Source: Prochlorococcus sp. AG-409-D09 (GTDB taxonomy: Bacteria > Cyanobacteriota > Cyanobacteriia > PCC-6307 > Cyanobiaceae). Taken from it: 37,168 nt of DNA. The translations under genes and the position numbers were made by a program. A model generated the notes under the pieces. That model searched no databases, was not told the origin of the DNA, and saw only the letters and a list, made by a program, of their open reading frames with translations. The DNA is taken from positions 1 to 37,168 of the forward strand of contig QCJQ01000008.1 of the NCBI GenBank assembly GCA_003215935.1. Reading direction: 5' to 3'. The stretch's first letter is position 1. Each line of letters begins with the position of its first letter. This document shows, in pieces, positions 1-37,168 of the stretch.

Positions 1-82
1 TTATGCATTTTTCTAGCGAGATTTACGCTTGACAACACCCAATTTTATCTGCTAGTACTGATGTACTACCTCAGGTTCTGTT

Positions 83-451
83 TTGCTTCTTTTTCTGTAT
101 TCAGCTTCTCGAGTATTTACTCGAACTCTTTTATCTCAGACGCTATTGGGAGCAGAAAATATTTTTTTATCTCATTTGAAAAATCCAGTATTAGGAATAG
201 ATAAATCTAAAAGAAGAAAGAAATTAGATGACAGTAGAAAATCTCCAAAACATATGTTGAGATTGTATTTCTTTGATATGTCAATATTTTCAGCAGTGTT
301 GCGAAAAATATTTCAGAACACTACTTATTTATCCTTAATAGAAGATTCTGATAAGAAATGGAGATCAATTGATTTTTCATTTTTAGCATCGAATGCAGAG
401 ACGATTGAAAAGAATTGGATGTTGACTAGCTGTTTTTTGATCAATGCTTGA
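83..451 (+). CDS. Uncharacterised 122-aa protein, doubtful
   Basis: I do not recognise this reading frame. It is 122 codons, basic and Ser/Lys-rich, with no clear membrane segment or catalytic motif. It overlaps the start of the following DUF1651 gene by 8 bases, which is compatible with translational coupling. The N-terminal part (residues 1-25) is weakly hydrophobic. It could be a lineage-specific small protein or a chance open frame in AT-rich DNA. Conservation in related Prochlorococcus would decide. Confidence 0.35.
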   Translation: MLLFLYSASRVFTRTLLSQTLLGAENIFLSHLKNPVLGIDKSKRRKKLDDSRKSPKHMLRLYFFDMSIFSAVLRKIFQNTTYLSLIEDSDKKWRSIDFSFLASNAETIEKNWMLTSCFLINA

Positions 452-716
452 CCGTCATTATCGGATATCTATTTCGACTCCTACAGGATGGTTAATTTCA
501 TCTAATGGAAGACTTGCTTTGTTTTTCTTTAGAGATCCTAAATCACTTAAACGATTGCCGAGAGTCCTTACACAGCTTTGGTATGCAGATAATGGTATGC
601 CTACAAGACTTAAAAACATTAGGAGGTTAGATTTATCAAGTGCAATCGATGCATGGAATGATCTACTTAGTAATGGCTGGATAATTGTTGATTACCACAA
701 AGAGGAAGTTTCATGA
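444..716 (+). CDS. DUF1651 family protein, copy 1
   Basis: A 90-aa protein of the small family I know as DUF1651 from marine picocyanobacteria; its function is unknown. The core is clear: LTQLWYA near residue 43, a Pro and LKN.RR.D segment near residues 52-62, and a C-terminal W.DLLSNGW block near residues 71-79. Two further members lie in this window (14653-14916 and 21579-21848). Copies 1 and 2 are closest and share LTQLWYA/ITQLWYA and LLSNGW. No membrane segment or signal peptide is seen, so it is probably cytoplasmic. The start at 444 places the conserved GW (residues 15-16) in the usual N-terminal position. Confidence 0.75.
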   Translation: MLDRHYRISISTPTGWLISSNGRLALFFFRDPKSLKRLPRVLTQLWYADNGMPTRLKNIRRLDLSSAIDAWNDLLSNGWIIVDYHKEEVS

Positions 717-945
717 GTATAGAATTTATAATTTTTAGATTACAAAATGATGAAGAAAGGTAGAGGTAAGTTTGATAGCTTTTATGGATTTCAATGTATT
801 CAGAGTTATTTTTAGATCTTTCAATTGACTTTTAAAACAGATATCCAGACAATATGGTTAAACTGTTTGACGTTCAAAATATTTCCTTTGAAATGTTCAG
901 AGTGAACTACATAGTTTAATTTCTGGTTAATTATGCTTAAAAAGA

Positions 946-1179
946 ATGACAACTATGTCTTTTTATTCTTCTGACTCAAGCACAGAAAAATCAGATAAGA
1001 ATCTTTCAAAATACTTGTTGAAAGCGGATATTGAAAAAGAATCTAATACAGATAAACAATCTAATAAAGTGAAACAAGATTCCGAAATTGGTCATTTGCA
1101 TAGATCAAGCAAAAATATTCAACGCACTTGGTTCAAAGGAAGTAGAGATCGGGGATTAAGAGGAAATATCGCGGCTTAA
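946..1179 (+). CDS. Small hydrophilic protein ending in -AA
   Basis: A 77-aa, very hydrophilic protein rich in Ser, Lys, Asp and Asn, with a basic C-terminal third containing WFKGSRDRGLRGN. It has no predicted membrane segment and I do not recognise a family. The first ATG (946) and a second (955) are both possible starts. It ends in Ile-Ala-Ala, a tail ending shared with several other small proteins in this window. It is probably a real lineage-specific gene, because its composition is less random than the neighbouring spacers, but no function can be assigned. Confidence 0.5.
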   Translation: MTTMSFYSSDSSTEKSDKNLSKYLLKADIEKESNTDKQSNKVKQDSEIGHLHRSSKNIQRTWFKGSRDRGLRGNIAA

Positions 1180-1285
1180 TTCTAATTTTTATCTTTCATA
1201 ACATAGGATTTGCGATGAAGTTGTTATATAGCCTTATTAATATCAATAAATTTTTACTATAAAGCTAGTTTACTACATATATTTT

Positions 1286-1558
1286 TTACTCTTTAAAATA
1301 TCCTTTTTCGCACCAGTAATTTAGTGTATATTGTTTATTCCATAAATTTGCGATTGTATTGCAATTTGTCCAATTAAATCTAAAGCTTACATCAGAATCA
1401 AAAGTTGCTATATGTATTCTTGCGTTTTTGATAACTGGGCTTGTGCTATATAAAGTTACTACTGAAGTTTCATATGCTTGGACTGTATTATTAGCGTTAA
1501 GAACATTACCTGGAAATGTAAATACCATAAAAGATATTAGAAAAAATTTATTGCGCAT
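1286..1558 (-). CDS. Small putative exported protein
   Basis: A 90-aa protein with a typical export signal: a short basic start (MRNK), a hydrophobic stretch FFLISFMVFTF and a plausible cleavage region around residues 20-24. The rest is polar and contains two Cys (within TNCNT and YWCEKG), which could form a disulfide in the periplasm. I do not recognise a family. The overlapping plus-strand frame at 1359-1568 looks like its antisense shadow. Expression is toward the TPR-sulfotransferase gene's stop but on the same strand, so it is separate and downstream of that gene. Confidence 0.5.
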   Translation of the reverse strand: MRNKFFLISFMVFTFPGNVLNANNTVQAYETSVVTLYSTSPVIKNARIHIATFDSDVSFRFNWTNCNTIANLWNKQYTLNYWCEKGYFKE

Positions 1559-1659
1559 TTTTAATTAGTGAAACTTTGATGAATTATACAGTAATTAAGC
1601 AATGATATACTGTAATTGAAAATTAACTATTTCTTTACTTATATTAGTAAAGTGATTTT

Positions 1660-3276
1660 TTATATTTCATTTATTAGATCCTTATATTTAACATTGTTGG
1701 TTATTATTTCAATAGCGGGCCTAAGAATTGTGCGGTAATTCTTCCATCCTCCACTTGACTTTGTATAGATTGGTTGACGAACCTGTAGCCTACTTGCAGT
1801 TAAAACTGATCTATTACTTAGGTGAGGTGATAGATATGAATCTTTCCAATCAAAACTAATCCAACGTATTAAATCCTTAATTACTTTTCTTGGATTTTTA
1901 ACTAATTTATCGTAGTTCAAACTATATATTTGTGACCTATATTTTTCTTTGTATTTAGACATTATGTTATCTTGGTCTATATATACTTTTGCACAATCTA
2001 TTAATGAAGATGCATAATTATGCCCTTTATCAAAATGTACCCTGTATAAAGAAAGTATGTTATCTAAAGGATTTCTGTAACAATGTATAATTTTTGAATT
2101 AGTAATTTGGTTTGCTATTATCCCTGCATATTGATAATTATAGAGCCACTTATTTGTTGTGATATCTGGTTTATTGGTTAATTTATTTATATTAAATTGA
2201 TATAAATCTTCCAAGCTTGAAATTTGTCTATGGCAATTAGAATTCTCCCACTCTATGAAAGATTCTTCCAATATATTAGTTTCACCGAGGGCATAGATTT
2301 CTTTATTCATATTGATGATTGATTCTATTAAGGTACTCCCACTCCTTGGCATACCGACGATAAAAATATACATTTTACTCGTTTTTGTTTTCATTTCTTT
2401 GTGTTTAAGTTGATTAGATTTGGCTTCCAAGATTTTTGATTTATCAGTAATTTCTGTAATAGTATATGGGTATATATTTTTTCTAATATTATTTGCTACT
2501 TTTAGATATTGACCACTTTTTTCATAATTTTTTCTTTTATGTAAAAGATTAGATCTTGCTTTATAGAGGCATACAAGATTGATGTTAGATTGATTTTTTA
2601 AAATATCCTCTGAAAAGAGTCTTTTTTCCCATTCTTGTTCTTTAGATATATCTATTAGCTGTGTAAGTGAGAAGATTGACTGAGCAAGATTAGGATTTTT
2701 AGAAAGCGCTTGTTGAAAAAAATTCTTTGCTTTTTGCAGGTTACCCATCTTTTCATGGATTACCCCCATGTTATTGAGATGGATTGCACAATTTGAGTCT
2801 ATTTCAATAAGTTTTTGATTGATTACTTTTGCTTTATTTAAATCACCAACTTCTTGGTAGCAAAATGCTAATGCAACTAAATCTTTATGATTATTAGGTT
2901 CAACTTCTAATGCACTTTCTAAATAATTTATAGATTCAACATATGAACCGATATCTTTTAATAGATGACCTAGATTAGATAATAGTGATGGAATACGAGG
3001 ATTAAATTTAGTATATATTTTAAGAATTTTAATAGCATTTTTGATCTTCCCTTGCTTTAAATATATTTTACAGAGATCATTAAAAATAACGCTGTCTTTT
3101 ACCCCTTGCTCTATTAGTTTCAAGTAAATGACTTCTACTTTTTTATATTGACTCTTGGATAAAAATATAGCTGCTTTTTTTTTTAAATTTTCTATATTTT
3201 TGGCTTTATAGATTATTTTATTTTTATACGTGGCATTACCTTGACCAAAGCCTTTTGGAGATTTCACTGAAATCAA
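1660..3276 (-). CDS. TPR-repeat sulfotransferase
   Basis: A 538-aa two-domain protein. Residues about 25-240 are tandem TPR-like helices; repeats such as LSNLGHLLKDIGSYVESINY and LNNMGVIHEKMGNLQKAKNF are visible. Residues about 300-530 form a sulfotransferase domain: it opens with IVGMPRSGST (residues 307-316), the 5'-phosphosulfate-binding loop for PAPS, and continues with ALGETNILEE and CYRNPLDNILSLYR, the usual 3'-phosphate-binding region. Known members transfer sulfate from PAPS to protein, glycan or lipid acceptors; the TPR half probably selects the acceptor. It stands alone, with no co-oriented partner. There is no signal peptide, so it is likely cytoplasmic. The substrate is not predictable from sequence. 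Confidence 0.9.
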   Translation of the reverse strand: MISVKSPKGFGQGNATYKNKIIYKAKNIENLKKKAAIFLSKSQYKKVEVIYLKLIEQGVKDSVIFNDLCKIYLKQGKIKNAIKILKIYTKFNPRIPSLLSNLGHLLKDIGSYVESINYLESALEVEPNNHKDLVALAFCYQEVGDLNKAKVINQKLIEIDSNCAIHLNNMGVIHEKMGNLQKAKNFFQQALSKNPNLAQSIFSLTQLIDISKEQEWEKRLFSEDILKNQSNINLVCLYKARSNLLHKRKNYEKSGQYLKVANNIRKNIYPYTITEITDKSKILEAKSNQLKHKEMKTKTSKMYIFIVGMPRSGSTLIESIINMNKEIYALGETNILEESFIEWENSNCHRQISSLEDLYQFNINKLTNKPDITTNKWLYNYQYAGIIANQITNSKIIHCYRNPLDNILSLYRVHFDKGHNYASSLIDCAKVYIDQDNIMSKYKEKYRSQIYSLNYDKLVKNPRKVIKDLIRWISFDWKDSYLSPHLSNRSVLTASRLQVRQPIYTKSSGGWKNYRTILRPAIEIITNNVKYKDLINEI

Positions 3277-3632
3277 GCAGCAACATATGTATTTTATATC
3301 ACATCCTTTAGTGATAAATGTTACTAAAGAAATGTTTCCATTAAGTTTTTGCTTGTGCGAGCCTGTTGATAGTACTCATTGTTTAATGATTTTTATCTTG
3401 CCATTTGATGTTGTATTTTTTAACTGAAAGGTGAGCACACTTTTAGCGATAAATTTCTACAACTAACTCTACTTTTATAAACTTGTTATTGATATAATAT
3501 TTAATGTAATTTTTTGCACAATATTAATATAAATAGATATTTAATTTTTTAAAAATATTTTTAGACTAAGTGCTTTAACACAGCAATTTGATGATGCATG
3601 TACTAAGGGTAATGCATGTTATTTAAAAATAT
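3277..3632. other. Intergenic, 356 bp
   Basis: This spacer separates the divergent-looking tail of the small membrane gene (3633-3998, minus) from the start of the sulfotransferase gene (minus). It is very AT-rich and holds the sulfotransferase promoter by position. The 12-mer TTAAAAATATTT occurs twice at its left end, near 3549 and 3621. I see no convincing small gene, terminator or RNA. Confidence 0.5.
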
Positions 3633-3998
3633 TTATGCAGCTATTAATACTTCATTGTCTTCATCATTTGATGATGAAGTTACTGACTGATTAATTTCAT
3701 AATCATCTAAATCTACTTCAGTTGATATTTCTGAACAAATGACATTATCCATATGATCATATAAAGGAATTTCTTTTTCAATATTTATATTCTCTAAAGT
3801 AGCTATTGCTTCTTCTTCCTGTTGATTCAATTCATTCCAAAGCCTGAATGGTGTATTTAGGAATTCTCTATTTTCTTTAGTTTTCTCACTTCTAGTGACT
3901 AGCAAAATAGGAAGTCCAATAGTAAAAATACCTAACATCGCTAGCGATAAGTTTGCTGATGCCATTGCTTGTGTTTGATTAAATTCTGCAAAAAACAT
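3633..3998 (-). CDS. Small single-pass membrane protein ending in -AA
   Basis: A 121-aa protein counted from the ATG at 3998; an upstream in-frame GTG at 4028 would add ten hydrophobic residues. One membrane segment lies near residues 13-33 (LSLAMLGIFTIGLPILLV), followed by a basic stop-transfer stretch (TRSEKTKENR) and a long acidic cytoplasmic tail rich in Glu, Asp and Ser. It ends in Leu-Ile-Ala-Ala. I do not recognise a family. The layout (one helix plus an acidic tail) suggests a small membrane-associated accessory protein, but no partner is evident from the neighbours. Confidence 0.55.
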   Translation of the reverse strand: MFFAEFNQTQAMASANLSLAMLGIFTIGLPILLVTRSEKTKENREFLNTPFRLWNELNQQEEEAIATLENINIEKEIPLYDHMDNVICSEISTEVDLDDYEINQSVTSSSNDEDNEVLIAA

Positions 3999-4177
3999 TT
4001 TAATAATGAGACTTATATTGAAGATCACGCAAGATTCAATAAAAGGCCATCTTTGCGAAACATAAATAAATTTTTTAAGAACTAGCTAACTTTTTTAAAA
4101 GTCTTTTTATGAACCCTTGCCAGATGATCTTGTTTTAAATTCATACTTCCAGCTTTTCAAGCACCTAGCATGGTTAT

Positions 4178-4321
4178 CTAGGTCTCTCCAATAGAAGTGT
4201 CATTTTTTATATCTTGAGGATAAATTTTTTGATTCTGATTAGCTTCTTCCTGGGATATATTATCTTTTGTGTCGAGATTTCTTCTATGCTCGGAGCTTAC
4301 TTTACGAAAGTTTTTCGACAT
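4178..4321 (-). CDS. Small hydrophilic protein, 47 aa
   Basis: A 47-codon frame from ATG (4321) to TAG (4178), reading MSKNFRKVSSEHRRNLDTK at its start and then an acidic, Gln/Asn-rich tail ending in IGET. It is strongly hydrophilic and has a protein-like composition, unlike the AT-rich spacers around it, which is why I list it. There is no recognised domain. It lies upstream of the small membrane gene at 3633-3998 on the same strand, so the two could be co-transcribed. It may be a chance frame; conservation across strains would decide. Confidence 0.4.
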   Translation of the reverse strand: MSKNFRKVSSEHRRNLDTKDNISQEEANQNQKIYPQDIKNDTSIGET

Positions 4322-4597
4322 TTATTTTGATCTTAACTTGTCTTTAATTTAGATAATATATTTCTACCTCTATGTAATTATTAATAGCTTGGTTCATCTC
4401 GTGTAGTTATAGGAACAGTATAAGAGTTTGATTTCATCCTCTCTCAAACCATCAGTTCAATAAGAAATAACATCAATCTCAAGGTAGTTATGCTTTGCCT
4501 GATTTATATTTCGTTCATTTGTCTTTTCCACCAATTGTAAAAATTACTACCAAAATTTTTGAGAGGTATTACCTTGAAATTAATGATTGTTAAATCA

Positions 4598-4795
4598 ATG
4601 TCTATTGATCCTGAAGTGGTTCCTGCTTCTAGCTCTGCGGGTTTTAATGCTGTCCGATCTATTCCTAGATGGGTGATTTTTGGTGTTTTGTCTTTAGGTG
4701 TTCTACTTCTAGTTGGTATACTAAAAAACCTTTTACCTTTGATTGGGATGATGTTACTTTTAGCTTTTATTTGGAAGCAAGCCACTAAACACTAA
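4598..4795 (+). CDS. Small membrane protein, 65 aa
   Basis: A 65-aa protein from the ATG at 4598 (MSIDPEVVPASSSAG...); an upstream TTG at 4559 is possible but less likely. A polar N-terminus of about 20 residues is followed by two closely spaced hydrophobic stretches (WVIFGVLSLGVLLLVGIL and LLPLIGMMLLLAFIW) separated by a short KN turn, ending KQATKH. This suggests a hairpin or single long membrane insertion. I do not recognise it by name. The opposite frame at 4504-4785 is long but lacks sensible composition and is taken as its shadow. Confidence 0.6.
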   Translation: MSIDPEVVPASSSAGFNAVRSIPRWVIFGVLSLGVLLLVGILKNLLPLIGMMLLLAFIWKQATKH

Positions 4796-4857
4796 AAAGA
4801 TTAGAATTATTAAATTAGTCTTTTCTGCACACTACTACCTTATCTTTGGTAATTCAT

Positions 4858-5184
4858 ATGATGAATAAATATAAAGGTCCAAAAGCTTATCAACATTATT
4901 GGGAGAGTCAGGCAGAGTTTATGGATAAAGAACCATGGGCTAAAGATAAGATTGTAAAAATAGAGTTCCTCCCCAATTGCCAAGAAAAGTTGGAAGAACT
5001 TGAGTTTTCAGAGCATTCTATTGATCGAGATGAAGGACATTACATTGTTAGATTAAAAGTTCCATACAATTATTTCGATCTTGATGATTTTGAATCCAAG
5101 GTTCTTGAAATATTAGGCATTGACAGAGATTGGCTTGTTGATATTAAAATTGCTGATGCTTATTGCAAATCTATTAGATGGTGA
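4858..5184 (+). CDS. Uncharacterised soluble protein, 108 aa
   Basis: An acidic, soluble protein of about 108 aa, taken from the ATG at 4858 (a second ATG follows at 4861; a TTG at 4846 is also in frame). It is rich in aromatic and acidic residues (AYQHYWESQ, FMDKEPWAKDK, PYNYFDLDDFESK), has no membrane segment, and has two Cys. The composition and mixed alpha/beta pattern indicate a genuine folded protein. I do not recognise the family. It follows the small membrane gene at 4598-4795 by 62 bases on the same strand and may share its transcript. Confidence 0.6.
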   Translation: MMNKYKGPKAYQHYWESQAEFMDKEPWAKDKIVKIEFLPNCQEKLEELEFSEHSIDRDEGHYIVRLKVPYNYFDLDDFESKVLEILGIDRDWLVDIKIADAYCKSIRW

Positions 5185-5690
5185 AAATATTTTCATGCTC
5201 ACAAAATCAATCTTTCAATGATTAGAGTAATTATTACTCTTTTAAAGAAAACTAATTAGAGTAATTCATAATCAGATAACCCAAGTTTCTTTTGAAACTA
5301 GAAAATAAATTTTTTATGTTGTTTTATTGATTACATAAATCTTAGCTAATTGCGATAAGAGAGGTTGTTTTATCAAGAACATACAATTATCTATAAACAA
5401 GCAGGATCTCACATGAAAGTAATAAATTCTGACAATTCGATATGAAAGTTTATTAATCTTTTTTAATCAATTTCTATAGCTTTATCTAACTTCTTAATAA
5501 GTTATGAGTATATACGGAGGTAAGAAAACTGAGGTTTAAATACTCCCGCGTAAAGACGGATTTACAATACATAGTTATTTCTAGTAAACCAGATGAAGAG
5601 ATCTGTAACTGATTCTCAGAAAACAAAGTCTGAGATGAGTTTTGTTGGACAAGTCTCTTGAACAATAACTCAAGTAAAAAAGTAAAAACT
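5185..5690. other. Intergenic, about 0.5 kb
   Basis: No gene is convincing here. The right half is less AT-rich than its surroundings (around 5515-5570) and includes a hairpin, TCTCAGA (5614-5620) with TCTGAGA (5629-5635), just upstream of the coiled-coil gene. This could be a leader or a small RNA region, but I cannot define ends. Confidence 0.4.
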
Positions 5691-5894
5691 ATGAAAAATC
5701 AAATTTCAGAAAATCGTCAAAATTCAAATGATCACTACCATATAAGGCGAAGAGTAGAGATGCAAAGAAGATTTGTTTATTTGCAAGCTAAGCGAAGTGA
5801 ATTAGAGAAAGAGCTCAAACAAGTAAATGCAGTTTTATTTTCATTAGGGAGAGAAATGGAACAATATTTCTCTTATGAAAAATTATATAAATAA
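5691..5894 (+). CDS. Small coiled-coil protein
   Basis: A 67-aa protein from the ATG at 5691; an in-frame TTG at 5658 would add 11 residues. Residues 20-55 form a probable amphipathic coiled coil (RRRVEMQRRFVYLQAKRSEL then EKELKQVNAVLFSLG), with charged and hydrophobic positions in heptad spacing. There is no membrane segment and no catalytic motif, and the family is unknown. Such proteins usually act by dimerising or binding a partner. It is convergent with cobA, whose stop is about 65 bases downstream. Confidence 0.55.
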   Translation: MKNQISENRQNSNDHYHIRRRVEMQRRFVYLQAKRSELEKELKQVNAVLFSLGREMEQYFSYEKLYK

Positions 5895-5960
5895 TTATAT
5901 AACCTAATTTTATTCATAGTAGTTAACTAACTTAGGCTTGGTGATCTAGCTAATATTCAA

Positions 5961-6812
5961 TTAGGTTAAATGTGAATAATGCATTTGACTATGTTCCGAT
6001 TCGATGTCGTGTTTCATTTCAATTATTTTCTGTAACGCAAAATCTCTAAAATCGTTAAGTTTAGGCGCACATTCTTGAACTTGAAAATTAATAATTTTTC
6101 CAATTACTACTATAGAGGGAGATGATATTTTATTAGATTCTTTTTTATGTAAAAGATTTTTTAATGGTGCTTTTACACATCTTTGATTAACTAATGTTCC
6201 TTGATGAATAATGGCTGCGGGTGTTTCAGGGTCTAAACCACCAGCAATTAATTCATTGATAATGTAATTCAGATTATGCATGCCCATATAAATGACTATT
6301 CCATCAGTTGCGTTTCCTAGTGCACGCCAATTAACTGAAGATCCTGCTTTATCTTTGCTTTCATGGCCTGTTACGAAAGTTACTGATGACCCGGCCTCTC
6401 TATGTGTTAAAGGAATCCCTTGATATGCAGGGGCTGCAATTCCGGAAGTGATACCTGGTACGATTTCAGCCTTAATATTATGTTGAGTTAACCATCTTGC
6501 TTCTTCTGCACCCCTACCGAATAAGAAAGGATCGCCTCCTTTAAGACGTACGATACATGAGTAGTCTTTAGCGATTTCAACTAAAAATTTGTTTATTTGA
6601 TCTTGCGAAAGTGACTGATAGCCATATCTTTTCCCAACAAAAAAACATCTACAATTATTAGGTGCTAATTCAAGCAATTCTTTTGGTATTAAGGAGTCAT
6701 AAATCAATGCATCACATTTAGTGAGTAATTTGTATGCTTTTAATGTCAACAAATCTGGATCTCCGGGACCAGCTCCTACAAGATATACTTTTCCTTTATT
6801 GAATTTTTTCAT
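5961..6812 (-). CDS. cobA: Uroporphyrinogen-III C-methyltransferase
   Basis: A 283-aa SUMT/CobA-type enzyme that uses two S-adenosylmethionine to methylate uroporphyrinogen III at C2 and C7, giving precorrin-2, the branch point to siroheme and cobalamin. The Gly-rich start VGAGPGDPDLLTLKA (from about residue 11), the RLKGGDPFLFGRG loop, VPGITSGIAAPAYQGIPLTH and the later GTLVNQR are signature segments of the family. It is a single-domain protein without the CysG oxidase/chelatase part. Its ATG overlaps the stop of the upstream CbiX-like gene by 4 bases (ATGA), so the two are an operon. Placement opposite nirA suggests a role in making siroheme for nitrite reductase. Confidence 0.94.
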   Translation of the reverse strand: MKKFNKGKVYLVGAGPGDPDLLTLKAYKLLTKCDALIYDSLIPKELLELAPNNCRCFFVGKRYGYQSLSQDQINKFLVEIAKDYSCIVRLKGGDPFLFGRGAEEARWLTQHNIKAEIVPGITSGIAAPAYQGIPLTHREAGSSVTFVTGHESKDKAGSSVNWRALGNATDGIVIYMGMHNLNYIINELIAGGLDPETPAAIIHQGTLVNQRCVKAPLKNLLHKKESNKISSPSIVVIGKIINFQVQECAPKLNDFRDFALQKIIEMKHDIESEHSQMHYSHLT

Positions 6813-7696
6813 GGTAAGCAGGTTAAGTAGTGGATCAAGCTAAATTTAAAAAAATCAATTTCTAATAATGATGAAATTGAATTATCTGTTCTTAGTTCTC
6901 TAGTATTTTTATTAGGTGCTAAAGAAAAAGGAATTGGAGTGTATCTTTTATTAGATTGATTTATAAGCTTATTCCACTTTGTCCAAGGAAGAATAGGTAT
7001 ATTTAATGCTTTCTTTAAGTTTTTTAGATAATTTGATCCAATATCACTATTCAAAGGATGATGAAGTAAAATAGGATTATCTATTTGAGATTGCATATCA
7101 ACAAATAATTTCAGTATAGAAATCATATGTGGCCAAGAACCCAAAAACGGAATTAATCGCGTTGATATTCCTTGATTGCATAAACGTCTAAATATTATAG
7201 GGATATCATTCTGTACATGTTTTCCAGGTAATAATAATAATGGGACAAGCCAAATAGAAGATGAGGTTGAAGGTATATGATCTCCTTTAGTTAGAATTTC
7301 TAGATCCACATGAGAGCCTCTATAATGCTCTACTGTTTTGACTAATTCAGTTATTAAGTGATGTACTTTACCTCCTGCAGATCCATGTACAATCAAACGT
7401 AATCCTCTAGAAGGATTTGAATCTTCAATATTTGGTATCAATTGCCACGGATTTTTCCCCGAGAAAAATGTTGAAGTTAAATCGTTTTTCGTTAATGGAT
7501 TAAATCGATGAGCAGAAGAAGTGATAGCAGAAGTGTTTATAGGATTACTCGCAGGAAGAATACTTTCTCGCGAGAAGATTTCAAAAGATCTAGAGCTTAT
7601 AAGAGTACTTTTCATAGGGATCTTGCTGCTATGAATCAAGTATGGAGAATGCTCAAGCAAGGAATGATTAGAGCTGTTGGTGAGATAGGACGTCAA
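6809..7696 (-). CDS. CbiX/SirB-like chelatase family protein
   Basis: A 295-aa protein from a TTG at 7696; an ATG at 7615 would give 268 aa. The CbiX signature is present: LIVHGSAGG with the putative metal-site His at residue 104, then PLLLLPGKHVQNDIP with the second conserved His, followed by a Rossmann-like C-terminal half. Known CbiX/SirB enzymes insert Co2+ or Fe2+ into sirohydrochlorin. About 95 N-terminal residues are Ser/Asn-rich and not part of the known domain. It forms an operon with cobA (4-base overlap) and is divergent from nirA, so a ferrochelatase role in siroheme synthesis is likely. Chelatase activity is inference; the metal is unknown. Confidence 0.75.
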   Translation of the reverse strand: MTSYLTNSSNHSLLEHSPYLIHSSKIPMKSTLISSRSFEIFSRESILPASNPINTSAITSSAHRFNPLTKNDLTSTFFSGKNPWQLIPNIEDSNPSRGLRLIVHGSAGGKVHHLITELVKTVEHYRGSHVDLEILTKGDHIPSTSSSIWLVPLLLLPGKHVQNDIPIIFRRLCNQGISTRLIPFLGSWPHMISILKLFVDMQSQIDNPILLHHPLNSDIGSNYLKNLKKALNIPILPWTKWNKLINQSNKRYTPIPFSLAPNKNTRELRTDNSISSLLEIDFFKFSLIHYLTCLP

Positions 7697-7748
7697 TATT
7701 AATATTTAACTGACTTATTTAAATACCAAAAAACTCGGACTTTTATAT

Positions 7749-7762
7749 GTAATTGATGTTAC
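7749..7762. promoter_or_regulatory. NtcA-type site between cbiX-like/cobA and nirA
   Basis: GTA-ATTGATGT-TAC matches the NtcA consensus GTA-N8-TAC exactly and is palindromic in its defined bases. Rightward, a -10-like TTTAAT (7786-7791) follows after 23 bases. Leftward, TATTTA (7725-7720 on the minus strand) also follows after 23 bases. Both fit the class II spacing of NtcA-activated promoters (about 20-24 bases). One site could therefore serve both nirA and the cbiX-like/cobA operon. The predicted nirA start of transcription is near 7798, leaving a leader of about 150 nt. Confidence 0.75.
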
Positions 7763-7874
7763 TAAATAGCAGATTAGGATGAAATTTTAATTCTGTTATT
7801 TTTGATACATTGAATATGCACTTAATGAGAGTTAATAATTATCGTATTCTTCAATAGCTTCATGCATCTTCCTA

Positions 7875-7918
7875 ATAAAAATATTTTATGCTCCCTATAA
7901 AAATATTTTATGCTCCCT
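7875..7918 (+). repeat. Perfect 22-bp tandem duplication in nirA leader
   Basis: Two identical 22-bp units (7875-7896 and 7897-7918) lie head to tail, 33 bases before the nirA start. Each unit contains an AT palindrome (ATAAAA-ATA-TTTTAT) and an ATG followed by CTCCCT. The ATG of copy 1 is in frame with nirA; that of copy 2 opens a short overlapping frame. Confidence 0.95.
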
Positions 7919-7954
7919 TTTTTCTTTATAAACTTTTTTTATTTGTATCAATGA
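7910..7954 (+). CDS. Possible nirA leader peptide (uORF)
   Basis: A 14-codon frame starts at the ATG in the second copy of the duplication and reads MLPFFFINFFYLYQ. Its TGA overlaps the nirA ATG as ATGA (7951-7954). The peptide is almost entirely hydrophobic/aromatic. The ATGA overlap would permit translational coupling to nirA. Translation is unproven and the AT-rich setting makes chance possible. Confidence 0.3.
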   Translation: MLPFFFINFFYLYQ

Positions 7955-9573
7955 CTACAACAAATAAGCCAATCAAATATTACTTGAAGAATAAAAAATT
8001 AAATAAGATTGAACAAAATAAGTCTATAAAAGATGGCTTAGAAGTTGGTAAAGAAATAGAACAGTTTGCACAAATTGGATGGGAAAATTTAGATAAAACT
8101 GATTTAGAATTAAGGCTCAAATGGTATGGGATGTTTTGGAGGCCAAAAACACCAGGGAAATTTATGCTGAGATTAAGAGTTCCTAATGGAATTCTTAATG
8201 CAAGTCAATTAACCGTTATAGCTTCAATAGTTGCTAGATATGGTGAAAATGGAAGTTGTGATATTACTACGAGACAAAACTTACAACTTAGAGGAATTTT
8301 AATTAATGATTTACCTGATATCTTGAATAGGTTGAAAAGTGTAAGTCTTGATACAATACAATCTGGATTTGATAATCCTAGAAATGTAACTGGTAACCCA
8401 TTAGCAGGTGTAGATCCACAAGAAATAATTGATACAAGACCTTATACCTTTAAGTTGAATCAATTTCTTACTAATGAAGGTAAAGGGAATGAAGAATTTT
8501 CTAATCTTCCAAGAAAATGGAATACTGCAGTTGCTGGATCAAGAGATAATTTCCTTCTTCACAATGATCTTGTTTTTCATCCTGTAATGAAGAATGGAAA
8601 GTTGGGTTTCAGCCTTTGGGTTGGTGGGATACTTTCTTCCGTTTTAAATGATTATGCAATTCCTTTAAATGCTTGGGTTAAAGAAGATCAGATATGCGAT
8701 ATCACTGAGGTAATTATCTCAATATGGAGAGATAATGGAGAAAGATCTGCCAGACCAAAAGGTAGATTTAGAAGTTATTTAAATAAAATAGGAATAAATA
8801 ATTTTCGCTCTTTAATAGAAGAAAAGTTTGGCAAATTGGATCAAGATCCAGGTTCGGACTTTTCACAGAAGCCAAGGACATTCTTTGGTATTCATCATCA
8901 AAAGCAAAAAGGTAAATTTTATGCAGGACTTCATATTCCTGTAGGTAGACTTTCATCAACAGATCTTCAAGATCTATCAGATATCATTAAAAATTATGGA
9001 ATGGGAGATTTACGGTTAACTGAGGATCAAAATGTCATTATTACCAACATTGATGAGAATAAATTATCTCATTTTAAAAAAGATCTGTTGCTGCAAAAAT
9101 TCCCTTTAAATCCTAATAAAATTTCAGCTGGAACGGTTTCATGTACGGGAAATACTTATTGTGGATTTGCTTTAGTAAATACAAAAGATACAGCTTTAAA
9201 AATCTCAAAGGAATTAGATAATGAAATCATTCTTCCTGAAGAAGTGAAAATACATTGGACTGGTTGTCCTAATAGCTGTGGCCAGGCTTACATGGGAGCA
9301 ATTGGATTAACTGGTAAAAAGACAAAAAATAATAAAGGAGAAACAATTGAGGCATTTGATATCTCTGTTGGAGGCCAACAAGGTGCAGTTAATAAAATTG
9401 GGAAAATAGAAAAAAAAGCTGTTCCTTCTGATGATTTAAAAGAAACATTGAAGGATCTCTTGATTAGTCGATATTCCGCTGAATTAAAACCTCAAATTAA
9501 GCCTAAAAATATTGATTTCTTTTCGCGTTTTATGAATTGGTTTAGTGAATTAGGTGAAAGTAGTAACGATTAA
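7951..9573 (+). CDS. nirA: Ferredoxin-nitrite reductase
   Basis: A 540-aa assimilatory nitrite reductase that reduces nitrite to ammonium with six electrons from ferredoxin, using siroheme and a [4Fe-4S] cluster. The cluster/siroheme Cys are all present: CTGNTYC (Cys398 and Cys404) and GCPNSCGQA (Cys439 and Cys443). Family segments TRQNLQLRG and the duplicated half-domain structure are clear. I choose the ATG at 7951; an in-frame upstream ATG at 7888 would add 21 hydrophobic residues not typical of the family. The last ~20 residues (DFFSRFMNWFSELG...) extend past the catalytic domain and recur in the small gene at 9619-9762. It is preceded by an NtcA-type site and followed by that small gene and focA. 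Confidence 0.96.
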   Translation: MTTTNKPIKYYLKNKKLNKIEQNKSIKDGLEVGKEIEQFAQIGWENLDKTDLELRLKWYGMFWRPKTPGKFMLRLRVPNGILNASQLTVIASIVARYGENGSCDITTRQNLQLRGILINDLPDILNRLKSVSLDTIQSGFDNPRNVTGNPLAGVDPQEIIDTRPYTFKLNQFLTNEGKGNEEFSNLPRKWNTAVAGSRDNFLLHNDLVFHPVMKNGKLGFSLWVGGILSSVLNDYAIPLNAWVKEDQICDITEVIISIWRDNGERSARPKGRFRSYLNKIGINNFRSLIEEKFGKLDQDPGSDFSQKPRTFFGIHHQKQKGKFYAGLHIPVGRLSSTDLQDLSDIIKNYGMGDLRLTEDQNVIITNIDENKLSHFKKDLLLQKFPLNPNKISAGTVSCTGNTYCGFALVNTKDTALKISKELDNEIILPEEVKIHWTGCPNSCGQAYMGAIGLTGKKTKNNKGETIEAFDISVGGQQGAVNKIGKIEKKAVPSDDLKETLKDLLISRYSAELKPQIKPKNIDFFSRFMNWFSELGESSND

Positions 9574-9618
9574 AAACTGCTTTCACATTTTCATTATTCA
9601 CACTTCTTAATTTAAACA

Positions 9619-9762
9619 ATGGACTCTAACAACAGAAAAAAAGATTACTTTTCTATTTTCGTTAACTGGTTTTCTTCACTTGGAAATGATAAGCCTTCCA
9701 TAAATGAAACCAATGGAGGTCAGGATTTTTTTTCTAAACTTATGAATCGCATCAGCGGTTAA
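9619..9762 (+). CDS. 47-aa protein repeating the NirA C-terminal motif
   Basis: A 47-codon gene from ATG (9619) to TAA (9760-9762), 45 bases after nirA and 30 bases before focA, on the same strand. Residues 9-22 read DYFSIFVNWFSSLG and match the NirA tail DFFSRFMNWFSELG at most positions. A second, shorter copy, DFFSKLMNRIS, occupies residues 36-46. Each motif is a short amphipathic segment with aromatic residues on one face. The linker is polar (NETNGG). I know no name for it. I infer an adaptor or membrane-contact peptide for nitrite assimilation. An alternative is a decayed duplicate of the 3' end of nirA, although the intact start, stop and two motif copies argue against decay. Confidence 0.7.
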   Translation: MDSNNRKKDYFSIFVNWFSSLGNDKPSINETNGGQDFFSKLMNRISG

Positions 9763-9792
9763 AACTTTATTTATTTAATAATCTTTAAGAAC

Positions 9793-10704
9793 ATGCAATC
9801 AAACACTTCTCAGATGGATTATGTCCTTCCAAATGAATTAGTAGATGGAATGATTACGGCAGGAGGAAAGAAATCAAATGTTAGCGTAAAAAATTTATTA
9901 TTACGTGGCTTCTATTCAGGAGCGATTCTTGGGTTGGCAACCTGCCTTGCAATTACGGTAGGTATTCAGTCAGGAATGCCTTTTTTGGGATCTGTTATTT
10001 TTCCTTTTGGTTTTGCAAGCATCGTCCTTTTTGGAATGGAATTAGTTACTGGAAATTTTGCTTTGCTACCTATGGCTACGTGGGCTGGAAAAAGTACATG
10101 GCAAGCTACTTTTAGGAATTGGATGTGGGTATGGCTAGGCAATTTTTTAGGAACGGCACTTGTTGCATTTTTATTGTCTATTAGTCTTACTAGTGCGGGG
10201 ACCGTAGAACCATTAGCTGCTGCTGCTGGAGGTAAAGGTTGGGCTATTGTTGCTGCAAAAATTATTGCAATTAACAAAGCAAATGTTCTTGTTAAGTATC
10301 AATCATTAGGAAGTACAGGATTCTTTTTGGCTTTTTTACGTGGTGTCATTGCTAATTGGTTGGTTTGTTTAGGTGTGACAATGGCATTGGTTAGTAAAAG
10401 TGTGCCTGGAAAAATCCTTGCTTGTTGGCTACCAATTACTGCTTTCCAAACGATGGGCATGGAACATATTGTAGTTAATATGTTCTTACATACTGCTGGT
10501 CCTCTTTTAGGTTCTGGCGTTAGGTTTGATCAGGTATTATTGTGGAATTTTCTCCCAGTAACATTAGGCAATATTGTAGGTGGGATGGTATTTATTGGAA
10601 TGCTTTTCTATAGTACTCATAGGACTAAGATGAGTAATGTATTGCCTACTGTTCATGATGAGAAGTTAGAGAGAGAATTGGCTGCTGAATTAGGAGCACG
10701 TTAA
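9793..10704 (+). CDS. focA: Formate/nitrite (FNT) family transporter
   Basis: A 303-aa FNT-family channel/transporter of the inner membrane, expected to pass nitrite given its place after nirA. It shows six hydrophobic segments between residues about 35 and 280. The conserved pore His is His225 in GMEHIVVNMF. Gly-rich FGMELVTGNF and LGNIVGG segments correspond to the broken-helix parts of the FNT pore. The start MQSNTSQMDYVLPNELVDGM resembles the usual N-terminal amphipathic helix of the family. It lies 8 bases before the next gene, so they are likely co-transcribed in a nirA-small gene-focA-HEAT operon. Formate as substrate cannot be excluded but is less likely in this context. Confidence 0.95.
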   Translation: MQSNTSQMDYVLPNELVDGMITAGGKKSNVSVKNLLLRGFYSGAILGLATCLAITVGIQSGMPFLGSVIFPFGFASIVLFGMELVTGNFALLPMATWAGKSTWQATFRNWMWVWLGNFLGTALVAFLLSISLTSAGTVEPLAAAAGGKGWAIVAAKIIAINKANVLVKYQSLGSTGFFLAFLRGVIANWLVCLGVTMALVSKSVPGKILACWLPITAFQTMGMEHIVVNMFLHTAGPLLGSGVRFDQVLLWNFLPVTLGNIVGGMVFIGMLFYSTHRTKMSNVLPTVHDEKLERELAAELGAR

Positions 10705-10712
10705 TAATATTC

Positions 10713-11429
10713 ATGGCTATTTCTCAAGATCAAATATGGGATACGTTTAACCATAATAAACCCATATTTATTGACGCTACCTGGTTGCAAACTGTTTATT
10801 CGTTAGATCTTTCTATTGAATTACGCCACATCATTGCTGAACGACTAGGAATATTAGCTGATATAGGCTGGGAAGCGATTAAAGCTCTTTTAAAGGAGTA
10901 TGGTACTCAACCTGAATTGATACATGCTGCTGGTTTATGTCATCAAAAAGAAGCCTTTAATTTTTTATTAATGCTTTTTAGAGAACAAAGTAGCCCTGAC
11001 ATTACTATTGTCAGGGCTCTAGAATGTTGGGGGGCAATGATTCCAACTGCTGATTTAAAAAAAATTCTAAAATGTCACTCGTTAGAGTTGCGTCTGGCTG
11101 GACTTAATCTTCTTCGTTTTAAATCCCACTTACTTAAGGCATCAGAGCTACTTGAATTGGTGGAACACTTGTTAGATGATTTCCGGGATGAAGTAGTCAT
11201 ACAAGTTATAAAAATTCTTCAGCGTCGTGATGAACAAAGAATTATTAATTGCATTGGAAAAATAGCAAGTCATGGAACGGATCAAGTAGTAGAAACTGCT
11301 TTAATTGCTTTGGGATCTATAGGAACTCAACACAGCGCATTAGAGTTATATTCATTATCTAGAGAATTAGTCACAACAAGTCACAGGGAAATTGCTGAAA
11401 AGCAAATCTCACATCAATATATCGATTAA
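10713..11429 (+). CDS. HEAT-like repeat protein of the nitrite cluster
   Basis: A 238-aa, mostly helical soluble protein. Repeating helical pairs with Leu/Ala/Ile spacing (for example LELVEHLLDDFRDEVVIQVI and VVETALIALGSIGTQHSALE) indicate HEAT/PBS-lyase-type repeats in the C-terminal 150 residues. It begins 8 bases after focA, which implies a shared transcript. In other marine cyanobacteria an uncharacterised gene called nirX accompanies nirA; this could be that gene, but I cannot confirm it. HEAT repeats usually bind proteins, so an assembly or regulatory role for NirA or FocA is plausible inference. A strong hairpin is embedded in its coding sequence at 10992-11018. Confidence 0.8.
   Translation: MAISQDQIWDTFNHNKPIFIDATWLQTVYSLDLSIELRHIIAERLGILADIGWEAIKALLKEYGTQPELIHAAGLCHQKEAFNFLLMLFREQSSPDITIVRALECWGAMIPTADLKKILKCHSLELRLAGLNLLRFKSHLLKASELLELVEHLLDDFRDEVVIQVIKILQRRDEQRIINCIGKIASHGTDQVVETALIALGSIGTQHSALELYSLSRELVTTSHREIAEKQISHQYID
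10992..11018. repeat. Perfect 10-bp inverted repeat inside a gene
   Basis: AGCCCTGACA (10992-11001), a 7-nt loop, then TGTCAGGGCT (11009-11018). It is GC-richer than the surroundings and lies within the HEAT-like coding sequence. No T tract follows, so it is not a classical terminator. Confidence 0.85.
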
Positions 11430-11518
11430 TCTCACATTGAATTATTTTGATGAGTTGATCTTCATTTTATTTACATAATTTTCTTATTAGGTCTACATCT
11501 AGGACTTAGAATCATTAT

Positions 11519-11646
11519 TTAAGGGGTCCCAAGAAAGATCACTCTTTGTGGTGAATGGGGAAAGAGGTGAAAACCGCTGCTTTTTCCCTGCAGCTGTGAA
11601 GTGTCGATTTTGTTCTATCCCAGTAAGAATACCCGCCTCTTTTTAA
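11519..11646 (+). promoter_or_regulatory. Cobalamin riboswitch
   Basis: The conserved core elements occur in order: GGGGAAAGAGGTGAAAACCGC, then the B12-box part CCCTGCAGCTGTGA, then CCAGTAAGAATACCCGCCT. These match the consensus of adenosylcobalamin-type riboswitches (GGTGAAAAyC, C-rich CtGTGA, GCCAGrAtACCnGCC-like end). It ends about 20 bases before the hupE start, where it could mask the ribosome-binding site when cobalamin is bound. The exact 5' limit is estimated. Confidence 0.9.
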
Positions 11647-11664
11647 TACGACCAGGATCAATTC

Positions 11665-12297
11665 ATGAGCTTTTTAAGTTTGTTTCGCAAGAATTTATTT
11701 TTGCTCTTAGCGTCATCATTTTTGTTATTTACTTCTTTAGCTTCTTCAGCCTTTGCTCATCATCCTTTTGGAATAGGTGATGGTTCTAAGTTATCGGTTA
11801 TGCAGGCTTTTTTTAGTGGTATTGGGCATCTATTGCTTGGTCCTGACCATTTACTTTTTATGTTAGGTCTAATTCTTGTAGGAATAAAAAGAACTAAGAA
11901 ATCTCTTTTGCTTCTGTTATTAGTTGGTTTAGCAGGAAGTGCATATGTACAGGTTCAGCCTTTACCAGATTTACTTGCTCCTTGGGCGGAAGCACTGGTC
12001 TCCTTATCTTTGGCATTAGAAGGCTTAATTGTTTTGAATTGTTTGAGTTCAAAATGGCTTTTCCCAATGTTTGCTTTACATGGTTATTTGCTTGGGAACA
12101 CAATTGTTGGCGCTGAAGCAACACCTCTGGCTGGCTATTTTCTTGGTCTTCTACTTGCTCAAGGCTCTTTATTGATTCTTGCAACATTTTTATCGCAAAA
12201 GGTTCTTAAGAGATTTGATTTGAAGAGTAGAAACTTGTTTGCAGGTGTTTGGATAGGTATAGGGTTGGCCTTTTCTTGGGTTGCTTTTATTGCATAG
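11665..12297 (+). CDS. hupE: HupE/UreJ family metal permease, probably cobalt
   Basis: A 210-aa inner-membrane protein. Residues 1-31 form a signal peptide (LFLLLASSFLLFTSLASSAFA with cleavage before HHPFG). The HupE/UreJ signature follows: HHPFGIGDG and GIGHLLLGPDHLLFMLG, with several His and Asp likely to ligate the metal, then about five further hydrophobic segments. Family members move Ni2+ or Co2+. The cobalamin riboswitch directly upstream points to cobalt uptake for B12 synthesis, repressed when B12 is plentiful. It is near but not obviously co-transcribed with the nitrite operon (235-base gap). Confidence 0.88.
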   Translation: MSFLSLFRKNLFLLLASSFLLFTSLASSAFAHHPFGIGDGSKLSVMQAFFSGIGHLLLGPDHLLFMLGLILVGIKRTKKSLLLLLLVGLAGSAYVQVQPLPDLLAPWAEALVSLSLALEGLIVLNCLSSKWLFPMFALHGYLLGNTIVGAEATPLAGYFLGLLLAQGSLLILATFLSQKVLKRFDLKSRNLFAGVWIGIGLAFSWVAFIA

Positions 12298-12428
12298 GAT
12301 TTTATTAGCATTCTGAGAAGATACGAAATTTAGATAGGATTGTATTCTTAGAGAAATAATATGGATATGTAGTTAAATTATTTATAGATTATTTCCTAAT
12401 ATGTTGATCTACCAGGAGCAAATAGCTC

Positions 12429-12557
12429 ATGAAAAGTAACGATAGTATTATCTTTGCAGTACTATTCTTTTGAATTGTTTGTGTTTATTTCTTTGGAGGT
12501 TACGTAGATAAAAGATTTACTTTATTATTATTTAGAAGATACCTTTTACATTATTAA
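12429..12557 (+). pseudogene. Small membrane protein gene with in-frame TGA
   Basis: Reading from the ATG at 12429, which follows an AGGAG-type ribosome site (near 12414-12418), gives MKSNDSIIFAVLFF, then TGA (12471-12473), then IVCVYFFGGYVDKRFTLLLF... to TAA (12555-12557). Reading through the TGA as Trp would give a 42-residue single-span membrane protein. The good ribosome site and continuous hydrophobic span on both sides of the stop suggest a small gene with a recent nonsense change. It could also be chance. Confidence 0.35.
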
Positions 12558-12615
12558 ATCTTATATTTTTATAGCCTATAAGTCATTGGATATGGTTAGG
12601 TTGAAAATTATATTT

Positions 12616-12822
12616 TTAGGCAGCTAGGTCTTCGATTTGTAGCTGCTTAGCAATCAATTGATCAACTTCATCACCTTTGGTTTTTTGACGTATGTACTCC
12701 ATATAATCAATTACTACAGCTGTTTTTTCCGCTTTTATGCGAATGTTATTTAAGATTATTAAGCAAGGAGCAATAGTAAAAAAGCAAATAGAGCAAATAA
12801 GAATAGAGATTTCTGCGGGCAT
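12616..12822 (-). CDS. Small single-pass membrane protein ending in -AA
   Basis: A 68-aa protein from the ATG at 12822 (MPAEISILICSICFFTIAP...); a TTG at 12840 is also in frame. One membrane segment (residues about 5-25) is followed by a charged cytoplasmic helix with EKTAVVIDYMEYIRQKTKGD and the tail QLQIEDLAA. Two Cys lie inside the membrane segment. The family is unknown. The C-terminal Leu-Ala-Ala equals the last three residues of an ssrA-type degradation tag, so rapid turnover is conceivable. There is no co-oriented neighbour. Confidence 0.58.
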   Translation of the reverse strand: MPAEISILICSICFFTIAPCLIILNNIRIKAEKTAVVIDYMEYIRQKTKGDEVDQLIAKQLQIEDLAA

Positions 12823-13050
12823 TATGTAGAAGGATAGCAATTCAAATATCTAACTCTTAGGCTAAAAAGCAAGACTTTATTGTTGATCAATAATATTAAT
12901 TTTTTTATAGCTCGAATTCTGAGGTTATTAAATAGACCATTTTATTGATTGTAAAGTGTTTTGGATAAGCTTCTATGGCTTCATATAAGTATTTGTTGGC
13001 TTGCTTTATCTCGTCACTATCGATATAGATAGGTTTCTTATCTTTTAAGC

Positions 13051-13326
13051 ATGATGACTTTTCTTTTTCTATTTGTTCTTATCTTGTCTGGATGGACTAT
13101 TGGAACTCTATTGACCAAAGATGACTACAAGGTATCGATTAAGAATGAACTTGATAATATATTAGAAAGCACTAAACTGCTTGGAACGTCAATCAAGAAT
13201 CTCATTCAGATTCTTATTAAGAGTTCTTTTCTATCTTCAGGAGCTAAGAAAATAGAGGATAAGAAAGATAATCTAGTTTCTATTGTGGACAATGATGATA
13301 AAAAGGAGGAGGCGAAAGCTGCATAA
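13051..13326 (+). CDS. Small membrane-anchored protein ending in -AA
   Basis: A 91-aa protein with an N-terminal membrane anchor (FLFLFVLILSGWTIGTLL), a Lys/Asn/Ile-rich amphipathic middle and a highly charged tail (KKIEDKKDNL, NDDKKEEAKAA). The anchor has no obvious cleavage site, so the tail is probably held at the inner membrane on the cytoplasmic side. I do not recognise a family. Two adjacent ATGs (13051 and 13054) are possible starts. The minus strand under its 5' part is also open but has no start codon. Confidence 0.55.
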   Translation: MMTFLFLFVLILSGWTIGTLLTKDDYKVSIKNELDNILESTKLLGTSIKNLIQILIKSSFLSSGAKKIEDKKDNLVSIVDNDDKKEEAKAA

Positions 13327-13616
13327 TAGAAATTTTGTTGTTTTTTACTTAGAACCTCTTTTTAGAGATTTATTGTTTTAATTCTTTACTATCTCTCATG
13401 GGTTTCATCTTAGGATGATAGATGAAAGATCTGCTTTAGAATTGAAAGAAGTTGTAGACACTCCTTAGGGGTATCTCGTTTGAGGAGCTAACTTTATTAG
13501 AGTGGTTCTCACAATTGCGATGTTTTTTCTTTTACTGCACTTTTTTAATTAATATCGCATTGCTTCTTTGCGAGGAGTTTGAATGCTTTAGTAGTTGAAA
13601 GAAGGAAACAGATACT
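13327..13616. other. Spacer before the 13617 hairpin
   Basis: About 290 bases without a convincing gene. It could be the 3' untranslated part of the upstream transcript or hold a short RNA that ends at the 13617-13662 terminator. I cannot define a promoter here. Confidence 0.35.
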
Positions 13617-13662
13617 GTAAGTAACACAAACCTTCCTTAAGCCGGTTTGTGTTACTTACTTT
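13617..13662 (+). terminator. Strong intrinsic terminator-like hairpin
   Basis: A perfect 16-bp stem, GTAAGTAACACAAACC (13617-13632) with GGTTTGTGTTACTTAC (13644-13659), and an 11-nt loop, followed on the plus strand by TTTGGTTTTAATTTTA. This orientation fits a plus-strand transcript ending here, either from the gene at 13051-13326 or from an unannotated RNA in 13330-13616. On the minus strand it would lie just after the K+ channel gene but has no T tract. Confidence 0.7.
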
Positions 13663-13683
13663 GGTTTTAATTTTATCTTGTAG

Positions 13684-14274
13684 TTAGTCATTTTTGTTTT
13701 TATCTTTCTCTTTAGCTCCAATTGATTCGCTAAAACCTGAAGCTAGTATTCCTGTGGGAATTGCGATTGAAGCTATTCCTATTAGAGAAGTTATAGATGC
13801 AATGGTTTTCCCAATTGCTCTAACTGGAATTGTGTCTCCATAGCCAACTGCACTCACAGTTGTAATTGACCACCAAAGACATCTAGGTATTGATCCTAAT
13901 AATTCTGGTTGAATAGATGACTCAGCAAGATACATAAAGGTACTGCTGAGTAATAAGAGCAAAAGTGTGTAAAAGGTTGATATTTGAAGCTCTTGACTTT
14001 TTGAGCGTAGTGCATAGTTGAAATGAAATATACTTTGCTTGAATTTTTCATTTCTTCCAATTTTTAATATTCTTAGGAGACGAATAATTCTTAGAATTTT
14101 TAATTCTGCTCGAACGCCTATAAAGGATGGAATAATTGCAATAATATCAATAATTGCCATTGGCGAGAACATATAACGTAGAAGCCCTTTCCAACTTTTG
14201 CCATATTTTTCTTCAAAAGTGCTACCCAGAGACGACAGATATATTCCAAACAAAACAGACCTCCAATGAATCAA
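13684..14274 (-). pseudogene. Voltage-gated K+ channel, 5' part frameshifted
   Basis: The open frame encodes the C-terminal part of a six-helix cation channel: S3 (MAIIDIIAIIPSF), an S4 voltage sensor with Arg every third residue (LRIIRLLRILKIGR), S5, the pore helix and filter TTVSAVGYGD, and S6. The only start is a weak TTG, and S1/S2 are missing. Upstream, in the +1 frame at about 14226-14250, the DNA reads EYICRLWVA, the conserved end of S2. The two frames meet near 14216-14224, where a single lost base would explain the break; a stop lies further upstream in the S2 frame. I read it as a damaged channel gene. A truncated S3-S6 product or a sequencing error are alternatives. Confidence 0.75.
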
Positions 14275-14519
14275 TCTAAAATATCTATTTGATTTCCAAA
14301 TTTATAATCAATTGAATTTTCTGTAACGATGACTGCAAAAAAGATTCAAATAAAAATAGTGCCCCCACAAACTTTATTAAATAAAGAGGTTTCGTCTCCT
14401 GGAGTTTTATTAATGATCTGTTCATAGATCCTTAGGCGAAGTTTACTGATCACTGTTTAAGCATTTAATCAAGGCTTCTAATAAATTAGATAGGTTTTAC
14501 TGGAATTACTTTCGATTAC

Positions 14520-14548
14520 TTGACGACTTCCATATTTATGAATAGTAT
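14520..14548 (+). promoter_or_regulatory. Sigma70-type promoter
   Basis: TTGACG (14520-14525), a 17-base spacer, and TAGTAT (14543-14548). Transcription would begin near 14555 and run into the hairpin at 14584-14624 and the DUF1651 gene at 14653. Confidence 0.55.
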
Positions 14549-14554
14549 ATATGT

Positions 14555-14635
14555 ACTAATAGCTTTCGCTTTTAGCTCTTGTTAAAAAGCACCTTCCTTA
14601 TTACCAGTGAGCAAGGTGCTTTTTGATCTTGCTCA
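14555..14635 (+). ncRNA. Candidate small RNA or attenuated leader
   Basis: Between the predicted start (about 14555) and the DUF1651 gene lie two helices that cannot both form fully. Helix 1 pairs 14584-14595 with 14613-14624. Helix 2 pairs TGAGCAAG (14608-14615) with CTTGCTCA (14628-14635). They share bases 14613-14615. Stopping at helix 1 would release an RNA of about 70 nt; helix 2 would favour read-through into the gene. I match it to no known RNA family. Confidence 0.45.
14584..14624 (+). terminator. Intrinsic terminator hairpin before DUF1651 copy 2
   Basis: Perfect 12-bp stem, AAAAAGCACCTT (14584-14595) and AAGGTGCTTTTT (14613-14624), with a 17-nt loop; the T run is in the 3' arm. The flanking A and T runs make it usable in both directions. 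It is 28 bases before the DUF1651 start. Confidence 0.7.
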
Positions 14636-14652
14636 TTCTTATTGAGAATACA

Positions 14653-14916
14653 ATGTCTCAGCAGGCAAGGAAGATACTTCGATGTCGAACAGGATGCTTG
14701 CTTTCTCCTAAAAAAGATTTTGTTTTGTGCTTTATTAAAGAACCGAAGACGCTAAGGATGATACCTATAGTGATTACTCAACTTTGGTATGCTACACAAG
14801 AAGGTATCCCAAAAACTCTTAAGAACACTAGAAAGGTAGATTACCAATGTGCTAAAGAAACGTGGGAAGAACTATTAAGTAATGGATGGCAATCAGTTGA
14901 ATTTCAAAGTAATTAA
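14653..14916 (+). CDS. DUF1651 family protein, copy 2
   Basis: An 87-aa DUF1651 member, counted from the ATG at 14653; an upstream TTG at 14623 falls inside the terminator hairpin and is unlikely. The family core is well preserved: VITQLWYA, the LKNTRKVD segment, and WEELLSNGW near the C-terminus. It is close to copy 1 (444-716). It is soluble and contains two Cys near the N-terminus (RCRTGC). It is preceded by its own promoter and a terminator-like leader, the best-defined regulation among the three copies. Function unknown. Confidence 0.8.
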   Translation: MSQQARKILRCRTGCLLSPKKDFVLCFIKEPKTLRMIPIVITQLWYATQEGIPKTLKNTRKVDYQCAKETWEELLSNGWQSVEFQSN

Positions 14917-15284
14917 GAAGCTACATAATTTTCATTACTTCTATTGAAAACTACTTTTGTATGAAGAGATCTTTTATTTTATGCGGGTAATAAAATTAGT
15001 ATTAATAATAACTACCTTTTTTAATCAGATTGGATGTGACAAAAGTTGTTTTTCCTAGTGATTTTTAACATAGTAGAATGAGAATCATATATTAAATACT
15101 CCTTAAAGTGATTTGTAGACTATTAAATGTTCAAAAACTAGATGAACTCTCTCTTGTTTGATATGCATTTTATATTTATTGAGCTTTTTATTTCCCAATT
15201 TAAAATTTAAATACTTCTTATTTGAATTTTGTTTTTCTACATCATATTGGTTTAAATTAGATAAATCAAAATTATTTCTGTATA
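14917..15284. other. Intergenic, 368 bp
   Basis: AT-rich spacer. A 62-codon minus-strand frame (15103-15291) is open but depends on a TTG start and overlaps the next gene's start; I do not accept it. No terminator or RNA is evident. Confidence 0.4.
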
Positions 15285-15647
15285 ATGCCAATTATTTCTT
15301 TGCTTTTTAGTGCTTTACTTGCATTACATCCATCTCCTATATTTGAGTGTGATGGCAAAATTCTCAATGCAACAATTAGAAACAACTTAAACGGAGATTT
15401 TTCTATTACTAATGATTTGGAAAATATAGATAAGGGCGCATTTATTGTCCTGGATTGGGATGAAATTAGTCTTATGCTGCCAATTTCGTTCAAGTACGGT
15501 GATATAACATTTACAGATAAGAAATGGTTATGGAGTTATCAAGAAGGAGAAGGGAACCTAAGAATGGACAATCCTAGATTTGCTCAATTATTGCCTGGGG
15601 GGCAAATTGTTGAGCATAAATGTGAATCTATTCGACATTATACTTAA
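15285..15647 (+). CDS. Small exported protein, 120 aa
   Basis: A 120-aa protein with a short signal peptide (MPIISLLFSALLALHPSPIF) and a mature part of mixed beta character. Two Cys (in FECDGK and EHKCES) could pair in the periplasm. A conserved-looking aromatic segment, DKKWLWSYQEGEG, follows a series of predicted strands. I do not recognise a named family; it resembles small cyanobacterial exported proteins of unknown role. It stands alone, convergent with the membrane gene to its right. Confidence 0.62.
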   Translation: MPIISLLFSALLALHPSPIFECDGKILNATIRNNLNGDFSITNDLENIDKGAFIVLDWDEISLMLPISFKYGDITFTDKKWLWSYQEGEGNLRMDNPRFAQLLPGGQIVEHKCESIRHYT

Positions 15648-15682
15648 ATAATTAACAAACTCTAAGAAGTTCTTTTAAGGTA

Positions 15683-16258
15683 TTAGAAATTAAAGCTATT
15701 CTTTACTTTTATATTTTTGATTTTTTGGGAACCACTATTCTTTTCTTTAAATAAATTTGAAAATAGAGGTGTTATATATTTTATTTCTTTTGATTCTTTT
15801 TTATTTTGCTTTGGAATTCTCAATTCCTTAAATGATAATTTTGATTTATACCCTTTACTTGATGAAAATTCTAATTTACTTGTTGTTAGACTCTCAGACA
15901 AATTTTGGTTATGATTAAGAGCTACTAAACCAGTGCCTCCTATTGCTAAAATTGCAAGACTACCTAATTTAAATAACTTTGATTTTCGAATAAAATTTAT
16001 TTGACTGCTGTTTACATTATTATATTGCTTATATAAAGGTGATTTTTTCTTTAACTTTGATTTACTTTCAATTGAATTATTTTCACTCTGTGTGATTTCT
16101 GCAGAAATTGCCTTCGGTTGGTTTTCGAAAAGTTTGTTAAATATATAGATTAGTAAGCCAATGGATATTAATAAAGGAACTATTTGAATTGCATCTCTGG
16201 GGATAGAGATCGTATCTAGATTACCAAAAATAATTACCTCTAAGATTGGTTTAAGCAT
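15683..16258 (-). CDS. Two-span membrane protein, 191 aa
   Basis: A 191-aa basic protein with two hydrophobic segments: residues about 24-42 (IVPLLISIGLLIYIFNKLF) and about 96-112 (LGSLAILAIGGTGLVAL). A Ser/Lys-rich linker joins them and the C-terminal 75 residues are highly basic (KELRIPKQNKKESK). I do not recognise it. The basic tail could contact nucleic acid or lipid headgroups. A 15-bp perfect palindrome lies 5 bases upstream of its ATG, where it could affect transcription or ribosome access. Confidence 0.58.
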   Translation of the reverse strand: MLKPILEVIIFGNLDTISIPRDAIQIVPLLISIGLLIYIFNKLFENQPKAISAEITQSENNSIESKSKLKKKSPLYKQYNNVNSSQINFIRKSKLFKLGSLAILAIGGTGLVALNHNQNLSESLTTSKLEFSSSKGYKSKLSFKELRIPKQNKKESKEIKYITPLFSNLFKEKNSGSQKIKNIKVKNSFNF

Positions 16259-16262
16259 GTTT

Positions 16263-16277
16263 AGTTAATCATTAACT
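16263..16277. promoter_or_regulatory. 15-bp palindrome at a gene start
   Basis: AGTTAAT-C-ATTAACT is a perfect palindrome placed 5 to 19 bases before the ATG of the minus-strand gene ending at 16258. It may be an operator or, as RNA, occlude the ribosome site. No known regulator's consensus is claimed. Confidence 0.45.
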
Positions 16278-16800
16278 CCATCAAAGCTCCTTAGAAGTAA
16301 ACGTCTATGCCAACTTCACTGTTAGATATACAATTTATTTTTATATTGCTAATAAGTTTAGAAGCCTTTGTTGAGTGACACGAGTCTGGTTTCCGTGTGA
16401 CTCATGACAAATGATGAAATCTCTTGATTTGATCAGTCCTGTTGTACAAAGCTATAAAACATAAAAGCAATTTTAAGATTCTTATCTTCGAATCTTTTGG
16501 GATTACTTTTTCTATTTTTTAATATCGAAAGAAAGGAGTAATTTTAAAGAATCAATAGGACTACTTGTTGGTCTTGCTTTTTGGTATTTTTATTGAGGAA
16601 ATAGATGTATAGTATAGTTCCTTTATAGTTTTTTAAAAGGATGTGAAATTGAGAATTTGATTCACTGGAACTAAAATATATGAAATTATTTTTATTTTGG
16701 GAAAGCTCTTTATAGGTCTATCTACTTACAAAAGTTTTGTTAATTAATCTGATACAACATGATTTGATCAAGTAAGTTAATTTTTCTACTTAATCTAAAT
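16278..16800. other. Intergenic, about 0.5 kb
   Basis: No convincing gene. A hairpin at 16372-16404 pairs TGAGTGACACG with CGTGTGACTCA (one mismatch, 11-nt loop); it has no T tract. The region must hold the promoters of both flanking divergent genes. Confidence 0.45.
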
Positions 16801-16938
16801 ATGGAAAATGAACAAGATAGATATTTTGAATGCCTTGAAGAGTGCATAGAAGATGAGCAAGGTATGTCATGCAGAAAGGTTTGTGCTCCAATATTGAATG
16901 ATGATCCAACACATCATCCTACTGTTCCTTTAAAGTGA
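16801..16938 (+). CDS. 45-aa protein with twin CX3C motif
   Basis: A 45-residue acidic protein from ATG (16801) to TGA (16936-16938). It carries two CX3C pairs: CLEEC (Cys11, Cys15) and CRKVC (Cys24, Cys28), each in a predicted short helix, with a His pair (THHP) near the C-terminus. Twin CX3C in two helices recalls helical-hairpin disulfide or metal-binding miniproteins. Those families are described mainly in eukaryotes, so only the pattern is compared, not ancestry. There is no signal peptide, so in the reducing cytoplasm metal binding (Zn or Fe-S) is more likely than disulfides. It stands alone. Confidence 0.6.
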   Translation: MENEQDRYFECLEECIEDEQGMSCRKVCAPILNDDPTHHPTVPLK

Positions 16939-17526
16939 TTGATTTTACTATTAACGGCTAGTTAAACCATTAATTCAGGGTACCTAGGTGAGTTAATTTT
17001 GATCTAGGAAAGGGTGTTCAAGTGATAAATAGATGCATGAGGGTAGGAAAGTTTTCATTTTCTCTTTGAAATATCTTCTTTTTTAGGGTTAATCTGATTT
17101 GAGATGAGAGATGGACTACTAGGTTTTGGGATTAAACACAATTTTCAGAATTATCTGGAAATATTAAATTGCTTTACTTTTTTTGAAATGAATAATTAGT
17201 CTCAGCCGTATAATTTTTGCTAATTATCGCATAAGTTGTTTCAATAATTCGATTTGCCGTTACTTTTTCAAGTTTGTCGAGCAGTCAATCAGAGGAAATC
17301 CACCGATATATTTGTGAGATTATAAATTACCAAAACAATTTAGAATAAATCTTCGTCATGATGAATAGCAATGGTTGCTTTTATTGTGCAAGATATCTTT
17401 TGGGTGACTTGGTAGATTGCAATATAACTACAATTTAGATTAGAACCATATAAAGAGATTTTGATCCTTACAAATGATTTTTTCTTTTTTTAGCTCTTGG
17501 GGATTATCTTATGAGGCTATTTTTAA
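16939..17526. other. Intergenic, about 0.6 kb
   Basis: No gene of normal size. A 26-codon frame at 17358-17438 contains CFYC but is too short to support. I see no clear terminator after the twin-CX3C gene. Confidence 0.4.
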
Positions 17527-17724
17527 ATGAAACGAGTGGTTTGGGGTTTTATTATTCCTGATTGGAAAAGTATGTCATATCAACAAAAATTGAGGTTCAA
17601 AAGGCTTTGCCTAGTTCCTTTTTTTGCTTGGATGATTTTTGTTTTCCTAAAACAATTTTCTTATGCCATTCTGCTGCTGCTGTTTTTTTGCATCCTATAT
17701 AAAATCTTAGCTAAAAAGAGCTGA
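17527..17724 (+). CDS. Small membrane protein, 65 aa
   Basis: A 65-aa basic protein with a polar, aromatic N-terminus (VVWGFIIPDWKSMSYQQKLR) and two closely spaced hydrophobic stretches, LCLVPFFAWMIFVFL and AILLLLFFCILYKIL, ending AKKS. The positive-inside rule places both termini in the cytoplasm if both spans insert. I do not recognise a family. It lies about 100 bases before another small gene on the same strand. Confidence 0.55.
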   Translation: MKRVVWGFIIPDWKSMSYQQKLRFKRLCLVPFFAWMIFVFLKQFSYAILLLLFFCILYKILAKKS

Positions 17725-17821
17725 GTACATCTCTATTTGATTGGCTGGGAAGAAACATAAGATGGTTGACCTTTTAAATTAGTAAGTTACAAATACTTTC
17801 AAGACATATGTATGAGTTCTG

Positions 17822-17992
17822 ATGAATTCCAAAGAACTTAGGAACGCTTACCAAGACTTAATGATAAAAGCGAAGCAATCAAAAGGTCGTAAAGAATTTG
17901 TTGGTCATGTTCATCAAGCAAGCAGACTCCGCAATAGGTATTCAATAAAAAAAGCGTATCTTAAAGATATGGAAACTTTAAGAGCTGCATAG
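17822..17992 (+). CDS. Small basic protein ending in -AA
   Basis: A 56-aa, strongly basic protein from ATG (17822) to TAG (17990-17992). It is helical in character (RNAYQDLMIKAKQSKGRKEF, then HQASRLRNRYSIKKAYLKDM) and could bind nucleic acid, though there is no recognised motif. It ends Leu-Arg-Ala-Ala. No membrane segment is present. It follows the small membrane gene at 17527 and precedes cyAbrB by 240 bases. Confidence 0.55.
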   Translation: MNSKELRNAYQDLMIKAKQSKGRKEFVGHVHQASRLRNRYSIKKAYLKDMETLRAA

Positions 17993-18181
17993 CTTTGAGA
18001 TTAGTAAGACGAAGAAACTATCCGAAAAAGGATAAAAAAAGGAGCTGGCCTCAAAATTTTAATTCTTCGCATATTAAAGACTTTTTATCGCTCAAAATAA
18101 AATCCTTTGCTTGAGCGTGGTAAAACAGGATAAAATTTTTTGTTTCGGAAAATAAAATTTCCAGACTGACTAATATAAATA

Positions 18182-18210
18182 TTGTCACCTTCTTATTTAT
18201 AAGTTATTAT
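18182..18210 (+). promoter_or_regulatory. Promoter of cyAbrB gene
   Basis: TTGTCA (18182-18187), a 17-base spacer and TATTAT (18205-18210). The predicted start near 18217 gives a leader of about 17 nt before the ATG at 18234. Confidence 0.6.
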
Positions 18211-18233
18211 AAAAAGTAATTAACTTATTTGTC

Positions 18234-18590
18234 ATGCTCACTGGTAAGGATTTGTTAGCCAAAGTTAAGGACTTGGGTGATGTATCTAAGTCTGATCTTG
18301 TTAAGGCTTGTGGATATGTATCCACAAAGAAGGGAGGCGGAGAGCGTCTTAACTACACAGCTTTTTATGAAGCTTTGCTAGAAGCAAAAGGTGTAAATCT
18401 AGCTTCCGAAAGCTCAGGTGGTATTGGCAAAGGAGGTAGAAAGCTTAGCTATGTAGCCACAGTTCAAGGAAACGGAAATCTGTTGATTGGTAAGGCTTAC
18501 ACAGCTCTTTTAGATCTCAAGCCTGGGGATAACTTTGAAATCAAGATGGGACGCAAAGGCTTCCGTTTAGTCCCTGAAGGTGATGGTTAA
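18234..18590 (+). CDS. cyAbrB-type transcription regulator
   Basis: A 118-aa cyanobacterial AbrB-like regulator (cyAbrB). The N-terminal half has the characteristic LTGKDLLAKVKDLGDVSK and KACGYVSTKKGGGERLNYTA segments. The C-terminal half (residues about 70-118) is the AbrB-like DNA-binding domain with LLDLKPGDNFEIKMGRKGF. In cyanobacteria these proteins act widely on carbon/nitrogen balance genes, and the two paralogues can act together with NtcA. It is cytoplasmic and nucleoid-associated. The gene has its own promoter (18182-18210) and terminator (18622-18660), so it is a single-gene unit. Base composition is higher in GC than its neighbours, as expected for a conserved, highly expressed gene. 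Confidence 0.94.
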   Translation: MLTGKDLLAKVKDLGDVSKSDLVKACGYVSTKKGGGERLNYTAFYEALLEAKGVNLASESSGGIGKGGRKLSYVATVQGNGNLLIGKAYTALLDLKPGDNFEIKMGRKGFRLVPEGDG

Positions 18591-18621
18591 GCGTTAGAGA
18601 TTTCTGCCTCTAATCTGTTTT

Positions 18622-18660
18622 ATAGCTAGTGAGCTTTTTTGTTCACTAGCTATTTTTTTT
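18622..18660 (+). terminator. Intrinsic terminator of cyAbrB
   Basis: ATAGCTAGTGA (18622-18632), a 10-nt loop, TCACTAGCTAT (18643-18653), then a run of T to 18660. It lies 32 bases after the cyAbrB stop. Confidence 0.92.
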
Positions 18661-19669
18661 GTCTTCCCTCGTTTAATTGAGCTAAAACGAATTAACATGA
18701 CCATTTTCAATCCTAATATGGCTATTGATTATGAAGGACCTCTGACTTTTTGAATTTCCTTTCTGTTTTTAGCTGATTTTTTTGGGGCATTTTTTCTCAA
18801 TATTTGCTTCGAATCTTATGAAAATTCTTTCAGCCTGAAAATTTAATCTTGTAACAACTGTTCAGTAGAAACATTCCAGGTGCAAAATTATGCTTGCAAT
18901 CTTCTGTTTGATAGTGCGGTAATAGGTTTATACGTTATTCAACTAGTTCAGATATGCTGCAAATAATCAATAATACAAAATTCATTTTCATTTGACAGAC
19001 TCTTTTTCAAAGAAGGGACTATTTTTTATCAATGCATAAAATTTGATTAGATTCTCTGTGTGCTCTTATCTAAAATACGAATAATAAATCTTTACTAAAA
19101 CTCTTACCAAAATCTTGAATTGCTTTTTTGTCATATACAAATGAAAAACTCTTTGTATATTTCAGGCGGATTCAACTCTTGTAAATATAATGATGTTGAG
19201 ATCTTTGTGCTATAAGCAGTGAAATTATTTGACTACATAGATAAGTCCACTCTGATTTATCTATTATTATTTTAGGAGTGTAAATATAGGACTTAAATTT
19301 TATAAGATAATGGAATATCATGAATTAACATTTCTTAAGTATATGCATTTAGTTAAATCAATGACAGAGTCACTTTGAAAATACTTTATTCTAAAAATTG
19401 TATAAAAGACATTATTTATATTATGTCAGGTGCCTTAACCTTTTTGTAATTCTAGCTTTTGTTGATTTTTCTATTATTAACATTTGAAGTTTCATGAAAT
19501 TATTAATGCTAAATAAATTAAAATATTTATTCTAATTTAACTAACAATTGTAAATTAATTTATGAAATGATATAGGAACAGTAATTTTTTATTCTTTGAT
19601 AGTAGCATTGCTTTTAATTATTTTTTTCTGCTAAAATTTAATAATCTATTTTTTTGATTAAGTTCATCT
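18661..19669. other. Gene-poor region, 1.0 kb
   Basis: The longest stretch without a supported gene. Only frames under 25 codons occur (for example ATG at 18697 and 19141). It is very AT-rich to the right. I see no terminator hairpin, RNA motif or repeat that I can defend. It may be degraded sequence or contain unannotated small RNAs. Confidence 0.4.
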
Positions 19670-19873
19670 ATGATTGATAGTCTAACTCTTCGAATCTGCA
19701 AAAATGACATGGAAATATGTAATCAAAAGATTCAAAACCTTGAGCATGCTATTAAGCAAGCAGAAATTATGATAGCTGAATCACAGTTGAATCAGGACTC
19801 TCTTGTTTTTTTAAAGCGAAAGATTGCTGAATCAGCACAGGATTTAGAAGTTCTTTATTTACTTCATTCTTGA
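19670..19873 (+). CDS. Small coiled-coil protein, 67 aa
   Basis: A 67-aa protein, almost wholly helical, with heptad-like spacing through KIQNLEHAIKQAEIMIAESQ and FLKRKIAESAQDLEVLYLL; two Cys lie near the N-terminus. There is no membrane segment. The family is unknown; dimerisation or partner binding is the most that can be said. It converges on the next gene across an AT-rich hairpin that could terminate both. Confidence 0.5.
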   Translation: MIDSLTLRICKNDMEICNQKIQNLEHAIKQAEIMIAESQLNQDSLVFLKRKIAESAQDLEVLYLLHS

Positions 19874-19880
19874 TAAACTT

Positions 19881-19912
19881 AATTTATTATTTGTATAAAT
19901 AATAAATTTTTT
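19881..19912. terminator. Bidirectional AT-rich terminator
   Basis: AATTTATTATTT (19881-19892), loop GTAT, AAATAATAAATT (19897-19908), followed by TTTT. It is placed between convergent genes and has A and T runs on both sides; it is weak in GC. Confidence 0.55.
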
Positions 19913-19925
19913 ATACAACATATGC

Positions 19926-20288
19926 TTACCACATATCTTGTATTGCATCTTCATTCTCTTTTTTCAACTTTTCTACCATTTCGATTCTTCTATTAAATTC
20001 TTTTTCTTCTGGGCTGATTTGATTCGTTATAGAAGCCTGGGTACTCTTTTTTACTTCTTTTAATTTATCGATGAAGCTGTCTTGGAAGTGATCTTGCATT
20101 TCTTTCCAAGCTTCTTTTTCTTCTTCATTCCCAACCGTACCTTTGATTTGGTCATCAATAACAGACCTAACGAATTTCCGTAAGTCAGTTTCTGACATCT
20201 CCTTAAGACGACTATCGACATAAATGTTTTTAAGCTTGTTCAGCTCAGATTGACTAAGGTCTTTGTAATTAATTTCTTCTGTTGACAC
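19926..20288 (-). CDS. Acidic helical protein, 120 aa
   Basis: A 120-aa highly charged, soluble, helical protein. It starts MSTEEINYKDLSQSELNKLK and contains long Lys/Glu-rich helices (SETDLRKFVRSVIDDQIKG, EKEFNRRIEMVEKLKKENED), ending in DMW. No Cys, no membrane segment, no known motif. The regular amphipathic pattern indicates a real protein. I believe similar proteins occur in other picocyanobacteria but cannot name a family. It may form a coiled coil. Confidence 0.6.
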   Translation of the reverse strand: MSTEEINYKDLSQSELNKLKNIYVDSRLKEMSETDLRKFVRSVIDDQIKGTVGNEEEKEAWKEMQDHFQDSFIDKLKEVKKSTQASITNQISPEEKEFNRRIEMVEKLKKENEDAIQDMW

Positions 20289-20648
20289 TATAAAAGAATC
20301 TTAAAATCGTCTTTAGTAATTGCATATAAAAATTATTTTGCAAGTCTATATTCCAAGTCTAGATACGATTTTTTGCAATTAGACGAGGTTTTGTGATTAA
20401 TTCATAACAACATATTTCTAACAGTCGTGTAAGTTGATTTTACTTTACGTAAGTTTCATATGAAAGAAATTCGATCTCTTTTATCACCCAATAGGATTAT
20501 TTTAAGACTCTTCATATCAATTAAAGAAAGTATTGTTTAATTTAATTTTTCTAGATTAGGTATTGAAAATGATAGCGGTGTAGAATTTTTTTAATATAAA
20601 AACTAGAGCTCTGATAGAAAGTAATAACTTTAAAAAAAATTTAGAAAA
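20289..20648. other. Intergenic, 360 bp
   Basis: AT-rich spacer upstream of the acidic helical gene (minus) and downstream of the next minus gene. No gene, hairpin or RNA is supported. Confidence 0.4.
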
Positions 20649-20906
20649 TCATTGTATATCTTGCACTTCTAAGTCGAATTCATATTGTTCATCATCATTT
20701 AATCGATCTACGACATCTTTAATTAATAAACCAGTTAAATCTTTCATGTTTCCAAATGAAATCAGTTGACTAGTATAAATTAAGCTCATTGTTTCTTTGA
20801 TTTCTTCTTTGTATTGACTATTGGTATTAATTACATAAGTTGCCCACGCAAAATTAATGATGAAATAAGAAGCGATGAGACTTCCACAAGTGCTGATTAA
20901 TTTCAT
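20649..20906 (-). CDS. Small protein with N-terminal hydrophobic segment
   Basis: An 85-aa protein. Residues 1-22 (MKLISTCGSLIASYFIINFA) look like a signal peptide or anchor, with a possible cleavage after FAWA. The rest is polar and acidic with an amphipathic helix (KDLTGLLIKDVVDRLNDDEQ). The family is unknown. It may be periplasmic or anchored. No operon partner is evident. Confidence 0.5.
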   Translation of the reverse strand: MKLISTCGSLIASYFIINFAWATYVINTNSQYKEEIKETMSLIYTSQLISFGNMKDLTGLLIKDVVDRLNDDEQYEFDLEVQDIQ

Positions 20907-21537
20907 TTTATTAGCATTGTTGTAGTTTCATTAATGATCGAATTTTTTTCGATTTCCTATTTGGATTTAAAAACAATCATATTATAGTGAGATTATGAAT
21001 ATTTTGCTTTTTATATTAAATCTTAATTACATGATCTATTTGAATTATATTGTTGCAGTAGAAAAGCTTCCCATTAAGTTAGTTGGTAAGGATATACCAT
21101 TATTATGTCTAACTTTCATAGGTTGTATTTAAAAATATATTTATTTAACTTAGTAAGTATCTGCTGTATTTATACAATTAAAATATTAGGTGAAATTAAT
21201 GAGAACTCTTTTTACATATAGATACTCGAAATATACTATTTCCTTTGTTGATTCAAATTAGGGAGTATATGTTAAGTTTTAATTTTCTCTAATTTATTTT
21301 TCTTTTACTGATGTAACTATCATCCCTATTTTCTGACATGGGATAGTTTTAAGATATTATTACATTTAATGCTGTAACCAATAAATAGCTGAATTTCGTA
21401 AGGCTTTTTGGAAAATCAAATTCGTAATGTTTATATTATCTCAAATTTAAAATTTGCATTTTTTTAATGACACACTATATTACTTAGTCACTTAGAATAT
21501 TAAATTGTTTGCTTTTTAACAGCAGGTCTTGACTATT
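20907..21537. other. Intergenic, about 0.6 kb
   Basis: AT-rich. It contains one 45-codon frame (20995-21132, listed separately with low confidence) and nothing else that I can support. Confidence 0.4.
20995..21132 (+). CDS. Doubtful 45-aa hydrophobic peptide
   Basis: ATG (20995) to TAA (21130-21132), with a hydrophobic start (MNILLFILNLNYMIYLNYIV) and a second hydrophobic end (PLLCLTFIGCI). The composition could simply reflect AT-rich DNA. There is no ribosome site or family. Confidence 0.22.
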   Translation: MNILLFILNLNYMIYLNYIVAVEKLPIKLVGKDIPLLCLTFIGCI

Positions 21538-21564
21538 CATTTGTTTTTTATTAAAAAACAAATG
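21538..21564. promoter_or_regulatory. 12-bp inverted repeat at DUF1651 copy 3 start
   Basis: CATTTGTTTTTT (21538-21549), ATT, AAAAAACAAATG (21553-21564), 14 bases before the ATG. A TTGACT (21529-21534) with TAAAAA (21552-21557), spacer 17, could form a promoter that overlaps it. It may be an operator or, if transcribed, a hairpin. Confidence 0.6.
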
Positions 21565-21578
21565 TTACATTTTTTGGA

Positions 21579-21848
21579 ATGGCCAAGATTTCAGTTATTA
21601 ATGATCCTGAAGGATGGTTAACAGATCCCAATAAGAAATGGACTATGCATTTCGAAAAATCTCTTAGTCCTAATTCAAAGGAGAGTTCTGAGATAACACT
21701 TGATATGTGGCGGTTAATGCCCAATAGAGCTCCTTCTCAATTTAAAAGTAGGCGAAAATTACCCTTCCAAGAAGCATCTAAAATTTGGAATGAATTAATA
21801 TCATTGGGCTGGAAAAAAACTAAGAATAGATGTTTGAACATCGCTTGA
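21579..21848 (+). CDS. DUF1651 family protein, copy 3 (divergent)
   Basis: An 89-aa protein related to copies 1 and 2 but more diverged. It keeps the GWLTDP start, MWRLMPNRAPSQFKSRRKLP in place of the QLWYA...RR.D core, and the final WNELISLGWKK block. The LWYA motif is changed to MWRL. The start at 21579 agrees with the family length. It is preceded by a strong palindrome. No membrane segment. Function unknown; the divergence suggests a different partner from copies 1 and 2. Confidence 0.72.
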   Translation: MAKISVINDPEGWLTDPNKKWTMHFEKSLSPNSKESSEITLDMWRLMPNRAPSQFKSRRKLPFQEASKIWNELISLGWKKTKNRCLNIA

Positions 21849-21985
21849 ATCATCTTACTTCTATTAGTTCTCATTAATTTTGACTTTATCAAAATTTAGA
21901 ATTGTTCCAACCATATAAGTGGATCATTTTTTGTGTCAATTAAGTACTTACGACTACCTTATTATTAATAGAAATATTAATCTAC

Positions 21986-22234
21986 ATGATTGTAATCAAA
22001 ATCACAAATTCTTCTGAAGTTGTTGCTTCTAAGGCAGGTAAATTTTTAGAAAAATTAACTCCAGAAAAAATTGATCAAAATTTAGTAGAAACTCAAGTAA
22101 TTCAACAAATGATAGATCAGCTCAGCCTTGAAGGCCTTAAGGGCGAAATATCCTTAGTAAAAGGAATAGACATTAAAAATAATCATTTGATTACTGAAAA
22201 AGGTTTTTTCATTAAGGATACTAAGCAATTTTAG
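21986..22234 (+). CDS. Uncharacterised soluble protein, 82 aa
   Basis: An 82-aa protein with regular helix and strand pattern: a strand start (MIVIKITNSSE), a helix (VVASKAGKFLEKLTPEKIDQ), another helix (QVIQQMIDQLSLEGLKG) and two strands (EISLVKGIDI, HLITEKGFFI). This looks like a small folded domain. No Cys or membrane segment. I do not recognise the family. A hairpin with a T run follows immediately. Confidence 0.58.
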   Translation: MIVIKITNSSEVVASKAGKFLEKLTPEKIDQNLVETQVIQQMIDQLSLEGLKGEISLVKGIDIKNNHLITEKGFFIKDTKQF

Positions 22235-22237
22235 TTG

Positions 22238-22261
22238 AAAATTATGAATGAATAATTTTTT
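22238..22261 (+). terminator. Weak intrinsic terminator
   Basis: AAAATTAT (22238-22245), 6-nt loop, ATAATTTT (22252-22259), followed by TT, just after the stop at 22234. Confidence 0.5.
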
Positions 22262-22572
22262 ATACCACTTTATTTCGTTATAAGATATGCAATAATTGAA
22301 TTTAATAATTTTGAAAAATCTTAAATGTATTTTCTAGGAAAATTAGAAAATTTTGATAATATTTAGTTTTAGCTAACAAGAAATGTTTCAACTACTTATC
22401 AAATATTATGCTTGATTACTTTTTCTTTATTAGCACTTTATTCCAAATCCTTTAAATCAACATAAATCCTTTTTCACCTGAATTAAACAATTTAAATAAG
22501 TAAATAAATTATTAGCACTACGAGTATCTAGAGCAGATAATAACAACAATAAGTTTCTCAATATTTTAATCT
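22262..22572. other. Intergenic, about 310 bp
   Basis: AT-rich spacer between convergent genes. No gene or RNA signal is seen. Confidence 0.4.
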
Positions 22573-23082
22573 TCACTTATATATCGAGTTCATATTAATG
22601 ATAATATATATAAATATTAATAATAGCAGCAGAGGGATACTACTAACAGTAATTGCAACAATAGAAATGAAAGTGATTATAATTAAAATTATCTTAATTA
22701 TCCTTAGAATTTCTTTTAAATAAAATAGAATCAAATTACTATTGATTCGTCTATATCTTTGTTGTATTTGGTTCCGTTTAATTATAGCTTCTTTTAGAGA
22801 TTTTATATGCCAATTAATTGATTGATTAATAGAGATTTGATAGTATTTCTTTTGAATTAAATTAAACCAATTTTTATCTTTAGTTATAATTGACTTTATT
22901 TTCACAATTTGAACCTCAATTAGTCCTTTAATTAGTTCTTTTATTTCGTTATCAATTTTTCTTTGTTCATTCTTAAGAATCTCTTTTGGAGATTGATAAC
23001 TTGTTTTTTTGTAGACTGTGACAGACCCTTTGTTTGATTGTTCCGAGGAAAAGAATATAGATTTCAGCAAATTTTTCTTCAT
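22573..23082 (-). CDS. Helical protein with C-terminal membrane segment
   Basis: A 169-aa basic protein. Residues about 30-125 are helical and Ile/Lys-rich (ILKNEQRKIDNEIKELIKG...). The C-terminal 45 residues form one or two membrane spans (IIKIILIIITFISIVAI and IPLLLLLIFIYIIINM). The family is unknown. Its 5' end (23018-23082) overlaps the longest form of the divergent GT4 gene, so one of the two starts may be misplaced. It may be a membrane-anchored partner of the glycan genes, but that is only positional inference. Confidence 0.48.
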   Translation of the reverse strand: MKKNLLKSIFFSSEQSNKGSVTVYKKTSYQSPKEILKNEQRKIDNEIKELIKGLIEVQIVKIKSIITKDKNWFNLIQKKYYQISINQSINWHIKSLKEAIIKRNQIQQRYRRINSNLILFYLKEILRIIKIILIIITFISIVAITVSSIPLLLLLIFIYIIINMNSIYK

Positions 23083-24199
23083 TTTATTTAATAAGCTGAT
23101 TAGAATTCTGAAAATAGGGTTAGAGACTTACCGTATGCCCTTTGGACTCTTTAATGGAAGTTATCTTTCCAAAAGGAACACTGGTATTGGAGTTGTAGCA
23201 AAAAATCTTATTCAATTTTTGTCTCCAGATATATTTAGGATACTAGACCCATTACATAGTGATAGAGATGGATGTATACCAATTCCTCAAAAGCTATCGC
23301 CTAATTATGGGATGCGAGGGCATATAAGACGATTGTTTTGGATGCAAACTCAACTCCCCTTAATTTTAAAGAAATCTGGAGCAGAATTTTTAATGTCTCC
23401 TTTGCCAGAGATTCCTCTTTTTAGTTCTGTTCCTTCAATTGTATTAGCACATGATTTAATTCCTATTCGTTACCCTTCATTTTCATTCCTTACACTCCAT
23501 AATGCTACTTATGTTCCTTTAGTATTTAATCAAGCAAAATTAATTTTCTGCAATTCAATTTCTACGGCCACAGATATTAATAAATTTTATGGTATTCCTT
23601 TTTCAAAATTATATCCAATCAGATTAGGCTTTGATAAAAGCAAGTTTTATAATCTTAATCTTACTAGAGAGAATTTTTTTTTAATTATAGGAAGACATAA
23701 CCCACATAAGAATCTTCAAAGAGTACTTAGATCATTTGCTTTACTTAGTGATAAAAATTTTAAATTGATCTTTGTAGGTCCAATAGACGCTAGATATACC
23801 CCTTCTTTGCAAAGACTTGCTAAGGAATTAAATATTTCTGATAGATGTATTTGGAAAGGCTGGGTATCTGATAAGGAAAAATTATTTCTTTTAAATAAAT
23901 GTCATGCTCTTCTTTTGCTCAGTTTGTGGGAAGGTTTTGGATTGTCGGCTTTAGAAGCAATGGCTTGTGGAACAACAGTTCTTGTTTCTAACAAGGGTGC
24001 ATTAAAAGAGGTTGTTGGTGATGTGGGATATTCAGTTGATCCTTTAGATGTTATGGCAATCACATCTTTAATGAATGAAATTATAAATAATTATTCATTA
24101 CTTAAATTATCTGCTAAGCAAGGTCCTAATAGAGCTGCTTTATTTAATTGGGAACAGACTGCTAGGGAAATAGAAAAGATTTTAATAGATAAATTGTAG
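23018..24199 (+). CDS. GT4-family glycosyltransferase
   Basis: A retaining GT-B glycosyltransferase of family 4, which uses a nucleotide-sugar donor in the cytoplasm. It contains the N-terminal TGIGVVAKNL loop, the hinge and donor domain with IIGRHNPHKNL, LIFVGP and GWVSDKEKL, and the EX7E motif (Glu305 and Glu313 in WEGFGLSALEA). The GTG at 23018 is the only usual start that includes the first beta strand (ILKIGLETYRM). The ATG at 23135 would cut that strand, so the true start may be a CTG or ATT near 23100. Total 393 aa as given. It heads the glycan region; the sugar and acceptor are unknown. Confidence 0.9.
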   Translation: MTDPLFDCSEEKNIDFSKFFFILFNKLIRILKIGLETYRMPFGLFNGSYLSKRNTGIGVVAKNLIQFLSPDIFRILDPLHSDRDGCIPIPQKLSPNYGMRGHIRRLFWMQTQLPLILKKSGAEFLMSPLPEIPLFSSVPSIVLAHDLIPIRYPSFSFLTLHNATYVPLVFNQAKLIFCNSISTATDINKFYGIPFSKLYPIRLGFDKSKFYNLNLTRENFFLIIGRHNPHKNLQRVLRSFALLSDKNFKLIFVGPIDARYTPSLQRLAKELNISDRCIWKGWVSDKEKLFLLNKCHALLLLSLWEGFGLSALEAMACGTTVLVSNKGALKEVVGDVGYSVDPLDVMAITSLMNEIINNYSLLKLSAKQGPNRAALFNWEQTAREIEKILIDKL

Positions 24200-24281
24200 T
24201 ATAAATATAATTACTTATGCTTGAGCTCTATATTATCATAGCTCTGATGTATTATTAGGTGAATATAATTATTTTGGGTTG

Positions 24282-24476
24282 ATGGCTAAAACAAAAAATA
24301 AGAGAACAAGAAAAATTAAGAATGAACAGAAAGCTAATCAAAAGATTCAAGATATTAATAATAGCTCAATTACAACTCCTAGAACAGCAAAGCTGGTTTT
24401 ATTAGGGTTTGGAATAGGTCCGTTGCTTTTGATGGGTGTATTTTTGTTTGCAAATGGTTTTTTTAATAGTCCTTAA
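24282..24476 (+). CDS. Small basic membrane protein, 64 aa
   Basis: A 64-aa protein from the ATG at 24282 (a TTG at 24279 is adjacent). A very basic N-terminal 25 residues (MAKTKNKRTRKIKNEQKAN) is followed by a polar linker and one membrane span (LVLLGFGIGPLLLMGVFLFA), ending NGFFNSP. The composition fits a small tail-anchored-like protein with a cytoplasmic basic end. I believe similar small proteins occur in other picocyanobacteria but cannot name a family. It may be transcribed with the flanking glycosyltransferases. Confidence 0.6.
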   Translation: MAKTKNKRTRKIKNEQKANQKIQDINNSSITTPRTAKLVLLGFGIGPLLLMGVFLFANGFFNSP

Positions 24477-24554
24477 AATAATCTAATTGAGAAAGATATA
24501 CTTCATTGACTGCTATAATTTATTTAATTAGTATTTAAATATATACCTTAAGAA

Positions 24555-26078
24555 ATGAATCTGTTGAAAAATATAAACATGAAAGAAAGAATCGATGTTT
24601 TATTTGCTAAAAATTCTGTATTTCTACCCATTTCTTTAGGTTTAATACTTAGGGTTATAAATATTGATGCACCTATAATTGGAGTTCATAGTTGGAGGCA
24701 AGCTGACACAGCATCTATTATTAGAAATTTTTACTTAAATGGACTATCTATAGCTTTTCCTCAAGTTGATTGGGGTGGAGATTCCTCTGGATTTGTTGAA
24801 TCTGAATTTCCTTTGTATCAGTATTCTGTTGCTTTTTTATATAAGATCTTTGGTCTGCATGAATTTTTAGCAAGAGGATTTTCTATTTTCTGTAGTTGTT
24901 TAACGATATTTTTTTTGTATCGTCTTTCTAAATATATTTTCAATTCAAAAGTTGCTTGGTGGACTGCTATTTTTTATGCTTTTTTACCTTTATCTGTTTA
25001 TTACGGACGAACAGTTCAGCCAGAATCTCTCATGATGCTTTGTTCTATCATTTGTCTTGAAAGATGGTTTTTATTTTTAAAATACAATGAAAATAAATAT
25101 TTAATTTTTTCATGGATTGCATTTACTTTAGCTGTTCTTGTTAAAGGTTTGCCTTTAATATGGTTAGGAATACCTATATTTTTAACGGCTATTAAGAGAG
25201 GTTTGATTAAAGATATTAGATTTATTTTATGTCCAATTTTAACATTATTTGTGGCCACTATTTGGTTTGTGCATGCTCATCATTTAGGTAATTCGACAGG
25301 GTTAAGCTTTGGACTCTGGGGTTCGAATACTGGAAGGTATGCGTGGAATGAGTTATTTGAAAATGGATATCTGATTAATACTATTTTTAGAATAATATTT
25401 AGAAATTTATTAGTCTTGGGTTTGCCATTACTTTTATTGGGTTTTTATAGATTAAATGTGACTAATTTATTTATTTTAGGAATATTTTCAGTATCTATTA
25501 CAGGAATATTAAACCCTTCATCATTTGCTATCCATGAGTATTATCAATTGCCTTATATGATTTTCTTTTGCCCTCTTATAGCAAGAGGATTTGTTTTTCT
25601 CATAGAGAGAATACAGAATAAAAAATTACCATACATTATTGTTATTATTTTATTTACGGGAAGTATGATCATGTTAAATATAGATTATTGGAAATTAGAA
25701 AATCCAATTAATAGTGCAGTTTGGCAGAATTCAAAAATTATAAAAAAATATACTGAACGAGATGCACTGGTTGTTGGTGTTACGTATGGTGATCCAACTT
25801 TATTATACTTGTCTTCTCGAAAGGGTTGGCTTGTTTCCCCTTATATTTTAGATCGTAAAAAGCTTTTAGATTTTAAAAGAAAAGGTGCAAATTATCTCAC
25901 AGGAAGTTGGGATGTAGTTCAAAGTTATAATTCTTTTAATGATTCAAAAGCAAAGCAAGAATTACGTGATTTAATTTGTTTAAATGAATTAAATTCAAAC
26001 AGTGAAAACTCTGAGCTCTATCACATTAGTTGTAACAAGAATTCAAACGCCTATCTTGTTCCATTAAGTGATTATTGA
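24555..26078 (+). CDS. GT39/ArnT-like polytopic glycosyltransferase
   Basis: A 507-aa GT-C enzyme with about 11-12 membrane spans and a short C-terminal soluble part. The N-terminal loop has HSWRQADTASIIRNF, the segment with the catalytic Asp in PMT/ArnT-type enzymes, followed by a second loop with FVESEFPLYQY. Such enzymes transfer a sugar from a polyprenyl-phosphate carrier to lipid, glycan or protein on the outer face of the membrane. The DprE1/DprE2/UbiA genes next door are predicted to make a polyprenyl-phosphate pentose, so that lipid is a candidate donor. This is inference; mannose- or other sugar lipids are equally possible. It converges on dprE1 with a 24-base gap. Confidence 0.9.
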   Translation: MNLLKNINMKERIDVLFAKNSVFLPISLGLILRVINIDAPIIGVHSWRQADTASIIRNFYLNGLSIAFPQVDWGGDSSGFVESEFPLYQYSVAFLYKIFGLHEFLARGFSIFCSCLTIFFLYRLSKYIFNSKVAWWTAIFYAFLPLSVYYGRTVQPESLMMLCSIICLERWFLFLKYNENKYLIFSWIAFTLAVLVKGLPLIWLGIPIFLTAIKRGLIKDIRFILCPILTLFVATIWFVHAHHLGNSTGLSFGLWGSNTGRYAWNELFENGYLINTIFRIIFRNLLVLGLPLLLLGFYRLNVTNLFILGIFSVSITGILNPSSFAIHEYYQLPYMIFFCPLIARGFVFLIERIQNKKLPYIIVIILFTGSMIMLNIDYWKLENPINSAVWQNSKIIKKYTERDALVVGVTYGDPTLLYLSSRKGWLVSPYILDRKKLLDFKRKGANYLTGSWDVVQSYNSFNDSKAKQELRDLICLNELNSNSENSELYHISCNKNSNAYLVPLSDY

Positions 26079-26102
26079 TTTGAGATAAAATTGCTAACTT
26101 CA

Positions 26103-27485
26103 CTATATTGCCAATCTTTTAGATAAATCTGATGAGAACTTATTATCCGGATCAAGAATATTCTTGATTTTTTGCCATTCTTTTAATTTTGGATAACATA
26201 ATCGGAAAATTTCAGGAGACATTCTTGAATCTTTAGCTAGATAAATTTTTCCACCAGCATCAGATATTTTTTCATCAAGTTTATTTAAAGTTAGTGTTAA
26301 ATTAGGTAATGATGCAGGGATATCAATAGCTAATGTCCAACCTTTTGATGGGAATGATAAGAGACCAGGGTTATTAAATCCAAAACGCTTTAGAACAGTT
26401 AAGAAGCTAGGTGCGCCAAGTTCTCTCAGTGTAGAGAGTGATTCAGGAATTATTTCTGACGAATTATCTGGAACTACAAATTGATATTGTATAAACCCTT
26501 TTTTTCCGTAGATATTATTCCAATTATCAATACCATCCAAAGGATAGAAATACTCTCCTATGCTTATTATTTGATTTTCTTTTTGATTAGGATATTTCCT
26601 ATACCATGCTTCATTGAATGCCCTGACAGTAAAAACATTTAATAAGCCACTTGGAAAAATATTAGGAGCTTTAGCGATACTTTTATTTGAATACTCTAAT
26701 TTTTCTTTATTGGTTTTCGTATTAATATCTTCTACTAATGCATGTTCTCCAAAAGTAATAACACCTCTGCCTTTTGGATGAAGGCTATCAATCCAAGCAA
26801 CACTATATTTATATTTTTCATCATTTTTTATCATTGTATCCATAATATTTTCTAAGCTTTTATATTTAAAGGTATCTACTTTTATTAGTGAACTTTTAAT
26901 TGGAATTACCGAGAAAGTTGCTTCTATAATTATGCCTGTAAGGCCCATTCCACTAACAGTTGCCCAAAACTCTAAAGCGCTGTTAGATTGATTATTCTGA
27001 TCAGGGAATAGTTGTTTTAAGATACCTTTTCCATCTATTAAAACTATGCTTTTAATATGATTGCCAAAGCTTCCATCTATATGATGATTCTTACCATGAA
27101 TATCTGCAGCTATTGCTCCACCAACAGTTATATGTTTTGTGCCAGGAGTCACTGGTAAGAAGTATCCTTTTGGAATTAAGTATTTTAATAACTCATCAAA
27201 GGATACACCTGCTTCAGCAGTAACTGTCTTTTCAAAAATATTAAGCGATATTTTTTTGAAATTCGATAATTCAATTATTGAAGCCCTGTTGTTTTGTGCA
27301 GCATCTCCATATGAACGACCTAAGCCACGAGCAATGAGTGATTTAGGAGGACTGTTTGAAATAACTTCTTGAATTTCTTCAATCTTAGAGGGTGCAATTC
27401 TTTCAACATTGGCTTTTTTAGTATGCCCCCAACCAGTGACTGTAATCATTTGATTCGACTGATGAGACTTTTGAGAATATTTCAC
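26103..27485 (-). CDS. dprE1: DprE1-like FAD oxidase of polyprenylphosphoryl ribose
   Basis: A 460-aa FAD enzyme of the DprE1 family, which oxidises the 2'-hydroxyl of polyprenylphosphoryl-beta-D-ribose to a keto sugar. FAD-binding segments RGLGRSYGDAAQNN and TPGTKHITVGGAIAADIHGK (followed by NHH) match the family closely, as does the substrate-end Lys418 in AKDSR. The C-terminus LDPDNKFSSDLSKRL is also typical. The residue equivalent to the mycobacterial Cys387 is Ala386 (GWTLAIDIP). Start codon overlap with dprE2 is 4 bases. In mycobacteria the product pair DprE1/DprE2 makes the arabinofuranosyl donor. Here the lipid chain length is unknown. Confidence 0.92.
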   Translation of the reverse strand: MKYSQKSHQSNQMITVTGWGHTKKANVERIAPSKIEEIQEVISNSPPKSLIARGLGRSYGDAAQNNRASIIELSNFKKISLNIFEKTVTAEAGVSFDELLKYLIPKGYFLPVTPGTKHITVGGAIAADIHGKNHHIDGSFGNHIKSIVLIDGKGILKQLFPDQNNQSNSALEFWATVSGMGLTGIIIEATFSVIPIKSSLIKVDTFKYKSLENIMDTMIKNDEKYKYSVAWIDSLHPKGRGVITFGEHALVEDINTKTNKEKLEYSNKSIAKAPNIFPSGLLNVFTVRAFNEAWYRKYPNQKENQIISIGEYFYPLDGIDNWNNIYGKKGFIQYQFVVPDNSSEIIPESLSTLRELGAPSFLTVLKRFGFNNPGLLSFPSKGWTLAIDIPASLPNLTLTLNKLDEKISDAGGKIYLAKDSRMSPEIFRLCYPKLKEWQKIKNILDPDNKFSSDLSKRLAI

Positions 27486-28243
27486 AATTTAGAGATAAAT
27501 ATACTAGGTAGAAATTTAATAATGGTCATTATTATTGACCACCACCATGGTAAATATTCAATGCCACGTCGATTCGGATTTTTAAGTAGAATTTTTGCTA
27601 CTTTTGATGTTTTTGTGCATAACAAAGGAGAAGCTTTTTTCAGTGTCGGTGGTGTAGCTAAATAACCAGCTTTAATTAAACGAATAGAAAAAGGTTTTGC
27701 ATTGCATCTATATAAAAGACCTTGGCAAAGTATAGATAGAGCTGATTTAGCGGCTCCATAATGATAATTACTCGGTCTTCCTATATCTCCTGCAACTGAG
27801 CTGAAAACCCATAATCTTCCTTCTTTTGCAATTCTTTCTTCTGAGGTGATTGCGGTTATCCAAGGTAAGATTCCACTATAATTTATTTCTGTAATCTTAT
27901 GAGCATCATTAATTTTACTTTTTGGTGACAAATCGTCTCCAATACTACCGGCGGTAATTAAATATAAATCAAAATCTTTTATTTTGGGAAGAGATGAATT
28001 CAATATACATGAATTCGATAAAAGGTTGAATTCTTCTTGTATGACATCAGCTCCGTAATTATTGGTCAGATGTAAAAATAATTTATGATTAAGCTCTAAA
28101 TTTCTAGCTAAAAGATGAAATTTTTTACAGCCTTTTTCTGCTAGTTCTATGCATATTGATTGAGCAACTAAGCTAGTACTGCCAAGAATAAATGCACTTT
28201 TAATATAATTCTTTTTAGACTTCCTAAGTATTTGCTTTTTCAT
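27482..28243 (-). CDS. dprE2: DprE2-like SDR reductase
   Basis: A 253-aa short-chain dehydrogenase/reductase. The NAD(P)-binding turn is GSTSLVAQS, the core has ITAGSIGDD, and the catalytic Ser/Tyr/Lys set is FSSVAGDIGR with YHYGAAKSAL. The C-terminal hydrophobic helix (WWWSIIMTIIKFLPSIFI) is typical of DprE2 and suggests membrane contact. It reduces the DprE1 keto product to the arabino epimer. It overlaps dprE1 by 4 bases and follows the UbiA gene by 3 bases, forming a tight operon in the order UbiA-DprE2-DprE1. Confidence 0.92.
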   Translation of the reverse strand: MKKQILRKSKKNYIKSAFILGSTSLVAQSICIELAEKGCKKFHLLARNLELNHKLFLHLTNNYGADVIQEEFNLLSNSCILNSSLPKIKDFDLYLITAGSIGDDLSPKSKINDAHKITEINYSGILPWITAITSEERIAKEGRLWVFSSVAGDIGRPSNYHYGAAKSALSILCQGLLYRCNAKPFSIRLIKAGYLATPPTLKKASPLLCTKTSKVAKILLKNPNRRGIEYLPWWWSIIMTIIKFLPSIFISKL

Positions 28244-28246
28244 TTT

Positions 28247-29191
28247 TTATATCTTGACAATAGTTGTGATTCCAATAATAAACGTTGTTAATAGCCATCC
28301 AAGTAATGTTAATTGAATTCCTTTATCATGTATGAGGATTTCTTCTGGATTTTCTCCGGTGTAGCATTTGCTAATAGATTGTCTTCTATTAACTTCTGAA
28401 GGATCAGTTAGCAATTGGTATCTAAAAATACCTACTAATACAAAGGGAACTGTGATCAACATCCAGCTTGTTTTGGCTCCATTTAATGAAGGGCCAGCAG
28501 CCCATAAAGCATATGTTACAAAGGAACTAGTTGATACAAGGCTTTCTATTCTAAGTAATAAAGGTAAAGAGTATCTTTTTAATACTTTTCTACTATTATT
28601 TTTTCCTTCTGAAAAAATCCTTAATTCTGCCTTCCTTTTTTCCAAGGCTAGAAATAATGCTAGTAAACCTATTGTTAATAAGAACCATGGAGAGATTGTA
28701 AGTTTTGAGGTAATTCCACCTGCTATAGCTCTAAGCAAAAAACCACTAGAGATGCAAAACAGGTCAATTAAAGGGTATTGTTTAAGTTTGATGCAATAGC
28801 CAATTTGTATTGCTATGTATGAAATGAGCGTATAAAAGAGGAAAATATTTGCTTGAAAACTTATAGATAATCCTAAAACTGCAAGAAAAATTGCAAGTAA
28901 AATAGCTTCAGTAATAGAAATCTTACCTGCACTAATGGGCCTCAATTTCTTAATAGGGTGATTTCTATCACTTGAGACATCTAAACAATCATTTATCAAA
29001 TAGATTGACGAAGATATTAAACAAAAACAAAATAATGCTTTAAATGATTCTATCCAGATTGCTGAATCTATTTGAAAACTAAAAATAGGTGCTGCGAAAA
29101 CAAGTAAATTTTTTGTCCAGTGATTTACCCTAATTGCTTTTAAATAATACTTTAATTTTTTCAAAGATCTTTTTAATTGCAATTCTAACAT
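28247..29191 (-). CDS. UbiA-family phosphoribosyl-polyprenyl transferase
   Basis: A 314-aa UbiA-superfamily membrane enzyme with about nine hydrophobic segments. It begins with an RVNHWTKNLLVFAAPIFSF region and has the aspartate-rich motif INDCLDVSSDRNHPIKKLRP. These resemble decaprenyl-phosphate phosphoribosyltransferase, which moves 5-phosphoribose from PRPP onto a polyprenyl phosphate. It is first in an operon with dprE2 and dprE1, which supports this substrate over ubiquinone-type aromatics. The phosphatase step that follows in mycobacteria has no candidate in this window. Promoter not identified. Confidence 0.9.
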   Translation of the reverse strand: MLELQLKRSLKKLKYYLKAIRVNHWTKNLLVFAAPIFSFQIDSAIWIESFKALFCFCLISSSIYLINDCLDVSSDRNHPIKKLRPISAGKISITEAILLAIFLAVLGLSISFQANIFLFYTLISYIAIQIGYCIKLKQYPLIDLFCISSGFLLRAIAGGITSKLTISPWFLLTIGLLALFLALEKRKAELRIFSEGKNNSRKVLKRYSLPLLLRIESLVSTSSFVTYALWAAGPSLNGAKTSWMLITVPFVLVGIFRYQLLTDPSEVNRRQSISKCYTGENPEEILIHDKGIQLTLLGWLLTTFIIGITTIVKI

Positions 29192-29296
29192 AGCAGAATA
29201 TGAAATTCTATGAATAGATTTTTAAATTCTCTAAGTGATTTATTTATTGTTTTACTATGAACTCTACTGTTAAAACTCTATAGCTGCTTTACTGAA

Positions 29297-29479
29297 TTAG
29301 TTTGATTTCTTAGATAAAGCGTTTCCATCGGCCCATGGACTACGAGTGTTAACTTTAGAACTCAAAAGCTTGAATGGCAACGCTACTAATATCACAAGAG
29401 AACTAAGTGCAATTACGTCTGTAGTAAAGCGTGCAACTCCCCATTCTGCTGACGCTAAAGCAAATGTCGTCAATGTCAT
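29297..29479 (-). CDS. Small single-pass membrane protein, 60 aa
   Basis: A 60-aa protein with one hydrophobic segment (IALSSLVILVALPFKLL) after an amphipathic start (TTFALASAEWGVARFTTDV), and a polar tail with NTRSPWADGNALSKKSN. The start resembles short thylakoid subunits in style, but I cannot match it to any named photosystem protein. It stands alone. The well-ordered sequence with Trp and Pro in conserved-looking places suggests a genuine conserved gene. Confidence 0.52.
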   Translation of the reverse strand: MTLTTFALASAEWGVARFTTDVIALSSLVILVALPFKLLSSKVNTRSPWADGNALSKKSN

Positions 29480-29611
29480 TTTTTAATAGCCTTTATTTAA
29501 CTATCACCCAAGCTATAGCATATTTTACTTCTAAGAACATTTCTTAGTAAAAATTAGCACAGAGTTTATAGATACGCATTCTTTTTTCTATTTAAACAAC
29601 TTAGATAAAAT

Positions 29612-29899
29612 TTAATTGAATTTAGAAAGCGGAATTAGTTTATAGATATTCCAAATAGAATTATCAGTAAAGTGGTCATTATTTTTCTGATTTGATGAAA
29701 ATATACACCAATCAGCTTCTTCTAATGCTGAGAATAAATACAGTGCAGCAATGATAAAGCCTGTAATAACCTTATCTCCAATTGAATATACATATGACTT
29801 ACTTTTTTTTAAATCTATTTTTGAATAGCTAACTATTTTATTTTGAGGTTGACTCTTAGTAGCCCCTGTGACTTTAAAAAAATCTTTTGTAATTGACAT
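29612..29899 (-). CDS. Uncharacterised protein with one hydrophobic segment, 95 aa
   Basis: A 95-aa basic protein with a hydrophobic stretch near residues 43-60 (DKVITGFIIAALYLFSALE) and polar ends. One Cys. No known family. It lies between the small membrane gene at 29297 and the ABC exporter, on the same strand as both. A link to either is unproven. Confidence 0.48.
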   Translation of the reverse strand: MSITKDFFKVTGATKSQPQNKIVSYSKIDLKKSKSYVYSIGDKVITGFIIAALYLFSALEEADWCIFSSNQKNNDHFTDNSIWNIYKLIPLSKFN

Positions 29900-30055
29900 T
29901 TATTAGAAAAGCTGAAAAGATCATTTCTCAAATGATGCATCAATTTTTTGTGAAAGCTAGATCATTTAGGGAAATAATTTCAAATCCAAACTTCTAAATT
30001 TATATATATTACTTATTTATATAAAATACATTTATGATTTAATTCTTTTTAAGAT

Positions 30056-31879
30056 TTATAATTTATTTTGAGCTACATTAATCATTTTTTCAAAGCTTTT
30101 AGAAGTTTTTAAGAGCTTCTCGTATTTTCCTGACGCTTTTATGCGCCCATTTTCAAATTCATATATATAATCAGCGCGAACGATCGTTGAGATTCTATGG
30201 GCTATGACTACAATCGTACATCTTCTACCAATCAGTTCGATTCCATTCATTACTTCATGTTCAGTCTTATTATCTAATGCACTTGTAGCTTCATCTAATA
30301 TTAGAAATTTTGATTCTCTATAAAGTGCTCTTGCTAAAGCTACTCGCTGTCTTTGCCCACCAGAAAGTCTTACTCCATTTTCTCCAATTTGAGTATATAG
30401 TCCATTAGGTAAATTAGATATCACATCTAATAGCTGTGCTGATTCCAGACAATCCCAAACTCTATTAATATCAATTTCTTTTTCTTTTAACCCATAAGCT
30501 ACATTTTCAATTATATTTGTATTTAATAAAGAGATATTTTGAGGAACATAAGAGCAACAGGCTTGCCAATCAGGAACTTCTTTCTCATTAATGTTAATTC
30601 CATCTAATAATAACTCACCAGAAGTTGGCCGAAGCAAACATAAAAGTTGATTAGCTGTTGTTGTTTTTCCACTTCCAGTTCTTCCTACAAAAGCAATTTT
30701 ACCTCCTACAGGAATAGTTATATTTATATTCTCTAATGCCAATTTGTTAGTAAGAGGATATTTATAATTTAAACTTCTAAGTTGAATAGTATTTAAAGGT
30801 GCGATCCCTTGTGATTTTTGAATATTTGAAATTTTTGTTGATTTCCTATATAACGGCAATTCTATTAACTTTAGAGTTTCTTCTAGGTCAGGAATAGCTG
30901 CTCGAAGTTGTATAAGAGAACTGAATGAATCTTGAAGAGGACCAGTTAATTTTAATGCTGAAACAGCTATAGTAGCTAAAAAAGGAATTATATCCAAAAT
31001 ATTTTTTGGATTAAGACCATTGTAAAAAGGAATTAATCCTATAGAAAAAATCAAAGTTATACCAAATGGTTCAATTAATGCTCTAGGTACTCTAGGTAGA
31101 ACTCTTGATTTCCATATATAAGGGGAAGCTTTAGAACTGGCAAATTTATATTTATTTTCAAAATATTTTTCGCTACTTGTTAAGTATATATCTACAATTG
31201 TTTTTGTTGACTCATTTAAAATATTATTAGTAGTATTTTCTAGTTTTATTCTTTGGCTATTTGAAAATCTTATATATGGTGTTACTAGGTAGGATATAAA
31301 TGCATAGAATATTATTAAACTAATAATTAAATATATTGCTGTAGCCTTTGCAATATTTAAAACTGCTATAAAAAGAAGAGAAACTACAAATACGCTACTT
31401 ACTAACTTAATAATCGGTAATACAAATGTTAGTGAGACTCTCTCAATATTTAATAAAATTTTTGTTGATAAATTTTGATTAGCCTTACTTAGAAAAAATT
31501 CATAAGGCTGTGACATAATTTTTTGATGAGCTAATTTAGATAAATCAAACCAAATAGAAACTCGTAATTTTTCTTGAATGGAAATTAAAATTAGCCTCAA
31601 TATTGATGCGAGCCAATTCATTAGAATATATAACCCAACTAGTATTAATATTTTTGAAGTGGGATCACTTGGTATAAATTCAGGTATAGGTATAGACGGA
31701 GTATTTGGTCTTCCTGCAACTATTGTGAAAATTCTTGAGATCAAACTTATAACAATTACATCAGCGAAACCGCTTATAATTGCTATTGGTATAAGTAAAA
31801 TTAGCGATCTTCTTCTAACTACCGGTAGGTTCTTGTAAAGACGAACCAGTAGATTAAATGTTTTGCTTGCAGAATTCAT
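30056..31879 (-). CDS. ABC exporter, fused permease-ATPase
   Basis: A 607-aa half-transporter. Residues about 20-320 carry six membrane spans of the type IV exporter fold. The nucleotide-binding domain holds Walker A GRTGSGKTT (residues 399-407), the signature LSGGQRQRVALARAL (from 505), Walker B FLILDEATSALD and the switch His in VIAHR. It works as a homodimer, or heterodimer, that moves lipid, glycolipid or peptide outward. The setting, between glycan genes, makes a lipid-linked glycan flippase (MsbA/PglK-like) likely; drug or peptide export cannot be excluded. The start codon at 31879 lies within an inverted repeat. Confidence 0.94.
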   Translation of the reverse strand: MNSASKTFNLLVRLYKNLPVVRRRSLILLIPIAIISGFADVIVISLISRIFTIVAGRPNTPSIPIPEFIPSDPTSKILILVGLYILMNWLASILRLILISIQEKLRVSIWFDLSKLAHQKIMSQPYEFFLSKANQNLSTKILLNIERVSLTFVLPIIKLVSSVFVVSLLFIAVLNIAKATAIYLIISLIIFYAFISYLVTPYIRFSNSQRIKLENTTNNILNESTKTIVDIYLTSSEKYFENKYKFASSKASPYIWKSRVLPRVPRALIEPFGITLIFSIGLIPFYNGLNPKNILDIIPFLATIAVSALKLTGPLQDSFSSLIQLRAAIPDLEETLKLIELPLYRKSTKISNIQKSQGIAPLNTIQLRSLNYKYPLTNKLALENINITIPVGGKIAFVGRTGSGKTTTANQLLCLLRPTSGELLLDGININEKEVPDWQACCSYVPQNISLLNTNIIENVAYGLKEKEIDINRVWDCLESAQLLDVISNLPNGLYTQIGENGVRLSGGQRQRVALARALYRESKFLILDEATSALDNKTEHEVMNGIELIGRRCTIVVIAHRISTIVRADYIYEFENGRIKASGKYEKLLKTSKSFEKMINVAQNKL

Positions 31880-31889
31880 ACATGCAAGC
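31865..31889. repeat. 7-bp inverted repeat around ABC start codon
   Basis: GCTTGCA (31865-31871) and TGCAAGC (31883-31889), 11-nt loop; the ATG of the ABC gene (31877-31879, minus) lies in the loop. It could expose or hide the start codon in mRNA. Confidence 0.6.
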
Positions 31890-32155
31890 TAATCATTATT
31901 GTGCAATCTTTGCTCTGTTGATAGCCACTTTATCTGCTGTAATTAAGAATTGATTGCATATTTGCTCATATATCCATGGTTACATTAAATAGGGGCTCAA
32001 ATAAGAGGCTTACTAATGACCAATAACTAAATTGTCACCCCGTAATTTTCTTTTGTTGCTTTTTTATCATGGATTCTTCATCTTTGAGATCGAAGGATAT
32101 TTGGTCACTTTATTATGGGATAATGGAATAAATTTATTGATTTGTAGAAATCCAG

Positions 32156-33181
32156 GTGAATTTTAATCATTCATATTTAATTAATAGTCAATTATATCCT
32201 ATGCTATGTAAATCATTTTTAAAGATTTGTTCAAATAATCAGGTAGGATTTAAAGGAGTTAGTATTGAAAAATCTTACGTTAATTTAAATACAAAAATAT
32301 CTATTCATAAAAATGATTCTAATAATATAGATGTAGAAATATTCATTTCAAATAGTTTATCTTCTTCATCAACCCAGGTGAAGCGAGTAATTAAATGCTA
32401 TAAATTTTGGATTCCATATTGCATTACAATTTTTCATAAGATAAATAATTCATTTTCATTAAAGATTAATGCTTGTGATATAGGAGTTGAAGGGTTTCTT
32501 TCAATGACCTCAGAAAATCAGAATAATATTATCCCCGATGAATATTCTATGATCGAGAGTTTAAAGTTAAACTCTAAAATTATTAATTTAAAATATAATA
32601 ATTTTTCTAGGGATTGGTTGAATCGAAAGCCTCTAATCTATTGGAGAGGGAGTACTACAGGGAGCAAGATTACTTCTTTAGATAAATTAAAAAGACTTTT
32701 GAGAGTTCAAACTTGTTTTAAATACAAAAATCATAGTGCAGTTGACTTGAAAATTACTAATATTGTTCAGAACGAAATACCTAAAAAGATAGTAAAAAAT
32801 TGGTTGAGACAAAACTCTATTGCAGCAGGTAGAGTATTAGAGTCATCCTTTAAAGCTTATAAGTATCATCCTGATATTCCTGGAAATAATACTTCCTGTG
32901 GTTCTTGGGGGGTTATTCGAAAATATTTAAATGGAATTCTGATATTTCGACCAAATCATAAAAGTTTTATGTTTTATGATAGGTACTTGTTTCCATGGAT
33001 TAACTATATCCCTGTAAAGGATGATTTTTCAGATTTATTTGAAAAATATACATGGGCTCAAAAAAATCAATATCAAGCACTTTATATAGCTTGGCAAGGC
33101 TATTTGATGGCCAAAAGTTATTTGTCTAATATTGAGAACTCTTTCATGGAAAATTCTCTTGATAATATTGAGTTAATTTAA
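32156..33181 (+). CDS. GT90 (CAP10-like) glycosyltransferase
   Basis: A 341-aa protein of the CAP10/GT90 family, whose known members transfer xylose or glucose. The signature segments are LIYWRGSTTG (Trp163-Arg-Gly) and, later, YHPDIPGNNTSCGSWGVIRK with a Gly/Ser-rich donor-site loop and PWINYIPV. The GTG at 32156 gives the complete domain; an ATG at 32201 would shorten the N-terminus. Its stop overlaps the stop of the convergent GT32-like gene by 4 bases. It is the only plus-strand gene in the 30-37 kb part and may have its own promoter. Substrate unknown; a pentose acceptor would fit the neighbours. Confidence 0.85.
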   Translation: MNFNHSYLINSQLYPMLCKSFLKICSNNQVGFKGVSIEKSYVNLNTKISIHKNDSNNIDVEIFISNSLSSSSTQVKRVIKCYKFWIPYCITIFHKINNSFSLKINACDIGVEGFLSMTSENQNNIIPDEYSMIESLKLNSKIINLKYNNFSRDWLNRKPLIYWRGSTTGSKITSLDKLKRLLRVQTCFKYKNHSAVDLKITNIVQNEIPKKIVKNWLRQNSIAAGRVLESSFKAYKYHPDIPGNNTSCGSWGVIRKYLNGILIFRPNHKSFMFYDRYLFPWINYIPVKDDFSDLFEKYTWAQKNQYQALYIAWQGYLMAKSYLSNIENSFMENSLDNIELI

Positions 33182-33948
33182 TTATTCATATCTTTATATT
33201 GTTGATCTGTATAAATTGATTTATTTTTCCAGAAATCGTTATAATTATTGCTGCCTTTGACTCCTATTGATTTTAGATCTCCACCTTTGGATGGTTTAAG
33301 TATTGCAATTGCTTTTCCATTAGGCAAATAGAATTTAGCCTTTAAGAAACCTCTAAAAAAAGGTAAATCTTTTTGACTAAAAGGAAGTTTAACTCTTTTA
33401 AGATCGCCAAAGATAATATTTTGTCCCCTATTACCTTCGACAATCGCCTCACCAAATAGAGAGGGTCCTGCTGGACATAATGGAGTTCGTCCATACCACT
33501 TTTCCTTGCAATTTTGTACAACTTTTTCAATGGCTAATTTTAGAATGATATTTTTTGGTTTTGACCAGAAAATTCCATCGCAAACAGCCCATGAATTTTT
33601 TGCATGCCTTTGATCATCTCTGAAACATAAGAAATCTAAAGAATTTGGCACATCAAATCTTCTGATTGATTCGATAGCAATATCAAAATACCAGCCTCCA
33701 AAAATATAGAGTATGCAATATCTACCTAAACATGCCTTATATGCATATGCATTTAATGAATCATAAGCCCAAAGGACATCTTCTGAAAAATTTTTATAAA
33801 TGAAGTCTCTTAGATTATTTTTAGTATACAATTTATATTTACAATCTGAAAAATTTGTTTTAATTGAATCTGTAGTTTTGATAAGAAAATTAGGCAATTC
33901 ATTTGAATAATCAGAAATATATATTTGTGAAATATTGTGTTTCATCAA
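33178..33948 (-). CDS. GT32-like (OCH1-type) glycosyltransferase
   Basis: A 256-aa GT-A enzyme of the sugar-binding DXD class. The hallmark YKACLGRYCILYIFGGWYFD is at about residues 68-87. The motif continues FDIAIES, so the second Asp of the usual DXD is replaced by Ala; the later CPAGPSLFGEA segment is otherwise normal. It may bind metal differently or be impaired. It overlaps the upstream capsule gene by 4 bases (ATGA) and the GT90 stop by 4 bases. The operon placement supports surface polysaccharide synthesis. Confidence 0.85.
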   Translation of the reverse strand: MMKHNISQIYISDYSNELPNFLIKTTDSIKTNFSDCKYKLYTKNNLRDFIYKNFSEDVLWAYDSLNAYAYKACLGRYCILYIFGGWYFDIAIESIRRFDVPNSLDFLCFRDDQRHAKNSWAVCDGIFWSKPKNIILKLAIEKVVQNCKEKWYGRTPLCPAGPSLFGEAIVEGNRGQNIIFGDLKRVKLPFSQKDLPFFRGFLKAKFYLPNGKAIAILKPSKGGDLKSIGVKGSNNYNDFWKNKSIYTDQQYKDMNN

Positions 33949-35495
33949 GAGAAAAATTTCATGAATTGATTAGTAAAGTTTATTAAATTTTGAGAAAAGC
34001 CTGGTGATGCAATTCTAGTACCATCTTCCATGTGTCCATATAATGTGCTGATTTTATGTGTTGCAACAAAGTATTTATATTTGGCAGCATGCTTAAGTTG
34101 CCACGCTCCAAATATATAAGATTCAGCTTTATTTGGTTTATTGAATGAATTTTTATCTTTTATGAAACTTTTAATTTTTTCTGAGCTATCACACAATTGT
34201 ATACATTCAATTGCATTTGCATAATAACATTCTGCTATCACTACTGAAGGGGTTTCTTTGAAGATAGCTTCTACTCCTACGGTTGAACCAGCAGAGATAA
34301 CAAGATCTGAATCTTCCAGTAATTTGTATGTGGAATCTAGATCATCTTGACTGATCCAAGAAAAACCTTGGGTTTTAATATATTTGCTAAGATCATTCCA
34401 TTTTTTTTTGTCTAAATCACCTTTATTTTTTAGATTAGGATGTACTCTTACTATAAGATGATAATTTAAGTTTTTAAGAATATTGCTAATAGATTTAATT
34501 GCATGGATTTGGGTCTTCCATTCGCCGTATCTTGGAGGCGCACCATCTATAGCTTGATATTCATCATCAGAAATTGAAAAATAAGATATAATTTTTTTCT
34601 TTGTCAGCTTGCAATTAGCAATAACATTTTTTAATTCTTCACTATATGAAGGCATTTGCTTATTTGTATAAGATTCTTGCCATACTTCTTGTCCTTTTGC
34701 TTTTCTTTCGAAGAAGTCCTTACCAACTTCTTCAATAATTCCTTTAGGTAAATTATTCTTAACCTCGATTATTTCTTTTTTTCGCATTTTAAAATCATGA
34801 GGCATATAATTTTCGAAGAAAAATCTATTATTTTTAAAAGAACTTTCATGAAAAAATATATTTGTTCGCTTTGTTTGTGCAACTTGCTTGAATGCATTTT
34901 CTACAGATAGTCTGCCATTTAGAAGTACAATTGAATCATATTTTGAATCTTCATCTAATAGTATTTCAGCAAAAATAATGGATTTGATTGAAGAAATATA
35001 TTGTTCTTTTAATTCTTTTTGAAAAGATTCAGTTAGTGGAAATGGATCTGTTTCTTTTAGCATAGTTATAAGAGAACTAGCTATTCCTATGCCAATACAA
35101 TAAGTCTTGTGCTTTATATTTTTGAGATCTTCAATTGAATCAATATTATTTAAATTTTTTAACTCTTCGTTTTTATAGAGGTTAATCATTTTCTTCGCAA
35201 TACTTTTAGAGTCAAGTAATTTAATTTCAGCTTCTTCCTGATTATGTTTTCTTAGATAATTCTTTGCTCTTTGAACTCTTATAGGTAATTGTAATTTTCT
35301 TTTCAATATATTTTTAGAATATAAAGAAGCTCGTGAAACATATTTCCCAAGATGAATATAGGATACATTGTTTTTCTCAGATAATCTTCTACTGATTTCT
35401 AGGCTAGCTTCCAAATGAGGAGTCATTCCGGTGAATGAAACCACTAAGATATTTTCATTATTTATCTTGTCAATAGTATTATTTATGTATGTCAT
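33945..35495 (-). CDS. GT-B-like capsule polysaccharide enzyme
   Basis: A 516-aa soluble protein. The N-terminal third has VSFTGMTPHLEASLEISRRL, the first Rossmann half. The C-terminal half shows a donor-site pattern typical of capsule (KpsC/KpsS-like) or CDP-glycerol transferase-like enzymes: HLIVRVHPNL, a Lys-rich loop, WISQDD, then DLVISAGSTVGVEAIF with SVVI. The family name is not certain. It is in an operon with the GT32-like gene (4-base overlap). I infer transfer of a sugar or polyol-phosphate to a growing glycan; the substrate is unknown. Confidence 0.72.
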   Translation of the reverse strand: MTYINNTIDKINNENILVVSFTGMTPHLEASLEISRRLSEKNNVSYIHLGKYVSRASLYSKNILKRKLQLPIRVQRAKNYLRKHNQEEAEIKLLDSKSIAKKMINLYKNEELKNLNNIDSIEDLKNIKHKTYCIGIGIASSLITMLKETDPFPLTESFQKELKEQYISSIKSIIFAEILLDEDSKYDSIVLLNGRLSVENAFKQVAQTKRTNIFFHESSFKNNRFFFENYMPHDFKMRKKEIIEVKNNLPKGIIEEVGKDFFERKAKGQEVWQESYTNKQMPSYSEELKNVIANCKLTKKKIISYFSISDDEYQAIDGAPPRYGEWKTQIHAIKSISNILKNLNYHLIVRVHPNLKNKGDLDKKKWNDLSKYIKTQGFSWISQDDLDSTYKLLEDSDLVISAGSTVGVEAIFKETPSVVIAECYYANAIECIQLCDSSEKIKSFIKDKNSFNKPNKAESYIFGAWQLKHAAKYKYFVATHKISTLYGHMEDGTRIASPGFSQNLINFTNQFMKFFS

Positions 35496-35631
35496 TTCCT
35501 GAAAGTTTTTTTTAAGCTTACCATTAGCTAGAGTTTATAGCAATAATGCAAATTCTTTTCTTTTAAATATCAACTAAATGATGAGTTCAAAATTAATAAT
35601 TAGCTTTAAATGACTAAAGTATAGATTCTTA

Positions 35632-36747
35632 TTACGGGCTATTCCATACAAATTTAGATGAAGCTACATAATTCCAAATAAAGACTACTACTATTCCTGA
35701 AATTTGAGACCAAAAAGTATTTACATCCAGGCCATTGTACAATCCAGTTGCTAATCCAACATTCGCTAATATTGGTAGAGATGCAACTATCAGAAATTTT
35801 ATCATTCCTTTAAATAGTTTCCAACCTTTTAATCTTTTGGATCTAAATGTTAATGAATTATTGATCAGATAGTTTGAAATTGCTGCAGTTACAACAGCAA
35901 AGGGCAGTGCATTTATGAATTTCATTTGTAAAATATTTGTTAGTAATTCTGTCATAATTAATTGTACGATCACTCCAGTACTACCAACTAATCCAAAACT
36001 AATTGCTCTCCTAGGTAGGGCCCGAAAGCAAAAGGAATGCAATAAAGAAATAATAAAATCCCAAAAAACTGATAAATCTAATTTAGATTTTCCATGGTAT
36101 CTTGGTTGGAATATAATTCCTATCTCACTAATTTTTAATCTTCCTGAACTAATTGCTAGTAGCTCGTATAAAAATTTGAATCCATTTACATCAACATCAA
36201 AAATATACTTAATACATGATATACGATTCATTATTATTAATCCACTCATGTAATCGGTAATATGCTTATACTTTTTTGACAAGGAGAATCTCGCAAACTT
36301 ATTAGCTATATCAGATCCTTTTTGTCTTCTTGAACTAAGTCCTTTTATTTCAGAACTTTCAAGAAATCTACTTCCTATGATGATATCTTTTCTATGCTTT
36401 ATTAATTTCTCAACTCCAGTTAAAACAGCATTTGGTTCATGCTGACCATCACTGTCCATTATCGCAATAATATCGCCAGAAGCACTTAGAATCCCTTCTT
36501 TTATCGCACTCGATAAACCGTTTCTATTTAATCTATGTATTAACCTTACTCTTCTATCTTTTTTACATAGATTTCTTATGATTTGTGTTGTACCATCAAC
36601 TGAATTATCATCTACAACTATGATCTCTAAATTGTAGTAATTAAAGACTATAAAAAGCTTTTCTATTAATGGAATTATATTGTCACACTCGTTATAGGTT
36701 GGAAGAACAATTGAGATATTGTTGCTTATATCTGAGTTTGTAGTCAT
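35632..36747 (-). CDS. GT2 (DPM1-like)-GtrA fusion
   Basis: A 371-aa fusion. Residues about 9-230 are a GT2 domain: IVLPTYNECDNI, VVDDNSVDGT and the metal-binding MDSDGQHEP (Asp98 and Asp100), as in dolichyl-phosphate mannose/glucose synthases, which make a polyprenyl-phosphate hexose. Residues about 240-370 are a GtrA-like domain with four spans (ISFGLVGSTGVIVQLIMTEL and later LINNSLTFRSKR), often linked to flipping or anchoring lipid-sugars. Fused DPM1-GtrA proteins are known in bacteria. It probably supplies a second lipid-linked donor for GT-C enzymes such as that at 24555. In mycobacteria a GtrA protein (Rv3789) neighbours DprE1. Confidence 0.93.
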   Translation of the reverse strand: MTTNSDISNNISIVLPTYNECDNIIPLIEKLFIVFNYYNLEIIVVDDNSVDGTTQIIRNLCKKDRRVRLIHRLNRNGLSSAIKEGILSASGDIIAIMDSDGQHEPNAVLTGVEKLIKHRKDIIIGSRFLESSEIKGLSSRRQKGSDIANKFARFSLSKKYKHITDYMSGLIIMNRISCIKYIFDVDVNGFKFLYELLAISSGRLKISEIGIIFQPRYHGKSKLDLSVFWDFIISLLHSFCFRALPRRAISFGLVGSTGVIVQLIMTELLTNILQMKFINALPFAVVTAAISNYLINNSLTFRSKRLKGWKLFKGMIKFLIVASLPILANVGLATGLYNGLDVNTFWSQISGIVVVFIWNYVASSKFVWNSP

Positions 36748-36751
36748 TTAA

Positions 36752-37168
36752 TTAGTTAGAGGTTTGATTTTCAAAGAGAACAATTGCCCCTTTTTGGTAT
36801 TGAAGTTTCCATTTTTTGTTGCTAGTTAGTTCATTCTTTAGATCTTTAACTAATTCTACGGACGAACCCCAGCCAGGATGTTTAAGATCTAACAAAACTT
36901 GATCAAATGAATCTAGCTTTTTGATTTTTTCCTGACTGGTAATAGCAATAATTTTTCTTCTTGCTAAATGAGGAGCAAAATCATTTGTTGTTAGTAAGGC
37001 ATTATATGGTTTTACATATTCTATAATTTCTCTTCGATCTTCTGCAGTATCAAGCCTTTCTTGAAAAGGACCAAAGAAAAAACTTAATCTAGAAAAAATT
37101 AAAAATCCTATAATACTCCATATTAATATTGAAATCTCAGTTTTATTTTTCATCCAATTTGGATATTG
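36752..37168 (-). CDS. C-terminal end of DUF2079-like membrane protein (partial)
   Basis: The frame is open to the window's right edge, so the gene continues beyond it; an internal ATG at 37153 should not be taken as the start. The visible 138 residues have one membrane span (ISILIWSIIGFLIFSRLSFF), then a periplasmic domain with TTNDFAPHLARRKII and QVLLDLKHPGWG, a pattern I associate with the C-terminal domain of DUF2079 membrane proteins. Its stop is 4 bases before the GT2-GtrA start, so the two are co-transcribed. GT-C-like membrane proteins of this kind may use the lipid-sugars made by neighbours. Confidence 0.62.
   Translation of the reverse strand, partial: QYPNWMKNKTEISILIWSIIGFLIFSRLSFFFGPFQERLDTAEDRREIIEYVKPYNALLTTNDFAPHLARRKIIAITSQEKIKKLDSFDQVLLDLKHPGWGSSVELVKDLKNELTSNKKWKLQYQKGAIVLFENQTSN

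Follow-up and report, generated by a model that had tools for sequence, protein, structure and literature searches.

A conserved small protein encoded between nirA and focA/nitM in Prochlorococcus shares a motif with the NirA C-terminus and is a candidate adaptor at the nitrite channel

The 47-aa protein encoded between nirA and focA/nitM in the window (the whole 37,168-nucleotide stretch of Prochlorococcus sp. AG-409-D09 DNA that was analysed) belongs to a conserved picocyanobacterial family under purifying selection. Its gene tracks focA among the genomes of the window's own taxonomic family, its motif has, by comparison of the sequences, been repeatedly fused onto NirA, once as a whole domain, and a stand-alone copy is carried by cyanophage contigs. 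These observations point, tentatively, to a protein that may connect nitrite reductase with the nitrite channel.

The small gene and the motif it shares with NirA

The gene for ferredoxin-nitrite reductase, nirA, occupies positions 7951 to 9573 of the plus strand (540 aa from the likely start; NF007125, E 2.9e-250, together with Pfam NIR_SIR and NIR_SIR_ferr), with its stop codon at 9571-9573 and the protein C-terminus DFFSRFMNWFSELGESSND. The start is more probably at 7951 than at 7888, where an upstream in-frame ATG is created by a short direct repeat, AAAATATTTTATGCTCCCT, at 7875-7920 just 5' of nirA. After a spacer of 45 nt follows the small ORF at 9619-9762 on the plus strand; the original prediction had placed the small gene within 9540-9762, and its start has to be corrected from 9540 to 9619. 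A further 30 nt separate it from focA/nitM (9793-10704, plus strand; Pfam Form_Nir_trans, E 2.8e-62), an FNT-family nitrite transporter gene of the family characterised as NitM (PMC4390861). The plus-strand gene 3' of focA (10713-11429) encodes a HEAT-repeat-like protein (HEAT_2, E 7.5e-6, narrowly missing the curated cut-off), is found downstream in many homologous loci and is probably the nirX of the literature. Upstream of nirA, the putative NtcA-type box GTAATTGATGTTAC (7749-7762, plus strand) is an exact match to GTAN8TAC, of which chance matches occur too, and in a genome-wide scan the pattern was rarer than its reversed control. Genes for a uroporphyrinogen-III C-methyltransferase and a CbiX-like protein lie divergently next to nirA (5961-7696, minus strand) and probably serve siroheme synthesis for NirA.

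The small ORF translates as MDSNNRKKDYFSIFVNWFSSLGNDKPSINETNGGQDFFSKLMNRISG, a protein with no Cys and one Trp that is matched by no family in the Pfam, NCBIfam and PHROGs profiles. AlphaFold2 predicts two helices (residues 3-23 and 35-46) joined by a linker, with moderate confidence (mean pLDDT 69). Helix 1 contains the motif DYFSIFVNWFSSLG (9643-9684, plus strand), in which S12 and W17 are near-invariant in 41 homologues, and helix 2 contains DFFSKLMNRIS (9724-9756, plus strand), in which D36, S39, M42, N43 and S46 are invariant in the same set. Each carries a D-x-F-S motif, the first of which also ends NirA, and the two halves of the protein are mutual repeats of the pattern D-x-F-S-[RK]-x-x-N-x-x-S. 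In the window protein alone this internal repeat is the weaker signal, its score being reached by 24 of 2000 shuffles; across 12 family members it is clear, with a mean score of 27.7 against a shuffle mean of 9.8 and a largest shuffle score of 13.0. The helix-1 copy at the end of NirA, DFFSRFMNWFSELG (9514-9555, plus strand), matches the small protein over 14 residues with a BLOSUM62 score of 60, as high as none of 5000 shuffles, and a search of the 1.2-Mb genome with the family profile picks up the NirA tail (E 8.4e-6). A chance resemblance between the two is ruled out by the shuffles and by the homologues. AlphaFold2 models the tail of the window NirA as a helix (523-536) that follows a low-confidence linker (residues 517-521, pLDDT below 50). 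The proposal that the small protein repeats the NirA C-terminal motif, with three copies in two adjacent genes, is thus borne out.

A family profile (A1) built from the 41 homologues found the small protein in 117 of the 300 genomes of the window's own taxonomic family, and when 291 genomes sampled across the class were searched, the 16 matches all fell inside that family, with none outside it. The named carriers are Prochlorococcus and Synechococcus, including SynAce01 and WH7803, whose 44-aa copy (G245, L149) is matched by the same profile; lengths in the protein family range from 40 to 51 aa. Codon comparison gave pN/pS values of 0.17 (36 pairs), 0.25 (6 pairs) and 0.19 (3 pairs), which rule out a non-coding spacer at 9619-9762; the unconserved or drifting frame that had been named as a ground for abandoning the idea is not what was found. 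A few Prochlorococcus have second copies away from nirA-focA (L078:3211-3330; L100, at G099:C9:65695-65808; L199, at G121:C21:22681-22806), that of G099 having a Pcb-like antenna gene and a flavodoxin gene in its surroundings, and in G028 there is a copy with stops.

Association with focA, fusion to NirA and viral copies

The usual gene order is nirA, small gene, focA/nitM and HEAT-repeat gene; in Cyanobium-like genomes, the small gene lies immediately 5' of focA and 1.8 kb away from nirA. Among the 232 nirA-positive genomes of the taxonomic family, 115 have both focA and the module, 16 have focA only, one has the module only and 100 have neither, so that the module is present in 115 of the 131 genomes with focA versus 1 of the 101 without it. 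The Fisher value for this co-occurrence, 8e-47, ignores kinship, and the NirA tree yields three well-supported independent module/focA contrasts and no opposite one, too few for significance. In five genera in which nirA-positive genomes show both focA states (g5, g10, g30, g48 and g56), every focA-less member is without the module. The sixth such genus (g31) contains G121, the sole module-only genome, which is 74% complete; its copy lies outside any nirA-focA locus and has one neighbouring gene in common with the second G099 copy. In the g9 clade, focA is kept and the module is absent.

Most Synechococcus NirA proteins stop right after the folded core and have no tail, yet the small protein is present; consequently, the tails of NirA look derived and the small protein looks like the older element, and an ancestral tail is disfavoured. 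Prochlorococcus NirA proteins with a small-gene neighbour mostly carry an extension of roughly 20-30 aa, which corresponds to helix 1 in g1 (that of the window), g3, g4 and g29, and to helix 2 in two g34 genomes (G155 and G168) and in G048, a genome without any remaining stand-alone copy. In g56, which appears to be the LLI clade, the whole domain is found on NirA, accompanied by zero, one or two stand-alone copies that sit in a 203-bp tandem repeat that also duplicated the focA start. In the LLI-type locus L006 (3079-3642), this repeat has 2.8 copies with 97% matches and spans the nirA end and the focA start, and the repeat-born stand-alone copies begin with a FocA-like N-terminus, MTQSTSQMSYVLP. 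The focA-less g56 genomes (G160, G184, G265, G271 and G289) encode a short NirA (about 515 aa) and are without the module; they resemble, and may be of the same type as, the published type II NirA genomes without focA, a type to which the nitrite-releasing MIT0917 belongs (PMC6370341, PMC10470740). Unrelated tails on NirA proteins without the neighbour would have spoken against a shared motif; such proteins mostly have no tail of any kind.

Two IMG/VR contigs encode a 48-aa homologue of the small protein (L177 and L178, at 5001-5147 in each), some 1.6 kb after psbA. Both members of this cyanophage contig pair have the surrounding 10 kb, including psbA, in common, and the 81-kb member also has DNA polymerase, primase and tail-fibre genes. 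A search for nirA on both contigs found the motif itself only, and the viral FocA scan matched a different contig. The family had no match in 50,697 phage records, its viral copies being confined to the two IMG/VR contigs. Since the viral copy is stand-alone, the small protein is suggested to act in trans. On other viral contigs nirA is present, in one case together with focA, and all of these contigs are without the tail or the small protein; the focA-nirA contig encodes a full NitM C-terminus. A small ORF between viral focA and tail-less viral nirA (L181:4222-4437) looks AbrB-like in sequence and was rejected as a copy of the small protein.

A possible docking and gating adaptor

Expressed by themselves in S. 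elongatus, the full-length NitM proteins of MIT9313 and CC9311 are inactive; removal of the last 21 aa, an inhibitory segment, renders them active, and CC9605 NitM, which is without this C-terminal segment, is active alone; the authors postulate a mechanism that activates NitM via its C-terminus (PMC4390861). In the window, the conserved charged C-terminal 21 aa of NitM are encoded at 10639-10701 (plus strand). Across the loci compared, the segment NVLPxxHDEKLERELAAELGAR is nearly constant where the module stands alone and slightly changed where it is fused. The segment is deleted in G215 and G278, both without the module, and the NitM C-terminus is altered in G048 and in the module-free g9 clade. 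This covariation rests on few lineages.

Based on the results presented above, the reading that we tentatively prefer, at a little below an even chance, is that the 47-aa protein serves as an adaptor between NitM and NirA, with a role in docking and gating. This two-helix protein would bind the cytoplasmic side of the NitM/FocA channel, probably at the charged C-terminus that otherwise holds the channel shut, and would bring NirA to it; nitrite would then enter only where and when the reductase is available. In many Prochlorococcus, NirA would carry the motif itself, as a short tail or as the whole fused domain, and NirA and the small protein could share one docking site. This reading draws on the module counts in genomes with and without focA, on the position of the small gene directly before focA and away from nirA in Cyanobium-like genomes, and on the motif at the NirA C-terminus in several lineages. 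It also draws on the C-terminal inhibition of NitM (PMC4390861) and the absence of the module where the segment is deleted or altered, on the WH7803 ORF, which is co-transcribed with nirA and nitM and strongly induced without ammonium (PMC9430850), and on the precedent of E. coli FocA, which is controlled by the enzyme PflB (PMC5572259). As for the earlier idea of a shared docking motif that links NirA and FocA, the link gains from the focA co-occurrence, the position at focA and the NirA fusion in LLI-type genomes, and the docking itself is the step that we infer. Against the adaptor stand G053, G023 and G075, which have an intact NitM C-terminus and in which no module was found; the g9 clade; and the viral focA-nirA contig. 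In addition, the co-occurrence is phylogenetically clustered, and operon genes may be lost jointly without any contact between their products.

The chief rival, which we regard as unlikely, takes the small protein for a regulator or assembly factor of NirA only, similar to NirP1, that would bind NirA and alter its activity or stability, the fusion then being a regulator in cis. The domain fused to NirA and the place of the small gene after nirA in most genomes agree with such a role, as does the example of NirP1, a small-protein regulator of NirA in cyanobacteria that reportedly does not occur in Prochlorococcus (PMC10907346); however, about 100 focA-less genomes with nirA are without the small gene, the Cyanobium-like gene sits at focA rather than at nirA, and the predicted tail helix is held on a low-confidence linker after the folded core. 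It is distinctly improbable that the protein is an amphipathic membrane-binding module that places NirA at the membrane, close to the channel or to the electron supply of the thylakoid, with no contact to NitM: its helices are indeed rich in aromatic residues, but the invariant polar residues D36, S39, N43 and S46 suggest a specific partner surface, and lipid binding alone leaves the tie to focA unexplained. A largely functionless remnant of nirA duplication or read-through would fit a locus that duplicates easily, as the LLI-type tandem copies indicate, but is very hard to reconcile with purifying selection, the invariant residues across the family, the phage capture of the gene and the presence of the protein where NirA is tail-less.

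If the adaptor reading is carried further, the small protein would be the postulated NitM activator, the motif copy on NirA would let the channel open only with a docked reductase, and a cyanophage would manipulate gating via the small protein alone; we consider this fuller version doubtful, though a serious possibility. The small gene is a strong genomic candidate for the activating mechanism postulated when the full-length channel showed no activity in a foreign host, and this candidacy is directly testable with the published assay in NA4, a laboratory strain of S. elongatus without nitrite transport. Nitrite is scarce outside the cell and toxic inside it, and control of its entry matters in Prochlorococcus and Synechococcus. 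An activator role would bear on nitrite release by some Prochlorococcus and on phage steering of host nitrogen use. If it is true, the focA-less LLI genomes with tail-less, type II-like NirA would have lost the whole device, and this loss would bear on why such strains release nitrite.

Comparison with known systems

The small gene had been thought undescribed, which is wrong. RS12335 of WH7803, reported in 2022, is a 44-aa ORF with two predicted helices and no assigned function; its similarity to NirA of CB0101 and NATL2A was noted, and it shares a transcript with nirA and nitM and is strongly induced in the absence of ammonium (PMC9430850). It belongs to the same family as the window protein, that of small ORFs, about 44-49 aa long, located between nirA and nitM (47 aa in the window), and the window protein likewise combines two helices with similarity to some NirA C-termini. 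Co-transcription applies to WH7803; in the window, the genes alone give same-strand order and the NtcA-type box. That study concerns one strain and proposes no function, and its passages on the ORF do not mention the wider family, the tie to focA, the modular tails of NirA or the copy in viruses. The open-access literature searched yielded no previous account of the FocA link, the modular fusions or the viral copy, nor a paper linking the small protein to NitM control.

NirP1 is likewise a small cyanobacterial protein tied to NirA and nitrite handling; it is usually 76-86 aa long and has an absolutely conserved single Cys and three Trp (PMC10907346). In contrast, the present family is shorter and its gene lies beside nitM, and identity with NirP1 was rejected because the defining Cys and three Trp are absent. 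The proposed role has a parallel in E. coli, where transport by the FNT channel FocA is controlled by interaction with a metabolising enzyme, PflB or TdcE; there, however, the N-terminal helix of FocA is bound directly by the enzyme and no small adaptor takes part (PMC5572259). In E. coli FocA, the charged C-terminus of NitM has no conserved counterpart. In being phage-borne, the small protein resembles CP12 and NblA, small host regulators that are carried by cyanophages.

Follow-up and report, generated by a model that had tools for sequence, protein, structure and literature searches.

A predicted operon for a lipid-linked D-arabinofuranose donor, with an actinobacterial-type DprE1, in Prochlorococcus

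D-arabinofuranose (D-Araf) is best known from mycobacterial walls. The enzymes and the pathway logic that supply lipid-linked pentofuranoses are known in mycobacteria, Pseudomonas, and Citrobacter, and homologs of DprE1 and DprE2 occur in candidate systems of Araf-containing glycans (PMC11127046). Our literature search, outside of which most subscription journals lay, found no work linking DprE1 or D-Araf biosynthesis to cyanobacteria and no sugar chemistry for the strains considered here.

The window, which is the whole stretch of 37,168 nucleotides analyzed from Prochlorococcus sp. AG-409-D09, is contig C8 of genome G000 (1.22 Mb, 65%-complete). Three ORFs encoding a UbiA-superfamily protein, an SDR, and DprE1 were found on the minus strand exactly where the original prediction had placed them (Table 1). 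The UbiA stop and the SDR start are 3 nt apart and the SDR and DprE1 genes overlap by 4 nt, suggesting one coupled transcript. The strong signatures ascribed to this tightly packed set were all found (NDCLDVSSD, YGAAK, and HGKNHH) and, judged by the scores and E values of DprE1 and UbiA, presence of the three-gene set by chance is excluded. The window also encodes a cyanobacterial-type AbrB-like regulator along with a nitrite transporter and a nitrite/sulphite reductase.

Table 1. The putative operon and neighboring genes in the window.
Feature	Position	Strand	Basis and remarks
UbiA-superfamily polyprenyl-phosphate phosphoribosyltransferase (Rv3806c / DPPRS type), predicted	28247..29191	-	314 aa, operon gene 1; NF008978, PDB 8j8j, catalytic residues
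DprE2-type SDR (putative 2'-keto reductase), divergent	27482..28243	-	253 aa; PF00106, signature, synteny
DprE1 (predicted FAD-dependent polyprenyl-P-ribose 2'-oxidase), actinobacterial-type	26103..27485	-	460 aa; NF053785, PDB 4aut, motifs, tree
GT-C membrane glycosyltransferase (PMT_2), convergent neighbor	24555..26078	+	PF13231, 58 bits
GT4 glycosyltransferase	23018..24199	+	PF00534; neighbor common to L141-L143
MsbA/PglK-like ABC exporter	30056..31879	-	PF00005 and PF00664; common to L141-L143

The mycobacterial DPA pathway (Rv3806c, Rv3807c, DprE1, DprE2, and Rv3789) and the window have in common a phosphoribosyltransferase, DprE1, and a DprE2-type reductase with conserved catalytic residues. 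In contrast to that pathway, the order in the window is DprE2-DprE1, the incomplete genome yielded no PAP2 phosphatase, there was no sign of cell-wall arabinogalactan, and Ala occupies the position of Cys387 in DprE1 of Mtb, the residue targeted by benzothiazinones. The Citrobacter youngae O1/O2 pentofuranose three-component systems (PMC11127046) share with the window a polyprenyl phosphoribose synthase, epimerizing enzymes, and a GT-C in a surface-glycan gene region, but the window UbiA has no PRP/HAD domain, no MATE flippase was recognized, the GT-C was not assigned to GT136, and in relatives the fusion partner of the HAD domain is an MprF-like flippase domain and not UbiA. As for a three-component set in the window, a GT-C and an ABC exporter lie nearby and the search of the 65%-complete genome yielded no phosphatase. 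With the D-Araf pilin glycosylation of Pseudomonas (PMC11127046) the window has in common a phosphoribosyltransferase ortholog and a proposed supply of an Araf donor, whereas the window contains no pilin gene or TfpW-type context. The compact UbiA-GtrA-DprE1-DprE2 operons of Rhizobium and Ruegeria (L214 and L215) encode the same three enzymes, but their UbiA is longer (480-513 aa), GtrA is inside the operon, and DprE1 precedes DprE2; both are located on plasmids, which shows that a plasmid can carry the pathway. We place the window operon among the pentofuranose-donor pathways, and the picocyanobacterial form may be a distinct variant.

The UbiA protein passed the NCBIfam equivalog for decaprenyl-phosphate phosphoribosyltransferase (NF008978; 241.4 bits, cut-off 207) and matched the solved mycobacterial phosphoribosyltransferase (PDB 8j8j; E 6e-43). 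Alignment showed that it keeps the catalytic residues N67, D68, D71, and D75 of loop II and K185, R186, and E189 of loop IV; the mycobacterial row came from the 8j8j match apart from its first 16 residues, on which no conclusion rests. Mutagenesis showed the N, D, D, and D of loop II and the R and E of loop IV to be important (PMC11127046). The window UbiA is thus predicted to be a polyprenyl-phosphate phosphoribosyltransferase that would use PRPP and polyprenyl phosphate.

DprE1 of the window scored 498.5 bits (E 2e-149) against the NCBIfam equivalog NF053785, 1.5 bits short of the cut-off of 500, and other Cyanobiaceae DprE1s scored 513-560 bits. It aligned end to end (residues 16-459, E 5e-99) with the solved mycobacterial DprE1 (PDB 4aut) and contains the HGKNHH and YLAKDSR (AKDSR) motifs. 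DprE1 was not found in the phages or viral contigs searched, and phage carriage of the operon was rejected on these grounds.

The SDR, judged by its model scores, is the weakest of the three assignments. It matches PF00106, and its scores were below threshold for the DprE2 NCBIfam equivalog (72.8 bits, cut-off 250) and lower than the cut-off of 267 for PRK07102 (125 bits). The catalytic residues N121, S149, Y162, and K166 are kept, and the protein, whose gene adjoins that of DprE1, carries an SSVA-D-GRPSNY-YGAAK signature (general form SSVA-x-D-x-GR-x-SNY-x-YG-x-x-K) common to alphaproteobacterial and other cyanobacterial DprE2 members, with the close form SSVAGDRARRSNYVYGSTK in the actinobacterial locus L011. 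The SDR is syntenic with the cluster in about two dozen Cyanobiaceae loci. We named it DprE2-type, and not by the NCBIfam equivalog, because motif and gene neighborhood support the name while the score is under the cut-off.

The module is patchily spread in the Cyanobiaceae. DprE1 was detected in 31 of 400 Cyanobiaceae genomes, representing 12 of 59 genera, and in 16 of 386 genomes of a phylum-wide draw, five of the 16 being Cyanobiaceae. The phosphoribosyltransferase was detected in 35 of the 400 Cyanobiaceae genomes and together with DprE1 in 29 (p 6e-36; this and the other co-occurrence p-values assume independence among genomes, an assumption that does not hold). Most loci, with about two dozen in Cyanobiaceae besides the window, have UbiA, DprE2, and DprE1 together. 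The phosphoribosyltransferase was present without a detected DprE1 in G285 (locus L202), G296, G229, G236, G376, and G380, some of which are incomplete, and Cyanobiaceae of this kind might produce a ribofuranose rather than an arabinofuranose donor. An amine-oxidase-like protein (434 aa, PRK07233) accompanies the operon in 17 loci and an epimerase-like protein (312 aa) in 13, for example in the 10573-12815 region of L125; neither gene occurs in the window or in L141-L143.

In most relatives the cluster includes a protein (about 500-540 aa) that combines an N-terminal HAD-IB phosphatase domain, whose catalytic motifs are invariant, with a C-terminal LPG_synthase_TM domain. In the structural model the HAD part matched HAD-IB phosphatases and the membrane part matched MprF, the relative placement of the domains being unsure (pTM 0.51). 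The fusion or its HAD part was detected in 25 of the 31 genomes with DprE1 and in three of the 369 others, all three of which have the phosphoribosyltransferase. Compared against UbiA, the fusion was detected in 27 of 35 genomes with UbiA and in one of 365 without it (p 1e-33), and L202 has UbiA and the fusion without DprE1 or DprE2 nearby. By these counts and by L202, the fusion tracks the phosphoribosyltransferase, as expected of a 5'-phosphatase, and the HAD-MprF-like protein is a strong candidate for supplying the missing phosphatase activity in most relatives. The fusion also lies beside UbiA, DprE1, DprE2, and a GT87 GT-C in a distant cyanobacterium (L205).

In L141-L143 the fusion is located between UbiA and DprE2, a spot occupied in the window by 3 nt only. 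A phosphatase, which the original prediction had proposed to seek in this genome, was not found: 65%-complete G000 gave no match to the fusion, LPG_synthase_TM, or PAP2, and its HAD matches were weak. These HAD matches and the stand-alone GtrA genes on contigs C13 and C29 were rejected as genes for the missing steps, as neither have homologs of the cluster nearby. Since a third of G000 is missing, absence of the fusion does not show that it was lost. The fusion is also absent from three near-complete genomes that contain UbiA and DprE1 (G043, G370, and G381).

The convergent GT-C gene adjoins DprE1 in L141-L143 as well as in the window. Its model (pLDDT 83.7) has the fold of lipid-linked-sugar transferases and is nearest OST/ArnT; because OST and ArnT outrank the arabinosyltransferases AftA, AftB, and EmbB among the GT-C fold matches, structure cannot name its sugar. 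The family was detected in 74 of the 400 genomes, 60 of them without DprE1, and its enrichment was modest (14 of 31 DprE1 genomes vs. 60 of 369 others, p 3e-4), a difference that genome size may confound. A role as the dedicated arabinosyltransferase was unsupported and is not assigned, as the family occurs mostly without DprE1 and the fold matches many GT-C enzymes; the protein is a possible candidate for the Araf transferase. The ABC exporter scored 254 bits with the MsbA model and 235 bits with the PglK model, both under their cut-offs, and could be a flippase for the donor. Other genes noted in the window encode a CAP10-like GT90 glycosyltransferase close to the operon (32156-33181), a GT2-GtrA domain fusion with the last part of a DUF2079 membrane protein after it, close to where the contig ends (35632-37153), and a TPR protein whose C-terminal domain is a sulfotransferase (1660-3276).

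The operon very probably makes a polyprenyl-phosphate-linked D-arabinofuranose donor, and the original prediction to this effect was supported by the family assignments, catalytic residues, synteny, co-occurrence, and the test of UbiA against other prenyltransferases described below. In the proposed pathway, a phosphatase, which in most relatives would be the HAD domain of the MprF-like fusion, would remove the 5'-phosphate from lipid-linked ribose phosphate. DprE1, with FAD, would oxidize C2' of polyprenyl-P-ribose and the DprE2-type SDR would re-reduce C2' with inversion, forming arabinofuranose. We infer these reactions, the phosphatase or flippase role, the acceptor, and a surface glycan on which D-Araf is probably carried.

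Membership in the UbiA superfamily would, by itself, also fit a quinone, tocopherol, or chlorophyll prenyltransferase, with the oxidoreductases serving something else. Models for quinone, heme, tocopherol, and chlorophyll enzymes gave the window UbiA at most 30 bits, vs. 241 bits for the phosphoribosyltransferase. The three other UbiA proteins of G000 are a 4-hydroxybenzoate prenyltransferase, ChlG, and MenA, and the loop-IV KR-x-x-E motif of the window UbiA was not seen in these three as aligned here. Model scores, the motif, and the presence of quinone and chlorophyll enzymes elsewhere in the genome thus contradict the quinone or tocopherol affinity named beforehand as grounds for refutation, and such an enzyme, now extremely improbable, was rejected.

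The same first step could lead to a different lipid-linked pentofuranose if the SDR reduces without inversion or if extra oxidoreductases alter the sugar. The weak DprE2 score and the stem branch of the picocyanobacterial SDR clade, 2.96 changes per site in the tree, are consistent with such a product, as are the PRK07233-like and epimerase-like proteins of many relatives and the synthesis of Xylf by Citrobacter via a different epimerase (PMC11127046). This outcome is nonetheless unlikely, given that DprE1 is highly conserved, the SDR retains the DprE2 signature and catalytic residues, and the two extra genes are missing from the window and L141-L143. Even less probable is a decaying or stalled remnant that lost the phosphatase-flippase from between UbiA and DprE2 and makes lipid-linked ribose-5-phosphate that goes unprocessed. 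The 3-nt spacing at the site of the fusion in L141-L143 and the lack of a match in G000 point in this direction, but the three frames are intact with conserved catalytic residues, the near-complete G043, G370, and G381 keep UbiA and DprE1 without the fusion, and, with a third of G000 missing, another phosphatase may serve.

The phylogeny proposed with the original prediction placed two of the three proteins of the putative arabinofuranose donor operon. The DprE1 tree united 29 Cyanobiaceae sequences in one clade (SH-aLRT 98) nested in actinobacteria, adjacent to aquatic actinobacteria (support 99). The other cyanobacterial DprE1s were placed elsewhere, and a group of Cyanobiaceae and four of them was rejected (p 5e-127). 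In the UbiA tree, Cyanobiaceae grouped with other cyanobacteria (support 93), and a clade with aquatic actinobacteria was rejected (p 8e-4); the groups in both topology tests were named after the trees, which were quick ones without bootstrap, had been seen. Because long branches meet in the DprE2 tree, DprE2 was left unplaced and no origin was assigned to it. Gene order agrees with the DprE1 and UbiA trees in suggesting mosaic ancestry: DprE2 precedes DprE1 in the main Cyanobiaceae clade, and DprE1 precedes DprE2 in alphaproteobacteria, the other cyanobacteria, and almost all of the actinobacteria examined, L060 being an exception. The simplest reading is that the operon looks like an ancestral cyanobacterial one whose DprE1 was swapped for an actinobacterial one, with one gene of the three seemingly derived from aquatic actinobacteria.

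Whether the pathway takes a distinct form in picocyanobacteria, with DprE1 replaced by an actinobacterial one, a phosphatase-MprF-like fusion that dephosphorylates and may help flip the donor, and ribofuranose as the product where UbiA and the fusion occur without DprE1, seems to us evenly balanced. The novelty at the level of the lineage is the apparent mosaic origin of the operon together with the putative phosphatase-flippase fusion, the latter being a candidate for a step that varies among the known systems. Surface glycans influence the contact of phototrophs with phages and grazers. If the donor prediction is true, a rare, patchily distributed sugar would be added to the surface of an abundant phototroph group, and the arabinose prediction could be tested by comparing cultured strains that carry the operon with others that lack it. 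A second, unrelated Cyanobiaceae version was observed in G325 (L144, 7446-11347), consisting of a HAD-UbiA fusion, a GtrA-like ORF, DprE1, and DprE2, and its sequences group with alphaproteobacterial and other cyanobacterial ones.
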